Assembly (NCBI GenBank): GCA_038873195.1
Contig: JAVZEV010000001.1
Span: 958,490 to 1,022,489, forward strand
DNA from: Candidatus Bathyarchaeia archaeon
Lineage (GTDB): Archaea > Thermoproteota > Bathyarchaeia > Bathyarchaeales > Bathycorpusculaceae
DNA: 64,000 nt
Direction: 5' to 3'
Below are positions 1-64,000 of the stretch, one piece after another. The notes under the pieces were generated by a model, which was given only the letters and a program-made list of their open reading frames with translations, was not told where the DNA came from and made no database searches. The stretch's first letter is position 1, and every line of letters begins with the position of its first letter. A program made the translations under genes and the position numbers.

Positions 1-532
1 TTACGAAAAAGGAGTTCAGGTTCTTGTCAATGCGGTTCCAAAAGTTTTGGAGAAAGTTAACGCGAAATTTGTAATAGTAGGCAATGGTTACATGAAAGAG
101 CAGCTTTCAGGCATCATTAAAAGTTTAGGATTATCACATAAAGTGCTTTTCACTGGATTTGTTGATGACGAAACATTGAAGAAATTGCAGAAATGTGCAG
201 ATGTTTCAGTAGTGCCCTCGCTTTTCGAACCTTTCGGGATAGTGGCTCTTGAAGCGATGGCGGCGAAGAGTCCTGTTGTGGTTTCGGACACGGGTGGTTT
301 GTCAGAAATAGTCGAGCATGATGTGACGGGCGTTAAAACGTACGTTAATAATCCAGACTCGTTGGCGTGGGGGATAACGAAAGTGTTACTTGACGAAAAA
401 TACGCAGATTGGATAAGAACAAACGCGTACAAGAAAGTTCAAGAAAAATACGATTGGAACAACATAGCCCAACAAACAAAGGCGATTTACCAAACAGTCT
501 TAAAAGACTACTCAAAGAGCTTCTGGGCATAA
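1..532 (+). CDS. Glycosyltransferase family 4, C-terminal part (5' end outside window)
   Basis: This is the donor-binding half of a GT-B glycosyltransferase, the type that moves a sugar from a nucleotide-sugar to a glycan or starch-like acceptor in the cytoplasm. The frame is open from base 2, so the gene begins before the window; the first in-frame start (TTG at 47) lies inside the Rossmann domain and is not the true start. The visible part has the order usual for GT4: a VIVGNG strand, a LFTGFVDD segment, and the retaining-enzyme E-x7-E motif in EPFGIVALE, followed by SDTGGLSEIV and a C-terminal helix. The family is clear but substrate is not. The next gene is convergent, about 57 bases away. 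Confidence 0.85.
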   Translation, partial: YEKGVQVLVNAVPKVLEKVNAKFVIVGNGYMKEQLSGIIKSLGLSHKVLFTGFVDDETLKKLQKCADVSVVPSLFEPFGIVALEAMAAKSPVVVSDTGGLSEIVEHDVTGVKTYVNNPDSLAWGITKVLLDEKYADWIRTNAYKKVQEKYDWNNIAQQTKAIYQTVLKDYSKSFWA

Positions 533-589
533 ACTTGTTTAGAACATTTCTTAAAAGATAGAAAAAGGGAAAGTTTTAGGCTTTGGTGG

Positions 590-1768
590 TTAAGGTATTT
601 TCATGTTGTATCCGTTTATTTCGAATACAAAGTGGGCTGTTTGAGTGTATGGTATTGAAGGTAGGAATTTTAGGTCTATGGTTTGTGTTGGTGTCAAGTC
701 CACACGCTTTTCATCGTCTAACATTAGTTTGGTTGTTACATAGCCAAGTTCGTTGTGATAAGCGTATATTAACGGACACGGGTTCCATTTTCCTTGATAA
801 TCCACAGCATAAAGCTTCACTTGGTCAATATGGCTAGTGTAATTGTCTAACTCTCTTAATTGAAGCTTGTAAACACCGTTTTCTAAGGCTAAAGAGTTCT
901 CTAGTGTGTGCTGAACGGTTATGTCCGATTCTGCATGAATATTTAACACGCCTTCATCAGCGTAGTCTGTGCCATTCCAAACAAACAACGTTGGACAACC
1001 ACCACCGCCACCACCGCCTCCTTCTACAGTGAATGACGTATCGCCTTGCTCCACTGTCAACCAGCAATCTGTTTCAGATGGGATGTCGTCTCCTATTATA
1101 AAGTTGGTATCCATTAAAGCGATGCCTATTGGCACCAAACCATACAAGTACTCCCACCACATTGCACGTACATGAATCCATATGGTAGCATGATGCCCTT
1201 GGTGAGCTTGTGCAAGACCATTTTGAATTCCGATACTTCCTGCTCCTTCAGTGTAAACGCTACCTCGAAAAGGGTCGTAACCGTACATTTCTGCAAGCTG
1301 TTGTAGATGAGTATATCCATCCTTCTCGTATCTAGTGTAGTTAGTGTAAAAGTCACCGCTTATGGCGTTGATTGTTGCTCCCAAAGATAGAAATTCGGTT
1401 CCAACTGTAAGTGTCCATGAGACGGGCTGTCCACTTTGAGACGATGAGGTAGGATACCATCTTTTATATACCGCGTAATCACAGTTTCCACAATCGCATT
1501 TATAAAAGACCCATATAGCCCATCCATGAGGAATAAAGTCACTAAAGAATTCGTGCCAGCAATATTGCCATATATAAAATTTGAAGGCAAATTCCTCATT
1601 AGCCGTTGGATATGTAGGGTTGTAGGGAATTATTGGGAAATACTCAACATAGAATTCGCATTTGTCATCTTTGTATCTTTCGTACCCTGAAGATAGAGCG
1701 TACACATGGCTTGTTTGAAGCAGAGGTACTAGCAATAGCAAGATGAACAGTAAGGATACTTTCTTCAT
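590..1768 (-). CDS. Secreted protein with octaglycine linker
   Basis: A 392-residue protein I cannot assign to a function. It starts with a clear signal peptide (MKK, about 15 hydrophobic residues, VYA before a likely cleavage site). The N-terminal two thirds are rich in Trp, Tyr and Cys. A run of eight glycines follows at about residues 252-259, then CPTLFVWNG and a C-terminal beta-rich part of about 130 residues. The Gly-run/Cys/WNG arrangement recurs, from memory, in large archaeal surface proteins. An AGAGG-like site about 11 bases before the ATG supports this start. The gene overlaps the end of the upstream membrane protein gene by 104 bases, so the two are probably cotranscribed. Confidence 0.7.
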   Translation of the reverse strand: MKKVSLLFILLLLVPLLQTSHVYALSSGYERYKDDKCEFYVEYFPIIPYNPTYPTANEEFAFKFYIWQYCWHEFFSDFIPHGWAIWVFYKCDCGNCDYAVYKRWYPTSSSQSGQPVSWTLTVGTEFLSLGATINAISGDFYTNYTRYEKDGYTHLQQLAEMYGYDPFRGSVYTEGAGSIGIQNGLAQAHQGHHATIWIHVRAMWWEYLYGLVPIGIALMDTNFIIGDDIPSETDCWLTVEQGDTSFTVEGGGGGGGGCPTLFVWNGTDYADEGVLNIHAESDITVQHTLENSLALENGVYKLQLRELDNYTSHIDQVKLYAVDYQGKWNPCPLIYAYHNELGYVTTKLMLDDEKRVDLTPTQTIDLKFLPSIPYTQTAHFVFEINGYNMKIP

Positions 1769-2261
1769 TTTTCGAAACCTCTATTTTTCTAGGGGGTGTC
1801 GTCTGTTTGTAGGTTAGATAGAGAGTATATGCAAAGATAGCCCATGCGACAACCGTGCCTACGTTAATAACCCAAAGAAGTACATGCTCTCCCAATGTCC
1901 GTTCTACTTCTGGGAAATAGGCTATTTGGATGTAGTAGTAGTCACTGTAGTATTTTATTATGTCATGCCCTTTTGAATAGTTGAAGTATTCTTCAAACCA
2001 GTAACGAGCACTACTCAATTTGGGAAGTTCAATGAAATCACGGACAGCATCGCTCGCTATTGTATATTCATAAGGACTGCCGGAGAAATCGCTTTGAGTG
2101 AGGTCTGTGTACGTAGGTGGTGGAATTTCCCACTCAGACAACTTGTGAGTGTTCAGGTACACTGAATATGGGATATTATGGAATTGGAAGTTGTAGGCTA
2201 CGACTATTAGGCTTAGAAAAGCTAAAACTATTAGGATAGCAGCAACTCGCACGTTCATCAT
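1665..2261 (-). CDS. Membrane protein with two terminal TM helices
   Basis: A 198-residue protein of unknown function. One hydrophobic helix lies near the N-terminus (VAAILIVLAFLSLIVVAY) and a second near residues 147-170; between them is a probably extracellular domain of about 110 residues rich in Tyr. The tail after the second helix is short and basic. The frame is open for 17 more codons upstream, but the double ATG at 2261/2258 directly follows a G-rich ribosome-binding-like stretch, so I start there. The last 104 bases also encode the signal peptide and start of the secreted protein downstream. No homologue is recognised. Confidence 0.6.
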   Translation of the reverse strand: MMNVRVAAILIVLAFLSLIVVAYNFQFHNIPYSVYLNTHKLSEWEIPPPTYTDLTQSDFSGSPYEYTIASDAVRDFIELPKLSSARYWFEEYFNYSKGHDIIKYYSDYYYIQIAYFPEVERTLGEHVLLWVINVGTVVAWAIFAYTLYLTYKQTTPPRKIEVSKNEESILTVHLAIASTSASNKPCVRSIFRVRKIQR

Positions 2262-2316
2262 CGCCCCCCCTTGTTCTCTTTCTGCCCTTCGTTTAGGGCT
2301 AGGCGGTGACACGTCT

Positions 2317-2335
2317 CCACAGTATTTAACTGTGG
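2317..2335. promoter_or_regulatory. Perfect 7-bp dyad over a TATA-like box
   Basis: CCACAGT and ACTGTGG form a perfect inverted repeat with the 5-base spacer ATTTA. Read on the minus strand the centre is TTAAATA, which resembles an archaeal TATA box, about 60 bases before the membrane protein start at 2261. It could be an operator, or a short hairpin; the sequence alone cannot decide. Confidence 0.4.
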
Positions 2336-2479
2336 TTTGAACATTTAGCCTTTTCCTTCATTTTGTTTTTCACCACCCAATAATTCAAGTTTTTCCAATA
2401 AACAAAAATGCTATTTCAAGTCTGGTTTAATCCGGAAACAGAAAAAGAGACCCATGCAATGAAATGCTTACGCGCACTA

Positions 2480-3400
2480 CTACGGATATTTCAGTTTGAT
2501 GGCTTTGTTTTCGCATGCGTCAACACATTTCATGCAGTAGATGCATTCTGGGTCGCTAAATTTCTCCCAAGGCAAATCCAAAATCTGGACACGCATCGGA
2601 CAAGCCTCAACACAGAGGCGACATTCACCTTTGGTGCATTTGGTTAAATCTCTACGTAAGCCGAGAAAACTAAACCTGTTCAAAACAGCCATAATCGCCC
2701 CGTGAGGACAGAAATATTTGCACCAGCTTCGAGGAACAAATACAGCAAAAGTGATAACACAGCTCATTATGAACAGTTGCGCCCAGAAAAGCAGAGGCAA
2801 AATTGCAATAAAAGACCCAGCATCCACAGTTTGACTTATAAACGCGGCGCTTGCACTCTGAACAAATGCCGGCAACGTTCCAAACAAAGTTTCCGCAGGA
2901 CTCAAAGCAGTGAACGGCGCCTGTGTGAAAATGCCCAAAGCACTTTCATAGCTTCTGTAGGTCCCAGCAAGTTTTGTGGCTGCGAAGGTTCCACTAATGA
3001 ACAAAGTGATTAATAGGATGCTATATTTCACGTATATCAGAGTTTCATGAGTTCGCGGCGAAATTTCTCGTTTCTTACGGCTAATGAAGCCAACTAAGTC
3101 TTGAACAAAACCGAACGGACAAACCCAACCGCACAATGATTTGCCAATTAAAATGCCAACAACTAGGAAAGAAGCAACAGCAACCCATGGAAAAACAGCA
3201 TTGTACAACATAAGCTGTATTGCAGTATACGCATCACCTACCGTGTTAGGCTGAAGCCTCCAAGTCCACATAACAGGAAGCAAAAGGGGCAAAGAACCCA
3301 AATTGAAAACGATCGCGCTGAAAAATATGAAAGACAAGAACTGCACTATCCTTCGTGGCGTGTTATACTTCAGCAAAGCTTTCTTGAGTTTGCCAGCCAA
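2480..3400 (-). CDS. Membrane polyferredoxin, NapH/NosR/CcoG-like
   Basis: A 306-residue integral membrane iron-sulfur protein likely to move electrons at or across the membrane. About five hydrophobic segments are visible. Two cysteine motifs typical of the NapH/NosR family lie between them (CGWVCPFG and WCKYFCPHGA), and the C-terminus carries a ferredoxin domain with two four-cysteine sets (CTKGECRLCVEACP and CIYCMKCVDACE), hence two [4Fe-4S] clusters. It follows tldE by 41 bases on the same strand and may be the last gene of the tldD-tldE unit. The electron donor and acceptor are not indicated. Confidence 0.85.
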   Translation of the reverse strand: MAGKLKKALLKYNTPRRIVQFLSFIFFSAIVFNLGSLPLLLPVMWTWRLQPNTVGDAYTAIQLMLYNAVFPWVAVASFLVVGILIGKSLCGWVCPFGFVQDLVGFISRKKREISPRTHETLIYVKYSILLITLFISGTFAATKLAGTYRSYESALGIFTQAPFTALSPAETLFGTLPAFVQSASAAFISQTVDAGSFIAILPLLFWAQLFIMSCVITFAVFVPRSWCKYFCPHGAIMAVLNRFSFLGLRRDLTKCTKGECRLCVEACPMRVQILDLPWEKFSDPECIYCMKCVDACENKAIKLKYP

Positions 3401-3441
3401 TTTCTCGCCTCTTCCATGCGAATAATGAAAGTCTCTGTTAT

Positions 3442-4806
3442 TTATTTTCCGATTACTTTAACGTTTTCCACAAGAACCCACGGCGCAACTAACTGCCCAA
3501 TCTTACGCTCATTGTTAGCCAGCATAGAAACATTCTTTAATACTTGAAAAATGTTACCAGCAATCATAACTCCCCTAGTGGCGTGAGCGATTTTACCGTC
3601 TTTTATTTTCCAAGCGGGCGTCGCAACTACAGAGAATTCTCCGCTAGCAGGGTTGCTACTATGGGCACCTTGTAAAAAGGATACAATGAGACCATCCGTG
3701 ACTTCGTTGACGAGTTCTTCCGGCGACTTTTTCCCAGGCAAAATGTGAAAGTTTGTGGCTTCAATGCTTGGCGTCGACAAATATCCGGCTCTGGTGGCGT
3801 TTCCAGTGCTTTCTTTTTCTTCTTTCTTAGCAGTGTAATTGTCGTAGATAAAATTGCGTAGAATGCCCTTCTCGATTATCGCTGTTTTTTGCTGAGGAAC
3901 ACCTTCACCGTCAAACCTCCAAGTTTGAAGCCCACCCTTAAACAAGCCATCGTCATAGATTGTCACATTTTCTGATGCAACCTTTTCGCCTATCTTGCCT
4001 TTAAACGCAGATTGGTTTCTCTGCACGAAACCCGCCTTAACAGCATTGATTAAAGTGAAATAGAAAAGTTGCTGCAACGCGAACTGCGTAAATATAACAT
4101 TGGTGCTCTTTGTCTCTATTTTCTTCGCTTTCAAAGCAGAAACTGTCAATCGCGCGGCTTCTTCACCAACCCATTCCGGATCAATACTATAGCTTCTTTC
4201 AGCGTTAAACTCAAAACACACAGGTGTCACCTCGCTACCTTCTTGAGCAATTGCCGCTAAGCTGCATTCGATGACTGTGCCTTGGTCGAAACATGCAACA
4301 CCGTTGGAGTTAGCCACTGCAGAAGATAAGTATGAAGCGCCGGCGCCTCCCTCTATGAGAAAAACCCGCTTGTCCTTTTTCTCAGCCGCATCTAACATTG
4401 CAGAAGCAATTTTGACTAAATCTTCTGAATTAAGATGCGCAACTTTGTTGTCATAAGTGTTTTCTACCGTTGCAAGAGGCTTTTTGCTTGAAAAGCCATG
4501 CCAGTCCTCGTCCGGTTTGCTTGCTTTTGCAAAACTTATCGCTTTCAGAACCGTCTCCTCAGTTGCTGTCTTGTTTTCCAGCATGTTAGTGTAGGAAAAG
4601 CCCACAGCCTTTTTTATTACAGCTCTAACGCCTAATCCCCTGTCAATCATGCGGGAACTTTTGGCAATCTGCCCACGTTCAATAACAACATTATTAGCGA
4701 AACCTTGATACACAAACGCCTCAGCTTCATCAGCGCCCTTCTTCAAGGCGAAACTAACTGCGTCTTCAGCTAGACTTAACATTTCCTGCTGCTTAAGCAC
4801 TGCCAC
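3442..4806 (-). CDS. tldE: TldE/PmbA-family protein
   Basis: A 454-residue member of the TldD/PmbA family, the non-catalytic partner of TldD. In bacteria the TldD-TldE heterodimer is a metalloprotease that degrades unfolded peptides and processes some ribosomal peptide natural products. This copy has the family start ([19 protein letters not shown]) and the late [18 protein letters not shown] block but no HExxxH motif, which identifies it as TldE. Its start overlaps the end of tldD by 14 bases, so the two are translationally coupled. The substrate in archaea is unknown to me. Confidence 0.9.
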
Positions 4807-6178
4807 CCACCAAAACCTCCTTTACCCTAATATGGGGACCGCCGTCGCATACGAAGGCGGTCTGTCCCTTTCCGCATCTCCCAGGCGATAACACAAAATC
4901 TTTTCCAACCGCGTCCACTTTTAGCAAAGTTTCAAGCGTGTTACCGCTTATAGAAGCATTACGCACTGGTTCGCGTACTTCTCCTTTTATTATCTCATAT
5001 GCTTCTTGGATTCCAACCTGGAAAGTGCCGTCCAAATTTGCTTGCCCACCACGAAAACTCTTGAAGTAGTAGCCAAATTTTATGCCTTCGGTTAGTTCTT
5101 CGAAAGAATAATCCTTGGGCTCCAAGAACGTGTTGCGCATCCGTATTATAGGCTCAACTCTAAAATCTTCAGCTCTGGCGTTACCGGTTGGTTCCATGTT
5201 CAATTTGTGCGCGGTCTCGCGGTTATGCATCAATCCAGCCACAACACCGTCTTTCACGAGAAGCGTCTTCTGTGCTGGAACCCCTTCATCATCATACTTA
5301 AAAGAACCGAAAGCGTCTTTAACAGTTCCATCATCATAGAAAGTGACCATGTTAGACGCTATCTTCTTCCCAAACTTGTTTAACAACACTGAACCAGACA
5401 AGGTCAAATCAGCCTCTGCAAGATGACCAAAAGCTTCATGAACAAAAACGCCAACAACATTGGGTCCCAAAACCACAGGAAATGAGCCACCTTTGGGAGA
5501 TTTAGCTTTTAACTGTTCCACTGCTCGTTTCGCAACACTTTCACCTATTTTTTCTGGAGTTTCAACATCAAATATCTCGTAGCCTGATGTGGAACCTATC
5601 TCCTCTCGGCTGAAAGTGTAAACTTCTGCCTCTGATGCCGTGGCGGTTATTCTTGACCACACATACAGCTTGTTTTGCTCAATGTCAGTTCCCTCATTAT
5701 TCACGAAATAGTTGGTTCCAGTCAAGTCAAGATAATCTATTGTACAGCTTTTTACACGTTTATTGTAGCCCAGTATGGTGTTGTTAATTGCTAGTGTGGT
5801 GTTTATCTTGTCTTCTATCGGAACATCTGAGGGGTCTTTCCGTGGTTTCGCAATAACTTTATCTTCAATGGCTTTTGCTTCCGCAAGTTTTATCGGGCTC
5901 TTAAGTCTCGCACTTGCAACCTTTGCCATTTTGCAAGCGTCTGAAACAGCCTCCGTTAAGGTTTCAATGTTTACAGAACCAACTGATGCAAAACCCCAAG
6001 CACCATTAACCAGCACTCGCAGCGCCACACCGTTTTCGATTCCTTGTTTTGCCGCTTCAACATGACCTTCCTTAAGCGTAAGCATGGTCTTGAAAAGTTT
6101 TTGCGCCCGAACCTCAGCGTATTCGGCTCCAAACTTTTGAGCTGCTACATCAACAGTTTTAACGAGAATGTCTTTCAA
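4793..6178 (-). CDS. tldD: TldD metalloprotease
   Basis: A 461-residue TldD homologue, the catalytic half of the TldD/TldE peptidase. The zinc motif HEAFGH is at residues 247-252, followed by the conserved HLAEAD. Other family blocks are [28 protein letters not shown] and the glycine-rich C-terminus [21 protein letters not shown] use the TTG at 6178; an AAGGG sequence nine bases upstream can serve as ribosome-binding site and lies inside a perfect hairpin (6187-6212). A TATA-like TTTATATAAC lies near 6230-6240 on the minus strand. No precursor peptide gene was seen nearby, so the target stays open. Confidence 0.92.
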
Positions 6179-6186
6179 ATGTGCTG

Positions 6187-6212
6187 CCCTTCTAATGTGA
6201 GTGTTAGAAGGG
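6187..6212 (-). promoter_or_regulatory. 9-bp perfect dyad in the tldD leader
   Basis: CCCTTCTAA and TTAGAAGGG are perfect inverted arms with an 8-base loop. They lie between the TATA-like box near 6230-6240 and the tldD start at 6178. The 3' arm in the mRNA holds the AAGGG ribosome-binding site, so the hairpin could block translation; as DNA it sits where an archaeal repressor would block initiation. Confidence 0.5.
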
Positions 6213-6326
6213 ATTTATTCAGAAGTACAGTTATATAAATGGTTATGGTTTTTATGGTTAGTATGTAAAAATTGCAGAGTTTAAATTATAGGACGAAACA
6301 GCAAAATTAGGAAAATGAAAAGTTGG

Positions 6327-6665
6327 CTATGCCTTTCGCATGAGCAATTTTACTTGGCTGGCAAAGTCGTATTCTTCTTGGACTCTTTCCAGGTCTAGTC
6401 TGCGGAGTAAGCCATAGTTAGAGTAGATGTCATCTAGAATCTTACGTTCGACAACATAGGCGCCAGACCTAAGAAAATCCTCGAGGCCTCTTGCAAAAAG
6501 TTCGATTTTCTCAGCTATTTCATCTCTTTTAAGAGAGTAATTGTTTTCTAGATGCTTGTAAATTAGAAGCGTTGCTTCGTCGCCGAAAACTTGCCTTAAC
6601 ACTCTATCGATGATTTTCGAGATTTTGTCTTCTTTCTTGTTTGCGGGTTGGATTATGTGTTGCAA
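6327..6665 (-). CDS. Small helical protein, possibly NitrOD5-like
   Basis: A 112-residue soluble, mostly alpha-helical protein. The central part (KHLENNYSLKRDEIAEKIELF followed by LEDFLRSGAYVVERKILDDIY) resembles a small archaeal domain I associate with the NitrOD5/DUF3227 group, but that link is from memory and weak. It has no cysteine, signal peptide or catalytic motif. It stands alone between tldD and the EndoQ-like gene, with about 150 and 98 bases on either side. Codon use looks like its neighbours. A signalling or adaptor role would be a guess. Confidence 0.65.
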   Translation of the reverse strand: MQHIIQPANKKEDKISKIIDRVLRQVFGDEATLLIYKHLENNYSLKRDEIAEKIELFARGLEDFLRSGAYVVERKILDDIYSNYGLLRRLDLERVQEEYDFASQVKLLMRKA

Positions 6666-6763
6666 TGTGAACCCTCATACAGCATCGTATGTATTACGAC
6701 TTAATAAGTCTTCCCGTATATCCGCTAAACACATATACAGTTAAGAATACGTAAAAGAGACGA

Positions 6764-8062
6764 TTACATGAAGTCTGTAATATTCAACTGTTGAACTCTT
6801 TGCAAAACAGGCTTCGCCGCAGAACCTTCTTCAAAAAGCACCAGACGCCCGTACACACCATCGTATCCAGGCACTATTCTGATTCGCCCTTCCCTAACTC
6901 TAATTATTGCCTCAGCAATCTTCTCATCAACAACATCACACAATGCCTCTTTTGAAGAATCAATCAGCACCGTGTACTCGTCACCAAACTTTTCAACAAG
7001 AGCATTGTAAATGCTCCACACTTGCTGAGCAGAAGGAGAATCAACACCTAATACAGTCATGATAATTTCAGAAAGCGGAAGCAACCGCATAAAACCTATC
7101 GTGCCGTCAGGTTTAAAGTCGGGTTGTCGATCGGCCAATTCTTCAACACGTTGTTCCACGCCTTTTGTAAGTTTTCTGCGACAAACAGGACAAATATTAC
7201 CAAGTTTGATTGCCTCTTGCGGAGAAAGCGCGACATTACAGTTTCGATGGCCTGTCCAATGATATTTTCCATATGCTGGGTCTGTTTCTATGGTAAACCT
7301 GAACCGCTCTTTATCTTTAGAACGAAGCACATCTAAAATCTCATGATAACTTGGCTTGTCTAGTTCGAAGACGTTCGCCTCACGTCCAATGCGCCAAGGC
7401 CAGAAGCTGTGGCTGTCGCTGTTAGAAACCAGTGTGAATTTGTCGAGTTTGCTTAGGCGCCAGTTCATTGGTGGGTCGGATGAGAGCCCTGTTTCTAATG
7501 CATAAATGTGCTTTGTCATGTCTTGATAACATTCTTCGACGCTGTTGAAGCCGCTGAAGGCGCCGAAGATGCTGAACCATGGAGTCCAAGCGTGAGCTGG
7601 AAAAATCGTGTTTTCGCTTGAGACTTCCATTACCTCTTCTACTAAATGCGGTGCATCCATGTTTAATGTTGGTCTACCGTCGACCGTTAAGTCGCCATAT
7701 TTTGATAGCCTGTCGTTGATTTGCGCGGCAACGTCTATGTTAGGCGTCAAAATAACGTGGTGTACTTTTTTTAACTCATTCTCAAAGGTGAAAACGGTGC
7801 TCACTTCTGTTGTTATCATAAAATAAATTTGAGACTCAAAGTTTCCAACCATTCTATACAAGCCAATATCTAATTCTTGAACTAACGTTTCCTGCAGTTC
7901 TTTAAGCCATTTCGGATGTGTAAAATCGCCCGTGCCAACCAATGTTAAGCCTTTTATCTTTGCGAAACGAGCGATTTCTTCAACTGACATTTTTTGGCTT
8001 GTGGCACGACTATAACGACTATGAATATGAAGGTCAGCTATCACTCTCAAGCTTCTTTTCAC
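6764..8062 (-). CDS. EndoQ-like PHP-domain endonuclease
   Basis: A 432-residue PHP-domain protein matching the endonuclease Q family in length and layout. EndoQ cuts DNA 5' of deaminated bases (uracil, hypoxanthine, xanthine) and abasic sites, starting a repair route found mainly in archaea. The first PHP motif is ADLHIHSRYSRAT near residues 9-21, followed by GTGDFTHP; later come the metal-site blocks HAWTP and SNSDSHSFWPWRIGRE. A zinc-binding region (HRNCNV...CPVCRRK) lies around residues 265-295. The first 29 bases overlap the end of the DedA-like gene, suggesting one transcript. TTG at 8050 is an alternative start. Confidence 0.88.
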   Translation of the reverse strand: MKRSLRVIADLHIHSRYSRATSQKMSVEEIARFAKIKGLTLVGTGDFTHPKWLKELQETLVQELDIGLYRMVGNFESQIYFMITTEVSTVFTFENELKKVHHVILTPNIDVAAQINDRLSKYGDLTVDGRPTLNMDAPHLVEEVMEVSSENTIFPAHAWTPWFSIFGAFSGFNSVEECYQDMTKHIYALETGLSSDPPMNWRLSKLDKFTLVSNSDSHSFWPWRIGREANVFELDKPSYHEILDVLRSKDKERFRFTIETDPAYGKYHWTGHRNCNVALSPQEAIKLGNICPVCRRKLTKGVEQRVEELADRQPDFKPDGTIGFMRLLPLSEIIMTVLGVDSPSAQQVWSIYNALVEKFGDEYTVLIDSSKEALCDVVDEKIAEAIIRVREGRIRIVPGYDGVYGRLVLFEEGSAAKPVLQRVQQLNITDFM

Positions 8063-8681
8063 TATCCTTAGCTTCTGTTACGTATTTCTCTAAACGCTTC
8101 TCCCAGTCCACCTTAAACATTATAACAAATACAATTATTAACAAAACTATTGCAAGAACAAAACCAACCAACACAGACACCCAACCGCTTTCCACACCGA
8201 ATATGTCCTTAATTATGCCGATTGAAAATCGCCCCGCATATGCAACAATCAAATTCATACAAACTTTACCAACAAACGCCGGAATCAAAGCTTTAACAAC
8301 ACTATAACGCATAACACCCAAAGGAATAAACAATAAATCGTCAGGTAAAGGCGTCAATGCAAATACAAAAATAGTGATTGGACCATACTTGTTGAAGACT
8401 TTCACTAGAAAAGCCATTTTTTTCTTGTACTTTTCACTTATGACTTTCCTGCCGCCGATGCCAAGCAAATAACCCGAAAACTCACCTATTGCCGCACCAG
8501 TTCCAGCCGCAAGTGCAATCCAAATAGGCTCAAATTGCGCTCCTAACGTAAAGATAATGACAGTATATGGAAGGGGGAAAATAATCGACAACGCACCAAT
8601 TAAGCTGATTAAGAAAATTCCAAAATATCCATATTGCGTTGAAAGACTCGTCATCCATTTAACGATGTCGTCGAACTGCAA
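8034..8681 (-). CDS. DedA/VTT-domain membrane protein
   Basis: A 215-residue integral membrane protein of the DedA/SNARE-associated (VTT) superfamily. Members are lipid scramblases or flippases, or affect membrane potential; the activity of this one is not known. The hallmark blocks are visible: YGYFGIFLISLIGALSIIFPLPYTVI, GAAIGEFSGYLLGIGGRK with the G-x-x-x-G-Y signature, then FVFALTPLPDDLLFIPLGVMRY with the conserved PLPDD. Four to five hydrophobic segments are present and the C-terminus is charged. The TTG start at 8681 is preceded by AAAAGGAGA. It overlaps the EndoQ-like gene downstream. Confidence 0.85.
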   Translation of the reverse strand: MQFDDIVKWMTSLSTQYGYFGIFLISLIGALSIIFPLPYTVIIFTLGAQFEPIWIALAAGTGAAIGEFSGYLLGIGGRKVISEKYKKKMAFLVKVFNKYGPITIFVFALTPLPDDLLFIPLGVMRYSVVKALIPAFVGKVCMNLIVAYAGRFSIGIIKDIFGVESGWVSVLVGFVLAIVLLIIVFVIMFKVDWEKRLEKYVTEAKDSEKKLESDS

Positions 8682-8716
8682 CTGTAAAAGCTCTCCTTTT
8701 AACTCTGAATTAGAGC

Positions 8717-8729
8717 AATATACTTAAAG
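8717..8729. promoter_or_regulatory. TATA-like box in divergent dedA/ferredoxin region
   Basis: AATATACTTAAAG lies 36 bases before the dedA start on one side and about 85 bases before the ferredoxin ATG on the other. It is the only clear TATA-like element between the divergent genes and could serve either. The orientation is not certain. Confidence 0.4.
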
Positions 8730-8813
8730 AGGTTGTTATCGATAAAAAGCGTCACATTTAAATCACTGCAGAGTTACAGAAAATTTCTACAAGCTTTTCG
8801 GAAAGGATTCAAA

Positions 8814-9341
8814 ATGACAACGAAAAAAGAGCCAATTTGGATAGCAAGAGAACTCTCAAAATGCAGCGGCTGCCGAAAATGCGAAATTGCATGCTCACTT
8901 TTCCACGAAAAACGCATATGGCCAGAAGCTTCAAGAGTAAGAGTATTCATGCTAGTTCCCGGTGTAGAGTTTCCACATTTCTGCGCTCAATGTGAAGATT
9001 ATCCATGTGTAAAAGCTTGTCCAGTAAAAGCGTTGTTAATAAGCAAGAAGACAGGCGCGGTTTTAGTAAAAAACAAAGCGTGTATCGCCTGCGGCAAGTG
9101 CATAGACGCGTGTCCGGGAAGAATACCACACATGCACCCAACAGAAAAGCGTGTGGTGATTTGCGACTTGTGCAATGGTGACCCGCAATGTGTAAAAGTA
9201 TGCCAAGAAGGAGGATGGAATGTGTTAAAGAAAGTTTCAAGAGGAGACCATCCCTTCAAGCTTTATGCTCGCACTCCAGAAGAAATAACCAAAAATTTAG
9301 CCCTTAAAATGTACGGGGAACAAGCTGAGGAATATCTATGA
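8814..9341 (+). CDS. Four-cluster ferredoxin subunit of tungsten oxidoreductase
   Basis: A 175-residue iron-sulfur protein of the HycB/DmsB type. Sixteen cysteines form four sets: CSGCRKCEIAC, CAQCEDYPCVKAC, CIACGKCIDAC and CDLCNGDPQCVKVC, so four [4Fe-4S] clusters are expected. It is most likely the electron-transfer subunit of the tungsten enzyme encoded next, whose ATG overlaps this stop codon (ATGA). That pairing resembles the two-subunit WOR5 of Pyrococcus furiosus. The frame is open 27 codons further upstream, but that part is not ferredoxin-like; AAAGGA before the ATG at 8814 decides the start. Confidence 0.88.
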   Translation: MTTKKEPIWIARELSKCSGCRKCEIACSLFHEKRIWPEASRVRVFMLVPGVEFPHFCAQCEDYPCVKACPVKALLISKKTGAVLVKNKACIACGKCIDACPGRIPHMHPTEKRVVICDLCNGDPQCVKVCQEGGWNVLKKVSRGDHPFKLYARTPEEITKNLALKMYGEQAEEYL

Positions 9342-11209
9342 TTCTAGGCTATGCTGGCAAATTTCTTGAAGTGAACCTTTCAAATGGCAAAATTAAAGAA
9401 ACAAGATTTGAAGATGAAATTCTAAAAGATTACATTGGCGGCAGAGGCTTAGCAACAAAAATTCTCTGGGACCGCTTAGGCAACAAATGGGAAAAAGTAG
9501 ACCCGTTAAGTTCAGAAAACATACTCTTGTTTTTAACAGGACCATTAACTGGATATTTTCCCGGCGGAAGAATCTGCGTTTCAGGCAAATCGCCACAGAG
9601 CAACGGTGTCGTAGGCTCAACTGTTGGCGGAGAATTCAGCGTTGAGCTAAGATGTGCGGGTTATGACGGCATAATCATTACCGGCGCCTCAGAAAAACCA
9701 GTTTACTTGTTCGTTAAAGACTCAGATGTTGAAATTAGAGATGCAAACCACGTTTGGAGCAAAGACACAAAACAAACAGTCACGACACTAACAAAGGAGA
9801 GCAGAGAACTTCTGAAAAGGCGTTATCCACTTTATGGCGAATGGAAAGAACCAGCACTGCTCTACATCGGTCCGGCAGGAGAGAACAAAGTAAGAACAGC
9901 AGTCGTTGCAGCCAAATGGTCTCATGCGGCGGGCTACGGTGGTTACGGAGCAGTTATGGGTTCCAAAAAACTGAAAGCAGTAGCGGTTAAGGGTACCGGA
10001 CCTTTGCCAGAGGTTGCTGACATAAGAAGAGTTAAGCGGCTAATCCAAGTTATAAACGATAATGCGTATGATAACGACATCTGGAGACGATGGGGAACAG
10101 GCTCAGGCGGCTACGAAGTCGGCGCAAAAACAAGCTCAGAACCGGTAAAAAATTGGCAAGAAGAATGGCACGACGCAAAAAGTTTCGGGGTTGACCAATT
10201 TGAAAACAGAGTTTGGGTCAAACAGTACTGGAGCGATTTTGGCTGTCCAACATGCTGCTTAAAAGTGGCTGTTGTAAAAAGTGGCAAATTTAAAGGAGCT
10301 ATAACAGATAACCCAGACTATGAAATGCAAGCTTATTTAGGTCCAAACTTAGGAATTTTCACACCAGAAGAAAACGTTTTTCTCTCGTCGCTCATTGACG
10401 ATTTGGGTTTGTGCGGTATCCAAACAGGAAACGTGATGGGTTTTGCTGCCGAACTTTTCCAGAGAGGAATATTAACTAAAAAGGATTTGGACGGAATAGA
10501 ACTTAAATGGGGTGACGCTGAAGCTTTTGCGACTTTAGCTAGAAAAATCGCTTTCAGAGAAGGAGTAGGCGACTTACTGGCTGAAGGAACTTATCGGGCA
10601 GCATTAAAAATTGGAAAAATGAAAAACGCGGACGTATTGCCCTACGCTGTACAGTCCAAAGGTATAGGAATAGGCGCCCACGGCATACGCAGCGGCAAAG
10701 ACTACCCAGAGATAATCTCTTACGCTTGCTCAGTGCAAGGCGGAGACCACACATCCACAACTGGACTACCACTAGACAGCGGCGGAAGCGAACTAATGGA
10801 AATATTCAATGACTCAGGCGTATACTGCAACTTTAACAGTTTCGGAATACCACGCAACCTCAAATTTGACTTTTACGAGGCAGTTACAGGTTTAAAGTTA
10901 ACACGCGAAGAATGGTGCAACACCAAAGCAATGAAAATACTGCAACTACAAAGAACCCTGCTACTTCTTGGCGGTCCAGACTTAAAATGGAACCCAAAAA
11001 TCCACGACGACAACCCACCAAGATTCTATGAACCCTTGCCTTCCGGACCTTACAAAGGAAAAACCACCGACAAAACAGCAGTGGAAGAATACAGAAATAG
11101 GTATTATGAAGCGGTTGGCTGGGACAAGAACGGCATACCAACAGTTGAAGTTCTTCATAAACTTGGGTTAGAAGACGTAAACAAAACATTAGAAAAACTG
11201 CGCCGATAA
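9338..11209 (+). CDS. Tungsten aldehyde:ferredoxin oxidoreductase, WOR5-like large subunit
   Basis: A 623-residue member of the AOR family, which oxidises aldehydes to carboxylic acids with a tungstopterin and passes electrons to an Fe-S cluster and ferredoxin. The start MILGYAGKFLEVNLSNGK and the GGRGLATKILWD and GPLTG blocks are typical of the pterin-binding N-terminal domain. The proximal cluster motif is unusual: D300-x2-C303-x3-C307 with C497, where most relatives have cysteine at the first position. It overlaps the four-cluster ferredoxin gene by four bases and almost certainly forms a complex with it. The natural aldehyde cannot be read from the sequence. Confidence 0.93.
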   Translation: MILGYAGKFLEVNLSNGKIKETRFEDEILKDYIGGRGLATKILWDRLGNKWEKVDPLSSENILLFLTGPLTGYFPGGRICVSGKSPQSNGVVGSTVGGEFSVELRCAGYDGIIITGASEKPVYLFVKDSDVEIRDANHVWSKDTKQTVTTLTKESRELLKRRYPLYGEWKEPALLYIGPAGENKVRTAVVAAKWSHAAGYGGYGAVMGSKKLKAVAVKGTGPLPEVADIRRVKRLIQVINDNAYDNDIWRRWGTGSGGYEVGAKTSSEPVKNWQEEWHDAKSFGVDQFENRVWVKQYWSDFGCPTCCLKVAVVKSGKFKGAITDNPDYEMQAYLGPNLGIFTPEENVFLSSLIDDLGLCGIQTGNVMGFAAELFQRGILTKKDLDGIELKWGDAEAFATLARKIAFREGVGDLLAEGTYRAALKIGKMKNADVLPYAVQSKGIGIGAHGIRSGKDYPEIISYACSVQGGDHTSTTGLPLDSGGSELMEIFNDSGVYCNFNSFGIPRNLKFDFYEAVTGLKLTREEWCNTKAMKILQLQRTLLLLGGPDLKWNPKIHDDNPPRFYEPLPSGPYKGKTTDKTAVEEYRNRYYEAVGWDKNGIPTVEVLHKLGLEDVNKTLEKLRR

Positions 11210-11275
11210 AGGTCAATATTTAAATGACTGAACTTTCTTAAAATACCCTTAATTCATAGTTGGAAGTGAAAATGT

Positions 11276-11578
11276 TTGAGTAAGAAATGGTCTGAAAAGT
11301 TAAGCGCTCAATGTAGCATAGACCCAGATGTTTTGGAAACTATGCGAAAAGAACTAAGCACAAGCTGTTACGGCGACACAGAAATTGCTCAGCAAATCAT
11401 AGAAGAACTTACCACAAGCTGCGGTTTTAACGAAGATGATTTGAGAAAGTTTGTACGAGAAGTAGCAAAAAGCTGCCCCTTAGATGCAAAAAGACTCCAT
11501 AAAGAAATTGTAGAAGCTGAAGGCAAAAAAGAAAAGGCTTATCAAGCCATATACAAATCCTCGATAAGGCCACTGTAA
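11276..11578 (+). CDS. Small protein of four 18-residue cysteine repeats
   Basis: A 100-residue protein I do not recognise. Cysteines fall at residues 13, 31, 49 and 67, exactly 18 apart, and the surrounding residues repeat too: a hydrophobic residue and Ser/Thr before the Cys, an acidic residue about three after it, then a helix ending in Glu. This gives four tandem units, beginning LSAQC, LSTSC, LTTSC and VAKSC. The four cysteines could bind a metal or cluster, or be redox-active. The TTG start follows GGAAG; ATG at 11273 in another frame stops after three codons. It lies 66 bases downstream of the tungsten oxidoreductase on the same strand. Confidence 0.7.
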   Translation: MSKKWSEKLSAQCSIDPDVLETMRKELSTSCYGDTEIAQQIIEELTTSCGFNEDDLRKFVREVAKSCPLDAKRLHKEIVEAEGKKEKAYQAIYKSSIRPL

Positions 11579-11797
11579 TCTATGGCAAACTAAAGAAGCT
11601 TAGACCTGACTTTAACATCACTTAACATGAAAAGTATCGTACATTTAAATTAGAGAGTTTAGTTGCCTGCAAACGGATGAACACCTTTTTTCTTATCCAT
11701 CATTTGTTAATCCGACTAATTGAATCAATAGCGTCTGTTTAAAACGTAGAACAAGCAAATCCTTAATATAAAAATAGTTCATCTTGTTTTGTCGATA

Positions 11798-12417
11798 TTA
11801 ATTTTGGCTTGAGACGCGTAAGACCTTCGTTGGTGTCACAATTATTGAGACTTTTTCATCTCTCTCTTCGAGTGGAACAGTATTAACGATTTGTATATCG
11901 TGAACTGTTGTTACAATTGGAACCTCGCCGAACCTCCTTTTCAGCATTTTAATTTCCGTATCGCCGTATCCTCCTCCTTTACCAAGTCTATGTCCGTATT
12001 TATCAACTGCCACTGACCCCTCAACTATTAAATCTGGTTTCGGAATTTCTTCTGCGTTAACATTATGTCCATATTTAAAGGCGCCTTTTATTGTAGATGC
12101 AAAATTTTCTCTTCCTTTAACATCTTTTGGATTGACAATAATATAGCCAAGTTTCAGTCTTGGCGAAGCCATAATTAGAATCTTGCCGTCTAAAAGTGCG
12201 TGCTCTCGAATCTTTTGCTGTGCATAATCTGGATTTGCAAACACGGTTTTTGCTTCTGCCCATTCTTTTAACTGTCTAACTTTTTTGCAGCCTTTTCAGA
12301 ACCAGCAAAGTTTGGAATATGTCCACGACAAGGAAGCGGAAACCTTGCAACGCCATTTCTTTCAAGTTTGGTCCAAATTTCTTCGCGTAAAAGTTTCTTG
12401 GCAGTTTTAGTGTCCAT
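11798..12417 (-). pseudogene. 5-formyltetrahydrofolate cyclo-ligase-like gene with a frameshift
   Basis: Read in two frames, this gives a complete 5-formyl-THF cyclo-ligase homologue (MTHFS), which turns 5-formyl-THF into 5,10-methenyl-THF with ATP. The first frame starts at ATG 12417 (MDTKTAKKLLREEIWTKL) and stops soon after SEKAAKK; the second continues with RQLKEWAEAKTVFANPDY and holds the family's GKGGGYGDTEIKML motif. The break is at six A residues in the mRNA (12281-12286). One more A would join the frames into about 206 residues, the usual length. So this is either a recent inactivation, a sequencing error in a homopolymer, or frameshifting. It lies just downstream of the threonine-to-glycine operon. 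Confidence 0.8.
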
Positions 12418-12465
12418 TTTTCCACTTAAAAACATTGGACGACAGAAATAGAGAAGGAAAGAGAA

Positions 12466-13659
12466 TTAGATTATGTGTAGTTCTTTTCCGATTTTTTCAA
12501 ATGCGTTTATGGCGAAATCTAAGTCTTCTCGAGTTAACGCAGCGTTCATGATTGTTCGTATGCGGGCTTTGTCTCTTGCAACCATTGGATAGACAATAGG
12601 TAAAGCAAAAACACCTTCTTCAAAGAGACGCGCACTTAGTTTTTTGGCCACACCACTTTCTCCAACTATGATTGGCGTTATGGGGGTTTGGCTGTTGCCA
12701 ATGTCAAAGCCTAAATCTTTCATGGCTTTCTTGAAATACCGCGTATGCTCCCAAAGTCTTTGTACATGCTGTGGTTCTTGTTCCAGAACGTCGATGGCAG
12801 CTATGCAAGCAGCTGCAACAGCTGGTGGATGTGAACCGCTGAGAAGCCAAGTTCGTGATTTGTTATAGGCAAAATTAATCAAGTCTTGCGAACCAGAAAC
12901 GTGACCGCCTACGACGCCAAACGCTTTGGAGAATGTGCCCATTTCAACGTGGACTTTGTCACGGCTAAGCTTAAAGTGGCTAACAATGCCTCTTCCCCCT
13001 TCGCCTAGTACGCCTTCGCCGTGAGCATCATCTACATAAACCATTGCGCCATGTTCCGCGCCCAGTTTTGCGATTCCGTCTAAGGGTGCTATATCGCCGT
13101 CCATGGAGAAAACGCCATCTGTGATTATCAGTATACGCCTGTATGGTGGCTGGTGTTTCTCTGCTTCGTCTAGAACCCGTTGCAAATCTTGCATGTCTGC
13201 ATGTTTGTAAACGGCTCTTTCTGCGTGTGAAAGCCTGACTCCGTCTATTATGCTGCCGTGGTTCAGTTCGTCGCTTATTATCAAGTCGCCTTTACCAGCC
13301 AGCTGCGGAATCAAGCCCGCGTTAGCTGCAAAGCCCGTTTGATAAACAAGCGAAGCTTCAGCACGTTTGAATTTAGCAAGGCGCTTCTCAAGTTCCACAT
13401 GTATGTCCATTGTTCCAGCAATTGGGCGAACAGAACCAGAGCCAGCACCATGCGTTTGAACAGCTTTTATCGCTGCTTCCTTCAGTTTTGGATGATTACT
13501 TAATCCAAGATAATTGTTTGAACAAAACATTAAGACTTTTTTTCCTTCAACAGTGCACCATGGTGTGCTTGGGCCTTGCAAAACACGGATTTTCCAGTCA
13601 AGTTCATTTCGCACTAACTCTTCATACTCTTCGCGTAAAAACGCTGTTGGGCTGCGCAT
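12466..13659 (-). CDS. kbl: 2-amino-3-ketobutyrate CoA ligase (glycine C-acetyltransferase)
   Basis: A 397-residue PLP enzyme of the alpha-oxoamine synthase family. It splits 2-amino-3-oxobutyrate with CoA into glycine and acetyl-CoA, the second step of threonine breakdown. Family blocks are FCSNNYLGLSNHPK, GAGSGSVRPIAGT, DELNHGSIIDG, VDDAHGEGVLGEGGRG and the PLP lysine in GTFSKAFGVVGG. Length matches the family. It follows a threonine dehydrogenase-like gene by 47 bases on the same strand, which favours Kbl over the related BioF or ALAS enzymes. Confidence 0.93.
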   Translation of the reverse strand: MRSPTAFLREEYEELVRNELDWKIRVLQGPSTPWCTVEGKKVLMFCSNNYLGLSNHPKLKEAAIKAVQTHGAGSGSVRPIAGTMDIHVELEKRLAKFKRAEASLVYQTGFAANAGLIPQLAGKGDLIISDELNHGSIIDGVRLSHAERAVYKHADMQDLQRVLDEAEKHQPPYRRILIITDGVFSMDGDIAPLDGIAKLGAEHGAMVYVDDAHGEGVLGEGGRGIVSHFKLSRDKVHVEMGTFSKAFGVVGGHVSGSQDLINFAYNKSRTWLLSGSHPPAVAAACIAAIDVLEQEPQHVQRLWEHTRYFKKAMKDLGFDIGNSQTPITPIIVGESGVAKKLSARLFEEGVFALPIVYPMVARDKARIRTIMNAALTREDLDFAINAFEKIGKELHII

Positions 13660-13706
13660 TTATTAACACCACTTTTCCTACTCACAAAGCATTCTCTTAA
13701 CTCTTT

Positions 13707-14687
13707 CTAGACTAAACCCCCGCTTGCAAATCGTCTTTTCAGCTTTTCTATCATGTCCTTCGTCATGGAAGCCAAATCATATGCGGGTTTCCAACCCCAA
13801 TCTTTGCGTGCTGCACTGTCATCTATCGACATAGGCCAAGAATCGGCAATTTTCTGTCTGAAGTCAGGTTTATACTCCACTTTTAAGTCTGGAATGTACT
13901 TTCGTATTTCTGCGGCTAATTCTCCAGCGGAAAAACTTATCGCACTCAGGTTGTAGCTCGTGCGACACTTAATCTTGGATGCATCTGCTTCCATGAGGTC
14001 AATAGCTGCTTTTAGGCAGTCGGGCATATACATCATAGGCAAAACTGTGTCTTCTCTCACAAAACAGGTGTACCGTTTCTTTTTAATCGCTTCGTAAAAT
14101 ATTTCCACGGCATAATCAGTTGTGCCTCCGCCTGGAAGGGTTTCACTGCTTATGATGCCTGGGTAGCGAACACTTCGTACGTCCAAGCCAAACTTGGCAA
14201 AATAATAATTACATAGTAACTCGCCAGCAACTTTGGTTACGCCATACATGGTTCGGGGAATCAGCACGGTGTTTTGGGGGGTGTTAACGCGAGGAGCTTC
14301 TGGACCGAAAACAGCTATGGAGCTTGGCCAGAAGACTTTGGTCGTGCCTTGTTCTCTCGCAACTTCAAGCACGTTGTAAAGCCCGTCCATATTAACATGC
14401 CACGCAAGTTGCGGGTTTTCTTCGCCTGTGGCTGAGAGAACTGCTGCTAAATGGTAAATTGTGTCAACATCATATTTTTCGACGATTTTCTTGATGTTTT
14501 CTCGGTCAGAAGTGTCAACAAACTCGAAGGGACCGGACTCCAAAAGTGTGCCGCTTGGTTTTCGTTTGTGTCCAGCCGCTACAACGTTATCTCCGCCATA
14601 TCTTTTTCGCAGTTCCATTGTTAATTCAGAACCGATTTGTCCTGTGGAGCCTGTTACAAGAATTCGTTTCATGTTCTTTTTAGACAT
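13707..14687 (-). CDS. L-threonine 3-dehydrogenase, SDR type
   Basis: A 326-residue short-chain dehydrogenase of the GalE-like group that includes the epimerase-type L-threonine 3-dehydrogenases. It would oxidise threonine to 2-amino-3-oxobutyrate with NAD+. The nucleotide motif GSTGQIGSEL is at about residues 12-21, and the catalytic Tyr-x3-Lys is in MYGVTKVAGELL. PSSIAVFGPEAPR and RYPGIISSETLPGGGTTDYAVEIFY match the threonine dehydrogenase subgroup rather than sugar epimerases. The kbl gene directly downstream completes the pathway. ATG at 14672 is an alternative start. Confidence 0.9.
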   Translation of the reverse strand: MSKKNMKRILVTGSTGQIGSELTMELRKRYGGDNVVAAGHKRKPSGTLLESGPFEFVDTSDRENIKKIVEKYDVDTIYHLAAVLSATGEENPQLAWHVNMDGLYNVLEVAREQGTTKVFWPSSIAVFGPEAPRVNTPQNTVLIPRTMYGVTKVAGELLCNYYFAKFGLDVRSVRYPGIISSETLPGGGTTDYAVEIFYEAIKKKRYTCFVREDTVLPMMYMPDCLKAAIDLMEADASKIKCRTSYNLSAISFSAGELAAEIRKYIPDLKVEYKPDFRQKIADSWPMSIDDSAARKDWGWKPAYDLASMTKDMIEKLKRRFASGGLV

Positions 14688-14783
14688 TTAGCAAGACTCC
14701 AGTTATTCGAAGAGAAAAGGATGTTAGAATCTGCGAGATATAAGAATTTTCAGAAAAGAAACATGTATACATCATAATTTTAA

Positions 14784-15392
14784 CTATAAAGTCTCAAGCT
14801 TACGAAGCAGTTCCTCAATTGGATTCTTGTGAAAATCAACTCGCAAATTTACTTCCACCTTTTTTGCGCTAACGACAATTAGCGCGGCTGAAATTTCGCC
14901 TCGTCTATCTCCGCCACTTTCGCTTCCAGCTTTCAACGCGTTTGCCATTCTCCAAGCTAAACTTCCGCTGGAATGTTCAAATTTTCTAGCCATGCTTGCC
15001 AAGACTTCTTTCCCTGTAAGCAAATTTCCAATAACAACGTAGTCTTCACCTATAATTTCTCCATGCCATTGCGGAGCTTTAGCGCCTGTGAAAACCGCTT
15101 TTTCTCCTCTAAAATTCATAATCGCAACTTGCCGCAATTCATTTTCAGCATCCTCTGCCAAAAGCTTCTCCAAAGCTTCTTTTGGAGTTAAACCCATTGC
15201 CAACATTTCTAAGCCTTTAATGCCATAAGTCACATTTGTATAGGCTTGCGTTGCCACAACACCCACTCCGGGTTTTGCGTGAGGAACCCTATCGCCAACC
15301 GATTCCACGCCTGTAGCAGTGGCAACGCCCATTTTCTCATGATTAGACAAGATAGATAGAATTGAAAATGTCCCAGCAGACGACAACCTCAT
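14784..15392 (-). CDS. DUF1028 protein (Ntn-hydrolase-like)
   Basis: A 202-residue DUF1028 protein. The family is related to Ntn hydrolases and is often found near amino-acid or peptide catabolism genes, but its reaction is not established. The recognisable stretches are TFSILSILSNHEKMGVATAT, VGDRVPHAKPGVGVVATQAY and the late SGSLAWRMANALKAG and GGDRRGEISAALIVV. AAGGAGC lies about 10 bases before the ATG at 15392. It is on the same strand as the threonine operon, separated by about 96 bases, so it may share its theme. Confidence 0.85.
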   Translation of the reverse strand: MRLSSAGTFSILSILSNHEKMGVATATGVESVGDRVPHAKPGVGVVATQAYTNVTYGIKGLEMLAMGLTPKEALEKLLAEDAENELRQVAIMNFRGEKAVFTGAKAPQWHGEIIGEDYVVIGNLLTGKEVLASMARKFEHSSGSLAWRMANALKAGSESGGDRRGEISAALIVVSAKKVEVNLRVDFHKNPIEELLRKLETL

Positions 15393-15461
15393 CTGATTGA
15401 ATGCTCCTTATTCATCAAAATAGTTTAAAGCTCACGCAATAAATCTTGTCACTGACAAGCA

Positions 15462-16580
15462 ATGAAACTAGGCTTTATCGTTAACCCAATTGCGGGCATG
15501 GGAGGCAAAGTAGGACTGAAAGGTACAAACGGTGTTCTGAAAGAAGCGATTGCGCGAGGCGCAAAGCCAGTAGCGCCGGAAAGAGCCATAGAATTTCTGC
15601 GAAAACTAAGGGAAAGCATGGAAAATAGACAAATAGAGATTTTGACTTGCCCAGGAATAATGGGTGAAGAAGAAGCGGAAAAAGCGAAGTTTCCAGTTCA
15701 AGTTTTATCTATGAAGATAGGAAAAGAAACTACTGCTGAAGATACAAAAGCCGCTGTTAAACTTTTGATTAGGGCAAAAGCAGACTTAATAGTCTTTGTT
15801 GGCGGAGACGGCACAGCTAAAGACATTTTAGATGCCATGCAAGGCAACAGTGAAGTGCCAGTTTTGGGCGTGCCTTCAGGAGTGAAAATGTATAGTGGTG
15901 TTTTTGCCGTAAGCCCTCGAGACGCTGTAGATGTGGTCTTAATATTTGCTGATAAGCAAGCAGAAATTGCAGAGTTCGAAATCATGGACGCTGATGAGAA
16001 GGTTATACGAAGCGACATTTTCGCCGTTAAGCTATATGGTTTTTTGAAAGGACCCTTTGTCCCAATGCGAATTCAAGGAAGAAAACAAGTAAGTCCAGAA
16101 ACAGTTGATGAGAAAGAAAACCAGACAGCCATAGCGCAGTTCATAGTTGAAGGGATGCAGCCAAACGCGACGTACATCCTGGGTCCAGGAACTACAGTAA
16201 AACGCATAGCCGAGTTACTGGGCGTAGCAAAAACGGTGCTTGGGGTAGACATCTACAAGAACGGAAAAGTATTATTGGATGTGGATGAGAAAAGAATTCT
16301 GAAAGAAGTAAAAGATTGGCGGAACACATGGATTATTCTTTCTCCGATTGGGCACCAAGGGGTTCTTTTGGGAAGGGGAAACCAGCAAATAAGTCCTGAA
16401 ATCATCAAGCATGTTGGAAAAGAGCATATTATTGTTGCAGCAACCAAAGGCAAGCTTCAGAGCATTGAAGGAAATGTTCTAAGAGTTGACACTGGAGACA
16501 TAGAAACGGATAACATGCTTAAAGGATACATAAAAGTTGTAACAGATTACCGAGAATGGCGATTAATGCCAGTGCAATAA
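15462..16580 (+). CDS. ATP-NAD kinase/AcoX-like protein
   Basis: A 372-residue protein of the COG3199/AcoX branch of ATP-NAD kinases. True NAD kinases make NADP from NAD; for this branch the substrate is less certain. The nucleotide-binding blocks are GFIVNPIAGMGGKVGLKGT at the start, VFVGGDGTAKDILDA with the diagnostic GGDGT, and GVPSGVKMYSGVFAVSP. The late LSPIGHQGVLLGRGNQQISPEII is also characteristic. The length is longer than classical NAD kinases (about 280) and fits the AcoX-like type. The gene is divergent from DUF1028 and convergent with phosphoglycerate mutase. Confidence 0.85.
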   Translation: MKLGFIVNPIAGMGGKVGLKGTNGVLKEAIARGAKPVAPERAIEFLRKLRESMENRQIEILTCPGIMGEEEAEKAKFPVQVLSMKIGKETTAEDTKAAVKLLIRAKADLIVFVGGDGTAKDILDAMQGNSEVPVLGVPSGVKMYSGVFAVSPRDAVDVVLIFADKQAEIAEFEIMDADEKVIRSDIFAVKLYGFLKGPFVPMRIQGRKQVSPETVDEKENQTAIAQFIVEGMQPNATYILGPGTTVKRIAELLGVAKTVLGVDIYKNGKVLLDVDEKRILKEVKDWRNTWIILSPIGHQGVLLGRGNQQISPEIIKHVGKEHIIVAATKGKLQSIEGNVLRVDTGDIETDNMLKGYIKVVTDYREWRLMPVQ

Positions 16581-16583
16581 TCA

Positions 16584-17822
16584 TTAAGCTCCAAATTTTC
16601 TGGTTTTACCAATCAGATTCATCAAGATAGGCATTAAATCAGTTCCTCTTATTCGGTTTAAACCGCCTTTTGCGCAAGTTCTCTCGCCAAATTCGGCAAC
16701 ATCGTCGCAGCGAACGTATGGTCCAGTTATCGCTACTGGAACTGGGTCTCCTTCATGGTTCCGTGTGACGGAAGAAGTTGTGTGGTCAGCGGTCACAGCT
16801 AAATAAGTCTCGTTCAAATTTACCTTCTCAAGCAAATAGCCTAACATCTTGTCTATTTTTTCTATTACTGCAATCTTCTGTTTAAGGTTTCCATCATGAC
16901 TAGGAACGTCTGGTGCTTTCACGTGTAAAAGCACAAAATCCTCTGTTTTTAACGCTTGAACCGTTGCTTTAGCCTTGGCCACGAAGTCGGTTTGAGGGGT
17001 TCCCGTGGCTCCTTTAACGTCTGCTAGTTTCATTCCGGCGACTTTGCAAACGCCTTTAATCAAAGAAACAGCAGATACACATGCCGCATTAACACCATAA
17101 ACTTCAGATAAAGGCTTAATGTTCGGAACAGTACCAGCGCCCCTACATAAAATGACATTGGCGGGAGACAATCCATGTTTTACTCTTTTCTTGTTGACCG
17201 GATGCTCCCTTAGCGCGTTATGGAATTTGTGCAAGAGGTCGTTGAGTATTTTAGCTGTGTGCTTCGCTTCTAAAGTGTCATCTAAAGCTTTGATTTCCAG
17301 AACTTTTTCTCCAACCTTCTCAGGGTCAGAGTCACTTATGGCTGTTGATAATTTGGGTCCTCGAAGAAGAAGAGTTGCACGGTGCTGAACAGTGTTTTTG
17401 AATACCATTTTGACTGATGACTCGATTGGCTTGATTTTTTGGAGACTTTCAGCAAGTTTGGAAGCATCCTCATTTGCGATTCTGCCAGCACGCCTGTCCA
17501 AAACGACAAAGTCATCGTCAACCGTTGCAAAGTTACATCGAAAAGCTACATCACCCGGCAAAACGTCTATTCCCGAACCTATAGCCTCGAAGGCACCTCT
17601 TCCTGAATAAACTTTCATAGCATCATAACCGAGCAACGCTAACGTAGCCGTGTCGCTTCCAGGTGGTATGCCCGGTGCAATTACATCCATTATTCCGCAG
17701 ATTCCAGTCTTTGCAATTTTATTCATTGATGGTTTATGTGCGGCTTCTAAGGGAGTTTTCCAACCCAACTCTTTCACTGGTCTATCAGCCATTCCGTCTC
17801 CGATAACCAGAATTGCCTTCAA
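16584..17822 (-). CDS. apgM: 2,3-bisphosphoglycerate-independent phosphoglycerate mutase, archaeal type
   Basis: A 412-residue alkaline-phosphatase-fold enzyme that interconverts 3- and 2-phosphoglycerate in glycolysis and gluconeogenesis. Key blocks are AILVIGDGMADRPV with the metal-binding Asp, GIPPGSDTATLALLGYD with the phosphoserine Ser, RCNFATVDDD, HVKAPDVPSHDGN and TADHTTSSVTRNHEGDPVPV. The frame is open to an ATG at 17861, but that start lacks a ribosome-binding site; the TTG at 17822 follows GGCGTGA and gives the usual archaeal length. Confidence 0.93.
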   Translation of the reverse strand: MKAILVIGDGMADRPVKELGWKTPLEAAHKPSMNKIAKTGICGIMDVIAPGIPPGSDTATLALLGYDAMKVYSGRGAFEAIGSGIDVLPGDVAFRCNFATVDDDFVVLDRRAGRIANEDASKLAESLQKIKPIESSVKMVFKNTVQHRATLLLRGPKLSTAISDSDPEKVGEKVLEIKALDDTLEAKHTAKILNDLLHKFHNALREHPVNKKRVKHGLSPANVILCRGAGTVPNIKPLSEVYGVNAACVSAVSLIKGVCKVAGMKLADVKGATGTPQTDFVAKAKATVQALKTEDFVLLHVKAPDVPSHDGNLKQKIAVIEKIDKMLGYLLEKVNLNETYLAVTADHTTSSVTRNHEGDPVPVAITGPYVRCDDVAEFGERTCAKGGLNRIRGTDLMPILMNLIGKTRKFGA

Positions 17823-17958
17823 CTTTAATTCACGCCATTCCAGTCTGTGCAAGGAATACATTCAAATTTAGATGTGAACGGTTAAAACACTTATGCATCT
17901 AAACAAGAAGCATGTGCTTAAGGTTATGAGAAGAAAACGTTTAATAGTTTGATTCAGT

Positions 17959-18001
17959 AATGTTTGGAACGTGGTTAAAATGGGCGATTGCGTTCCACAT
18001 T
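17959..18001 (+). promoter_or_regulatory. Bulged inverted repeat in the proS leader
   Basis: AATG, a two-base bulge and TGGAACG pair with CGTTCCA and CATT across a 19-base loop, an 11-bp bulged stem about 85 bases before the proS start. A TATA-like TTTAATAG near 17940 would place the stem in the 5' leader. This could be a regulatory leader or a chance structure. Confidence 0.3.
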
Positions 18002-18084
18002 GCTAAATTTTCTCGAAACTTAGCCCACATAAGAATCTGTTCTACACTAGAATTATATTCAACCACCAAAGAAAAAGGAGAGAG

Positions 18085-19533
18085 ATGAAAATGTCAGACG
18101 TAGGCGTTACTGTAAAAAAATCTGAAGATTTCTCTGAATGGTACACTCAAGTAATCGTAAAATCAGGAATGGCAGATTACGCTCCAGTAAAAGGCTGCAT
18201 GATATTCCGCGAACACTCATACGCAATCTGGGAAAAAATCCAACAAATCTTCGACCAGAAAATAAAGGCAACAGGACATAGAAACGTGTACTTCCCGCTA
18301 TTCATACCAGAAAGTTTTCTCAAAAAAGAAGCAGAACATTTTGTTGGTTTCACACCAGAAGTTGCATGGGTAACCATGGGCGGAGACACACCATTAGAAG
18401 AGAAACTCGCTTTGAGACCTACATCTGAAACAATAATGTACGCAACATTTGCCAAGTGGATTAGAAGTTGGAGAGACTTACCAATAAAAATTAATCAATG
18501 GTGCAACATAATAAGATGGGACACGAAAGGAACCAAACTTTTCCTTAGAACAAGAGAATTCCTATGGCAAGAAGGACACACTGCCCACGCTACAAAAGAA
18601 GAAGCAGACCAAGAAGTAATGCAAATCTTAAACGAATACAAGGACGTAATGGAAAACTACCTCGCGATCCCAGTGCTCACGGGAAAAAAGTCTGAAAGCG
18701 ACAAATTTCCAGGAGCACTCTACACAACAGCTTTAGAAGCAATAATGCCGGATGGAAAAGCCTTGCAAATGGGAACCTCGCATCAGTTAGGCCAAAACTT
18801 CTCGAAAGTTTTCAAGATCAAATTCCTTGACAAAGATGAAAAAGAACAATATGTCTGGCAAACGTCATGGGGCTTTTCAACGCGAATGATAGGCGCGCTG
18901 GTAATGGTGCACGGTGACGATAAAGGATTAGTATTGCCTCCAAAAGTTGCGCCAATACAAGTAGTAGTGGTTCCCATACCCTATAAGGATGCCGATCCCA
19001 AAGCAATTCTAACCAAAGCAAAACAAATCTATGAAAAATTGCAGAAGAAAGGTATACAAGTTGTTTTGGACAACAGAGCAGAATACACGCCGGGGTGGAA
19101 ATTCAACGAATGGGAACTAAAAGGCGTGCCAGTAAGAATAGAGATTGGCCCCAGAGATGTGAAACAAAAACAAGTAACATTAGCCAGAAGAGACACGCTT
19201 GAAAAAATGACAGCCAAAGAAGAAAAAATAATTGATGCGGTAACAGAACTGCTGGAAGAAATCCAGAAAAACCTCTTTAACAAAGCCCGGAAGGCTCTAG
19301 AAGAAAATATTACAACAGTGAAAACTTACAGTGAATTCAAGAAAGTACTGAGGAAAAAAGGCGGATTTCTCAGAGCATGTTGGTGCGCGAGTCCAGAATG
19401 TGAAGAAAAGATAAAGGAAGAAACGGGTGCAACAATCAGAATAGTACCGTTTAAAAAAGAGAAGACATTTGCGGGATGCGTATATTGTGGAGGAAAAGCA
19501 AAAGAAGTAGTCTACTTCGCCAGAGCATACTAA
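18085..19533 (+). CDS. proS: Prolyl-tRNA synthetase, archaeal/eukaryotic type
   Basis: A 482-residue class II aminoacyl-tRNA synthetase that charges tRNA-Pro. Visible blocks are SEWYTQVIVKSGMADYAPVKGCM, motif 2 around REFLWQEGHTAHA, TSHQLGQNFSKVF, and motif 3 in HGDDKGLVLPP. The C-terminal domain of the archaeal/eukaryotic type holds cysteines in RACWCASPECEEKI and GCVYCGGKA, a zinc site, and ends with the typical aromatic YFARAY. GGAGAGAG directly precedes the ATG at 18085. There is no bacterial-type insertion editing domain. Confidence 0.96.
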   Translation: MKMSDVGVTVKKSEDFSEWYTQVIVKSGMADYAPVKGCMIFREHSYAIWEKIQQIFDQKIKATGHRNVYFPLFIPESFLKKEAEHFVGFTPEVAWVTMGGDTPLEEKLALRPTSETIMYATFAKWIRSWRDLPIKINQWCNIIRWDTKGTKLFLRTREFLWQEGHTAHATKEEADQEVMQILNEYKDVMENYLAIPVLTGKKSESDKFPGALYTTALEAIMPDGKALQMGTSHQLGQNFSKVFKIKFLDKDEKEQYVWQTSWGFSTRMIGALVMVHGDDKGLVLPPKVAPIQVVVVPIPYKDADPKAILTKAKQIYEKLQKKGIQVVLDNRAEYTPGWKFNEWELKGVPVRIEIGPRDVKQKQVTLARRDTLEKMTAKEEKIIDAVTELLEEIQKNLFNKARKALEENITTVKTYSEFKKVLRKKGGFLRACWCASPECEEKIKEETGATIRIVPFKKEKTFAGCVYCGGKAKEVVYFARAY

Positions 19534-19563
19534 ACCAACAATTTCTTATCCTAATTTCAGTTT

Positions 19564-21396
19564 TTATTCGTACAGTTTTACGCGTTTTCCCAATTGTTTT
19601 GCAACGTCATTCAATCCTAACTTGTTCAGTGTTGTTTTTGTCGGTATTCCACGCTCATCCCAACCGCGCTTCTTATAATATCTTTGCAACATAACATCAT
19701 ACTTCGCTCTGTCAAGCTTCGCACCTTTCAAAGCGCCCTTAGTTAAGGGTTCTTCAAACCACCTTGCTGGTGGGACGTCCATCTCTTTGCTCCAGTTTTT
19801 GCCATATTCACGAACCCAGAAGGCACGAGTCAAGTTGAACATGCGGTCAGCAATCAAGTTTAGATTGTCCCAATTCATCTCTAACCCGGTTGCCGCATAC
19901 AAGAACCTTGGATACCATTCAAGCTCGAAGCCGACCTCAACCCATGGAAGCCTACAAACGGTTAAGGACTCGAAAACCCCGCCTCTGATACGTTGAAGCT
20001 CAATGACTTTGTCAACTTTCTCTTCACTATAACTTTCGCGTCCAACTTTGACTTCCCAAGAGATCACCCAGGCATCCTTATGGTGGGCTCCTATTGAGCT
20101 TGTTGCGTATGACAGAGCCATAGCTGGTGTTGAATGGCAATTATAAGCGGAAATTTCCAAACCTTTAACATGCATAGCCCAACGTTTAGAATCTTTACCA
20201 ATTTCTTCAGCAGCAAAACGAACACCTTCAGCCAGCAATCTGCCTAACCCACGTCTATATGCTATGTCTTCAATCAGAGCCTTTGTATCCTTGAATTTAC
20301 CCCACGAAATCTTATCTGTTAACAATCCTTTTTCTGATGCTTCCATAGCAAAACCAATCACGTTACCCAATGAAATGGTGTCTAACCCAAACTCGTCAGC
20401 AGCCCTATTGAGCGCTGCAACTTGCTTAAGGTTGCCTAATCCAATGTTTGAGCCTAACATGGCAACGTTTTCGTAATCAAGTTCAGACTCTTTCTTATCA
20501 GAACTCTTAACAACATTTCCACAAGTCATGTTACACTGCGGACACCCACGATTAGAAACCTTAAACTTCTCCATTGTAAAACCACCTATCTCGTCAGCCT
20601 CTTCAAAGACGCCTTCGCGGTAATTGCATGTTGGGAGAACACTGTTTTCTTGGCTCCACTCGATTGTCATCATCGTGCCTTGACGTTTCCAGAAAGCATA
20701 GCTCGGCTTAGTCATAACTTCTCTGTAGCCTTCAGCGCCAAGCTCTTTCATTTCCTTAGGTTGGGCTACTGGTATTTCATGTGAACCGATGAAAACGACA
20801 GCTTTCAAATTTTTAGAACCCATGACAGCGCCTATTCCAGGTCTTCCACCAGCGCGTCCTTCTTGACAGACAATGTTTGCAAACTTGACTAAGTTTTCTC
20901 CACCTTGACCAATGCAGAGAATGCCAGCTGCGCGTCCATAAAGCTCTCTCAATTTCTTCTCAGTTTCAAATGAACTTAAACCCCACAAGTCTTTTGCATC
21001 AAGAAACTCCGCTATTGCGTCTCGAATAAGCAGAACAATTGGTTTGTTAGCTTTGCCCTCAATTATTATAGCGTCATAACCAGCCTTACGCATCTGAACC
21101 GCAGTAAGACTCCCAACATTTCCATCCCCGTAGCCTCCAGTTAAAGGGCTTTTTGCCGCTACAACCAGTTTACCACTACTAGGAAGAGACAAACCAGTTA
21201 ATGGACCAGCCGCAAAAACCAGCAAGTTTTCAGGCGAAAGAGGGTCAATTCCAGGCTTGAGTTTATCCCACAGAATTTTGACAGCAAATCCTCTGCCGCC
21301 AAGGAAATTTTTGGCTAAACTAGCTTCGTAACGGTTGGCAATAGCCTTACCCTTGCTGAGGTTTACTTGCAAAAAAGTTCCAGTCCAGCCGAACAT
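19564..21396 (-). CDS. Tungsten aldehyde:ferredoxin oxidoreductase, single subunit
   Basis: A 610-residue AOR family enzyme, expected to oxidise an aldehyde to its acid and reduce ferredoxin. The start MFGWTGTFLQVNLSKGK and GGRGFAVKILWDKL are family blocks; the cluster motif is intact here (C285-x2-C288-x3-C292), unlike the copy at 9338. GTG at 21411 and ATG at 21402 are also in frame, but GGAG seven bases before the ATG at 21396 and the family's usual start support 21396. It is downstream of an amine-oxidising flavoprotein gene, and a perfect 20-bp dyad next to a TATA-like box separates the two. Confidence 0.93.
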   Translation of the reverse strand: MFGWTGTFLQVNLSKGKAIANRYEASLAKNFLGGRGFAVKILWDKLKPGIDPLSPENLLVFAAGPLTGLSLPSSGKLVVAAKSPLTGGYGDGNVGSLTAVQMRKAGYDAIIIEGKANKPIVLLIRDAIAEFLDAKDLWGLSSFETEKKLRELYGRAAGILCIGQGGENLVKFANIVCQEGRAGGRPGIGAVMGSKNLKAVVFIGSHEIPVAQPKEMKELGAEGYREVMTKPSYAFWKRQGTMMTIEWSQENSVLPTCNYREGVFEEADEIGGFTMEKFKVSNRGCPQCNMTCGNVVKSSDKKESELDYENVAMLGSNIGLGNLKQVAALNRAADEFGLDTISLGNVIGFAMEASEKGLLTDKISWGKFKDTKALIEDIAYRRGLGRLLAEGVRFAAEEIGKDSKRWAMHVKGLEISAYNCHSTPAMALSYATSSIGAHHKDAWVISWEVKVGRESYSEEKVDKVIELQRIRGGVFESLTVCRLPWVEVGFELEWYPRFLYAATGLEMNWDNLNLIADRMFNLTRAFWVREYGKNWSKEMDVPPARWFEEPLTKGALKGAKLDRAKYDVMLQRYYKKRGWDERGIPTKTTLNKLGLNDVAKQLGKRVKLYE

Positions 21397-21424
21397 ATTC
21401 ATCTTCTCCACGAATATTGCTGAG

Positions 21425-21444
21425 TATCTACTTGAAAGTAGATA
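21425..21444 (-). promoter_or_regulatory. Perfect 20-bp dyad before the tungsten oxidoreductase gene
   Basis: TATCTACTTGAAAGTAGATA has perfect 9-base arms around GA. On the minus strand TTAAATTTATC, a TATA-like box, overlaps its upstream edge, and the gene starts 29 bases downstream. The position fits a repressor operator at the transcription start, giving the gene its own promoter inside the putative operon. Confidence 0.55.
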
Positions 21445-21462
21445 AATTTAATCACTCAAAGG

Positions 21463-22749
21463 CTAAATAATCAGTTTTTCTGGTTCGACGTTTCTATGCT
21501 TCAAGCCTAAATCGCTGACTTTGAATTTTCTGTCACCATAAAGCAACGCGTATTCCTCGCCATTGTATAATGCAGCGGCAATTCTGCCTATAGCATCGGC
21601 TTTCATTATGCCACTTCCACTCGCGCCGCCTACAACCATCACGCCATTTTCTTCAAAAACCAAAGGTTGCCCGTCAATAGTGTTTATCTCGTATAAACCA
21701 GCAAAAGCCGAAAAAGGTTGGCAACCAGAAAATTGAGGGAAATATTTGGCTGTAACTTGATATAACCCATATTGATAGTAGTTCTCTTCCGGTTCAGGGT
21801 TATCTTCAATTTTGAAAGCCCTTGGAAATTCGTCAGCATACGCCAGCCAAAACGCTTCCTCTTCAGGATTAGGTCGAATGTAAGCAGAAGGCTTAGGGAA
21901 AATTGTGAAAGGCAAACATCCAGCATTTGAGAATTCTTTTGTGAAAAGCAGTTTTCTGAGAGCCTCGGTATTCGCCTTGACTGAAAACACTTGCCGTTTT
22001 TTAGCCTTAATGAAACAATCAATTCCGAGCCGATCTAAAAGCTGAGAAGCCCAAGCTCCAGCCGCAACAATTGTCTTTTCAGCTCGTATGAAACCCTTAT
22101 TGGTTTTTGCTCCAGTAACTATCGCATCTTGCCAGAAATAAGGCTCACCAGGCATGCCCAACGGTTTGCGCGGTTCCACAACAAGTTCAGTAACCGCAGT
22201 GTTGTATTGAATCTTCCCTCCAAGTTTCAAAAACTCAGACTCGTAAAATTTCACAAGAGAATCAACATCTATAAAACCTGCCTTAGGAATGAATATTCCT
22301 TTGTAAACATTTCCTAAACCCATCATTTGCGCTTCTTCGTCCCTAGTAAAGTCGGTGTTCATGCATAATTTTTTAGCCAAATCGCTTCCTTCATACTCTT
22401 TGTACTTAAAGCCTCTGTGGGCTAGATCTTTCAAGACTGGAAGCATTTTCTGATAACCATTATCGTCAAAAAGCCAAAGATACCCTGCCCAACGCAGTTT
22501 TAAGTCATAGCCCAAATCATTTTGTGCATGCTTGTAAAATTCAACGGAAGAATCAGCCAAGGCAAAGTTAGTGCGAGAATAAAAAAGACAACGAAAAGCC
22601 GCCGCACTTTTCGCAGTGCTACCTTGACCCGCAGCGCCTAATTTATCGACAACTAAAACGTTCAGTTTAGGATTCTTGTTTTTTGTGTGGTACGCAGTGG
22701 ATAAACCTAAAATTCCCGCGCCCACCACGAGCACATCGCATCTTGTCAC
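21463..22749 (-). CDS. FAD-dependent amine/amino-acid oxidoreductase (DAO family)
   Basis: A 428-residue flavoprotein of the DAO family, which includes sarcosine and glycine oxidases, D-amino-acid oxidases and dehydrogenases. The FAD-binding motif GAGILGLSTAYH is at residues 10-21, followed by GQGSTAKSAAAFR. Later blocks are VVAAGAWASQLLDRLGI and the C-terminal GVMVVGGASGSGIMKADAIGR. Such enzymes oxidise the C-N bond of a secondary amine or amino acid and release an imine or aldehyde. The gene lies 66 bases upstream of an aldehyde-oxidising tungsten enzyme, which suggests a two-step route. Substrate and electron acceptor are not known. Confidence 0.85.
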   Translation of the reverse strand: MTRCDVLVVGAGILGLSTAYHTKNKNPKLNVLVVDKLGAAGQGSTAKSAAAFRCLFYSRTNFALADSSVEFYKHAQNDLGYDLKLRWAGYLWLFDDNGYQKMLPVLKDLAHRGFKYKEYEGSDLAKKLCMNTDFTRDEEAQMMGLGNVYKGIFIPKAGFIDVDSLVKFYESEFLKLGGKIQYNTAVTELVVEPRKPLGMPGEPYFWQDAIVTGAKTNKGFIRAEKTIVAAGAWASQLLDRLGIDCFIKAKKRQVFSVKANTEALRKLLFTKEFSNAGCLPFTIFPKPSAYIRPNPEEEAFWLAYADEFPRAFKIEDNPEPEENYYQYGLYQVTAKYFPQFSGCQPFSAFAGLYEINTIDGQPLVFEENGVMVVGGASGSGIMKADAIGRIAAALYNGEEYALLYGDRKFKVSDLGLKHRNVEPEKLII

Positions 22750-22897
22750 GATTCTCCCTCTGATTGTGGATTAACTACTGAAAACAAAATGGATTTAAGC
22801 TTACTGTAAATTATAACGCAAAACAAGCATACGAGAATGCTTATTTACCTCTAAGAATATGAGATACAACAACATCCATAATTTGGGGGAGAGTAAA

Positions 22898-24601
22898 ATG
22901 CGCATATTAAGCAACACAAAAGCACTTTCAACTATTATTGTTATACTTCTCTTGATTTTGTCTGCAATTTTAGGCGGCATAATCTCTTATATGTTCACAA
23001 TTCCACAATTCACCGATCTCCCAGAAGGAACAACTCTAACGATAACAGATGTTTATTTTGATAAAAATAATGCGGCATGGTTCAAAGTTGGAGTTTTAAA
23101 TCCGTCCTATTCACCATCTAATGCAACAATAACAAGAATCACCGTCAGTTTAAAAGGGCAATCTACACTTTATGACGTGATTGAAGCAGAACCTTCAATT
23201 CAAGAGGGAATAAGTGTTCAAAAGGGACAACTCATGAATATAATATGCTCCAAGATAAGAATAGACGGCGAAAACGTGACTTGGGGAAGATTCGCTGGAG
23301 AGCATGGTGGAGAAACGGTTGTCGTAAGCATCTTTTCTTCAGATGCCTCAGCAGCAAATAAAGAAAAACAATTACCATTCGTCAAACTATCTGTCACTCC
23401 ATATTTCTATCCAAGAATTTCATACAAGAACTTTAGTTTATCATTAGCTATGGCTACAAACTCTGAAATCAACGTGACAGTCAATTGGATTGACATTCCT
23501 GGAATTGATGATATTGCGTTGAAATCGCCTACGCTTCCATATGAAGTCACAAAAACGTCTGTAAGTTTTAATTTTACAGGCAACTGGCACGGATTAAAAA
23601 AGGCGAACGTAATGATTGAAACGAATGAAGGATACCAGTTCATAAAAGAACTTGATCTACAACAAGTTTATCCACTAATTCAAAACGTTACTTTCAACGT
23701 AGACACTATGGACCATTTCAATGTGACAATATTCAATTTTGCAGAGACAAACAACTATGTTAATGTTACAATGATTACATGCACTCCGGAAAATGCAACA
23801 GCTATCACGAATAATTATTCCGTGGGTTTAGAAGCTAATCAATCGTCTGTTTTCAAATTTGATTGGAACTGGACGGAAACAAGAGGGAAAAAAATCGAAG
23901 TGAAAGCGTATACATTGCAAGAGATTGAGATAAACTTTACCGCGATAACACCACCACCAATTATTGTCAAGATTCTCAACGAAAATGAAACTTTCAACTT
24001 GCAAGATAGAACTCATTTTAATGTTACATTACAGAACCATGCATCTTCGCTGGATGCCATTAACATAACAAAAATAGTAGTTGCAGAAACTGGAGAATTA
24101 GTCAACGGCACAAAGGCAGATCCGCAATTACCTTACGGATTAATAAACTCAAGTGCAGTGCAACCATTTTACTGTAATATTTCGGATTGGACGAATCGTG
24201 CTGGAGAAAACTTAACTTTAACAGTTTATGTTCTGGCAAACAAGACTGGGGAAGAGTATGTGTTCAATTTTACTTTTGCTCTTCCAGTGGCAGAGCTTAA
24301 CATAACAGAAGTTGCTACTGCAGAGTTCGGCGATTTTCATACAAAATATTTAAACATAACAGTTGAAAGCTTAAGCTACTCCATATGGAATCTCACGGTG
24401 TCAAAGGTAACGATAAAACTGCAAAACCAGACAGTTCTAGCGGAAGGCATCATCCCGGAAAACCAGACAATCATAAAGCCAAGCGAAATCGCCATTCTTC
24501 TATGCCAATTCGATTGGAAAGCTTACCCAGACACCGACGTGGTAATAATAGTTGCCACAAAAGAAGGAGTAGAAGCCACAACAACATTTCACATTCCATA
24601 A
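22898..24601 (+). CDS. Membrane-anchored, pilin-like-leader surface protein
   Basis: A 567-residue surface protein. The start MRILSNTKALSTIIVILLLILSA has a short charged leader, Ala-Leu-Ser and a hydrophobic segment, like archaeal class III (pilin-type) signal peptides, though a plain N-terminal anchor is also possible. The rest is beta-rich with many N-x-S/T sequons and about four similar domains of about 100 residues, each ending in phrases like FNFTFALP or FKFDWNW; this resembles CARDB-like or Ig-like repeats. GGGGAGAG before the ATG at 22898 decides the start; an ATG at 22859 is in frame. Confidence 0.72.
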   Translation: MRILSNTKALSTIIVILLLILSAILGGIISYMFTIPQFTDLPEGTTLTITDVYFDKNNAAWFKVGVLNPSYSPSNATITRITVSLKGQSTLYDVIEAEPSIQEGISVQKGQLMNIICSKIRIDGENVTWGRFAGEHGGETVVVSIFSSDASAANKEKQLPFVKLSVTPYFYPRISYKNFSLSLAMATNSEINVTVNWIDIPGIDDIALKSPTLPYEVTKTSVSFNFTGNWHGLKKANVMIETNEGYQFIKELDLQQVYPLIQNVTFNVDTMDHFNVTIFNFAETNNYVNVTMITCTPENATAITNNYSVGLEANQSSVFKFDWNWTETRGKKIEVKAYTLQEIEINFTAITPPPIIVKILNENETFNLQDRTHFNVTLQNHASSLDAINITKIVVAETGELVNGTKADPQLPYGLINSSAVQPFYCNISDWTNRAGENLTLTVYVLANKTGEEYVFNFTFALPVAELNITEVATAEFGDFHTKYLNITVESLSYSIWNLTVSKVTIKLQNQTVLAEGIIPENQTIIKPSEIAILLCQFDWKAYPDTDVVIIVATKEGVEATTTFHIP

Positions 24602-24654
24602 TTCGCCCCATAAGCTTTATTTTTGCAGAGAACAGAAGCGTTGATTCTGGAAGG

Positions 24655-25869
24655 ATGAATAGTTTGACTAATGTAAAGGCTACTGAAAGAGTACGCACCA
24701 TTGAATACGCCATCCGCGACGTCATCGCCTATGCAAAGCAAATTGCAAAAACTGGTAAGAAAATTTTCTATCTAAACATAGGAGACCCAGTTGCATTTGA
24801 CTTTGACACGCCAAAACATATTAAACAAGCATTAATAAATGCTGTAGAAGAAGGCGCAAACGCTTACTCAGCTTCAGAAGGCATACCAGAACTTCGAGAA
24901 GCAATAAGTCAAAAAGAAAAGCGAGTTAATGGTGTTGACATTTCTGCAGAAAATGTTATTGTGACCCAAGGAATTTCTGAAGGCATACAAATGGTCATGG
25001 CTGCACTTATTGATGCTGGAGATGAAATTCTTCTTCCTGGACCAACATATCCACCTTACATTTCATATGCTAAATTCTTTGGTGGAAAACCAGTTACATA
25101 CGAAACTGTGGAAGAAGAACAATGGCAACCAAACATTGATGACTTAAAAAAGAAAATTTCAAAGAAGACCCGTGCAATTGCGATCATTAATCCTAACAAT
25201 CCGTGTGGCGCACTTTATGATGAAAAAATTGTGAAGCAAATATTGGACTTAGCTGGAGAACATGATTTGCCAGTTTTGTCAGATGAAATTTACGACCAAA
25301 TAATTTATGAGAAAAAGTTTATCAGCACAGCTCATTTGGCTAAAGATGTTCCAGTAATTGGACTTAATGGTTTTTCTAAAGCGCATTTAATGACGGGATG
25401 GAGACTGGGCTACTTGTATTTTTATGATCAAAAAGATGAACTGCAAGAACTAAAACAGTGCATTGAAAAAGAAACGAGAATAAGACTTTGCGCAAACACG
25501 CCGGTTCAGAAAGCTGGAGTGATTGCGTTGAATGGACCGCAGGATCATGTGAAGGAACTGGTTCGGAAACTTAAGCAGAGAAGGGATTATGCATGGAAAC
25601 GGCTCAACGAAATTGAGGGTTTAAGTTGCGCTAAGCCGGAAGGGGCGTTTTACGTATTCCCAAAAATCCATGCGGTAGGACAAAAGTGGAAAACGGACAA
25701 GGAATTTGCATTGGAACTGTTAAAAGAAACAGGCGTGCTTCTTGTACATGGGTCTGGATTTGACCCAGTTTATGGTGCTGGACATGTAAGAGGAGTGTTT
25801 CTACCACCAATTGAGACGTTAGAAGAAGCCTTCAATGAAGTAGAAAGGTTCATGGAAAGAAATAGTTAA
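24655..25869 (+). CDS. Class I aminotransferase (alanine/aspartate type)
   Basis: A 404-residue PLP aminotransferase of fold type I. It should move an amino group between an amino acid such as alanine or aspartate and 2-oxoglutarate. Family blocks are FYLNIGDPVAFDFDTPKHI, YSASEGIPELREAI, GDEILLPGPTYPPYISY, INPNNPCGALYD, DEIYDQIIYE and the PLP lysine in NGFSKAHLMTGWRLGY. GGAAGG lies just before the ATG at 24655. The frame is open to 24385, but that stretch lies in the surface protein gene and is not aminotransferase-like. The alanine preference is inferred. Confidence 0.9.
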   Translation: MNSLTNVKATERVRTIEYAIRDVIAYAKQIAKTGKKIFYLNIGDPVAFDFDTPKHIKQALINAVEEGANAYSASEGIPELREAISQKEKRVNGVDISAENVIVTQGISEGIQMVMAALIDAGDEILLPGPTYPPYISYAKFFGGKPVTYETVEEEQWQPNIDDLKKKISKKTRAIAIINPNNPCGALYDEKIVKQILDLAGEHDLPVLSDEIYDQIIYEKKFISTAHLAKDVPVIGLNGFSKAHLMTGWRLGYLYFYDQKDELQELKQCIEKETRIRLCANTPVQKAGVIALNGPQDHVKELVRKLKQRRDYAWKRLNEIEGLSCAKPEGAFYVFPKIHAVGQKWKTDKEFALELLKETGVLLVHGSGFDPVYGAGHVRGVFLPPIETLEEAFNEVERFMERNS

Positions 25870-25900
25870 GCAGCTAAGCTTACTGTTTTTTAAATGTTTC

Positions 25901-26803
25901 CTAGTAGATAGGAATTCCTTCTTTCGGGTCCTGAACCATTTTAGCAAATGCTTCCATCAACTTTTTCGTTATCGGTCCGGGCACTCCATTGTTTATTGTT
26001 CTCTTGTTTATCTCGCGAACTGGCACAATTTCTGCGGCGGTTCCCGTGAAGAATACTTCTTCTGCGTTAAACAGTTCGTAGGGTGTTATATTCTTCTCTA
26101 TGACTTCATAGCCTAGTTTTCTGGCAAGCTGCATCACCGCTTCGGCAGTTATTCCGGGTAAGGCGCCGGTGTAGCTTGGTGGTGTGAATATTTTACCTTT
26201 TTTTACTATGAATATGTTTTCTGCGACGCCTTCGCATATGAAGCCGTTTTTGTCAAGGCATATGGCTTCGTCTACGCCGCTTATGTTTGCTTCAATTTTT
26301 GCCAGTATACTGTTAAGGTAGTTTAGTGATTTTATCTCATGTGTTGTCGCGTCCACCGGGTCTCTTTTGACCCAAGAAAGCATCGCTGTGACGCCTTTTT
26401 CTTTGGCTTCGCCTTTATGTAATGCAATTGTGTCAGTTATCACTATTATTGTGGGTTTGGGACATTTTTTTGGGTTAAGTCCTAAATCTCCTACTCCTCT
26501 TGTAACTACGAGTCGAATGTATGAGTCCTTTAGGCTGTTTTTTCGCAGAGTTTCCAAGACTATGTTTATCATTTCTTCCTTCGTTACTGGAATCTGCAGC
26601 ATTATAGTATGAGCTGAACGATAAAGCCGGTCAATGTGCTCTTTTAATCTGAAAACTACGCCGTTGTAGGCGCGGATTCCCTCGAAGACGCCGTCGCCGT
26701 AGAGAAGCCCATGGTCGTAAACGGAAATTTTTGCTTGCGATTTTGGATAGTATTTCCCGTCTATATAAACGAGCAAATCTTTTTCCAAAGATTTATCCCC
26801 CAA
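25901..26803 (-). CDS. ilvE: Branched-chain-amino-acid aminotransferase
   Basis: A 300-residue PLP enzyme of fold type IV, which interconverts Leu, Ile and Val with their 2-oxo acids. Typical blocks are VYDHGLLYGDGVFEGIRAYNG, RLVVTRGVGDLGLNP, the PLP lysine in HEIKSLNYLNSILAKIEA, EGVAENIFIVKKG and FFTGTAAEIVPVREI. Length fits the family. TTG at 26803 starts the frame; TTG at 26788, after a G-rich stretch, is also plausible. It is convergent with the class I aminotransferase. Confidence 0.93.
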   Translation of the reverse strand: MGDKSLEKDLLVYIDGKYYPKSQAKISVYDHGLLYGDGVFEGIRAYNGVVFRLKEHIDRLYRSAHTIMLQIPVTKEEMINIVLETLRKNSLKDSYIRLVVTRGVGDLGLNPKKCPKPTIIVITDTIALHKGEAKEKGVTAMLSWVKRDPVDATTHEIKSLNYLNSILAKIEANISGVDEAICLDKNGFICEGVAENIFIVKKGKIFTPPSYTGALPGITAEAVMQLARKLGYEVIEKNITPYELFNAEEVFFTGTAAEIVPVREINKRTINNGVPGPITKKLMEAFAKMVQDPKEGIPIY

Positions 26804-26874
26804 GCTGAAGAATGTAGTTTATCGAGTTAAGGTTTGATATAGTTTTTGTAAAGATTAGAGAGTTTTCTTCATTA

Positions 26875-28743
26875 TTAACCGTAGAATTGCGGTCTTTTTG
26901 AGAGGTATCTTGGGAGTGGAAGTTGTTTAAATGGCTTGTTTTCTGTTAGCTTTTCAATTTCCTTTATGAGTTCTTCTAGTTTCATTTGGCGTATTTTACT
27001 TGATTTTCTTTCTCTCACTGGAAGTATGCCGGATTCGAGTTCTCTTTGTCCTACAACAATTACGTAGGGAACCCATTCCATTTCAGCTTCGCGAATTCTC
27101 TTTTGTAAAGTTAATGTGCGGTCGTCTATGTCAACGCGGATGCAATGCTTTTCTATTTTTTTAGCTATGTCTTCAACATTTTTTAGAAATTTGTCTGACA
27201 TGGGAATTATGCGCACTTGTGTTGGCGCCAGCCATAATGGAAGCATGGGCGGTTTGCCGTTTTGTTGTGTTTTGTAAGCGTTTTCTAGTAATGCGTAAAC
27301 GTCTCTTTCTATTGCGCCGCTTGGAGAGCAATGCAGAATTAGTGGGTGTTGTTTTTCACCTTTCTCGTCTACGTAGGTTATGTGGTATCTTTTGGCGTTT
27401 TCCACGTCTATTTGGTCTGTTGAGAGAGCGGCAGCTTTGTTTTGATTGTCTACGAAGTTGAAGTCCCATTTGAGGGTAAAATAGAAGAAACGTTCTTTCC
27501 ACATTTCAACCAGCACCGGCTTGCCAAAGATTTTTGCAAGAGAGTTGACGAATGTTTTGTTTTTCTTGTAGAATTCTTCTGTGAAACGTATTGCTGCTTC
27601 ATAATTTTCTCTAGGTAAACCTATCTCTTCCAAGATTTGTATGCATAACTTGAATCTTGTCACAAATTCCTTTTTGACTTGTTCCAAATTTGTGCAGAAG
27701 GCGTGGCAGTCAGGCATTGTGAAGGCTCTGAGTCGTCTCAGACCAACGACTTCGCCGCTTTTTTCTCGTCTGAAACTGTAACGTGTTAATTCGTAAACTT
27801 TCAGCGGCATGTGCTTGTAAGAAAACTGTGTGTCGTGAACCATGAGGAACTGCCCGAAGCATGCGGCAAATCGTAGGAAGAGCTCTTTGTCTTCTGATTT
27901 TAATAGGTATTGTCTTGCTGGGAAACGGTTTATGTAGTCTGCTAGGCTGGGATGCTGGAAATCATACATGACTGGAGTTTCAACTTCCATTGCACCATAT
28001 TCAATCATTTTGGCAGTGACAAACTGCTCTAGCAAGGATTTGATTAATCGTCCCTTTGGATACCAGCGGATGTTTCCCGGGTCGCTCCCGAGTTCATAGT
28101 CGGCTATTTCTAGCCTTTTCATTAAGGGCACGTGCGGCGGCATTTGTTGACTGGCTCGCACTTTGGAAATTTCGTATTTTGCAAATTTCTCTAGGTTTTC
28201 GTGTTTTTTGAAGTTAAATTCTTTTACTGGAGTCATTTTTCCGTTTGGTTCGAGAATGTACCAGAAGGATTCCAGTTTTTCTTCGGCTTTTACTGCTTCA
28301 GAAACTTTTTCTTCTTTTTCCTCTTTTGCTTTCGCGGGCAATATTACGCGTGATTGCTCGGCTAGCGGATGCCCTTTTATTGAGATTGTGAATTGTTTGT
28401 TCCAGCCAAATGGCGCACGGTATGTTTCTATGTTTTTTTCTTTTGCGTAGGCTTCCATGGTTTTCACGATTTTTAGGGCTTCTGTGGGTTTTGCCAAGTT
28501 GCTGCTTAAGTGTGCGTAGGGGTAGATTATGACGCGGTTTACTTTCAGTTTCTCGAGGAAAGCGCAAACTTCGTCTATGGCTTTTTTGGCTACTGATGTG
28601 TTGTCGCCTTCTTCAACAGCTGTGAAAAGCACGACTATTTCTTCAAGGCGCACAGCTTTTTTTTCGGCTTCTTCTGCCATGGCTATCTCTTTTTGGACTG
28701 GTTTGTACTCGATGAAGTTTGAGTGTAGTTGCAATATCCTCAT
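26875..28743 (-). CDS. thrS: Threonyl-tRNA synthetase, archaeal type
   Basis: A 622-residue class II synthetase that charges tRNA-Thr. The first about 140 residues (MRILQLHSNFIEYKPVQ, YPYAHLSS, PFGWNKQF, KGHPLAEQSR) are the archaea-specific D-aminoacyl-tRNA deacylase-like editing domain. The catalytic core shows RLEIADYELGSDPGNIRWYPKG, VETPVMYD, TRYSFRREKSGEVVGLRRLRAF and DCHAFC, and the C-terminal anticodon-binding domain ends the protein. GGAGG lies 11 bases before the ATG at 28743. A small zinc-finger gene lies 18 bases upstream on the same strand. Confidence 0.96.
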   Translation of the reverse strand: MRILQLHSNFIEYKPVQKEIAMAEEAEKKAVRLEEIVVLFTAVEEGDNTSVAKKAIDEVCAFLEKLKVNRVIIYPYAHLSSNLAKPTEALKIVKTMEAYAKEKNIETYRAPFGWNKQFTISIKGHPLAEQSRVILPAKAKEEKEEKVSEAVKAEEKLESFWYILEPNGKMTPVKEFNFKKHENLEKFAKYEISKVRASQQMPPHVPLMKRLEIADYELGSDPGNIRWYPKGRLIKSLLEQFVTAKMIEYGAMEVETPVMYDFQHPSLADYINRFPARQYLLKSEDKELFLRFAACFGQFLMVHDTQFSYKHMPLKVYELTRYSFRREKSGEVVGLRRLRAFTMPDCHAFCTNLEQVKKEFVTRFKLCIQILEEIGLPRENYEAAIRFTEEFYKKNKTFVNSLAKIFGKPVLVEMWKERFFYFTLKWDFNFVDNQNKAAALSTDQIDVENAKRYHITYVDEKGEKQHPLILHCSPSGAIERDVYALLENAYKTQQNGKPPMLPLWLAPTQVRIIPMSDKFLKNVEDIAKKIEKHCIRVDIDDRTLTLQKRIREAEMEWVPYVIVVGQRELESGILPVRERKSSKIRQMKLEELIKEIEKLTENKPFKQLPLPRYLSKRPQFYG

Positions 28744-28761
28744 GAACCGTTTTTCCTCCAG

Positions 28762-28971
28762 CTAAGCGCTATAACGCCATTTTTCAAGTTGCTTATCTTT
28801 CTTTGTCTTCTTCTTAAACTCTTTATAATGCTCCTTACATAGGTAGGCACGTTTTTCGCTACTGCCAACTTTTAAACCTGCAGCTTTTACCTTATCGGTT
28901 GACAGTGAGCGAATTGCTTCTTTGCTACAGTTAGATATGCTGCATTTCACGCCTTTGTCAACTCGTCCCAA
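28762..28971 (-). CDS. Small zinc-finger-like protein before thrS
   Basis: A 69-residue basic protein of unknown function. Cysteines at 10 and 15 and C45-x2-H48 could hold one zinc, and the C-terminal 20 residues are rich in lysine, which suggests RNA or ribosome binding. TTG at 28971 is the start; GGGGCG precedes it at suitable spacing. It ends 18 bases before thrS and is probably cotranscribed with it. I believe similar small proteins are conserved in TACK archaea, but I cannot verify it here. Confidence 0.7.
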   Translation of the reverse strand: MGRVDKGVKCSISNCSKEAIRSLSTDKVKAAGLKVGSSEKRAYLCKEHYKEFKKKTKKDKQLEKWRYSA

Positions 28972-29019
28972 ATTTTAACGCCCCTTTTTACTCGCAGTTT
29001 TAACGCAATACAATACGTG

Positions 29020-29934
29020 TCATCCTTTAATTTCTTTTTCATAAAGCATGCGTGCTCTCTGATAAATTTGTTCTTTGTCGCCGAAGAAAGTTGGACCAGG
29101 AGCCTCAACAACTAAAGATGCTACTGCAGCACCTACACATGCACATCTCAGAAGGTTTTCGCCGTTTACATATTCTGCTAAGAAACCGCCAATGAAGGCG
29201 TCTCCTGCGCCTGTTGGATCTACAACCTTTTCTGTTCTGCATGCTGGAATGTTACAAGCATCATTTTCAACCGATAATACCGCGCCGTTCACGCCTAAGG
29301 TAACGATTACTGTTTCAACACCATAATCATGAATTGCTTTTATCGCTGAATTGAGGTCTTGTTGGTTTGTGATTGCTTCGATTTCCGCTTGAGAAGACTT
29401 GTAAATGTTTACGAGTTCTAAAATGCGCTTATCTGTTAATGTGTTGAGGGAAACGTTTCCGTTTTCGTCAAAAATGCGCACCAGTCCTTGTGGGTCAATT
29501 GATAAGGCTTCAGTTTGGTGTTTCAGTTTTTCAGCTACTTCGTATGTTATTTCGCCAGCTATAGGCGCGAGGTGGATGACTTTGGCTTTCAAAGAATCTG
29601 GTACATCATCTGTGGTTATAGCTGGCGCTTTACTGCTTAGCCGCAATGTACGATTCGACAGTTCATTGTCGTATTTAAGTTCAAAACGTGTGGTCTTCAC
29701 ATTTTCAACCTTAACTACAGTAGACAAGTCGACACCTTCTTGCCGAAGCCACCATAAGTAAGCAACTGGAAAATCATCGCCAACCTTTGAAACAGCAGCA
29801 ACTCTAGCGTCTAAACGCCTAGCCGCAAAAGAAACGTAAGCTACAGAACCACCCAAAACAACAAAGGGCAAGCGTCTATCTGGCAAGAAAATAGAGTCAA
29901 TACTGAAATGTCCAACAGAGACAATGTCAAACAC
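29020..29934 (-). CDS. PfkB-family carbohydrate kinase
   Basis: A 304-residue ribokinase/PfkB-family protein, which phosphorylates a sugar or nucleoside with ATP. Typical blocks are FDIVSVGHFSIDSI, LGGSVAYVSFAARRLDA near the substrate lid, VVKVENVKTTRFEL, and the family's second signature DPTGAGDAFIGGFLAEY with the catalytic Asp. The frame is open to 29988, but GGAGGCGA before the GTG at 29934 gives the family's usual MFDIVSVG start. The substrate cannot be assigned from sequence. The next gene upstream is 78 bases away. Confidence 0.88.
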   Translation of the reverse strand: MFDIVSVGHFSIDSIFLPDRRLPFVVLGGSVAYVSFAARRLDARVAAVSKVGDDFPVAYLWWLRQEGVDLSTVVKVENVKTTRFELKYDNELSNRTLRLSSKAPAITTDDVPDSLKAKVIHLAPIAGEITYEVAEKLKHQTEALSIDPQGLVRIFDENGNVSLNTLTDKRILELVNIYKSSQAEIEAITNQQDLNSAIKAIHDYGVETVIVTLGVNGAVLSVENDACNIPACRTEKVVDPTGAGDAFIGGFLAEYVNGENLLRCACVGAAVASLVVEAPGPTFFGDKEQIYQRARMLYEKEIKG

Positions 29935-30012
29935 TGAACAGTCTCGCCTCCAATCCAAAATACTATAGGTAACGACACTTAAAAGCAACGGAAAATAACA
30001 ACGACAATGTAC

Positions 30013-30366
30013 CTAGGACTGAAGCAAAAGGATAGCCTTAGCTAAATCTCCTCCGCTTTCTTCTAGAGCTTTTCTGGCTTCTTCTAGGCTTTTGCCAGTT
30101 TGGTCAGCCACGAGTCTTATGTCTTCCTCTGGTATGGCTAATTTGCGCTCAACAGCTTTCTCCGTGATTTTTCCTCCAGTCACTTGATAGATTTTTTGTC
30201 CTTGAACAGCTAAAACAGCCACTTCGGGTTCTTCAATAACTATCTCCTTGTTTGATGTTTTGATGACAACTTCTTTAACTTCTTCAATTGCGTCCATGCT
30301 CATGCCCATGCGTTGCATCATTCGCCTCGCTTCACGAGGGCTAACGCGCCTGTGCACAATGTTCAC
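30013..30366 (-). CDS. nac: Nascent polypeptide-associated complex protein (alpha-NAC homologue)
   Basis: A 117-residue archaeal NAC, a ribosome-bound chaperone that contacts the emerging chain, probably as a homodimer. The short N-terminus SPREARRMMQRMGM is followed by the NAC beta-barrel (VVIKTSNKEIVIEEPEV, VLAVQGQKIYQVTG) and a C-terminal UBA domain (IRLVADQTGKSLEEARKALEESGGDLAKAILLL). The GTG at 30366 opens the frame; a GTG at 30357 with AGGTGA five bases upstream may be the real start. It forms a pair with the PUA gene upstream. Confidence 0.93.
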   Translation of the reverse strand: MNIVHRRVSPREARRMMQRMGMSMDAIEEVKEVVIKTSNKEIVIEEPEVAVLAVQGQKIYQVTGGKITEKAVERKLAIPEEDIRLVADQTGKSLEEARKALEESGGDLAKAILLLQS

Positions 30367-30408
30367 CTTCCACTAAACAATTGCCACTTAAACCTCATAT
30401 ACTTAACT

Positions 30409-30903
30409 CTATTCTGAACAACCACGTCTAACCTTAACTGCAACACCCCTTTTGAAAACTTTCATTTCCTCGCCAGACAAAACAGCCCTTCCAACAGCCA
30501 AAATCTTACCATTTTCACCGATAACGATGACTTCGTCTTTTGGGCGAATGCCACAATCAGCTTTCACGACATGCGCTGCGAACACATCGCCACCATCAGC
30601 GATAACCTCTGAAACCTCATTTTGAACAATAACAAAACAGTTTACAGAGCAACCGCTTTCAGCGATTCGCCTTGCACCCGCAATACTCAAGGAGAACAAG
30701 CCATCTGTTGGGCGAAGCGTTGCGAGTCTGTTGCCACCTAAATAGACGTAGCGAATTCTGCCAGTTCGCTGCGAATAAACTATTTCCACATCTTCTGGAA
30801 AAAGCGCTGTGCCCACGCCCTTTCCAAACTGGTAGTCTGCAACGCTTCTAATTCGTTTAAGAGCTTCTTCCAAACGCGCCAATACCATCACCCAATCTAC
30901 CAT
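30409..30903 (-). CDS. PUA-domain RNA-binding protein
   Basis: A 164-residue protein with a C-terminal PUA domain, a small fold that binds RNA, mainly tRNA and rRNA. The PUA part starts near residue 82 and shows FVIVQNEVSEVIADGGDVFAAHVV and GIRPKDEVIVIGENGKILAVGRAVLSG. The N-terminal half (LEEALKRIRSVADYQFGKGVG, RTGRIRYVYLGGNRLATL) resembles the domain before PUA in archaeosine-transglycosylase-type proteins. No catalytic motif is visible. It lies next to NAC and faces the divergent MBF1-HflX block. Confidence 0.85.
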   Translation of the reverse strand: MVDWVMVLARLEEALKRIRSVADYQFGKGVGTALFPEDVEIVYSQRTGRIRYVYLGGNRLATLRPTDGLFSLSIAGARRIAESGCSVNCFVIVQNEVSEVIADGGDVFAAHVVKADCGIRPKDEVIVIGENGKILAVGRAVLSGEEMKVFKRGVAVKVRRGCSE

Positions 30904-30951
30904 GGTTTAACAAACTATAAACATAACCAAATTAATAAAAACAGCTTAGGT

Positions 30952-31509
30952 GTGTGCCAACAATTGCGGTGCGAAGTCTGCGGACGCAAAATCTTCGGCA
31001 AACCCCTAAGAGTCATAATTGAAGGAGCCAAGTTAACAGTATGTAACGAATGCTCCAAACATGGAACAACCATCTGGGAAGAAATAAAACCAAAGGTTGC
31101 AACACCAAAACCCAAAACAACACTTCAACCACTCAGAACCCAAAGTAAAAAGCCCACAGAAACCACAGTAGACACAAGTTTAGAACTTATAGAAAATTTT
31201 GACTCTAAAATAAGGCAAGCAAGAGAAAAACTTGGACTTTCCCACGAAGAACTAGGCAAAAAAATAAACGAAAAAGTCTCAGTGCTAAGAAAAATTGAAA
31301 CTGGAAAAATCAAACCAGACAACGTGCTTACAACAAAACTTGAACACATTCTCAAAGTCAAATTATTAGTCCCAGCATCAGAAGAAAAAACTCCGCAAAC
31401 AAAAATTCCGAAACCATCAACCCACGAATTAACATTAGGCGACCTAATCCAACTAAACAAAAAAGACACGGAAAAAGAGGAGGACAAAACCGAACGAAGG
31501 CAATCATAG
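30952..31509 (+). CDS. Multiprotein bridging factor 1 homologue (aMBF1)
   Basis: A 185-residue archaeal MBF1, linked to transcription and to the small ribosomal subunit. An N-terminal zinc ribbon holds C7-x2-C10 and C31-x2-C34; a linker rich in Pro and Lys follows, then a helix-turn-helix (REKLGLSHEELGKKINEKVSVLRKIETG) at about residues 85-125, and a variable tail. GTG at 30952 is the start. The stop at 31507-31509 lies just inside the hflX reading frame, so translation of hflX may be coupled to this gene. Confidence 0.92.
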   Translation: MCQQLRCEVCGRKIFGKPLRVIIEGAKLTVCNECSKHGTTIWEEIKPKVATPKPKTTLQPLRTQSKKPTETTVDTSLELIENFDSKIRQAREKLGLSHEELGKKINEKVSVLRKIETGKIKPDNVLTTKLEHILKVKLLVPASEEKTPQTKIPKPSTHELTLGDLIQLNKKDTEKEEDKTERRQS

Positions 31510-32753
31510 TTCAACGACGGAGAAATTTTGAACCATCAAGCCTAGAAGAACTCAAAAACTTAGCTGAATCAGCAGGATACATAGTTGTTGGAAAGATAGA
31601 GCAGACTCGAGAAGGCGACTCACGCTATCAAATAGGCGCTGGAAAAGTCAAAGAACTAGCGGAACTCGTGAAAGAAACCGGCGCTCAAAAGGTAATCTTT
31701 GACAATCCACTCAAAACAGTTCAATCATATAATTTGGCAAAAGCCACCGGCGTAGAGGTAATCGACCGTTTCCAGCTAATTCTAGAAATCTTCACACGGA
31801 GAGCCACAACAACCGAGGCACAATTACAAATCCAATTAGCAAGACTTGGATACGAACTAGCTCATGCAAAAGAGAGAGTAAGATTGGCAAAGAAAGGTGA
31901 ACAGCCTGGATTCATGGGACTTGGCGCTTACGAAGTAGATGTTTACTACGAGGCTGTAAAGAAACAAGTTCATACCGTACGTAAGAAGCTAAAGAAAATT
32001 CGAGAAAAACGCGTTTTGCACCGAGAGAGAAGAGCAGAACTAGGCTTTTTATCGATTTCTTTGGCTGGATACACAAACGCCGGAAAAAGCTCATTATTTA
32101 ACGCATTAACAGAAGAAGAAGTACCAGTGGACACGACCCTCTTCACAACTCTCTCCACAACAACTAGACTTGTAGAGTTCTCAAAAAAGAAATTTCTATT
32201 AACCGACACCGTAGGCTTCATAGACCGCTTACCATTAACGCTCATAGAGGCTTTCCACTCGACACTTGAAGAAACCATATACTCAGATCTCATACTTCTC
32301 GTCGTAGACGTAAGCGAGCCCATCTATGCAATACACAAAAAACTTACAGTCTGCTTAGAAACAATAGAACGCATAGGCGCATCAGGCATCCCAATAATAA
32401 CAGCACTAAACAAAATCGACCTAATATCCCAAGAAGAAATCTACCAGAAACTCGAAAACCTAAAAGAAACTGCTCCAAACCCCGTGCCAATATCAGCCCT
32501 TCACAAAACCAACATTGATCTACTGAAAAACGAAATCCTAAAAATGCTAAAAAACTATGTTCAAGCCTCCATCATCATTCCAACAACAAACGAGACAATG
32601 CCATTCATATCATGGCTATTCAAAAGTACAGACGTAAAAACAATAAAATACGCAGAAAACTCCGCCAACATCGTTTTCGAAGCAGCCCCATGGTTCGCAG
32701 AAAAAGTTAAAAAACGTGTAGAAGAGTTCAATGGAAAATTCGAGAAAATCTAA
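31494..32753 (+). CDS. hflX: HflX GTPase with a probable ACG start
   Basis: About 419 residues. HflX is a ribosome-associated GTPase that rescues or splits stalled ribosomes. The N-terminal domain ([32 protein letters not shown]) and [25 protein letters not shown] come before the G domain: G1 [10 protein letters not shown]3 DTVGF, G4 NKID. No ATG, GTG or TTG fits upstream of the conserved N-terminus. ACG at 31494, 11 bases after GAGGAGG, is exactly where relatives start (KAIIVQRR). The first normal start, GTG at 31668, would remove about 58 conserved residues. Confidence 0.88.
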
Positions 32754-32772
32754 ACGAAAGAGATGTAAGAAA

Positions 32773-33315
32773 ATGCCGGAAGTTGTAGTTTTAAGGTGGG
32801 GTCACAGACTACGCAGAGATGCAAGGCTAACAACCCACGTTGCATTAACAGCACGCGCACTGGGAGCAGCTGGCATGATACTATCAGACATAGAAGATGA
32901 AAAAATTAAGGAAACAATAGAAAAAGTAACAAAAAACTGGGGAGGACTATTCTTTTTTGAAATGGGGATACCATGGAAAAAGGCTGTAAAAGATTGGAAG
33001 GCGAAAAATGGAATAGTTGTTCACTTAACAGCCTATGGAGAAAACATTCAAATAAGCGACGTACTTCAGAGAATCAAGTTTTCTGGAAAAAAGATTTTGG
33101 TTATTGTTGGAAGCCAGAAAGTTCCAGCAGAATTCTTCCAAGAAAAAGTTTCAGATTTTAACGTAGCTATTGGGAATCAACCGCATTCAGAATGTGCAAG
33201 TCTCGCGGTGTTTCTTGACCGTTTATTTGAAGGAAAAGAGTTAGAAAAGAGCTTCAGTAACGCAAAAGTTAGGATAATCCCTCAGAAAAGAGGCAAGAAA
33301 ATTGTGAATTTCTGA
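32773..33315 (+). CDS. tRNA (cytidine-56-2'-O)-methyltransferase Trm56
   Basis: A 180-residue SPOUT-superfamily methyltransferase that makes 2'-O-methyl-C56 in the T loop of archaeal tRNAs using SAM. The start [29 protein letters not shown] is diagnostic, and the C-terminal knot shows [40 protein letters not shown]. The frame extends 14 codons upstream into the end of hflX; I start at ATG 32773. It follows hflX by 19 bases. Confidence 0.93.
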
Positions 33316-33384
33316 TTCGGATTGGAAAAAGAGATTTAAATTAAAGGTCACACATATATTATTTAGGAAACGAGTGTTCAATGT

Positions 33385-33915
33385 TTGAGCAAAAGGATCA
33401 CCATGTTATCAACTATTGATGATGCAACATTGATGAAAGTTGCAGAGGCTTTAGGTGAAGGAGAAGCAATTAAATTAATCGAGATTCTAAAAAACTCAGA
33501 AGAAATAACAGACGAAGAAATCGCCAACAAAACAGGAATAAGAATAAACTCCATCCGCAAAATCCTCTACAAACTCTACGACCACTCGCTCGTTAGTCTA
33601 AGAAGAACACGCGACCCAAAAACCGGCTGGTTCATATTCCACTGGAAACTACAACCAGACCAGCTTGAAGGCTTCATACTCAGCCAAAAACGACGAGTCC
33701 TCGAAAAACTCAATATAAGGCTACAATACGAGAAAAACCATGATTTCTACTACTGCTACACGCCAGGATGCAAACGCATTCCATTCGAAGAAACCGTGGA
33801 ACTTGTCTTCAAATGCCCCACATGCGGCAAACCACTAATGCATTATGAAAACGACAAGATTGTTCAAGCATTGACAAAGAAAGTCGAACAGTTAAGGAAG
33901 GAACTTGGTGAGTGA
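33385..33915 (+). CDS. tfe: Transcription factor E, alpha subunit
   Basis: A 176-residue archaeal TFE, the TFIIE-alpha homologue that helps open promoters and stabilises the open complex. It has an N-terminal winged helix (ITDEEIANKTGIRINSIRKILYKLYDHSLVSLRRTRD) and a C-terminal zinc ribbon with C-x4-C (YCYTPGCKR) and C-x2-C (CPTCGKPL), plus a final coiled coil. TTG at 33385 is used; ATG at 33403 is a shorter option. A TATA-like TTTAAATTA lies at about 33335. It overlaps the HD gene by 11 bases. Confidence 0.95.
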   Translation: MSKRITMLSTIDDATLMKVAEALGEGEAIKLIEILKNSEEITDEEIANKTGIRINSIRKILYKLYDHSLVSLRRTRDPKTGWFIFHWKLQPDQLEGFILSQKRRVLEKLNIRLQYEKNHDFYYCYTPGCKRIPFEETVELVFKCPTCGKPLMHYENDKIVQALTKKVEQLRKELGE

Positions 33916-34447
33916 AAAACTTCCAACAACCGACCAAGCCATATCACTTCTCCGTCAAAGCGGATGCACAAGGAACGTAATAAGACACTGTAAAGCAGTT
34001 GCAAAACTCGCTGTTGAAATCGCAAAAGCTTGCCAAGAACGAGGATTAAACGTTGATTTAGAACTTGTGGAAATAGGAGCTTTACTGCATGACATTGGAC
34101 GAGCAAAGACCCACAGCGTCTACCATGCAATTACTGGAGCAGAAATTGCAAAAACGCTAGACTTGCCAGAACCAGTAGTCGCCATAATAAAAAGACATGT
34201 CGGCGGCGGAATAACCCCAACAGAAGCGAAAAAACTTGGCTGGCCAAAGGACATTTACGTTCCACAAACTCTAGAAGAAAAGATTGTTGCATACGCAGAC
34301 AAGCTTATTGAAGGTTCACGACGAGTGCCTATAGAAAGAACAATAGAAAACTTTTCAAAAAAGTTGCCGCCTTCGGCGATTACAAGAATACAGAAATTAC
34401 ATAGAGAAATGCTGAGCTTGATTGGCGATTGCAAATGCCTACCGTGA
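33905..34447 (+). CDS. HD-domain hydrolase
   Basis: A 180-residue HD-superfamily metal phosphohydrolase, matching a conserved archaeal small-HD group (TIGR00295-like). HCKAVAKLAVEIAK carries the first His, GALLHDIGRAKTH the HD pair, and IIKRHVGGGIT and AYADKLIEG the later ligands. Substrates of this group are unknown; nucleotides are likely. The first bases overlap tfe and the last overlap the DUF2110 gene, so all three appear translationally coupled, which links it to gene expression. GTG at 33908 is an equally good start. Confidence 0.88.
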   Translation: MVSEKLPTTDQAISLLRQSGCTRNVIRHCKAVAKLAVEIAKACQERGLNVDLELVEIGALLHDIGRAKTHSVYHAITGAEIAKTLDLPEPVVAIIKRHVGGGITPTEAKKLGWPKDIYVPQTLEEKIVAYADKLIEGSRRVPIERTIENFSKKLPPSAITRIQKLHREMLSLIGDCKCLP

Positions 34448-35211
34448 CCTTATCTGTAAAAGCCTACAACAATTTTCAACTGAAGTATGTTAACAAGTTT
34501 TTAGAGAACACGCTTAAAGGCTTAAAAGTTGAAGCAAAAGTTTGCGGAGTTACTCGTCGCGGATGGGTTCAAGTAGATGTTTCTGGTGAAGATGAACAAG
34601 TAGCATTGCGTTATCTAGCTGATAAAGTGGGACTTTGCCCCACACATTTAAAATCGATTGGAAAATTTTCATTATTGAAAGGGCGAATAGTAAACATAGA
34701 CAAGAGAAATGATAAAATCAGCATAGACGTAGGCATTTTTGCCCCAGAAATCGTTGACGCCATGGTTCCATTGCAGTATTTGCAAGCACAACTTGTGGAT
34801 GGAAGAAAAGTAGCATTGCAAAAAATCGCTCAACTATACGGTTTCCAAGAAAACCTCCCTTTAATGGTCAAAATCTCAAATATGGACGGAGAAAGCAAGG
34901 AGGTTGAAACGATTCTTTCGGAAAAACAGCTTACCCAATATAGGCAATGGACAAAATCATTACAGGACAAGCTCATAATTTTGGGAGTAACATTGGAGGA
35001 AATTCAATCAGCCTTAAAAACAACCGGAATCAACCGCGATGTAGTAAACACTGAACAACTGGGATTATTCGAGTACGCAATAACGTGCAAACTTGGAACG
35101 GATGCCGTCGGATTAATTTCGAAAATTGGCAAAAATCTACCAACCGCAACTCTTTCAGTGTTTAACCCAAAACAAATAATAGAATTTCTTGGAGACTACT
35201 CCATTTTCTGA
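34435..35211 (+). CDS. DUF2110 protein
   Basis: A 258-residue archaeal protein of the DUF2110 family, function unknown. The N-terminus (KAYNNFQLKYVNKFLENTLKGL) is followed by a segment that looks like an S1/OB-type RNA-binding strand set (GKFSLLKGRIVNIDKRNDKISIDVGIFAPE), then a helical part and a C-terminal alpha/beta domain. In several archaea, from memory, it sits next to tfe, as here. ATG at 34435 is used; TTG at 34429 is in frame. It overlaps the HD gene. Confidence 0.8.
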   Translation: MPTVTLSVKAYNNFQLKYVNKFLENTLKGLKVEAKVCGVTRRGWVQVDVSGEDEQVALRYLADKVGLCPTHLKSIGKFSLLKGRIVNIDKRNDKISIDVGIFAPEIVDAMVPLQYLQAQLVDGRKVALQKIAQLYGFQENLPLMVKISNMDGESKEVETILSEKQLTQYRQWTKSLQDKLIILGVTLEEIQSALKTTGINRDVVNTEQLGLFEYAITCKLGTDAVGLISKIGKNLPTATLSVFNPKQIIEFLGDYSIF

Positions 35212-35219
35212 CCGTATTA

Positions 35220-35296
35220 TGGTGGGCCGGGCCGGACTTGAACCAGCGACCTTTGGCTCGTAAAGCCAATGTCCTACCAAGCTAGACGACCGGCCC
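35220..35296 (-). tRNA. tRNA-Val (UAC)
   Basis: A full cloverleaf with encoded CCA. The acceptor stem GGGCCGG pairs with CCGGCCC, discriminator A; the D arm is GTCT/GGAC; the anticodon arm TTGGC-TTTACGA-GCCAA has anticodon TAC (UAC, valine); the variable loop is AGGTC; the T arm is GCTGG-TTCAAGT-CCGGC. There are 74 bases before CCA. No intron is present. It is convergent with DUF2110, nine bases from its stop. Confidence 0.95.
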
Positions 35297-35444
35297 ATCT
35301 TGTTCCTTTGGCTTAGACGTTTTTGTTCTATTAAAGTTGACTGATTGGTAATAAATATAAATCGATTACTTCTTATACTGCAAAGAAAGGCACAATAAAC
35401 AATTTCAAATGTATATTTAAGAAGGAAGAATCTCAGGTGAGTGA

Positions 35445-36518
35445 ATGAAAAGAATCATGGTTACTGGCGCTGGCGGACCTGCCGGCATAAACTTTGTTAT
35501 GTCGCTTCGCATCGCGCCGGAAAAAATGTTCATTGTCGGAACAGAAGCGAATCCACATTTTGTTTATTTGGCTCCCACCGAAGAGAAGTATCTGGTTCCA
35601 AAAGCAACAGAACAGCTTTACATCGATAAATTAAACGAGTTAATAGAAAAAGAGAAAATTGAATTTTTACATCCACAACCAGACATCGAAGTACAAGTTG
35701 TCTCAGAAAATCGCGAAAAACTCAAAGCAAAAACATTTCTGCCATCAAAAAAAGCAGTAAACACATGCCAAGACAAACTGGACTCCGCAAAAATCTGGCA
35801 AAACGAAGGCATACCAGTGGCGAGAACTATGGCTCTACGCAAAGAGCAAGATATAGACGACGCCTTCCAAAAGTTTGGAACACCCATTTGGATTAGAGCC
35901 AGACACGGCGCCGGCGGAAGAGGAAGCACACCAGCCAGTAATAAAGAAACAGCCATCTCATGGATTAACTATTGGAAATCACGAAACGTTGATTGGGAAT
36001 TCATCGCTCAAGAACACTTGCCAGGAAGAAACATCGGATTCCACAGTTTATGGAAAAACGGCGAACTCGTAACATCAATGGCAAGAGAACGCATCGAATA
36101 CGTCTACCCCTATCTGGCGCCCTCAGGCATAACAGGCACGCCATCCGTTCAAAAAACAGTACATGACAAGGAAGTAAATCGAATAGGAACAGAAGCTGTA
36201 CTAGCCATCGACCCAAACTTTACTGGCATAGCATGTGTAGACCTAAAAGAAAACAAGAATGGAGTCCCATGCGTAACTGAAATCAACGCGGGAAGAATGT
36301 TCACAACATCCTTCTTTTTTTCTTACGCAAGCAAAATCCTACGCAAAGACTACTACGCAAATATCCCATACTTATATTTGAAACTCGCCTACGGTGAAAG
36401 AATCCCGGAGATCCCAAAATATGATGTACTGCCAGAAAACATCTATTGGATCCGCCACATTGATGCGCCAGCGAAACTAGTTCGAAATGGAAAGACAATT
36501 GGAGAAATGTACCGTTGA
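35445..36518 (+). CDS. ATP-grasp protein, carbamoyl-phosphate-synthase-like
   Basis: A 357-residue ATP-grasp ligase resembling the carbamoyl phosphate synthase large subunit. Such proteins join a carboxylate to an amine or thiol using ATP, often for surface glycans or peptides. The N-terminal Rossmann-like domain starts MVTGAGGPAGINFVMSL; the ATP-grasp core shows KDKLDSAKIWQNEGIPVART-like, PIWIRARHGAGGRGS, ERIEYVYPYLAPSGITGTPSV and the metal-binding TEINAGR. It begins the glycan cluster, preceded by a TATA-like AATATAAAT around 35357. The HAD gene overlaps its end by four bases. Confidence 0.88.
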   Translation: MKRIMVTGAGGPAGINFVMSLRIAPEKMFIVGTEANPHFVYLAPTEEKYLVPKATEQLYIDKLNELIEKEKIEFLHPQPDIEVQVVSENREKLKAKTFLPSKKAVNTCQDKLDSAKIWQNEGIPVARTMALRKEQDIDDAFQKFGTPIWIRARHGAGGRGSTPASNKETAISWINYWKSRNVDWEFIAQEHLPGRNIGFHSLWKNGELVTSMARERIEYVYPYLAPSGITGTPSVQKTVHDKEVNRIGTEAVLAIDPNFTGIACVDLKENKNGVPCVTEINAGRMFTTSFFFSYASKILRKDYYANIPYLYLKLAYGERIPEIPKYDVLPENIYWIRHIDAPAKLVRNGKTIGEMYR

Positions 36519-37021
36519 TTAAAGCTGTCGTATTCGACCTTGACGGAACATTAATACACTTACCAATAGACTACGAGAAGCTTTTCAAAGAGTTTAGCAA
36601 AATTATGAAAACTGAAGAAGTACGACCGCTAACAGAAAAGATATCTAAATTGGATGAGAAGACAAGAAAAAGAGTTTTTGAAGTTTGGGACAGATTTGAA
36701 TTGGAAGCGCTGAAAAATTTTACAGTAAGCAAAAAAGGAATTATGCTTTACCAGAAATTTTCTAAAATTCCCAAAGCACTTGTGACAATGCAAGGCAAAA
36801 AGTTAGTTGAAAACATAACCGAACACTTAGGCTTGTCATTCAGTTTCACAATAACCAGAGAAGACAACCTCGATAGAACAAAACAATTGCAGAAAGCTGC
36901 ACAAATGTTAGAAAACAATCCCCAAAATATTCTATTTGTGGGTAATACAGAGGAAGATTATCTTGCTGCTAAAAAATTTGGATGTCAATTTATGAGGGTT
37001 AAAAATGAAAATATGGTATGA
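36515..37021 (+). CDS. HAD-superfamily phosphatase
   Basis: A 168-residue HAD hydrolase. Motif I is VFDLDGTLIHL with both catalytic aspartates, motif II is close to ALVTMQGK, and the C-terminal motifs lie in NILFVGNTEEDYLAAKKFG. The cap is small. It likely removes phosphate from a sugar or nucleotide-sugar precursor in the glycan cluster. The TTG start overlaps the ATP-grasp stop by four bases and its end overlaps the DUF354 gene by 17 bases, so three products are coupled. Confidence 0.85.
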   Translation: MIKAVVFDLDGTLIHLPIDYEKLFKEFSKIMKTEEVRPLTEKISKLDEKTRKRVFEVWDRFELEALKNFTVSKKGIMLYQKFSKIPKALVTMQGKKLVENITEHLGLSFSFTITREDNLDRTKQLQKAAQMLENNPQNILFVGNTEEDYLAAKKFGCQFMRVKNENMV

Positions 37022-37991
37022 TGCTTGCACAGGCAAACACGTAAGATATGGTGTAGCCATAGCAAAAAGACTTCGCGCTTTGAAACACGAAGTCATTTTA
37101 ACTACCAGAAAACATCCGGACACTTTACCTTTAGCGGAATTTTTAAACGAAAAATTCATTGTTGCTGGAAAATACAATCCAAAATCGTTACTAACGAGAT
37201 TAAAGGAAAGCACACGGCGTCAGCTGGCGTTCTGCAAAATTTTTGAGAAAGAAGCGCCTAAAGTGGCAATTTCCCATGGTTCTGTGGAATTATGTAGAGT
37301 GGCGTTTGGTTTAGGGGCGAAGGTGATTACGACTCTCGATACGACTTATGCTGAGGCTGTACATAGACTCACATTGCCTGTGTCCGATTATGTTGTCGTC
37401 TCAGAAGCGATTCCGAAGGAAAATTTACAAGCTTACGGTATTAAAGGAGAACTTGTGAGTTTTAACGGCGTAGACGAGGTAGCTTGGATTAAGAATTTTA
37501 AACCGAAAGCGAGGTATGATTTCGGGAAGCCGTTGATTATGGTTAGGCAAATAGAGGAAAAGGCTGTTTACACAAAGAAAGCGATTGACATGATTTCTTT
37601 GGCAAAGAAGTTGACAAGGCTTGGAAAAGTTGTTTTTCTCTCGAGATATCATCGTAAAACTGTTAGTGGCTTGATTGTTCCAAAAAGATTTGTAGATTCA
37701 ACGAGTTTAGCGGCTCAAGCAGACTTGTTTGTTGGTGTTGGAGGAACAATTACGAGAGAAGCTGCCTTGCAAGGGACACCCGCTATAGTCATAAATACTT
37801 TTCAGCAACAGTACGTGAATGACTTCTTAATGGAAAGAGGGTTTCCAATCGTGAAAGCTAATCCTTCTGAAGTAGTGAAAATTGCCGAGAAACTTTTAGG
37901 CAAAAAACAAGACACACGACAATTGTTGGATAAACTTGAAAATCCAGTTGACATCATCACAAAAATCGTGCAAAGATTGGAGACCTTATGA
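37005..37991 (+). CDS. DUF354 glycosyltransferase/epimerase-like protein
   Basis: A 328-residue DUF354 protein, a GT-B-fold family related to UDP-GlcNAc 2-epimerase and MurG-like transferases. Recognisable parts are MKIWYDACTGKHVRYGVAIAK at the start, ISHGSVELCRVAFGL, TTLDTTYAEAVHRLTLP and the late GVGGTITREAALQGTPAIVINTF, which is the nucleotide-sugar site. The function is inferred from context in the glycan cluster. It overlaps the upstream HAD gene. Confidence 0.85.
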   Translation: MKIWYDACTGKHVRYGVAIAKRLRALKHEVILTTRKHPDTLPLAEFLNEKFIVAGKYNPKSLLTRLKESTRRQLAFCKIFEKEAPKVAISHGSVELCRVAFGLGAKVITTLDTTYAEAVHRLTLPVSDYVVVSEAIPKENLQAYGIKGELVSFNGVDEVAWIKNFKPKARYDFGKPLIMVRQIEEKAVYTKKAIDMISLAKKLTRLGKVVFLSRYHRKTVSGLIVPKRFVDSTSLAAQADLFVGVGGTITREAALQGTPAIVINTFQQQYVNDFLMERGFPIVKANPSEVVKIAEKLLGKKQDTRQLLDKLENPVDIITKIVQRLETL

Positions 37992-38064
37992 AGTTATTGA
38001 AAGGTGTATTCAACGTAAGTTTATATGTGACTCAATGTTATTTGAAAATCTCCGGTGAACGTTT

Positions 38065-38925
38065 ATGCCAAAAGAGAGTGTTTTGATTGTCGGCTTAGGC
38101 GAAGTGGGCGGTGCCCTCTTTGAATTGTTCAGAGAAAGCGGAAAATTTGAAGTACACGGTTTTGATTTGAACACGGAAAAAATGCAAGAGATTACGGGAA
38201 CAACGGAACTTCCAAAAGCGGTTGACGTGATGCATATTTGTTATCCGTGCACAAAACAAGAAACATTTGTCAAAGTAACAATAGATTACATCAAAAAGAT
38301 TAATCCAAAACTCACAATAATCGAAAGCACAGTGCCACCGCTCACAACTCAGAAAATTTACGAAGCTACAAAGTCGCATATAGTTCATTCTCCAATCCGC
38401 GGAATGCACCAATCCTTGGAGACCATGAAGAGAGACATAATGTTCTGGAGCAAATATGTCGGCGGCTTCACGAAAGAAGCAACAGAAAGAGCCAAAAAAC
38501 ACTATGAAAGACTTGGATTGAAAGTCAAAATTCTGAAAAGCCCAGTAGAAACTGAACTAGCGAAGCTTTTCGAAACAACCTACAGAGCTTGGATGATTGC
38601 CTGCTTTCAAGAAATGCATCGCATCTCACTATGCTTCAATGCGGATTTTGATGAAGTTGTGGATATGCTTGAGGATATACATCGTTTGAGGTTGAATAAG
38701 CCTATTCATTATCCCGACGTTATTGGTGGACATTGTTTGATACCGAACACCGAATTATTGTTAAGTGTTTATGACTCGAAATTTCTGCGTTTGATTTTGG
38801 AATCGAACGAAAAGAGAAAGGAAGAGATTGAGGATGAAGTTGTAAAGGGTGAAGTTGAGAAAGTTAAAAAGAGAGCGGATATGCTGCAAAAAGAATTAAT
38901 GCGCAGATTAGGAAAGCATTCTTAG
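38065..38925 (+). CDS. NAD-binding nucleotide-sugar dehydrogenase-like protein
   Basis: A 286-residue dehydrogenase-fold protein. The N-terminus has a Rossmann motif (LIVGLGEVGGALFELF) and IIESTVPPLTTQKIY, as in UDP-glucose/GDP-mannose dehydrogenases, and the second domain has ELAKLFETTYRAWMIACFQEMHRI, like the 6-phosphogluconate dehydrogenase-type helix. It lacks the third, sugar-binding domain of true UDP-sugar dehydrogenases and their catalytic cysteine segment GGxCxPKD is here GGHCLIPNTE, which keeps the Cys. The role in the glycan cluster is probably a redox step on a sugar. Confidence 0.78.
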   Translation: MPKESVLIVGLGEVGGALFELFRESGKFEVHGFDLNTEKMQEITGTTELPKAVDVMHICYPCTKQETFVKVTIDYIKKINPKLTIIESTVPPLTTQKIYEATKSHIVHSPIRGMHQSLETMKRDIMFWSKYVGGFTKEATERAKKHYERLGLKVKILKSPVETELAKLFETTYRAWMIACFQEMHRISLCFNADFDEVVDMLEDIHRLRLNKPIHYPDVIGGHCLIPNTELLLSVYDSKFLRLILESNEKRKEEIEDEVVKGEVEKVKKRADMLQKELMRRLGKHS

Positions 38926-39010
38926 ATATGGCTTGCTCAAATCATTAGTTCATTCTGATTTTTCGAAAATATTTAAGGTAGGATAAAGTGTGTAGTTTAA
39001 TGGTGCTGCA

Positions 39011-39952
39011 ATGAAAGTGGTCATGGTTAACGATTGCGCTTTTGTCGGAGAAACCTTGCTAAAGTATATGCCGCCGGACATAGAAAAACAGCACATTAAG
39101 CGCAGTAGAGGTTTATGGAGCAAAACTTTCGGTTTAGCCTATAAAATTTTGAAAGCGAAAGGCGATGTATACCATATTCATTATCTTCTTCAAGACTGTT
39201 ACATTGCAGCACGTTTAGGAAAAAAACCATTAATTGGACATGTACACGGGAGCGATTTGAGAGTCAGCCTCAAGCATCCTTTATGGAGCAGAATAGTCAA
39301 GCATAATTTGAAAAAATGTGACAAAGTTTTGGTGAGCACGCCGGATGTTCTTGGCATTGCAAAGCGGTTCAGAGAAGATGCTGAGTATCTGCCTAATCCT
39401 GTTGATGCAGAGATTTTTTACCCGAAACCTCTTGTGGAACACGATGGAAAGAAGAGAGTGCTTATTGCAAGCGATTCAAACTGGAATGTGAAGGGTACAG
39501 ACGTGGCAATACGAGCTCTAGGCAAGATTAAAGAAGAAGTTGAAGTCAGCATTATTAGGTACGGCGTGGATTTTGAAAAAACCGTAAGTCTAGCTTACTC
39601 GGTTGGCTTACATGTGAATGTACTGCCCAAAGTTCCTCACGAGAAACTCAACCAGTACTATTGGAATGCGGACGTAGTTATTGACAGATTTAAACTGGGG
39701 TCTTTGGGAGTTGTTTCGTTAGAAGCAATAGCATGCGGCAGACCAGTAATAACGTATGTCTCATCAGAATATCCTGAGTATAACAACTTTCCATTGAAGG
39801 ATGTCGTAACAGAGAATGAAATTGTAAAGGCTATAGAAAATGCAGATAATGATTTGTGGAAAAAAGAATACGATTATTTCAAGACGGGACATACGATAGA
39901 TGCGATTTTGGAAAATCTGATAAAAATTTATGATTCTGTGAGGAGTTGCTAA
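39011..39952 (+). CDS. Glycosyltransferase family 4
   Basis: A 313-residue GT-B glycosyltransferase of the GT4 type. The N-terminal acceptor domain (MVNDCAFVGETLLKYMP, DVYHIHYLLQD, GHVHGSDLR) is followed by the donor domain (EYLPNPVDAEIFYPKP, DVVIDRFKLGSLGVVSLEAIACGRPVITY), where the E-x7-E of retaining enzymes is replaced by a less usual spacing ending at SLEAIA. It is shorter than many GT4 enzymes. A TATA-like ATATTTAAGG lies around 38970. The next gene starts one base after its stop. Confidence 0.87.
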   Translation: MKVVMVNDCAFVGETLLKYMPPDIEKQHIKRSRGLWSKTFGLAYKILKAKGDVYHIHYLLQDCYIAARLGKKPLIGHVHGSDLRVSLKHPLWSRIVKHNLKKCDKVLVSTPDVLGIAKRFREDAEYLPNPVDAEIFYPKPLVEHDGKKRVLIASDSNWNVKGTDVAIRALGKIKEEVEVSIIRYGVDFEKTVSLAYSVGLHVNVLPKVPHEKLNQYYWNADVVIDRFKLGSLGVVSLEAIACGRPVITYVSSEYPEYNNFPLKDVVTENEIVKAIENADNDLWKKEYDYFKTGHTIDAILENLIKIYDSVRSC

Positions 39953-41119
39953 ATGCGCGTGCTTCTCACATCCACAGATAACCCTTACATAACGCATCTT
40001 GGAGGAAAACACATTCACCTACTACTGTTAGAACGAGGATTAAGAGAAATAGGTGCTGAGGTTATTACGCTTTATTATAATCCAAAGAATTTGAGAGAAT
40101 TAATCAAACGAAGTGCCTTGCTTCTATTAAAGGACAAATATGGATACAAGTCCAAACTTAAGTGGATGATAGACTACTTGCGAAGGCACATTCCAGAAAA
40201 TGCCTTTGACGTAATCCATGCTCACGATGTCTTATCCTTAATAAGCACCGCAGAAAATCCTCAAAAGAAAGTGTTAACTCTTCACGGTTATTTCGCAAGG
40301 GAAAACATAGAATTTATAGAAAACGAAAAAACTCGTGAAGAACTGTATCCATATTTTTTGCAACTTGAGAGGGAAGGGATGAAAAATGCAGATTACGTGA
40401 TAACTGTTGACCAGCGACTGAAAGAATATGTCATTTCAGAATTTAACTATCCAGCAGACAAGATTAGCGTAACGCATAATGCTGTTGACACGGACTTATT
40501 CAAGCCAGTTTCAGAAGACGAGCAAAGGAAACTGAAGAAGACCTTTGGATTCAGTGAAGACAACATTATTATTTTAGTGGCTAGAAGGCTTGTGGAAAAG
40601 AATGGTGTAATCTATGCTGTCCAAGCCTTGAAGCACATAAAAAATGAACAAATAAGAATGGTTATTGCTGGGGACGGCCCAGAAAAAGACAAGATAATGA
40701 GAGAAGCAGATGAAGATAATAGAATACGTTTTGCTGGGTTAATTCCTCATAACAAAATTGCGCCTTACTACAAGATGGCAGATATTATCCTCATACCTTC
40801 AATAACTTCTCATGGCATCCAAGAAGCTACATCGCTTGCTATGTTAGAAGGAATGGCTTGCGGCAAAGTCGCTATATGCTCTAACATCGGTGGAATGCGC
40901 GAAGTTATCAGTCATATGGAAAATGGGATACTCATAGAAGAGAAAGCCCCGAAAAACATAGCGGAAGCAATTAAAGAACTTGTGGAAAATAAAGAATTAA
41001 CAACGGAATTAGGAAGACAAGCAAGAGAATATGTGTTAAAAAACCACTCTTACGTGGTCCATGCCAAAAAAATCCTAGAAATTTATAGTAATGTGTTGGG
41101 AGAAAGAAAGAATGGCTGA
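39953..41119 (+). CDS. Glycosyltransferase family 4
   Basis: A 388-residue retaining GT4 transferase with a full two-domain layout. The start has LGGKHIHLLLLERGLREIGAEV, then DVIHAHDV, LTLHGYFARE, VTHNAVDTDLFKP, IILVARRLVEKNGVIYAVQAL and GDGPEKDKI. The donor-site motif is ATSLAMLEGMACGKVAICSNIGGMREVI, with ILIEEKAP as in GT4. It follows the previous transferase directly and overlaps the next gene by eight bases. Confidence 0.9.
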   Translation: MRVLLTSTDNPYITHLGGKHIHLLLLERGLREIGAEVITLYYNPKNLRELIKRSALLLLKDKYGYKSKLKWMIDYLRRHIPENAFDVIHAHDVLSLISTAENPQKKVLTLHGYFARENIEFIENEKTREELYPYFLQLEREGMKNADYVITVDQRLKEYVISEFNYPADKISVTHNAVDTDLFKPVSEDEQRKLKKTFGFSEDNIIILVARRLVEKNGVIYAVQALKHIKNEQIRMVIAGDGPEKDKIMREADEDNRIRFAGLIPHNKIAPYYKMADIILIPSITSHGIQEATSLAMLEGMACGKVAICSNIGGMREVISHMENGILIEEKAPKNIAEAIKELVENKELTTELGRQAREYVLKNHSYVVHAKKILEIYSNVLGERKNG

Positions 41120-42251
41120 AAACCCTGAAGTTTCAGTGTTGATGCCAACATTTAACGACGCAAAATACATATGCAACGCAATAGAAAGCCTCCTAAATCA
41201 AAGCTACAAAAAATGGGAACTGATAATAATAGACGATGGTTCTATGGACGATACACCAGCCATTATTAATAGATTTGTAGATGACAGAATTATCTATCTA
41301 CAACAAAAAAATAGTGGACAGTTGAATGCTTTGATGAATGGTACTAAATTTTTGCGGGGTAGGTTCGTTACAGTTCTACATTCCGACGATGAGTTTCTGG
41401 ATGAAATGGCATTAGAAAGAAACATTTCACAATTGAAAAACCAAAATTACGACGGTGTTTTTGCTGATTTATACCAAATGGACGAACGCGGAGCGATTAA
41501 CGGAATAGCAAAAACTGTAAGTTCCATTGACTTTTTCTCACCTGCAGTATTGTTTTTAAATAGAGGGTCGAATATAGCCTCTGATGTATTCTTTGTTAAA
41601 AGAGCAGCGTTTCAAAATGTAATTTCAACTTACATTACTTGGAATATGCCTTACTGGTTAAAATTTACCGAGAAAACCGTTGCTGTTTTGAAATTAAAAA
41701 AAATCAAACCATGGTATAAATATCGAGTATACCCAGAAAATTACGCTAGATCTGATGCTGGAAAGTTTGAAACTACAAACGGCTGTTTAAGAACAGTGAT
41801 TGAACTCGGCAAACGATTGAATTTCCCATTTTTGAAACTTCAAAGAGTAGGAATCAGAGTTTTTAAAAGATGGTCAAAACCATTCTTTACTCAAAAACCC
41901 AGTTCTCCTAAATGCTTGTTGGATATGATTCAGCTTGTTTTGCGCTCTTATTATGATGAGATTCCAAAAAATCCTTATTTTGAAGCCTTGCTTGGATTCT
42001 ATGCAAACTTTCCATCAAATCGAACAATAAATTTGCAATTCAAAGACACGGAAGAAATATTTCAAGGAAAAGACGCACGAAATTTCTTGAATTTAATGAA
42101 TAAAAACATGTTGCCTTCCTATTTGAATTTCCTTCTCAAAGAAGCAGCTAAGGGAATCGGAAAGGCTGTCGTAACAAATAGGAAAGATTATCGAAAGGTA
42201 GCGGACACGATGCGATTCTTAAATCTACTAACTACAATTGTTATAGAATAA
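41112..42251 (+). CDS. Glycosyltransferase family 2
   Basis: A 379-residue inverting GT-A glycosyltransferase. The nucleotide-sugar site is shown by VSVLMPTFNDAKYICNAIESLLNQS, ELIIIDDGSMDDTP and the metal-binding HSDDE (the DXD equivalent). The C-terminal about 200 residues are less conserved and mainly helical. ATG at 41112 has a purine-rich GGAGAAAG upstream and overlaps the preceding gene; a frame extension to 41091 lacks support. Confidence 0.88.
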   Translation: MAENPEVSVLMPTFNDAKYICNAIESLLNQSYKKWELIIIDDGSMDDTPAIINRFVDDRIIYLQQKNSGQLNALMNGTKFLRGRFVTVLHSDDEFLDEMALERNISQLKNQNYDGVFADLYQMDERGAINGIAKTVSSIDFFSPAVLFLNRGSNIASDVFFVKRAAFQNVISTYITWNMPYWLKFTEKTVAVLKLKKIKPWYKYRVYPENYARSDAGKFETTNGCLRTVIELGKRLNFPFLKLQRVGIRVFKRWSKPFFTQKPSSPKCLLDMIQLVLRSYYDEIPKNPYFEALLGFYANFPSNRTINLQFKDTEEIFQGKDARNFLNLMNKNMLPSYLNFLLKEAAKGIGKAVVTNRKDYRKVADTMRFLNLLTTIVIE

Positions 42252-42606
42252 CTTAAAATCAATAATTTAGATTTAGAAAAATATCTCTCCTTAAAAACAA
42301 CATGAAGTAAAACATCATTATACAAAAATCTAAACTAGTTTTGGAGAGATATCAAGCGAACCATTGAGTAGCGTAAACAGAATTATTAGTTACTGACGTG
42401 AATAGTTTGTTGAGTTTACCCAGAATAGTTCACAATTATTCCGTCCCATGAGGAAGAGAGTATTATCGTCAAATAAATGGAATATAAACTGATTAAAGAA
42501 AAATTTAGATGCCCTTTCTCAAAATTTTTTAGCAAATTCAAAAATGCATAAAGGGTTTATAAATGTAGAATCTAATTTCATTTTAAAATGGCGAATGGAG
42601 ACGACA
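42252..42606. other. AT-rich gap in the glycan cluster
   Basis: About 355 bases without a convincing gene. It holds two interleaved perfect inverted repeats: TTTAGATTT (42266-42274) with AAATCTAAA (42326-42334), and ATATCTCTCC (42281-42290) with GGAGAGATAT (42343-42352). The order means they cross rather than nest. I see no tRNA, transposase remnant or open frame of note. Confidence 0.5.
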
Positions 42607-44103
42607 TTGATAAAATTAAGAATTGACGTGGATTATCCTTATCCTTCGAGAATTAGAAGTTTCATTTATACAGCTTTTAACATTAAAGTTGGCAAGGATT
42701 ACTTGAAGAATTCAAAGATACTTGCTAGAATGATTAACGAATCGCCGAGAGAAGTGAAAGCTTACTGGTTTTTTACGCCAAAAACAATCCCAGACAAAGA
42801 ATTGTTAAGTTTGCTAAATAATGATAGACATGAGGTTGCTCTTCACATTGCAAACGACCCCTATAAAGAGTTGAAAATGCTGGAGCAGGTAACAAACAGA
42901 AAAATACGCTACTACACGATTCATGGAACTGCCCGCTTTCTAGCGAGGATAATGTGGAAGCGATGGAAAGCGAAAGCGCCAAAAATCCCAGAAGACTTTC
43001 CGCTACAGTCTTTTTACCAGTTTCCTACTGAAGGCTTAGACATTCTTTGTTACACCCACAATCAAGAAACGGCAACAAAAATCGCAGAAGACTACATTAG
43101 AAACGGACGCATCCTGCATATTCACCCGATATGGCTTTTTCAAAGAGGAAAAATAAACCGCAGAGGACCTTACTACGATACGTTGAGGAGAATTTTGAAC
43201 GTGGACAAGGAACTCGAAACGTTGGAAATACACAAGAAAATCTTTTTAAAGATAGCCAGAGACGCAAAAGAATATGAACGAAACGTAATTCCCGATGAGA
43301 GGTTTCTTGAGAAACTTAGGGAAAGAGGCATAGACATATTCACGTTTATTGAGAGAAAATGGTGTCACACACTTCCAAATCCTGCAAAAGGCTGGATAAA
43401 GGTAGACGACAATGTTGGGCTTCTGCGAATAAACAGCTACGAAGAATGGTGGAGTAGCATAGGGAAAAAGACGCGAAACATGGTTCGTAAAGCAGAAAAA
43501 AGCGGAATCAGAACAGAAATAGTAGAGCCAAGCGTGAAGCTGGCAGAAGGCATCTGGAAAATCTACAATGAAACACCAATACGACAGGAAAGAGGATTTC
43601 CACATTTTGGAACACACTTAGATGTAGTAAAAAAAGTGGTGTTTTCGTCACAGAATTGTACTTTTATTGGAGCATTCCTTCAAGAGGAACTTGTGGGATT
43701 TATACAACTAGTTCATGGAGATAACGTAGCCATTATCTCACAGATACTTTCACTTCAGAAACACTGGGACAAAGCAGTAAACAACGCACTAGTGGCTAAA
43801 GCTGTTGAAGTTTGTGCAAGCAATGGTATTCGGTGGCTTATGTATGGCAGAATGGGAAACCATCCATCGCTTGACAAATTTAAAGAGAGTAATGGAGTCA
43901 CTAAATTCACGCTCACTCGATATTGCATACCTTTAACAAGAAAAGGAGTGATGGCCACAAAACTTGGATTACATAGAGAAATTAAGGACGCACTCCCACA
44001 ATCAGTAAAATATCTGCTTATTCCAATTTACAATTGGGTTAGCAGAACAAAAATAAAATTTAAGCTACTTTTAAAACCAGCACAAAACAAATTACCGTCT
44101 TGA
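42607..44103 (+). CDS. NodB-like deacetylase fused to FemAB/GNAT acyltransferase
   Basis: About 498 residues with two regions. The first 240 look like a polysaccharide deacetylase (NodB fold): IDVDY near residue 7, HEVALHIAND at 75-84, YTIHG near 104 and RILHIHPIW at 168-176. The usual His-x3-His is here H80-x3-D84. The second half resembles FemAB/GNAT acyltransferases: WWSSIGKKTRNMVRKAEKSGI, ETPIRQERGFPHFG, TFIGAFLQEELVGFIQLV and ALVAKAVEVCASNGIRWLMYG. Such a pair could swap an acyl group on a surface sugar. GGAG six bases before TTG 42607 supports this start; ATG 42595 and 42544 are in frame. Confidence 0.7.
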   Translation: MIKLRIDVDYPYPSRIRSFIYTAFNIKVGKDYLKNSKILARMINESPREVKAYWFFTPKTIPDKELLSLLNNDRHEVALHIANDPYKELKMLEQVTNRKIRYYTIHGTARFLARIMWKRWKAKAPKIPEDFPLQSFYQFPTEGLDILCYTHNQETATKIAEDYIRNGRILHIHPIWLFQRGKINRRGPYYDTLRRILNVDKELETLEIHKKIFLKIARDAKEYERNVIPDERFLEKLRERGIDIFTFIERKWCHTLPNPAKGWIKVDDNVGLLRINSYEEWWSSIGKKTRNMVRKAEKSGIRTEIVEPSVKLAEGIWKIYNETPIRQERGFPHFGTHLDVVKKVVFSSQNCTFIGAFLQEELVGFIQLVHGDNVAIISQILSLQKHWDKAVNNALVAKAVEVCASNGIRWLMYGRMGNHPSLDKFKESNGVTKFTLTRYCIPLTRKGVMATKLGLHREIKDALPQSVKYLLIPIYNWVSRTKIKFKLLLKPAQNKLPS

Positions 44104-44134
44104 GTGCACTCATTAAGGTAACCAAGGTGACCCG

Positions 44135-45622
44135 TTGGCAAAAAAGAAACTTCGACTGCAATATTCTGGAATTATACTTTTTACAGCAAAGTTGCTAAGT
44201 GTAGGGACTGGAATCATTTTTACGTTTATATTAGTGCGTTCAGTGTCGCAAGTTGATTATGGAACATGGGGAACATTCAACATCATAATGCCATATTTCA
44301 TATTGCTGTCAACGGCTTTTCCCTTTTGGATTATGCGTTTCGTTGCCCGAGATAAAGAGGGTGCTGCCAAAACGGGAATTTTTGCAAACATGCTGTTAGG
44401 TGTTGCTGCAGCGCTTGTTTACTTTGCGATGCTTCCTTTGTTAATTCCAACATTTAACATTGGAAACTATATTTTGCTTTTTAGTGTTGCTGCAGTTTAT
44501 ATTGTAGAAAACTATTTTGTTGCGGCTTTAGAAGCATGCATACAAGCTCAGAAACCACATTTTGTAGGATACGGTTTGCTAGTGGGCGAGGTCTGTAAAG
44601 TTTTGTTGGCTTTTATTTTGATAATAGAATTGCAATTTTCTCTTTTAGGTGCGCTGATAAGTATTATGGTAGCATTTGCTGTTAGAATTGTGTTTTACAT
44701 TAAGGAAGTTATGTCTGAACTGAAGAAGAAAATAGCCTTTAACTACATTAGAGAATGGATTAAGGGTTCAACATTTAACATATACAATATAGTAGGCGAT
44801 AGGATAGCTGCAGCAATATTTCTAATGCTTCCAATTTATGGAGGAGAAATAGCACCAAGCTATTACCAAGCCGCCATAATAATTGCAAACATAATAACCT
44901 ACTCCACGTTTCTGGCATACGCGCTATATCCTAAACTTCTGTCAGAAAACAAAATGGAAGATGTAACAGCAGCAATAAAAATGGTCATGATGTTCGCAAT
45001 TCCAATGACGACAGGCGTGTTAGCCATGGCGGATTCCTATCTTGTTATCCAAAAAGAAGTCTACAAAGATGCTACATCGGTTTTGATGATTTTAGGTATA
45101 GACGCGCTAATACTCACAATCTCAAATATCTATGCCTCCACACTCTATGGAATTGAAAAAATAGACGAAAAGGCAAAAATACCCTTCAAACAAGTTGCAA
45201 AAAGCCGCATGTTTATTGCTTTTTCTTTACCTTATGCTCACTCAGCGATAACTTTGCCAACAACCTTCTATCTTTTGACTAATTTTGCGAGGAATCAACC
45301 TTTGCTAGCGACAATATACGTCACTGCGGTTAATACAGTGGCTCATTTTGCAATGTTTATAGTGTTATATATTCTTGTGCACAAGGCAGTTAAGGTAGAA
45401 ATTCCTTGGAAGGCTATTGCGAAATACACGATGGCTTCAATTGTTATGGCAGTGTTTTTGTTTATAATTCCACATCCAACGACCATTTTCTTGACGATAG
45501 GAGTAACAGTAATCGGTGGAATAATTTATTCAGCAATATTATTGGCTATAGATCGGGAAGCTAGAACGTTAATAAAAACTATGTTGCACGAGACTGTAAA
45601 TAGATTTAAGAAGAAAGCCTAA
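44135..45622 (+). CDS. Polysaccharide flippase (Wzx/MOP superfamily)
   Basis: A 495-residue polytopic membrane protein with about 12-14 hydrophobic segments. It is the expected flippase that moves lipid-linked glycan across the membrane. The start SGIILFTAKLLSVGTGIIFTFILVRSVSQVDYGTWG is typical of polysaccharide biosynthesis proteins (PF01943-like), followed by PFWIMRFVARDKEG and paired helices. AAGGTGA precedes the TTG start. It ends the glycan cluster and its last bases overlap the convergent regulator gene by four. Confidence 0.9.
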   Translation: MAKKKLRLQYSGIILFTAKLLSVGTGIIFTFILVRSVSQVDYGTWGTFNIIMPYFILLSTAFPFWIMRFVARDKEGAAKTGIFANMLLGVAAALVYFAMLPLLIPTFNIGNYILLFSVAAVYIVENYFVAALEACIQAQKPHFVGYGLLVGEVCKVLLAFILIIELQFSLLGALISIMVAFAVRIVFYIKEVMSELKKKIAFNYIREWIKGSTFNIYNIVGDRIAAAIFLMLPIYGGEIAPSYYQAAIIIANIITYSTFLAYALYPKLLSENKMEDVTAAIKMVMMFAIPMTTGVLAMADSYLVIQKEVYKDATSVLMILGIDALILTISNIYASTLYGIEKIDEKAKIPFKQVAKSRMFIAFSLPYAHSAITLPTTFYLLTNFARNQPLLATIYVTAVNTVAHFAMFIVLYILVHKAVKVEIPWKAIAKYTMASIVMAVFLFIIPHPTTIFLTIGVTVIGGIIYSAILLAIDREARTLIKTMLHETVNRFKKKA

Positions 45623-46491
45623 GCGTTATTGTTCCATAATTCTAGAAAGAGTGTTTTTAAGGCTTTCACGAATGCGTCATAGTTAGTCCATAAGGCTGCA
45701 ACTCGTTTCTTTCCATTATTTGTTCTAATTAACAAAACAAGTTGACTGTTGTCTGTGAGTATAAACGTTGGTAGTTCATCAACGTTTGAAAGTGAATACT
45801 TAGCTTTTTTCAATTTTATTTTCTCGATGAAGAAGCAGCTTTTGGGAGAATAGTTGGTTAATAATTGTACATTCACATCTTTTTTGGAGATTTTCTCAAG
45901 TTTGTCCAAGAGCCCGGAGTGATAGAAGTTGGGTATGTCATGTTCGGATACAAATATGGAAACTTCCTTTTCTGCGGTGTTTAATATCTCGTCTGCTTTT
46001 AAGCTGATTTGCTCCTCGCCTTCGAGTATTTGAAACACTTCTTTTCTTTCATTTTCAGCTTCTGGTTTAGGAAGAGAAAGCCAAATGTCAACAAGATTTG
46101 CTTTGCGTTTCTCAAGAAGACTTAGCTTCATTTTCTTGGTTTCAATAAGTATATCTAGAGCTTTTTCAAACGGCGTCGCAATAAACTTTAACGGTTTCTC
46201 AAAAACAGACGATATTAGCCCTTTTTTTTCGAGGTCGCGTAAGATTCTGTAGGTTTCAGTTCTGTGAAGGGACAACCCTTCAGAAATTTCACTCGCTTTG
46301 CGTTCACCTGCTCTTGCAAGATAAACATAAACTTTTATTTCATTCTTCGATAAGCCAAGCCTGTAAAGCGTTTTCTCGATGGTTTCAAGCGATTTGGAGA
46401 GCCCTTTGTCTGTTTTGACAAATCGCCATGAGCCAGTATTTTCGTCGTATAGTTTCATGATGTTGTCAGGTTTTTCAACAGATAATTCCAT
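45619..46491 (-). CDS. TrmB-family transcriptional regulator
   Basis: A 290-residue TrmB-like regulator. The winged helix-turn-helix is at about residues 45-105 (LYRLGLSKNEIKVYVYLARAG, ASEISEGLSLHRTETYRILRDLEKKGLIS), followed by a coiled segment and a C-terminal domain resembling a phospholipase D-like or sugar-sensing fold (VSIFVSEHDIPNFYHSG). TrmB proteins sense sugars or act as general regulators in archaea. Its place at the end of the glycan cluster suggests, but does not prove, that it controls those genes. The 190-base divergent region to the next gene holds TGAATT repeats. Confidence 0.88.
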   Translation of the reverse strand: MELSVEKPDNIMKLYDENTGSWRFVKTDKGLSKSLETIEKTLYRLGLSKNEIKVYVYLARAGERKASEISEGLSLHRTETYRILRDLEKKGLISSVFEKPLKFIATPFEKALDILIETKKMKLSLLEKRKANLVDIWLSLPKPEAENERKEVFQILEGEEQISLKADEILNTAEKEVSIFVSEHDIPNFYHSGLLDKLEKISKKDVNVQLLTNYSPKSCFFIEKIKLKKAKYSLSNVDELPTFILTDNSQLVLLIRTNNGKKRVAALWTNYDAFVKALKTLFLELWNNNA

Positions 46492-46680
46492 TTTGACCCT
46501 TCTTGTAGCCTTGCTCCTTATTCGAACTCCGAGGCAGAATCCGATTTCGCGAAGTTTGTATTTTATACTTTTGAATTTGAAATATGAATTAAAAATTCAC
46601 ATCAGAAATTCCTTTTTTAATCGACAGAGTTTTAACCGCAAGACCATTAAGTTAGGTTTAGTAAGCCGCGAGGAGAAAGG

Positions 46681-47151
46681 ATGCAGAACAGAATAGGCAC
46701 AGTGTTTAGTCTAAAACGTTTTCTGTTGCCTAAAAATAACCATTGGTTAAGAAGAGCGGTTCTGGTTTTTGCTTTCATATTCTTTGATTATTTATCGACA
46801 CTGATGTTTTGCCGTGCACCGCATGAAGAGGCCAATTTGTATGCAAGAGCCTTCATGGAGAACTTTGGTATATTTTCAGGATTAACATTGTTTGTTTTGG
46901 TTGCAAACATGCCGATATACATGGTTTTAAGTGTGGATTCGCATGTCATAAAACTTCCGTCTAAAATTGCCATACTTATTGAGCCCTTAGTTGACGCTTT
47001 GTTTGCGTGGTTTATAGCGGGATTGCATTTTAGTGGAGGAACAAGCTGGTTTTGGTACTCTCAAGATTTACATCGGCAAGCTTTAGGCGCTATTCTATAT
47101 GGCATGGCGGCTTTTCTTTTCGTTAAACCACACATAATATACGATAATTAA
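46681..47151 (+). CDS. Membrane protein of unknown function
   Basis: A 156-residue membrane protein with about four hydrophobic segments (VLVFAFIFFDYLSTLMF, FSGLTLFVLVANMPIYMVL, LIEPLVDALFAWFIAGLHF, QALGAILYGMAAFLFV). A FDYLST segment followed by EANLYARAFMENFG recalls small archaeal membrane proteins of the DUF5658 type, but this is a weak impression. GAGGAGAAAGG precedes the ATG. It is divergent from the TrmB gene and is followed 107 bases later by two coiled-coil genes. Confidence 0.65.
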   Translation: MQNRIGTVFSLKRFLLPKNNHWLRRAVLVFAFIFFDYLSTLMFCRAPHEEANLYARAFMENFGIFSGLTLFVLVANMPIYMVLSVDSHVIKLPSKIAILIEPLVDALFAWFIAGLHFSGGTSWFWYSQDLHRQALGAILYGMAAFLFVKPHIIYDN

Positions 47152-47257
47152 TAAATCGCCTGTTTAGTGCGTAACAGCACACAACATACTAATTCTATTA
47201 TCCTCTAACAGTTTGATTAATTGCGAGAGAGCAAATTATCGAAGAATATTAGGATAG

Positions 47258-47938
47258 ATGCTCATGGAAGAGAAGAATTCGCCGCCAAAACCTAAGGCAA
47301 ATGTGGAAGCTCCACCAAAAGAAGAAACTCAAAAAGAGGAGGTTATCGAAGAAGCCTACTTTTTCCATCCTGTTAAGCTTTCTGATGAACGTGGAGAAAT
47401 TTTAGATGAAAAGGAAATAGAAAAATCCGGGGCTGAAATTGAACAGAAACTGCAGGAACTTTTGAAGAGTATAAGCGAGGAAACTTTACAGTTGAGCGAG
47501 TTTTTGATGGAAGAAAATAATCTCATGAGCGAAGTTTGCGTAGCTCTTAAGCAGATTCTCAAAAAATTGAATGTTTCCTTCAACATTCCACCACAAGACG
47601 TGCCACTCCGCAAAAACGTGAAAAAAGTAGTCTTAAACGAGGAAGGACACTTGATACTTGTTCACGAAAAAGGTGAAGTAGCCTCAGCATTTTTAGCTGA
47701 ATATCCACCAGAGATTGTCATGGCTGTTTTATGGCTAATAATGCCAGAACTGGCAAAAGTGATTATGCTTTATAGAAAGAAGATAAGCACACGAGTTAAC
47801 TTTTTTGGAAGAGTCAAGAAGGAACTGAAAGGAGTCGCTAAAGCTATTGTTGGCGGCAAAGAAGAATCCGCGACCTCAAAAGAAGAGGAACAAATGGACG
47901 CTGTCCAACAATCGCTTAAAACCGAAAATCAAGGCTAA
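47258..47938 (+). CDS. Coiled-coil protein of unknown function
   Basis: A 226-residue acidic protein I cannot assign. The first 40 residues are rich in Lys, Glu and Pro and likely disordered. Residues 50-110 are a coiled coil (EIEQKLQELLKSISEETLQLSEFL). A conserved-looking beta strand (VKKVVLNEEGHLILVHEKGEVASAFLAEYPPEIVMAVLWLIMPEL) follows, then a basic amphipathic part and a variable tail. Its stop is 2 bases from the start of the next gene, so the two are an operon. The MoxR-VWA pair is convergent just beyond. Confidence 0.65.
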   Translation: MLMEEKNSPPKPKANVEAPPKEETQKEEVIEEAYFFHPVKLSDERGEILDEKEIEKSGAEIEQKLQELLKSISEETLQLSEFLMEENNLMSEVCVALKQILKKLNVSFNIPPQDVPLRKNVKKVVLNEEGHLILVHEKGEVASAFLAEYPPEIVMAVLWLIMPELAKVIMLYRKKISTRVNFFGRVKKELKGVAKAIVGGKEESATSKEEEQMDAVQQSLKTENQG

Positions 47939-47940
47939 AC

Positions 47941-48492
47941 TTGGTGGTGTTTAGTTTGGGCGACTTATTAACGGAAATTCGAACATTCTATTCTCTCAAA
48001 GAAATCAGAGAAGGTATAGAAGCGGAAATAAGCCAATACAAATTGTTGCTTGAAGATTACAGTCAATGGTTAGGAAGCCTTCTGAGAAGCCCAGAATCAG
48101 CAAAAAACCAGGAACAAATGAAAAAAACTGCTGAATTCCAGAAAGTTTTGAGAACGGGAGGCAGAAAAAGCGGCAAAAAAGAAGGCAAAAAACTTGACAC
48201 TTCTACTGAGTGGGTGCAGTTTAAGGACATAATGCTCTGTGCCGACGAGTTGGGAGAAGCAGAGATACTTTTTGAGGCAACTGAAGAACTGAAAGATAAA
48301 ATTGAGAAATTAGAGAAAGCCAAAAATTCTATTGTTGATTTGGAACGATATGGTTTAGGAAAAGAAGTGCTCTACATAACATACATTCACGACGGAGTCC
48401 CAGAAAAGATAGTTTTTAAAAAGAAAAAAGGCGTTGAGACCGCGGAAAAATTTGAGTTTCTAGCGGACTTCTCAGTTGCAAAACAAGTCTAA
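47941..48492 (+). CDS. Coiled-coil protein of unknown function
   Basis: A 183-residue protein with no recognised family. It is mostly helical: SLKEIREGIEAEISQYKLLLEDYSQWLGSLL at residues 18-50 and a second coiled coil at about 110-145 (ADELGEAEILFEATEELKDKIEKLE), with a basic linker (GGRKSGKKEGKK) between and a beta-rich end. TTG at 47941 is the first start; GTG at 47944 or 47947 would also work. It is coupled to the previous gene and ends 14 bases before the convergent VWA gene. Confidence 0.65.
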   Translation: MVVFSLGDLLTEIRTFYSLKEIREGIEAEISQYKLLLEDYSQWLGSLLRSPESAKNQEQMKKTAEFQKVLRTGGRKSGKKEGKKLDTSTEWVQFKDIMLCADELGEAEILFEATEELKDKIEKLEKAKNSIVDLERYGLGKEVLYITYIHDGVPEKIVFKKKKGVETAEKFEFLADFSVAKQV

Positions 48493-48506
48493 AAAACCCT
48501 GCTTGC

Positions 48507-50198
48507 TTAGCTGGAACTATATTCCATGAATGCCTTAGTGAACTTTTTCATTAAGTCAAAGGGATTTTCAACGACGCAACTATTTCGAATATATTGTTTG
48601 ACTGCGCGGCTGTTAACGCCTATTCCTATAATTCCTACGCCCATTCGCTCAATTTTCTTGATGTTCTCCTTCAGTTTCTCTTCAGCCTCCTCATAACCGG
48701 CGGGAAAGAAATCAGAGACAACGACTAAAACTCTGGCTTCTTCAAGTCGCTTTGTTAAAGCTTGGGCTGCAAGCAAGATAGCGTCAGGCAAGTATGTTAA
48801 ACCGCCATGAGATAAACCGCCAATTCTAGCTCTTACGCGGGTGTCGAATTTTTCAGAAAAATCCTTGATGACGTAAAATTTAGTGTTAAAGGCGTACATG
48901 CCCCAAGAGTTTTGATCAAGAATTAGTTGTTTGGCAACTTCAGCTAAGCATAAAGCTATGCCGCGTACTTCGCCTTTAAACATGCTGAGGCTGTGACTGG
49001 CATCGATGAGTATTGACCAAGCGTCTTCTCTTGTTTGAAGCTCCTCTCGAGAGAATATATCTGTTCGTTGGCTTTTGCTGGCGATTACTTGTATGGCTTC
49101 CTGCAAGTCAACGAAACCACTTTCTTGTCTAAAATCTTCGCCGCCAACGTTTTTCAAAAGCCTTAGCCTATATAATATGCGTCTAACGGGACCGCCTAAG
49201 ATTTCGCGTCTTCTTTGAAATTCAACATAGTCTTCAGTTGGAAACTCGAAATCTTCAAATTTTGTTTCTTTTCCTATATCAATATAGCCTTTTAAGATTT
49301 TTAGCTTGGAATTTTCTCGTTCTAACCAAGCGTTTAAAGCTTGGAGAGGCTCGCTTTCTCTTAAATTTTGCAGCATACTTCTACGTTGCTCTTCGTCTTT
49401 GGTTTCTGGAGAGAGTGCTATTAGGGCTTCTGGGAGAACTTGCTGAATTTCTTCTTCCGTTGGTATTTTTTGTTCATAGAAAAGGTCGTTTGTTCCGTGG
49501 CTTTCCATGTATAAAAGAGAGGGAATCTCGAAAACGTTTCCATAAGTGGTGAGAGCGTCATAGATTTTGGTTGCGGCGTCTATTCTGTCATCAATTGTTG
49601 GGTTTTCTTCTATTTTGCGGAGAATGGAAGTTATTGCTTCAACATCCGTACGTGCTCCGTTACTTAAGTTACCCTTAATTTTTCCCACGTTATAGCCTAA
49701 AAGCGCTGAAGTCATGACTCGTGACATGTCATTCGAAAGCTCTTCAGCTTTCTTAATTCGAAGAAAAGAAATAGTATTGGCATAGGCTATTTCTGGAAGA
49801 ACATGCTGAAATGACTGTTTCAAATAATTAGTTATTATAGCATCTTCAATCGCGCTGATGACAAACGTGGCCAAGTTAATTGATTTACCTCGTGACCATT
49901 TTAAATAAACTGAAAAATTCGACAGTAGAACATGCAAGCTTAAATGAAAAACTGATGCCTTGAACAAATACCAGATGATCTTCTTATGAGTTGGATTTTG
50001 AAGGTTAAATCTTAATCCTTGAAAATAGACATGGTTACCATTCAACCGTTTGGGAATGACCAAATGAAGAACGTATCCTCTACCGTCCTTTCCAAGATAA
50101 GGATACTTTAGATCATCATGAAAAAGAACTTTTAGTTCATTATACGTTTTCTTTGTTATTTGAAAAGCAGTTGACCATGCAAAATCAAAAAAGTTCAA
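48507..50198 (-). CDS. VWA-domain protein, CoxE/NorD-like
   Basis: A 563-residue protein with a C-terminal von Willebrand A domain. The metal-ion site is complete: D399-A-S401-H-S403, T468 in GGLTYLPDAI, and D496 in VVVSDFF. The N-terminal about 390 residues are helical and not recognised. VWA proteins of this kind pair with MoxR ATPases to insert cofactors or activate enzymes. Here the MoxR ATPase gene lies 16 bases upstream on the same strand, so they form one unit. No client enzyme gene is adjacent. Confidence 0.88.
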   Translation of the reverse strand: MNFFDFAWSTAFQITKKTYNELKVLFHDDLKYPYLGKDGRGYVLHLVIPKRLNGNHVYFQGLRFNLQNPTHKKIIWYLFKASVFHLSLHVLLSNFSVYLKWSRGKSINLATFVISAIEDAIITNYLKQSFQHVLPEIAYANTISFLRIKKAEELSNDMSRVMTSALLGYNVGKIKGNLSNGARTDVEAITSILRKIEENPTIDDRIDAATKIYDALTTYGNVFEIPSLLYMESHGTNDLFYEQKIPTEEEIQQVLPEALIALSPETKDEEQRRSMLQNLRESEPLQALNAWLERENSKLKILKGYIDIGKETKFEDFEFPTEDYVEFQRRREILGGPVRRILYRLRLLKNVGGEDFRQESGFVDLQEAIQVIASKSQRTDIFSREELQTREDAWSILIDASHSLSMFKGEVRGIALCLAEVAKQLILDQNSWGMYAFNTKFYVIKDFSEKFDTRVRARIGGLSHGGLTYLPDAILLAAQALTKRLEEARVLVVVSDFFPAGYEEAEEKLKENIKKIERMGVGIIGIGVNSRAVKQYIRNSCVVENPFDLMKKFTKAFMEYSSS

Positions 50199-50214
50199 GG
50201 TCTAAACCCATATT

Positions 50215-51303
50215 CTATTTTTCGAAAATAGACTCCACAATGCGTTTCACGACAGCTTGTATTTCCACATCATCACTTGTTGTTCCAACTATTGTTTCCA
50301 CAGCCGCTTCTATTGGCGGACAGCCATCCGCAACCAAGGTCGCCCAGTTGATTAGGTCTCCAGGTGATGGGCCGTAGGGTAAGTCTCCATTTTTATATTG
50401 CCTTCGAAGTTCAGCTCCTACGCGGACTATTTTTTCGGCTGTTTTTTCGTCTACTCCGCTTCTTTTCGCTATGAGTTCTACTTCGTCTGGAGCTACTTTG
50501 TCGCCTATGCTTAGGTAGTCAAAGTTTATCCAAACTGACATGCGCCGCCTGAGAGCAGCGTTTAATGGTTTGGTTCCAATGAATTCGGCTGAGAAGGGGT
50601 TCATGGAGATTACTAGGTAGCCGTATTGATGTCTTTTTATTATTTCGTTGTCTTTTTCTGTGAGGACGATGTGTCCTCTGGTGTCTAAGACTGGGTTCAG
50701 TCTTGTGGCTATGTCTTGTTTCATCATGTTAGCTTCGTCTAGATAGAGTATGCCGCCGTTTCTGCACCACATTACTATTTGTCCGTCGATCCAGTTTTCT
50801 TTTCCAAGTCCTATGTATCTTCCAAAAAGGTCGTAGGCAGACGTCTGTAAACCACAGTTTATCTCCCACATAGGAAGACCGCAGAGTTCCGCGACTAAGT
50901 AGACTATGTGTGTTTTTCCTGTTCCGCTGGGACCAATTAAGGCGCACTGTTTGAAGTGGTATAGGGCGCGTACTATTCTTTCAACGTAATTGAAGCCTTT
51001 GTCTATATATTCTGGGGTATTGCGCGGTATTAGTGTTTGTTGGGATTCGGGAAAAACATATCCAGGATGCAAGTCGTACTTGTCTATTCTGTATTTTTTC
51101 CGAAGTTCTGTATGTGATGGCGAGTCGAGGTTTGCTGCTTTTGTTATTGAAACTGATAGTTTTGTATCTTTTAGTTCTGTTCTTACCTGTTCCTCTACCA
51201 TGTAGACGGTTTCGCTTCTTTTCTTTTTTCCACCCTGGAATCCGAACCCGACTGCACTTGTTTCCATTTGTTTTTCTGAAATTTTTTGTTTGGTTTCTGG
51301 CAA
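50215..51303 (-). CDS. MoxR-family AAA+ ATPase (NorQ/CbbQ-like)
   Basis: A 362-residue AAA+ ATPase of the MoxR group. Walker A is G124-PSGTGK-T131, Walker B is GGILYLDEAN with D189 and E190, and sensor 1 lies in YLVISMNPFSAEF; the arginine finger region is ALRRRMSVW. An N-terminal extension of about 90 residues holds SPSHTELRKKYRIDKYDLHPGY. Members remodel or load metal into partner enzymes together with a VWA protein, which is encoded next. The TTG start is preceded by GAGGGAA. Confidence 0.93.
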   Translation of the reverse strand: MPETKQKISEKQMETSAVGFGFQGGKKKRSETVYMVEEQVRTELKDTKLSVSITKAANLDSPSHTELRKKYRIDKYDLHPGYVFPESQQTLIPRNTPEYIDKGFNYVERIVRALYHFKQCALIGPSGTGKTHIVYLVAELCGLPMWEINCGLQTSAYDLFGRYIGLGKENWIDGQIVMWCRNGGILYLDEANMMKQDIATRLNPVLDTRGHIVLTEKDNEIIKRHQYGYLVISMNPFSAEFIGTKPLNAALRRRMSVWINFDYLSIGDKVAPDEVELIAKRSGVDEKTAEKIVRVGAELRRQYKNGDLPYGPSPGDLINWATLVADGCPPIEAAVETIVGTTSDDVEIQAVVKRIVESIFEK

Positions 51304-51396
51304 AATGGTTCCCTCTGTGTTTTCATTAGTGTTATTCGTGGGATTTAATTTAAATCTTACTTCTCACGATTCAATACAATGAATTCGGTCACAAAA

Positions 51397-51666
51397 TTAC
51401 AATAAAAGTTCAATCAAAATATTCCGCAATTCAGTTTTATCTTTAAGATTCCGAAAAATAGCTTTGCCCGTTCCATAAAGGCGAAATGAAACGTTCTTGA
51501 AAGTTAACTCAAAAATTATGGATGAAACGGACCTTTCAGTCTTAGCCTTTTTTAGAATCTTTGCGATTGCTTCTTCTTTTCTCTCGTATCTGAACAAGAC
51601 AATGAATTGTTTTTCTTCACCACATGTTTCTTCAATTCTAGCCACGTAATCCTCGACGGAAGCCAT
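51397..51666 (-). CDS. Small protein coupled to sufS
   Basis: An 89-residue protein of unknown function. It is alpha/beta, with one Cys at position 15 and an amphipathic middle (EEAIAKILKKAKTERSVSSIIFEL). The ATG shares the TAATG junction with the sufS stop, so the two are translationally coupled. It could be a sulfur-transfer partner, but it lacks the SufE or SufU signature. I cannot assign it. Confidence 0.6.
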   Translation of the reverse strand: MASVEDYVARIEETCGEEKQFIVLFRYERKEEAIAKILKKAKTERSVSSIIFELTFKNVSFRLYGTGKAIFRNLKDKTELRNILIELLL

Positions 51667-52901
51667 TAAACCAACTCAATTTCCTTCAAAACTTCTATGA
51701 AACGGTCAATTTCTTCGCGTGTGTTGTAAACGTAGAAGCTCACTCGTGCTGAGGAGCTTAACTTAAATATCTGATGTAACGGTTGGGCGCAGTGAAAACC
51801 GCTTCTCACCATGATTCCATAATTGTCAAGAAACAAAGCGACATCATGCGAGCTTAAACCGTCCACACCAAAAGGAATTATTCCACATTTAATAGATGTG
51901 TTCTTTGGACCATAAACCTCGGTTTTCTTGCATTCTTCTAAGCGTTTCATGGCATACTCTGTCATTGTACATTCATGTTCCTTAACATTCTCCATACCCA
52001 ACTTCTTCAGATATTTGATTGCTTCCATAAACCCAACACTACCACCAACATTCGGCGTTCCAGCCTCAAATTTCCATGGCAAATCATTCCAAGAAATCGA
52101 ACAACGCTTCGTAGCAGGATTGTATGAGACTTCACGTATCATTTCGCCTCCGCCATGAAAAGGTGCCATATCTTCAAGAAGTTCACGCTTACCATACAAA
52201 CAACCGATACCCGTGGGCCCCAGCATTTTATGTCCGGAAAAAGCGAGAAAATCAATGTCTAATTCTTTAACGTTAACTGGCAAATGCGGAACTGATTGTG
52301 CGCCGTCCACAAGTGTTAAGGCGCCATGTTCATGCGCAATTTTTGCAATTCGCTTTACATCATTTATAACTCCAGTGACGTTTGAAACGTGGCTGAAACA
52401 GACAATTTTAGTCTTGCCGGAAACCTTGCTTTCAAAATCTTCGTAGTTTAATGTGCCATCATTGTTGACTTCTGCGTATTTAATGTTGAAACCGTTTATT
52501 TTTGACAGAATCTCCCAAGGAACAATGTTACTGTGGTGTTCCATCAAAGACACAATTACCTCATCACCTTTTTTCAGATTACGGAGACCCCACGCATAAG
52601 CAACAAGGTTGATGGCTTCAGTTGTGCCTCTAACAAAAATTGTCTCTTCAATACCGTTTGCGTTAATGAATTTTGCAACTTCTTCATGTGCATCTTCGTA
52701 AAACTGAGAAGCCTCTTGAGAAAGGGTGTGAACGGCTCTGTGAACATTTGCATTGTGGTTTTCGTAGAAGTTTTTCATAGCGTCTATTACCTGCTTTGGC
52801 TTTTGTGAACTTGCCGCGTTATCGAAGTAGATTAGTGGGTGGTCGTTGATTTTCCGTTTTAATATTGGAAAATCCTCTCGAACCTTATAAGGGTCGAACA
52901 T
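51666..52901 (-). CDS. sufS: Cysteine desulfurase SufS-type
   Basis: A 411-residue group II cysteine desulfurase, releasing sulfur from cysteine as a persulfide for Fe-S assembly. The family residues are all present: YFDNAASSQKPKQVI, MEHHSNIVPW, LVDGAQSVPH, the PLP lysine in FSGHKMLGPTGIG, FEAGTPN, and the catalytic Cys in VRSGFHCAQPLH. It starts one base inside the stop codon of the IscU-like gene. Together with that scaffold it forms the core of the Fe-S operon. Confidence 0.94.
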   Translation of the reverse strand: MFDPYKVREDFPILKRKINDHPLIYFDNAASSQKPKQVIDAMKNFYENHNANVHRAVHTLSQEASQFYEDAHEEVAKFINANGIEETIFVRGTTEAINLVAYAWGLRNLKKGDEVIVSLMEHHSNIVPWEILSKINGFNIKYAEVNNDGTLNYEDFESKVSGKTKIVCFSHVSNVTGVINDVKRIAKIAHEHGALTLVDGAQSVPHLPVNVKELDIDFLAFSGHKMLGPTGIGCLYGKRELLEDMAPFHGGGEMIREVSYNPATKRCSISWNDLPWKFEAGTPNVGGSVGFMEAIKYLKKLGMENVKEHECTMTEYAMKRLEECKKTEVYGPKNTSIKCGIIPFGVDGLSSHDVALFLDNYGIMVRSGFHCAQPLHQIFKLSSSARVSFYVYNTREEIDRFIEVLKEIELV

Positions 52902-53401
52902 TACTTTTCTTCCTCAAGCTTAATCCGTTTAGCGAGAACCTTCGCCAACTCCTCTTCTTCCAACGCTTGCTTCTCTTCAAAACTTAATTCTTCCTGTATC
53001 CAGCTGGGCGAAACACCTTTGTTCTTGTAATATTTCCTGATGGCTCGCTTCAAAGCTCCAACAGCTAAAATGCCACAGTGAAACTTTACACTCGGCAGTC
53101 CACCAACTTCTTCTGCAACCGACTTCCAAGATATTTTCCATGCTTCCTCAAGTTTCATATTCTTAATCATTTCGGTGACTATGCTTGACGTGGCAATGTT
53201 AGCTGCACAGCCGTAACTTTCAAAAGACGCTCTTTCGATGATATCTTGGTCGTTAATTTTAAGGTAGAAAGTTATCATGTCTCCGCAAGAGGGGTTGCCT
53301 GCAACTGCGGTTACCGTAGCGTCTTCCATTTTGCCCAAATTTTTAGGGTTTTTGAATAGTTCAAGCACCTTGGGATTGTAAGGTAAAGGTATCCGCGACA
53401 T
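52901..53401 (-). CDS. Fe-S scaffold, IscU/SufU-like
   Basis: A 166-residue scaffold on which Fe-S clusters are built. The three conserved cysteines are present: C39 in PSCGDM with its following Asp, C65 in YGCAANIAT, and C109 in FHCGILAVGAL. The C-terminal 45 residues add a charged helix beyond the usual length. The gene is 2 bases after the NifS-like stop and overlaps the sufS start by one base. It lacks the SufU zinc-site insert, so IscU is the nearer type. Confidence 0.9.
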   Translation of the reverse strand: MSRIPLPYNPKVLELFKNPKNLGKMEDATVTAVAGNPSCGDMITFYLKINDQDIIERASFESYGCAANIATSSIVTEMIKNMKLEEAWKISWKSVAEEVGGLPSVKFHCGILAVGALKRAIRKYYKNKGVSPSWIQEELSFEEKQALEEEELAKVLAKRIKLEEEK

Positions 53402-53403
53402 GC

Positions 53404-54627
53404 TTATTCCACTCCTGTAGCGCCTGTAATTCCCCGTATTCTTTCAACAGCCTTAGGAAGAACTTCCAAAACATAATTTATGTCCTCTTCAGTATGATAC
53501 CTCGTGACCTTCATAAGTATGCTGCCGTGGGCTTCGTCGAATTTTCTGCCGATAGCAACAAGAACATGACTAGGTTGAAGCAAACGCCTTGTACAAGCGC
53601 TCCCGCTTGAAACATAAATGCCATTCAAACTAAGCTCAATGGTTAATGCTTCACCTTCACATCGCAAAAAGCTAATGTTCACGTTGTCTGAAACTCTCTT
53701 GTCACCTTTTGGCCCATTAAGCTTGACGTCAGAAATCTTCCCTACTATTCCGTTGATCAATTTGTCTCTAAGGCTACGCATATGAGCTGTGTTCTTTTCA
53801 AAATTTTCAAAGGCCAACTCAGATGCCTTCGAGAACCCAACAATTAAAGGCGTGTTTTCAACGCCTGGCCAGAGTTTCTGCGTTCCAATTTGACCCTCAA
53901 GAATTTTTTCCACGCTAACGCCTTCTTTTACATAGAGGACGCCTATGCCTCGGGGTCCCAAGATTTTATAGCTGCTTATGGTTGCTAAGTCTACGCCATA
54001 TTGTTGTACGTTAAACGGAGCTTTGCCATAAGCATCTGAAGCGTCTGTGTGGAAAAGTGCTTCTGGATTTTTGTCCTTAACTATTTCCAGAGCTTCTTTG
54101 ATGGGCTGTATTGTTCCAATCTCGTGATTTACAGCGGATAAACTCACAAGAACAGTTTCTTTGTCAACAGTTTCTTTCAGTTTTTCAAGGTTTATGACGC
54201 CTTCACTGCCCACTGGAACCTTTTTTGTGGTAAACCCGTATTTCTGCAGCATTTCGGTAACGTGTAAAACGCTTATTGGCTCAATTTCCGAAATTACAAG
54301 TTTCTTGCCCTTGTTTCTCATCGAAGACAGCGTTCCCATTAAAGCTAAATTGTTGGCTTCCGTTTCACCTGGTGTAAAGTTAACTTCTTCAAGCATTTTG
54401 CATCCCAAAAAATTGGCAATTTTCTGTGTGGATTCCATTATTGTTTCGAAGGCTTCCCAACCGGGCTTATGCGTTAGTGTTGGGTTGCCATATGCCCGTT
54501 GATTGTAGTATGGCAGCATTGCGTCAATTACTTCTTGCGGAACCACGCTTGAGTTTTCAATGTCCAAATAAACTTCGCGTTTTATCCCTTCATGCGCACG
54601 AAGCAGTTCTTTCACATTTTCAACCAT
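53404..54627 (-). CDS. Divergent NifS/IscS-like PLP protein
   Basis: A 407-residue class V aminotransferase-fold protein, homologous to cysteine desulfurases. The PLP lysine is K221 in SSYKILGPRG and the mobile-loop cysteine is C345 in SSGSACT. But several PLP-pocket residues differ from IscS: the stacking His in TEHKAVL is Pro117 (IEPISVL), the Gln of DATQ is Asp198, the His before the Lys is Tyr220, and the RSGT arginine region is WPGV (253-256). So it may desulfurate cysteine differently or have a new substrate. It is the first gene of the operon with the scaffold and sufS. Confidence 0.82.
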   Translation of the reverse strand: MVENVKELLRAHEGIKREVYLDIENSSVVPQEVIDAMLPYYNQRAYGNPTLTHKPGWEAFETIMESTQKIANFLGCKMLEEVNFTPGETEANNLALMGTLSSMRNKGKKLVISEIEPISVLHVTEMLQKYGFTTKKVPVGSEGVINLEKLKETVDKETVLVSLSAVNHEIGTIQPIKEALEIVKDKNPEALFHTDASDAYGKAPFNVQQYGVDLATISSYKILGPRGIGVLYVKEGVSVEKILEGQIGTQKLWPGVENTPLIVGFSKASELAFENFEKNTAHMRSLRDKLINGIVGKISDVKLNGPKGDKRVSDNVNISFLRCEGEALTIELSLNGIYVSSGSACTRRLLQPSHVLVAIGRKFDEAHGSILMKVTRYHTEEDINYVLEVLPKAVERIRGITGATGVE

Positions 54628-54784
54628 ACTTAACTCAATCCTTTATGATAAACTAACGTTCTTCACTTTTAGTAGCAATTACCTAATAGAAAAACATAAC
54701 CCAAAATTCAGCCACAACGCGTCATCTAATACTTTATAATTGCTGGTGCAGTAAATTGCAATTGTAAAGGAAGAGCGCATCCAA

Positions 54785-57016
54785 GTGAAAATAACAGACT
54801 TGCCAATCCCAGAAGCAGTAAAAGAAGTGACCATCAAATCTGGAATTATTGAGCTTTATCCTCCGCAAGAGGAAGCAGTAAAAGCTGGAGTGCTTGAAGG
54901 AAAGAACCTTGTTCTGGCAAGTCCAACCGCCTCTGGAAAGACTTTGATTGCTGAATTCTGCGCTCTTAAACATATACTTGAAGGGAATGGCAAAACCGTT
55001 TATTTGACACCTCTGCGCGCTTTGGCAAATGAAAAGTTTGAAGAGTTCAAAAAGTACACTCAGATAAAGAAAAAAGATGAGAATCGCGTGAGGGTAGGCA
55101 TAAGCACTGGCGACTTTGACAGTAGCGACCCGTGGCTGGAGCGTTATGACATAATCATCACCACGAATGAAAAGGCTGATTCGCTTCTGCGGCACAGAAC
55201 CAAGTGGATGGATGAAATTTCACTTGTAATCGCGGATGAAGTGCACTTGCTGAATGATGCTGAACGTGGTCCAACGCTTGAGGTTGTTCTAGCAAGGCTC
55301 ATGCAAACTAACCCAGACGTGCAGATTTTGGCTTTAAGTGCCACGATAAACAATGTTCAGGAAATAGCTGAATGGCTTAGGGCAGATTATGTTACTACTG
55401 AATGGAGACCAATCCTTCTAAAAGAAGGCGTTCTCCTGCATGAGAAAATTCAATTTAGAGACGGTGCCGCACATAAAATAGAGAAAAAAACCAAGAGCCC
55501 AGACATTAATTTGGCATTATGCACTGTTAAATCTGGCGGTCAAGCATTAATTTTTGCTTCAACAAGAAAAAGCGCTGTTACAGTTGCAAAGAAAGTAGCT
55601 GGCGAAATTGAAGAAGTTTTATCCAAGCCTATGAAGCGGTCGCTGGAACATGTTGCAGAGAGAATTTTAGCGACGGGAGAAAGGACAAGAATAAGCGAAA
55701 CTTTGGCAGAACTTGTTAAACGCGGCACAGCCTTCCACCATGCAGGCTTGGGCGGAGGACACCGTAAACTAATAGAGGATTCCTTCCGAGAAGGAAAAAT
55801 TAAAGTTTTGACTGCCACGCCGACTTTGGCTTTCGGCGTAAACTTGCCAGCGAGAACCGTAATAATCCAGGATTATAGGCGCTACGAGCCCGGTTACGGA
55901 TGGTATCCAATTAGCGTTTTAGAGTATAAGCAGATGGCTGGCAGAGCCGGAAGACCAAAATATGACAAGGTTGGTGAAGCCGTGCTCATAGCTAAAACTG
56001 ATGATGAAGCGGATTATCTTATGGAAAATTATATTCTGGCGCGTCCAGAGCGGATATGGTCGAGGCTTGCTGTTGAAAGGATAATGAGAGGACATGTTTT
56101 AGCGACTGTTGCTGCGGATTATGCTCACACGGAACGTGGAATTTATGATTTTTTTGGTAGAACTTTTTATGCTTATCAGTATGAGATAAGCGCTATTAAG
56201 AGTATTATTGCGAAGATTCTCAAGTATCTTTATGATGAGGAAATGATTGAGGTTGATGGCGAAAGTATTTTTGCAACAAAGTTTGGAAAACGCGTAAGCG
56301 AGCTTTACATTGATCCCGTTTCGGCTGTGATTATCCGTGATGCGTTAAGGCGGAAACCAGCATACTTTACGGACTTGAGTCTTCTACACATGATTGCACA
56401 CACGCCGGACATGGGTCCAATAATGAGACCGTATACACAAGAAATTGATGAGATAGCAGTTTTCGTGGATGAACATAGGGACGAGTTTCTGGTTGACATG
56501 CCAAACGAGTGGGAAGACCACATAGCTTACGAACAATTTCTTGGAGAAGTCAAAACAGCCATGGTTCTTAAAGCTTGGATCGAAGAACTAAGCGAAGACC
56601 AGATAATCGAGAAATTCAGAACGCAGCCCGGCGACCTTTACAGAACAATTGAAAATGCAAAATGGCTACTTTATGCAACGCATGAGTTGGCGATGCTTTT
56701 CGGCAACAAACACGTCTTACCGCAAACTAACGAGTTAAGAGAAAGAACTGAGAAAGGCGTGAAAAAAGAACTCTTGCCAATAGTCAAACTGGAAGGCGTT
56801 GGTAGAGTTCGCGGACGCATACTTTACAACTCTGGATACAAGACAATCGAAGACATAAAATATGCACCTATTGAAAATTTGATGAACTTGCCACTGATAG
56901 GACCTAAATTGGCGAAGAAAATTAAAGAACAAGTAGGTGGGTACGTAAAGAAGGACTCGTGGGAAAAACTCGGAAAAGAAGAAGAGTGGAAGCAGAAGGC
57001 GTTAACAGAATACTAA
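54785..57016 (+). CDS. hel308: Hel308 DNA helicase
   Basis: A 743-residue superfamily 2 helicase of the archaeal Hel308/HelQ type, which unwinds DNA at stalled replication forks. Motifs: Q-like YPPQEEAV, Walker A ASPTASGKT ending at residue 53, DEVH at 151-154, LSAT, and motif VI QMAGRAGRP. The C-terminal part has the ratchet helices and a helix-hairpin-helix (LPLIGPKLAKKIKEQVGG). The start is a GTG at 54785. A TATA-like TTTATAATT lies near 54735. The last bases overlap convergent purB by four. Confidence 0.94.
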   Translation: MKITDLPIPEAVKEVTIKSGIIELYPPQEEAVKAGVLEGKNLVLASPTASGKTLIAEFCALKHILEGNGKTVYLTPLRALANEKFEEFKKYTQIKKKDENRVRVGISTGDFDSSDPWLERYDIIITTNEKADSLLRHRTKWMDEISLVIADEVHLLNDAERGPTLEVVLARLMQTNPDVQILALSATINNVQEIAEWLRADYVTTEWRPILLKEGVLLHEKIQFRDGAAHKIEKKTKSPDINLALCTVKSGGQALIFASTRKSAVTVAKKVAGEIEEVLSKPMKRSLEHVAERILATGERTRISETLAELVKRGTAFHHAGLGGGHRKLIEDSFREGKIKVLTATPTLAFGVNLPARTVIIQDYRRYEPGYGWYPISVLEYKQMAGRAGRPKYDKVGEAVLIAKTDDEADYLMENYILARPERIWSRLAVERIMRGHVLATVAADYAHTERGIYDFFGRTFYAYQYEISAIKSIIAKILKYLYDEEMIEVDGESIFATKFGKRVSELYIDPVSAVIIRDALRRKPAYFTDLSLLHMIAHTPDMGPIMRPYTQEIDEIAVFVDEHRDEFLVDMPNEWEDHIAYEQFLGEVKTAMVLKAWIEELSEDQIIEKFRTQPGDLYRTIENAKWLLYATHELAMLFGNKHVLPQTNELRERTEKGVKKELLPIVKLEGVGRVRGRILYNSGYKTIEDIKYAPIENLMNLPLIGPKLAKKIKEQVGGYVKKDSWEKLGKEEEWKQKALTEY

Positions 57017-58395
57017 GCTATTCCTCTAGCCTTGCGCTCTCTCATGGTTTTCTTAACCATTTTTGCTACTTGCTCTTTCGCTGTTCCCAGATAATTCTTA
57101 GGTTTTAATGCATCAGCAATTTCTTTTTCAGTCAATTTTTTACTTACAGTTTTATCTTCAAGAAGGACCTCTTTGAAATGCCGCTTTTCCATCTCACTTT
57201 TCAATGTCAATTTTCTTAGCAGCTCGTGGGCTTCTTGGCGGCTCATGCCTTTCTTTGTCAACGCAATCATCACTGCTTCTGACATGGTGCGTCCTTGAGT
57301 CAGCTCAGTATTCTTGCGCATACGCTCCTCATCCACACGCAAATTAGCCACAATATTAGTCATCAAGAAAAGCTGATAATCAACCAAAATGCACACTTCA
57401 GGAAGCATATAACGTTCTGTCGAAGACTGTGTTAAGTCTCGTTCATGCCAAGTTACAACATCTTCTAAAGCGGGAACAACAAGACTCCTAACAATTCGGG
57501 CTAAACCGCAAACTCTCTCAGATAGCTCTGGGTTTCGCTTCTGCGACATCGTGGAGCTTCCAACCTGCTTTTCTGGTTCGAAAAACTCGAAGAGTTCGCC
57601 AATTTCGGGTCTTTGCAGTTCTCGGATTTCAGTGGCGAAGTTGTCAAGTGTAGAAGAAATAAGCGCTAACAAGCATACGAGTTCTGCGTGACGGTCTCGT
57701 TGCACTATCTGCGTAGATATGTCAGCGGCTTTAATTCCTAAACGTTGCATAACAAGTTCCTGAATTTTCACGGCGTGCTCGCCTAAGCCTGCTTGCGTTC
57801 CAACGGCGCCGCTCATTTTCCCAACAATAACGCGTTCTTTGCATTGCCGTAGTCTTTGAATGTGCCTGGAAATTTCTCGCATCCAAACGGCAAACTTGAA
57901 GCCCAAAGTGATTGGCAATGCATGCTGACCGTGAGTTCTACCCATCATCAACGTATTCTTATACCGAGACGCCTTTTCCATCAGAACCTTCTCGAAATCA
58001 TTCAGTTTCTTCTCAATAAGCTCCAGCGCATCCTTTAGTTGAAGCGCGTTAGCCGTGTCTACAATGTCGTAACTTGTTGCGCCAAGATGGACGTAGGCTC
58101 CGCTTGGACCGCAAACTTCCGCCAAGGCTCTGACCATAGAGGCGATGTCATGTTTTATTTCTCGTTCAATTTCCTTAATGCGACTAATCTTAACATGTTT
58201 TGTAGAAGCCATAGCCGCAATTTTTTCAGCATCTTTCTTTGGTATGTCCCCTACTTCAGCGTGCGCCCACGCCAAAGCCGCTTCAACATCAAGCAGTCTC
58301 TGAATTCGCGCTTCTTCTTCGAAGATTTTCCGCATTTCCGGAGTCCCATGACGCCCAGTGTCTATTGGGCTTACATCCACGGGAAGAATCGGCAA
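57013..58395 (-). CDS. purB: Adenylosuccinate lyase
   Basis: A 460-residue fumarase/aspartase-family enzyme that acts twice in purine synthesis: it splits SAICAR and adenylosuccinate. Blocks: DTGRHGTPEMRKIFEEEARIQ, HLGATSYDIVDT, GRTHGQHALPITLGFKFA, and the signature SSTMSQKRNPELSE. The frame is open to 58458, but that part is not lyase-like. TTG at 58395, with GGAGG nine bases upstream, gives MPILPVDVSPIDTGRHG and the family length. Confidence 0.94.
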   Translation of the reverse strand: MPILPVDVSPIDTGRHGTPEMRKIFEEEARIQRLLDVEAALAWAHAEVGDIPKKDAEKIAAMASTKHVKISRIKEIEREIKHDIASMVRALAEVCGPSGAYVHLGATSYDIVDTANALQLKDALELIEKKLNDFEKVLMEKASRYKNTLMMGRTHGQHALPITLGFKFAVWMREISRHIQRLRQCKERVIVGKMSGAVGTQAGLGEHAVKIQELVMQRLGIKAADISTQIVQRDRHAELVCLLALISSTLDNFATEIRELQRPEIGELFEFFEPEKQVGSSTMSQKRNPELSERVCGLARIVRSLVVPALEDVVTWHERDLTQSSTERYMLPEVCILVDYQLFLMTNIVANLRVDEERMRKNTELTQGRTMSEAVMIALTKKGMSRQEAHELLRKLTLKSEMEKRHFKEVLLEDKTVSKKLTEKEIADALKPKNYLGTAKEQVAKMVKKTMRERKARGIA

Positions 58396-58488
58396 GTTTT
58401 CTGTCCTCCGCGAAGAGATAGGAAGATTAAGGATTAATGTTTTACGAAAGCAACGCATAACGTTGTGTGTTATAAAGGGTTCTTCAGC

Positions 58489-59931
58489 ATGGGCGCATTA
58501 ATAGCAGCCATAAACAGAGGAGACGAGAACGCAGCAGAAACTGCAGTTGCCATGCTCAAAGTATTGGAACATGAAGACGTTGACACTTTTGGAATAGCTT
58601 CGCCGACTGAAGTGAAAATAGCAAAGTCTGCTGGAGCACTAGCAAATCAAGACTTCGATTCGCCTATAATAATTGGACATGTCTTCTCAAGAATTCTCAC
58701 GACAGATAAGCCGCAACCAATAAAGCTTGAGGACGCAACGTTGGTTTTTGAAGGAAGGCTTTACTCGGCTACAACAGAAACTTTTGCTAAAAAACTGCGG
58801 CAGAACCACGAAAAAATCGCTGAAGAGAGCATCAAGAAGGCGAAAGGCGACTTTGCTTTTGTTATAGCAGAAAAAGAAAAACTGATTGCTGGCAGAGACA
58901 TGTTGGGCGTGCGTCCACTCTATTATGGTCAAAATGCAAACTTGGCGTGTTTAGCTTCTGAACGCAAAGCATTATGGAAAGTAGGAATAAAAAATGCCGA
59001 TTCTTTTCCTCCGGGAAACACGGCGTCTATCGATAAACATGGTTTCAAATTTAAGCCCGTTAAAACGTTTGTTTATTCGGAGCCTAGGCGCTTACCAATT
59101 CAAACTGCCGCCGAAAAACTGCAAAGGCTTCTGCAACAATCGATAAGGGAAAGAATGCTTGGACAGAAGGAAATTGCCGTGGCTTTTTCAGGCGGATTAG
59201 ACAGCAGCATAATTGCGTTTCTCGCAAAGAAAACTGCGGCAAATGTTCACTTGATACATGTTAGCCTTGAAGGGCAACCGGAAACTGAACATGCAAAAAA
59301 AGCAGCAGAAGAGCTTGCGTTACCAATTCATGTTCACCTTTTCAGCGAAAAGGATGTTGAGAAAACGCTTCCAAAAGTTCTTTGGCTAATTGAAGAGCCA
59401 GACCCTGTAAAAGCAAGCATAGGCATTCCTATTTATTGGGCTGCAGAAAAAGCGGCTAAAGCGAATTTCAAAATAATGTTAGCTGGTCAAGGTGCAGATG
59501 AGCTTTTTGGGGGATACAAGCGATACGTCGATGACTACTTGACATATGGAAGTGAAACAGTGCACAGAGCAATGTTCAACGATATTACTAAAATGTGTGA
59601 AACCAACTTTGAGAGAGACTTCAAACTCTGCAACTTCCACAATGTAGAACTACGCTTGCCCTTTGCCACTTACCAAATAGCACAATTTGCTGCAGAATTA
59701 CCTTTGGAAATGAAAATCAAATTACCAGACGATGGAATGCGAAAGCTGATTCTGAGGCAAGTCGCCAAAAATCTTGGCCTTCCGCAAGCTATAGTGGAAA
59801 AACCGAAAAAAGCGATACAATACACATCGGGCGTTAGCAAAACTCTGAAAAAACTCGCACAAAAGGAAAGATTATCCGTTAGAGATTACGTAAAGAAAAC
59901 ATTCTTGACACTCTTCAAGAAGATGAAATAA
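58489..59931 (+). CDS. AsnB-like amide synthetase without glutaminase Cys
   Basis: A 480-residue homologue of asparagine synthetase B. The C-terminal synthetase domain is intact: AVAFSGGLDSSIIAFLAKK binds ATP and GQGADELFGGYKRYV is present. The N-terminal domain aligns with class II glutaminases (INRGDENAAETAVAMLKVLEHE) but starts MGAL where active enzymes have MCGI, so the nucleophilic Cys is missing. It may use ammonia or a free amine, as the related beta-lactam synthetases do. GTG at 58465 is in frame but its Cys is seven residues too early to be the nucleophile. One base separates it from the deacetylase gene. Confidence 0.82.
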   Translation: MGALIAAINRGDENAAETAVAMLKVLEHEDVDTFGIASPTEVKIAKSAGALANQDFDSPIIIGHVFSRILTTDKPQPIKLEDATLVFEGRLYSATTETFAKKLRQNHEKIAEESIKKAKGDFAFVIAEKEKLIAGRDMLGVRPLYYGQNANLACLASERKALWKVGIKNADSFPPGNTASIDKHGFKFKPVKTFVYSEPRRLPIQTAAEKLQRLLQQSIRERMLGQKEIAVAFSGGLDSSIIAFLAKKTAANVHLIHVSLEGQPETEHAKKAAEELALPIHVHLFSEKDVEKTLPKVLWLIEEPDPVKASIGIPIYWAAEKAAKANFKIMLAGQGADELFGGYKRYVDDYLTYGSETVHRAMFNDITKMCETNFERDFKLCNFHNVELRLPFATYQIAQFAAELPLEMKIKLPDDGMRKLILRQVAKNLGLPQAIVEKPKKAIQYTSGVSKTLKKLAQKERLSVRDYVKKTFLTLFKKMK

Positions 59932-59932
59932 A

Positions 59933-60994
59933 ATGAATAAAACAGCAGTCATTTTTTCACCCATATACTATCAACACAACCCGGGCATTGGTCACCCGGA
60001 ATCAGCAAAGCGTTTAGGAGCAATAATCAACGAACTAAAAAAAGGAAAACTTTCAAAAAGCAAGAACTGGCAGTTTGTAGAACCCGAAAAAGCTCGCGTT
60101 GCAGATGTGCAGCTTGTTCATGATACAGATTACATTAAACTTGTTGAAGCAGTTTGCAGAGCTGGAGGAGGAGCTCTAGATTCAGGCGATACAGTGGCAT
60201 CTGCAAAGAGTTTTGATGTTGCCCTTTACGCGGCTGGCGGCGCAATAACAGCAGTCAATCTTGTGATGAACAAAGAGTTTGAAAACGCGTTTGCTTTAAT
60301 GCGTCCTCCGGGACATCACGCTGGACGCCTTCGTGCAATGGGCTTCTGTATTTTCAACAATGCCGCCATAGCCGCTAAACACTTACTTAAAAAATTCAAA
60401 CTAGACAGAATTCTCATATTGGACATAGACGCCCATCATGGCAACGGCACACAAGAAACCTTCTACGAAACCAACAAAGTCCTATACATAAGTCTACACC
60501 AAGATCCACGCAGCTTTCCAGGAGCAGGATTCATAAACGAAGTCGGAGAAGATGTTGGCTTAGGTTACAACGTAAACATTCCACTTCCCTACCAAACAAG
60601 CGACCAAGTATATATAAGGGCCCTAAAAGAGATCGTAGCGCCTATAATACGCCAGTACAAACCCCAATTCATGTTAGTATCGGCTGGATTAGATGGACAT
60701 TACACAGACCCTGTGGGAAATCTTGCGCTTTCGCTCTTGTCTTATCAAGAAACTTATAAGCTAATAGTGGATTTGGTGTCAGAAATGTGTGATGGGAAGC
60801 TTGTTTGTGTTTTAGAGGGTGGTTATGGAAAGTTTGTGGGTAAAATTGCCGCTTTAGCCATCGCAAAAATGAGTGGAACCAAATACGCCGTGAATGATAA
60901 ATCGCCAACAGTGAATAGTCGTGTGAGAAAACAAGGAGAGAAAATAATAAGAGAAGCCAAAAAAACTCAAAGAAATTTCTGGAAACTGGATTAA
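59933..60994 (+). CDS. HDAC/AcuC-like deacetylase
   Basis: A 353-residue arginase-fold amidohydrolase of the histone deacetylase superfamily. Zinc-site blocks are complete: GHPESAKRLGAI, RPPGHHAGR with the catalytic His pair, ILDIDAHHGNGTQE with Asp and His ligands, SLHQDPRSFPG, and SAGLDGHYTDPVGNLALS with the second Asp. In prokaryotes such enzymes deacetylate acetylpolyamines or acetyl-lysine. It is one base downstream of the AsnB-like gene, so the pair may work on the same amide compound. Confidence 0.92.
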   Translation: MNKTAVIFSPIYYQHNPGIGHPESAKRLGAIINELKKGKLSKSKNWQFVEPEKARVADVQLVHDTDYIKLVEAVCRAGGGALDSGDTVASAKSFDVALYAAGGAITAVNLVMNKEFENAFALMRPPGHHAGRLRAMGFCIFNNAAIAAKHLLKKFKLDRILILDIDAHHGNGTQETFYETNKVLYISLHQDPRSFPGAGFINEVGEDVGLGYNVNIPLPYQTSDQVYIRALKEIVAPIIRQYKPQFMLVSAGLDGHYTDPVGNLALSLLSYQETYKLIVDLVSEMCDGKLVCVLEGGYGKFVGKIAALAIAKMSGTKYAVNDKSPTVNSRVRKQGEKIIREAKKTQRNFWKLD

Positions 60995-61018
60995 AGGTTT
61001 AGATTCAAACAGTTTCAG

Positions 61019-61201
61019 TTACTCAATAACTTGAATTGCACTTTCTGGGCATTGAACCTCGCATGCTCTGCAGACCAAGCATTCTTCAGGTTTTACTGGA
61101 ACAGATTTTCCATCTTTGACTTCATAAACGCCAACAGGGCAAGTTTCAACGCATGTACCGCATCCGGTACATTTATGGTTGTCAACCACTATTTTCACCA
61201 T
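61019..61201 (-). CDS. 2[4Fe-4S] ferredoxin
   Basis: A 60-residue ferredoxin with two four-cysteine sets: CTGCGTCVETCP and CLVCRACEVQCP. It is a small soluble electron carrier of the clostridial type, suitable as acceptor for the tungsten enzymes in the window. GGAGAGGAA precedes the ATG. It is convergent with the deacetylase gene and stands apart from the large surface protein gene downstream by 66 bases. Confidence 0.93.
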   Translation of the reverse strand: MVKIVVDNHKCTGCGTCVETCPVGVYEVKDGKSVPVKPEECLVCRACEVQCPESAIQVIE

Positions 61202-61267
61202 TTCTGATTCCTCTCCATTTAGATTTTCATTGAATTCTAAGCAGTAAAATAAAAGTGTTTAGGTTCA

Positions 61268-63052
61268 CTAACGGAGTTCTTCACGAAGCCTCAATAGAAT
61301 TCCGCTAATAGTCGTGTTCGCTGCTTCCTTTCTACGTTGATAATCTGCAAGAAGTTTTCGATAAGCTTCCAACGAAAGTTCTCCACGACTGTGACGAGCT
61401 TCAATGCTCTTAATGTTAGCTTCAACCTCGTTAATTTCAGTTTCTGCAATCTCAAGTTGCCGCATCAAATCAGCAAACTTGCCACCTGCAACACGCATCT
61501 TCTCTTTAATTTCAGCCGTATTTCTGGCCAAAGCTTCAAGGTGCATCTCCAAAGTCTTTCTCCGCACTTTGTATCTGCGCCTTGGAATTTTTCCCTTCTT
61601 TACCAAAGCCTCAAGATTATCCATTTCCAAAATCGTCTTTCTCTTATCCTCATAAGCATCTATGAAAGCTTTGATGTCTTCTGAACGCAACTTTACGGCT
61701 ACCGCAGGAACAGCAGTTATGACTGGAGCTTTAGGTCTCCTCCAAACAACGGCAACCGCACATCCAATAACAGAGAGAGACAACACCCATAACGTAGGAC
61801 GAAAAGACAACCACAAAGGATTATACTCGTAGGCTATTTGCAAAATATTTTGCGCAGGGTAAAGCTCTTCGAGACAGCCAACGCCTTGGCGATTGATTGT
61901 TATTGATTCTTGAAAAATGTTTCTTGTCAGACTATAAGCGTTGGTAGCTATGATGCCCTCAAGGTTTAGTATTCGCGCACCTTCAGGTAAAGTCACTTTT
62001 ACTGACGCGCTTTTTATGTAATAGTCCATTTGCATAAACAACGGAAGCGTAACATTGAACCCATAGGAACCATCCAACGCGCTGATGTACCAATTTGGTA
62101 AGGAGTATTTTATGGTAAACCTAGTTGACTTGTAACTTTCCAAAGGCAACGGAAACGCAATTCTGTAAAGGTTTATTCCTTCTCTTCCCACAAACGTAGG
62201 CGTCTGCGCAAATTTTCTTCCAAACTGGTCATGTGCGCTTATAACAGAAGCATTAGCAGGCAAGATTATTTCGATGGCTGCTATCGTTTGGGGTTCTTTG
62301 TTTGTTATGTAGTAGTTGTCTGCACCGTTTATTTCGCTAGCCTCGTTGATTGTAACTTCACGGGTTAAGTCGTTTACGCTGAAGACTCGTAGTTTATCAC
62401 TAGTTAATGTAAAGTCTGCAGTCGCAGACATCGCAGTAAACTCTGGAAGAGGTGCAATTTCATAAGCAGATACGTTAACTGCTCCATCGTCTTTTGTGAT
62501 TGTTATATTCACTAGGCTATCTGGAAAGGACATTGATACATTACAACTAGCAGCGGATTTTGTTAGACTTGGATATGCTGGAAAGTCCAAAATGTATCTT
62601 GTTGAGCTTGAAGCGTTAAGGAGATCATTTGAAAGTATAAATCCCACAGAAAAAACATTTTCCACTCCACTACTTACGTCTAAAGACTGCAAAAAATCTA
62701 TCTCGGCAGCATAAAAACCCATATGATTGTCTAATGGAACATCAAGCTTCACATCGCCTATGATATCGGAACCGTTATAAACCACGCAGCGAAGAACGTG
62801 TGCTCCATATTTATATGGAAAACCAATGCGAAAGTTGTCGAGGGTTGTTCCGGCAGAAGCGTTGCCAACTATCCGTATAGTATCATTTAAGAGGATGTAA
62901 CCGTTACGCATAACTTCTATAGAGTGATCAACATGTTCTATGTGATAATTTGCGCTATCTGCGGCTTCAACCGTTTTAATGTTAAATGATACCGAGATAA
63001 GAATTAGCATAACAACTGAAAAACCGATGCACACTAAGGCTGTTTTTTTCAC
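61268..63052 (-). CDS. Secreted membrane protein with cytoplasmic coiled coil
   Basis: A 594-residue protein of unknown function. It has a signal peptide (MKKTALVCIGFSVVMLILISVSF), an extracellular beta-rich part of about 400 residues with several N-x-S/T sites, one TM helix (LWVLSLSVIGCAVAVVWRR) near residue 428, and a cytoplasmic tail of about 150 residues that is nearly all coiled coil (IDAYEDKRKTILEMDNLE ... TEINEVEANIKSIEARH). The layout suggests a surface sensor or a link between the S-layer and cytoplasm. I find no enzyme motif. Confidence 0.75.
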   Translation of the reverse strand: MKKTALVCIGFSVVMLILISVSFNIKTVEAADSANYHIEHVDHSIEVMRNGYILLNDTIRIVGNASAGTTLDNFRIGFPYKYGAHVLRCVVYNGSDIIGDVKLDVPLDNHMGFYAAEIDFLQSLDVSSGVENVFSVGFILSNDLLNASSSTRYILDFPAYPSLTKSAASCNVSMSFPDSLVNITITKDDGAVNVSAYEIAPLPEFTAMSATADFTLTSDKLRVFSVNDLTREVTINEASEINGADNYYITNKEPQTIAAIEIILPANASVISAHDQFGRKFAQTPTFVGREGINLYRIAFPLPLESYKSTRFTIKYSLPNWYISALDGSYGFNVTLPLFMQMDYYIKSASVKVTLPEGARILNLEGIIATNAYSLTRNIFQESITINRQGVGCLEELYPAQNILQIAYEYNPLWLSFRPTLWVLSLSVIGCAVAVVWRRPKAPVITAVPAVAVKLRSEDIKAFIDAYEDKRKTILEMDNLEALVKKGKIPRRRYKVRRKTLEMHLEALARNTAEIKEKMRVAGGKFADLMRQLEIAETEINEVEANIKSIEARHSRGELSLEAYRKLLADYQRRKEAANTTISGILLRLREELR

Positions 63053-63234
63053 GTGGTTTCCTCCGCTTGGTTTCGAGATTTTTAGGCTTCCTATTTATTG
63101 ATGCGCCTATTTATTTACTTTTAGAATTACCCGCTTCAGTTACGTATGTACTTACACGTTTTTGTAAAGAAAACAATTGAAAACTCAATGAATGTCTAAA
63201 CAAAGTTTGCTGGAAAATTAAAAAACTGATGTTG

Positions 63235-63579
63235 TCAGAGTTCGCCATGTTTAAAGTAGTAATTCTCTTCTTTCTTTGAACCAAAACTTCTTACGCCACT
63301 TTCTCTAAGCTGCTTCCTAAGCTTCCTAGCATATTGCTTACTTATTTCGCCCCTCTTTTCCAAGTATGCTATTATTTCTTCCGCTTGTTTCTCGGTGTCA
63401 CATCGCCTAATAAAGTCTATTACATCAGGCATGTAATGAACAAACCTTCCAGATGACGCTTTCTCACCGGTCTGCGTGTCTGTTCGCACAGAATTTACTG
63501 AAACCTTATGGTCATCGATTTCCATTTCCTTGGCTAAGTTAGGAAACATTCTTTTGAAACGCTCTTTGTCAAATTCCAA
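63235..63579 (-). CDS. DUF2095 protein
   Basis: A 114-residue small protein matching the archaeal DUF2095 family, function unknown. The first part (DKERFKRMFPNLAKEMEIDD) is followed by a helical stretch (YMPDVIDFIRRCDTEKQAEEIIAYLEKRGEIS) and a basic end (RKLRKQLRESGVRSFG). No cysteine or signal peptide is seen. It is 47 bases downstream of the nucleotidyltransferase gene on the same strand. The 182 bases beyond it, towards the surface protein start, hold nothing I can identify. Confidence 0.75.
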   Translation of the reverse strand: MEFDKERFKRMFPNLAKEMEIDDHKVSVNSVRTDTQTGEKASSGRFVHYMPDVIDFIRRCDTEKQAEEIIAYLEKRGEISKQYARKLRKQLRESGVRSFGSKKEENYYFKHGEL

Positions 63580-63626
63580 GTTTACACCTTAATTTATTCT
63601 ATGATGCGCCTTGTATTTAAGTCTCC

Positions 63627-64000
63627 TCAATCTAGAAAAGGAACAAACCTTTGCAAAGGGTTCTCTTTAAGTAGCTTCTCTAATTCACGCACACGAAGAC
63701 CAGCGATTTCATCGCCGTATATCTCACATCTTTCCTTAAGTTGGGCTTCTTCTGGGCTTCGAACGATGATTTCAATTTTTTCTTTTGCTGGAGATTCTAA
63801 ATGCACGTGAAATGAAGTCTTTTTTTGCCCCTTTTTTGTCACAGCCACCCATTCAATTTGTAAGATATGGAAGCCATTCCTCTTCAGAATTTCTACGATA
63901 TCATTCGGCTCGCTATGATAAACAGTTACGTCTATGTCGCTTTCATGATGGATGGTTCCACGCCAAACGCTTCCAACAAGTTTAGGACTGTATCTTTCCA
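63627..64000 (-). CDS. Polbeta-type nucleotidyltransferase, 5' end outside window
   Basis: The frame is open to the window edge. The first visible stretch, KLVGSVWRGTIHHESDIDVTVY, has the GS followed by D-x-D of the DNA polymerase beta-type nucleotidyltransferases, which add nucleotides to RNA, proteins or antibiotics. A beta strand with WVAVTKKGQKKTSFHVHL follows, then a C-terminal helix pair. A GTG at 63848 would give 73 residues without the active site and is not the start. The substrate is unknown. It is upstream of DUF2095. Confidence 0.78.
   Translation of the reverse strand, partial: ERYSPKLVGSVWRGTIHHESDIDVTVYHSEPNDIVEILKRNGFHILQIEWVAVTKKGQKKTSFHVHLESPAKEKIEIIVRSPEEAQLKERCEIYGDEIAGLRVRELEKLLKENPLQRFVPFLD

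Follow-up and report, generated by a model that had tools for sequence, protein, structure and literature searches.

We analyzed a 64,000-nt stretch of the genome of Candidatus Bathyarchaeia archaeon (JAVZEV010000001.1, positions 958,490-1,022,489; hereafter the window), whose assembly is 1.63 Mb long and 98% complete. Four genes follow one another on its minus strand in the order iscS*-iscU*-sufS-p89. The leading gene, iscS* (53404..54627), is read from 54627 to 53404, which corrects the strand given in the first-pass annotation; alignment and an AF2 model show that it encodes an IscS/NifS-like protein of 407 aa with a rebuilt pocket and an N-terminal extension of ~17 aa. It is followed by iscU* (52901..53401, minus strand), encoding an IscU-type scaffold of 166 aa (P0002) with intact ligands and an operon-test link to iscS*; sufS (51666..52901, minus strand), encoding a type II cysteine desulfurase (P0003); and p89 (51397..51666, minus strand), encoding a conserved 89-aa partner. 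Only 2 bases separate iscS* from iscU*, and the starts of sufS and p89 overlap the stops of iscU* and sufS, respectively, by 1 base each, so the four genes look like a single operon. A promoter and terminator scan of the locus returned signals at or below those of shuffles. By inspection, the operon SufS carries all of its canonical motifs (EHHS, DGAQ, SGHK, RSGFHCAQP and SSSARVSF), and it clears the NCBIfam SufS cut-off (575.7 versus 475.1); the first-pass view that iscS* leads an Fe-S operon containing an intact SufS is thus borne out by gene order and by the SufS motifs and score. After the operon, on the same strand, lie genes for a MoxR-type ATPase and a VWA-domain-like protein (48507-51303), and a MoxR-like gene is also found downstream in several Bathyarchaeia loci.

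The residues of IscS* were mapped by alignment with E. coli IscS and ~100 relatives, and by a second alignment that included A. fulgidus IscS and one further desulfurase of known structure. The PLP lysine (K221, E. coli K206) and the persulfide cysteine on the SSGSAC loop (C345, E. coli C328) are both kept, as had been read from the sequence at first pass. The three substitutions proposed there also hold: P117 stands at E. coli H104, the histidine stacked on PLP; D198 at Q183, the glutamine at PLP O3'; and Y220 at H205, the histidine preceding the catalytic lysine. The WPGV segment had been taken for the substrate-carboxylate arginine region and has to be reassigned, as it aligns with R240-S241-G242-T243, while the arginine that binds the substrate alpha-carboxylate, R354, corresponds to L371; this arginine is therefore also lost. 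A conserved lysine, K373, lies two residues from L371 and might serve as carboxylate binder in its place. The remaining PLP residues are D195 (D180), T89 (T76) and S218 (S203). Misalignment as the source of the odd residues was rejected since the two alignments agree, and against solved structures the residues fall at the claimed positions, WPGV excepted. The AF2 model (pLDDT 92) has the family fold, with top PDB matches that are all IscS, NFS1 or NifS. IscS* nevertheless scores under every NCBIfam desulfurase cut-off, the best being FeS_nifS (369.3 versus 530.75; IscS, 301.6 versus 643.2). E. coli IscS mutants at His104, Asp180, Gln183, Lys206 and Cys328 are inactive, with H104Q and Q183E named, and R354 is described as the substrate alpha-carboxylate binder, R354K being active (PMC9978102). 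Together, the pocket changes and these mutant data suggest that IscS* is unlikely to carry out ordinary cysteine desulfuration.

A search for a clade sharing these residues and an iscU neighbor, often together with sufS, found one across Thermoproteota. Among genomes at least 85% complete, with presence judged by match strength and identity, the IscS* clade occurs in 88 of the 163 genomes of the host class and in 48 of 304 sampled elsewhere in the phylum; the 51 IscS* rows of a 73-row tree fall together in a single group (support 100). Conservation was counted over 68 representatives under 85% identity: K221, C345, N25, W253 and P254 are invariant (68/68), E24 and L371 are each found in 67 (the remaining protein has Met at position 371), K373 in 66 (Arg in the other two) and D198 in 65. 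Pro117 is present in all 35 Bathyarchaeia-side representatives, whereas 32 of the 33 deep ones keep His, and Tyr220 is divided between the two sides in much the same way, though less strictly; both histidines are retained in deep members. On the tree, Pro117 marks a single 18-row clade that includes the window's copy, and the T243 position is Val or Ile in the window's clade. Since Pro117 is limited to these 18 rows while Gln-to-Asp, Arg-to-Leu and WPG are clade-wide, the His-to-Pro change arose once, on the Bathyarchaeia side, and the other changes are older; a simultaneous origin of all odd residues was rejected on this distribution. Chance or sequencing error was also rejected, given that the odd residues are fixed across ~100 sequences. 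The dN/dS of iscS* is ~0.07 against a same-genus relative, and at 43 of 49 loci IscS* resembles its counterpart in the window more closely than SufS does, which excludes a decaying pseudogene and, with the fixed residues, shows a pocket rebuilt under strong purifying selection. Two further loci (L139, L140) encode SufS and IscU in the same operon as an IscS of an intermediate lineage, which the tree places as sister to IscS*; this lineage retains Lys and Arg, while Asn occupies the stacking-His position, Ala the Gln position, and the loop reads LKPG. An IscS* with 73% identity to that of the window is encoded on a contig labeled Thermoplasmatota (L062), a record that is probably mislabeled or misbinned.

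The invariant Lys221 and the nearly invariant Asp195, Thr89 and Ser218 suggest that PLP is still bound and that some PLP chemistry is under selection. In single members the PLP aspartate is replaced, by Pro in L011 (HTPASDAY) and by Glu in L060; unless these are errors, some IscS* proteins may be able to do without PLP. A PLP enzyme whose pocket has been retuned to a different sulfur substrate, such as cysteine persulfide or another thiol amino acid, would account for the four kept residues, and the new, near-invariant E24, N25, D198, K373 and W253-P254 resemble a new specificity rather than decay. We find this reading rather unlikely: the survey of recurrent neighbors returned no recurring metabolic gene for such a substrate, the window's clade has Pro for the stacking His and Val or Ile at T243, and the PLP aspartate is Pro or Glu in the two members above.

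The gene iscU* adjoins iscS* in 68 of 70 loci (operon test). Its product has the cluster ligands C39, D41, C65, H108 and C109, plus K106, in 101 of 101 sequences. The LPxVK-HC segment is present, the second Pro of LPPVK being Ser in most sequences, and IscU* has signatures of its own, namely two tryptophans specific to its clade (Trp88, Trp92) and a conserved extension at the C-terminus. A SufU-type role was rejected, as the best scores are to IscU/NifU and the protein carries LPxVK-HC. A search for SufB/SufD gave 0 candidates in the host genome, while the identical search was positive in 14 of 14 control genomes, and SufB/SufD is missing from 58 of the 88 IscS* genomes of the class. The lack of SufB/SufD in the host and the pairing with IscU* indicate that IscS*-IscU* is probably its main scaffold system. 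The first-pass view of a remodeled PLP pocket is supported, and IscS* represents a lineage of its own within archaeal IscS; the first-pass term "paralogue" understates the role of the protein in the host, where IscS* is the sole type I desulfurase homologue found and SufB/SufD is missing. The host genome has a second, divergent IscU-like gene at another site (L167:3016-3441; C1 ~918515-918940), next to genes for a hydrogenase large subunit, two NifX-like proteins and two Mrp-type ATPases.

Genes for other sulfur-handling proteins recur near iscS*. SufS is nearby in 32 of 36 Bathyarchaeia-side loci, usually with p89; the deep loci have DsrE-TusA or the TusA-like p99, and TusA, DsrE or a TusA-like protein is nearby in 27 of 34. 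At the genome level, SufS is found in 81 of 88 IscS* carriers of the class versus 36 of 75 class genomes without IscS*, and outside the class in 48 of 48 carriers versus 231 of 304 background genomes. Seven IscS* genomes have no SufS: in six of them (G050, G056, G076, G077, G136 and G169) DsrE-TusA lies directly upstream of iscS*, whereas the seventh (G141) has a truncated iscS* and no observed carrier. For the Lys-less A. fulgidus-type IscS, TusA/DsrE is nearby in 11 of 13 loci versus 0 of 7 Lys-intact loci. Fisher values for the gene-linkage counts (4.6e-4; 6e-7) overstate the evidence because the counts share ancestry and are uncorrected for it. Operons of the form DsrE-TusA-iscS*-iscU* are seen in deep Thermoproteota (L133:2567-2788, L128:7504-7989, and similar in L121-L130, L135, L162-L164 and L166), and TusA-DsrE stands upstream of Lys-less IscS-IscU in L145, L147, L153, L156 and L158; no description of the DsrE-TusA-iscSU arrangement turned up in the literature searched, which was partial in coverage. 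E. coli IscS gives its sulfur to TusA, so linkage to TusA is by itself directionless.

The same surveys bear on whether IscS* could be an ordinary cysteine desulfurase that tolerates its substitutions, a reading we consider improbable. SufS is nearly always co-present; R354 and Q183 are lost, along with H104 and H205 in the window's clade, and a single change at H104 or Q183 inactivates E. coli IscS (PMC9978102). Such an enzyme would fit the invariant catalytic Lys and Cys on an intact fold, the two histidines of deep members, and the seven SufS-less genomes, in most of which no desulfurase homologue besides IscS* was found, G076 alone having a second IscS-type match.

Two small proteins accompany these genes. 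Cys15 of p89 is invariant (27/27 relatives), and the usual place of the gene is the end of the iscS*-iscU*(-sufS) operon. Its AF2 fold is confident with a weak fold match, and its profile matches one TATA-binding protein repeat (2z8u, E=6e-8), to which the similarity is weak; Pfam and NCBIfam searches gave no family, and kinship with TusA was rejected (hhalign probability 0.2). A role for p89 as a sulfur or metal partner is possible. The p99 protein of the deep loci is TusA-like (hhalign probability 95.9 over 75 columns; PDB 3hz7, E=8e-4), and the Cys after its first strand is conserved in 15 of 15 sequences. Fifteen loci (L111:4541-4813 and 14 similar) encode a TusA-like small protein adjoining iscU*, with GCTxHP instead of CPxP and no Pfam family at cut-off.

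We tentatively favor, at close to even confidence, a relay in which IscS* is no ordinary cysteine desulfurase and takes sulfur on Cys345 for IscU*. Within the archaeon's main Fe-S assembly machine, IscS* would serve IscU* as its dedicated partner. Sulfur would be mobilized by another protein, SufS acting on cysteine in the host and DsrE/TusA-type carriers in relatives, and loaded as a persulfide onto the mobile-loop Cys345 of IscS*, from which it would be delivered to IscU*; alternatively, Cys345 may help ligate the nascent cluster on IscU*. The model draws on changes equivalent to H104P, Q183D, H205Y and R354L at catalytic or substrate positions, set beside the inactive E. coli mutants (PMC9978102); on the universal retention of Cys345 and of the IscU* ligands; on the low dN/dS and the conservation of IscS* above SufS; on a separate sulfur-delivery gene near iscS* and SufS or DsrE-TusA in IscS* genomes; and on TusA/DsrE beside the Lys-less A. 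fulgidus type, reported as inactive, together with the A. fulgidus IscS-IscU complex as nearest fold. Counting against it are the invariant Lys221, the nearly invariant Asp195, Thr89 and Ser218, the presence of Lys373 given that R354K is active in E. coli (PMC9978102), both histidines in deep members, and the status of IscS* as the only desulfurase homologue in most SufS-less genomes. The first-pass annotation had left a choice between another substrate, a sulfur carrier and a regulatory partner; gene context favors a sulfur-accepting partner of IscU*, and other PLP chemistry is still compatible. A wider version of the relay, which we hold more loosely, is a phylum-wide, reverse-working module, in which IscS*, with its PLP Lys retained but its cysteine-handling residues gone, would take persulfide from an exchangeable donor (SufS, DsrE-TusA or p99) and pass it to IscU*; the Lys-less A. 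fulgidus type would have come to a similar arrangement independently. Desulfuration and scaffold partnering would then have been uncoupled at least twice.

In bacteria and mitochondria, the partner of IscU performs both the extraction of sulfur from cysteine and its delivery; in the IscS* system the two appear to be split between proteins. Should this hold, Fe-S clusters in many uncultured archaea, among them genomes without SufB/SufD such as that of the host, would be built from sulfur delivered by interchangeable carriers, the recurrence of broken active sites among archaeal IscS proteins would have a general reason, and automatic "cysteine desulfurase" labels would misstate the sulfur metabolism of such genomes.

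In both fold and sequence, the nearest solved relative of IscS* is A. fulgidus IscS (4eb5, 4hvk, 4r5f; 37-38% identity, TM-score 0.88/0.94), and the best fold match, 4eb5, is the A. fulgidus IscS-IscU complex. The two proteins share IscU pairing, loss of the substrate Arg and a changed Gln position; the Lys-less type and IscS* have in common an adjoining IscU with all cluster ligands and a kept loop Cys, and TusA/DsrE flanks both the A. fulgidus-type relatives and many IscS* loci. By contrast, the A. fulgidus type has exchanged Lys for Asp and kept the stacking His. In IscS* it is Lys that is kept, Gln has become Asp and RSG has become WPG, ENS occurs close to the N-terminus, and members on the Bathyarchaeia side also carry Pro at the stacking-His position. 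In the tree, 13 Lys-less rows (Asp or Glu for Lys) group with A. fulgidus in a clade separate from IscS* (SH-aLRT 99), in agreement with the first-pass remark that the pattern differs from the Lys loss of A. fulgidus. A. fulgidus IscS is reported to be without desulfurase activity and to provide a Cys ligand to a [2Fe-2S] cluster on IscU (PMC7585200), and sulfide can feed IscU in anaerobic iscS-null E. coli (PMC13015791). Given these reports and the nearest fold, free sulfide could supply the sulfur and Cys345 could be a cluster ligand on IscU*, with no sulfur-transfer role for IscS*. We judge this unlikely, as the recurring linkage to SufS, TusA, DsrE and TusA-like genes points to protein-borne sulfur and Lys is kept in 68 of 68 IscS* representatives, unlike in A. 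fulgidus IscS.

Odd IscS pockets are known in archaea from A. fulgidus and M. acetivorans IscS1, while M. acetivorans IscS2, member of an archaeal IscSU pair, is an active desulfurase (PMC7585200). Compared with canonical IscS/NifS (E. coli IscS, 1p3w; T. maritima NifS-like, 1ecx), IscS* has the same fold, Lys, loop Cys and PLP Asp/Thr/Ser, but four changed active-site positions and scores below all NCBIfam cut-offs. Gene orders and recurrent neighbors show iscS*-iscU* to be a two-gene unit without HscAB, Fdx or IscA. It shares the form of a bare IscS/IscU-type pair with MIS (MisS-MisU), a minimal archaeal system, as far as the summary of PMC12442378 describes it. Set against these systems, with MIS represented by that summary, IscS* looks like a new variant: a phylum-wide clade that retains Lys without the cysteine-handling residues and comes with an IscU of its own and with sulfur donors that are interchangeable.
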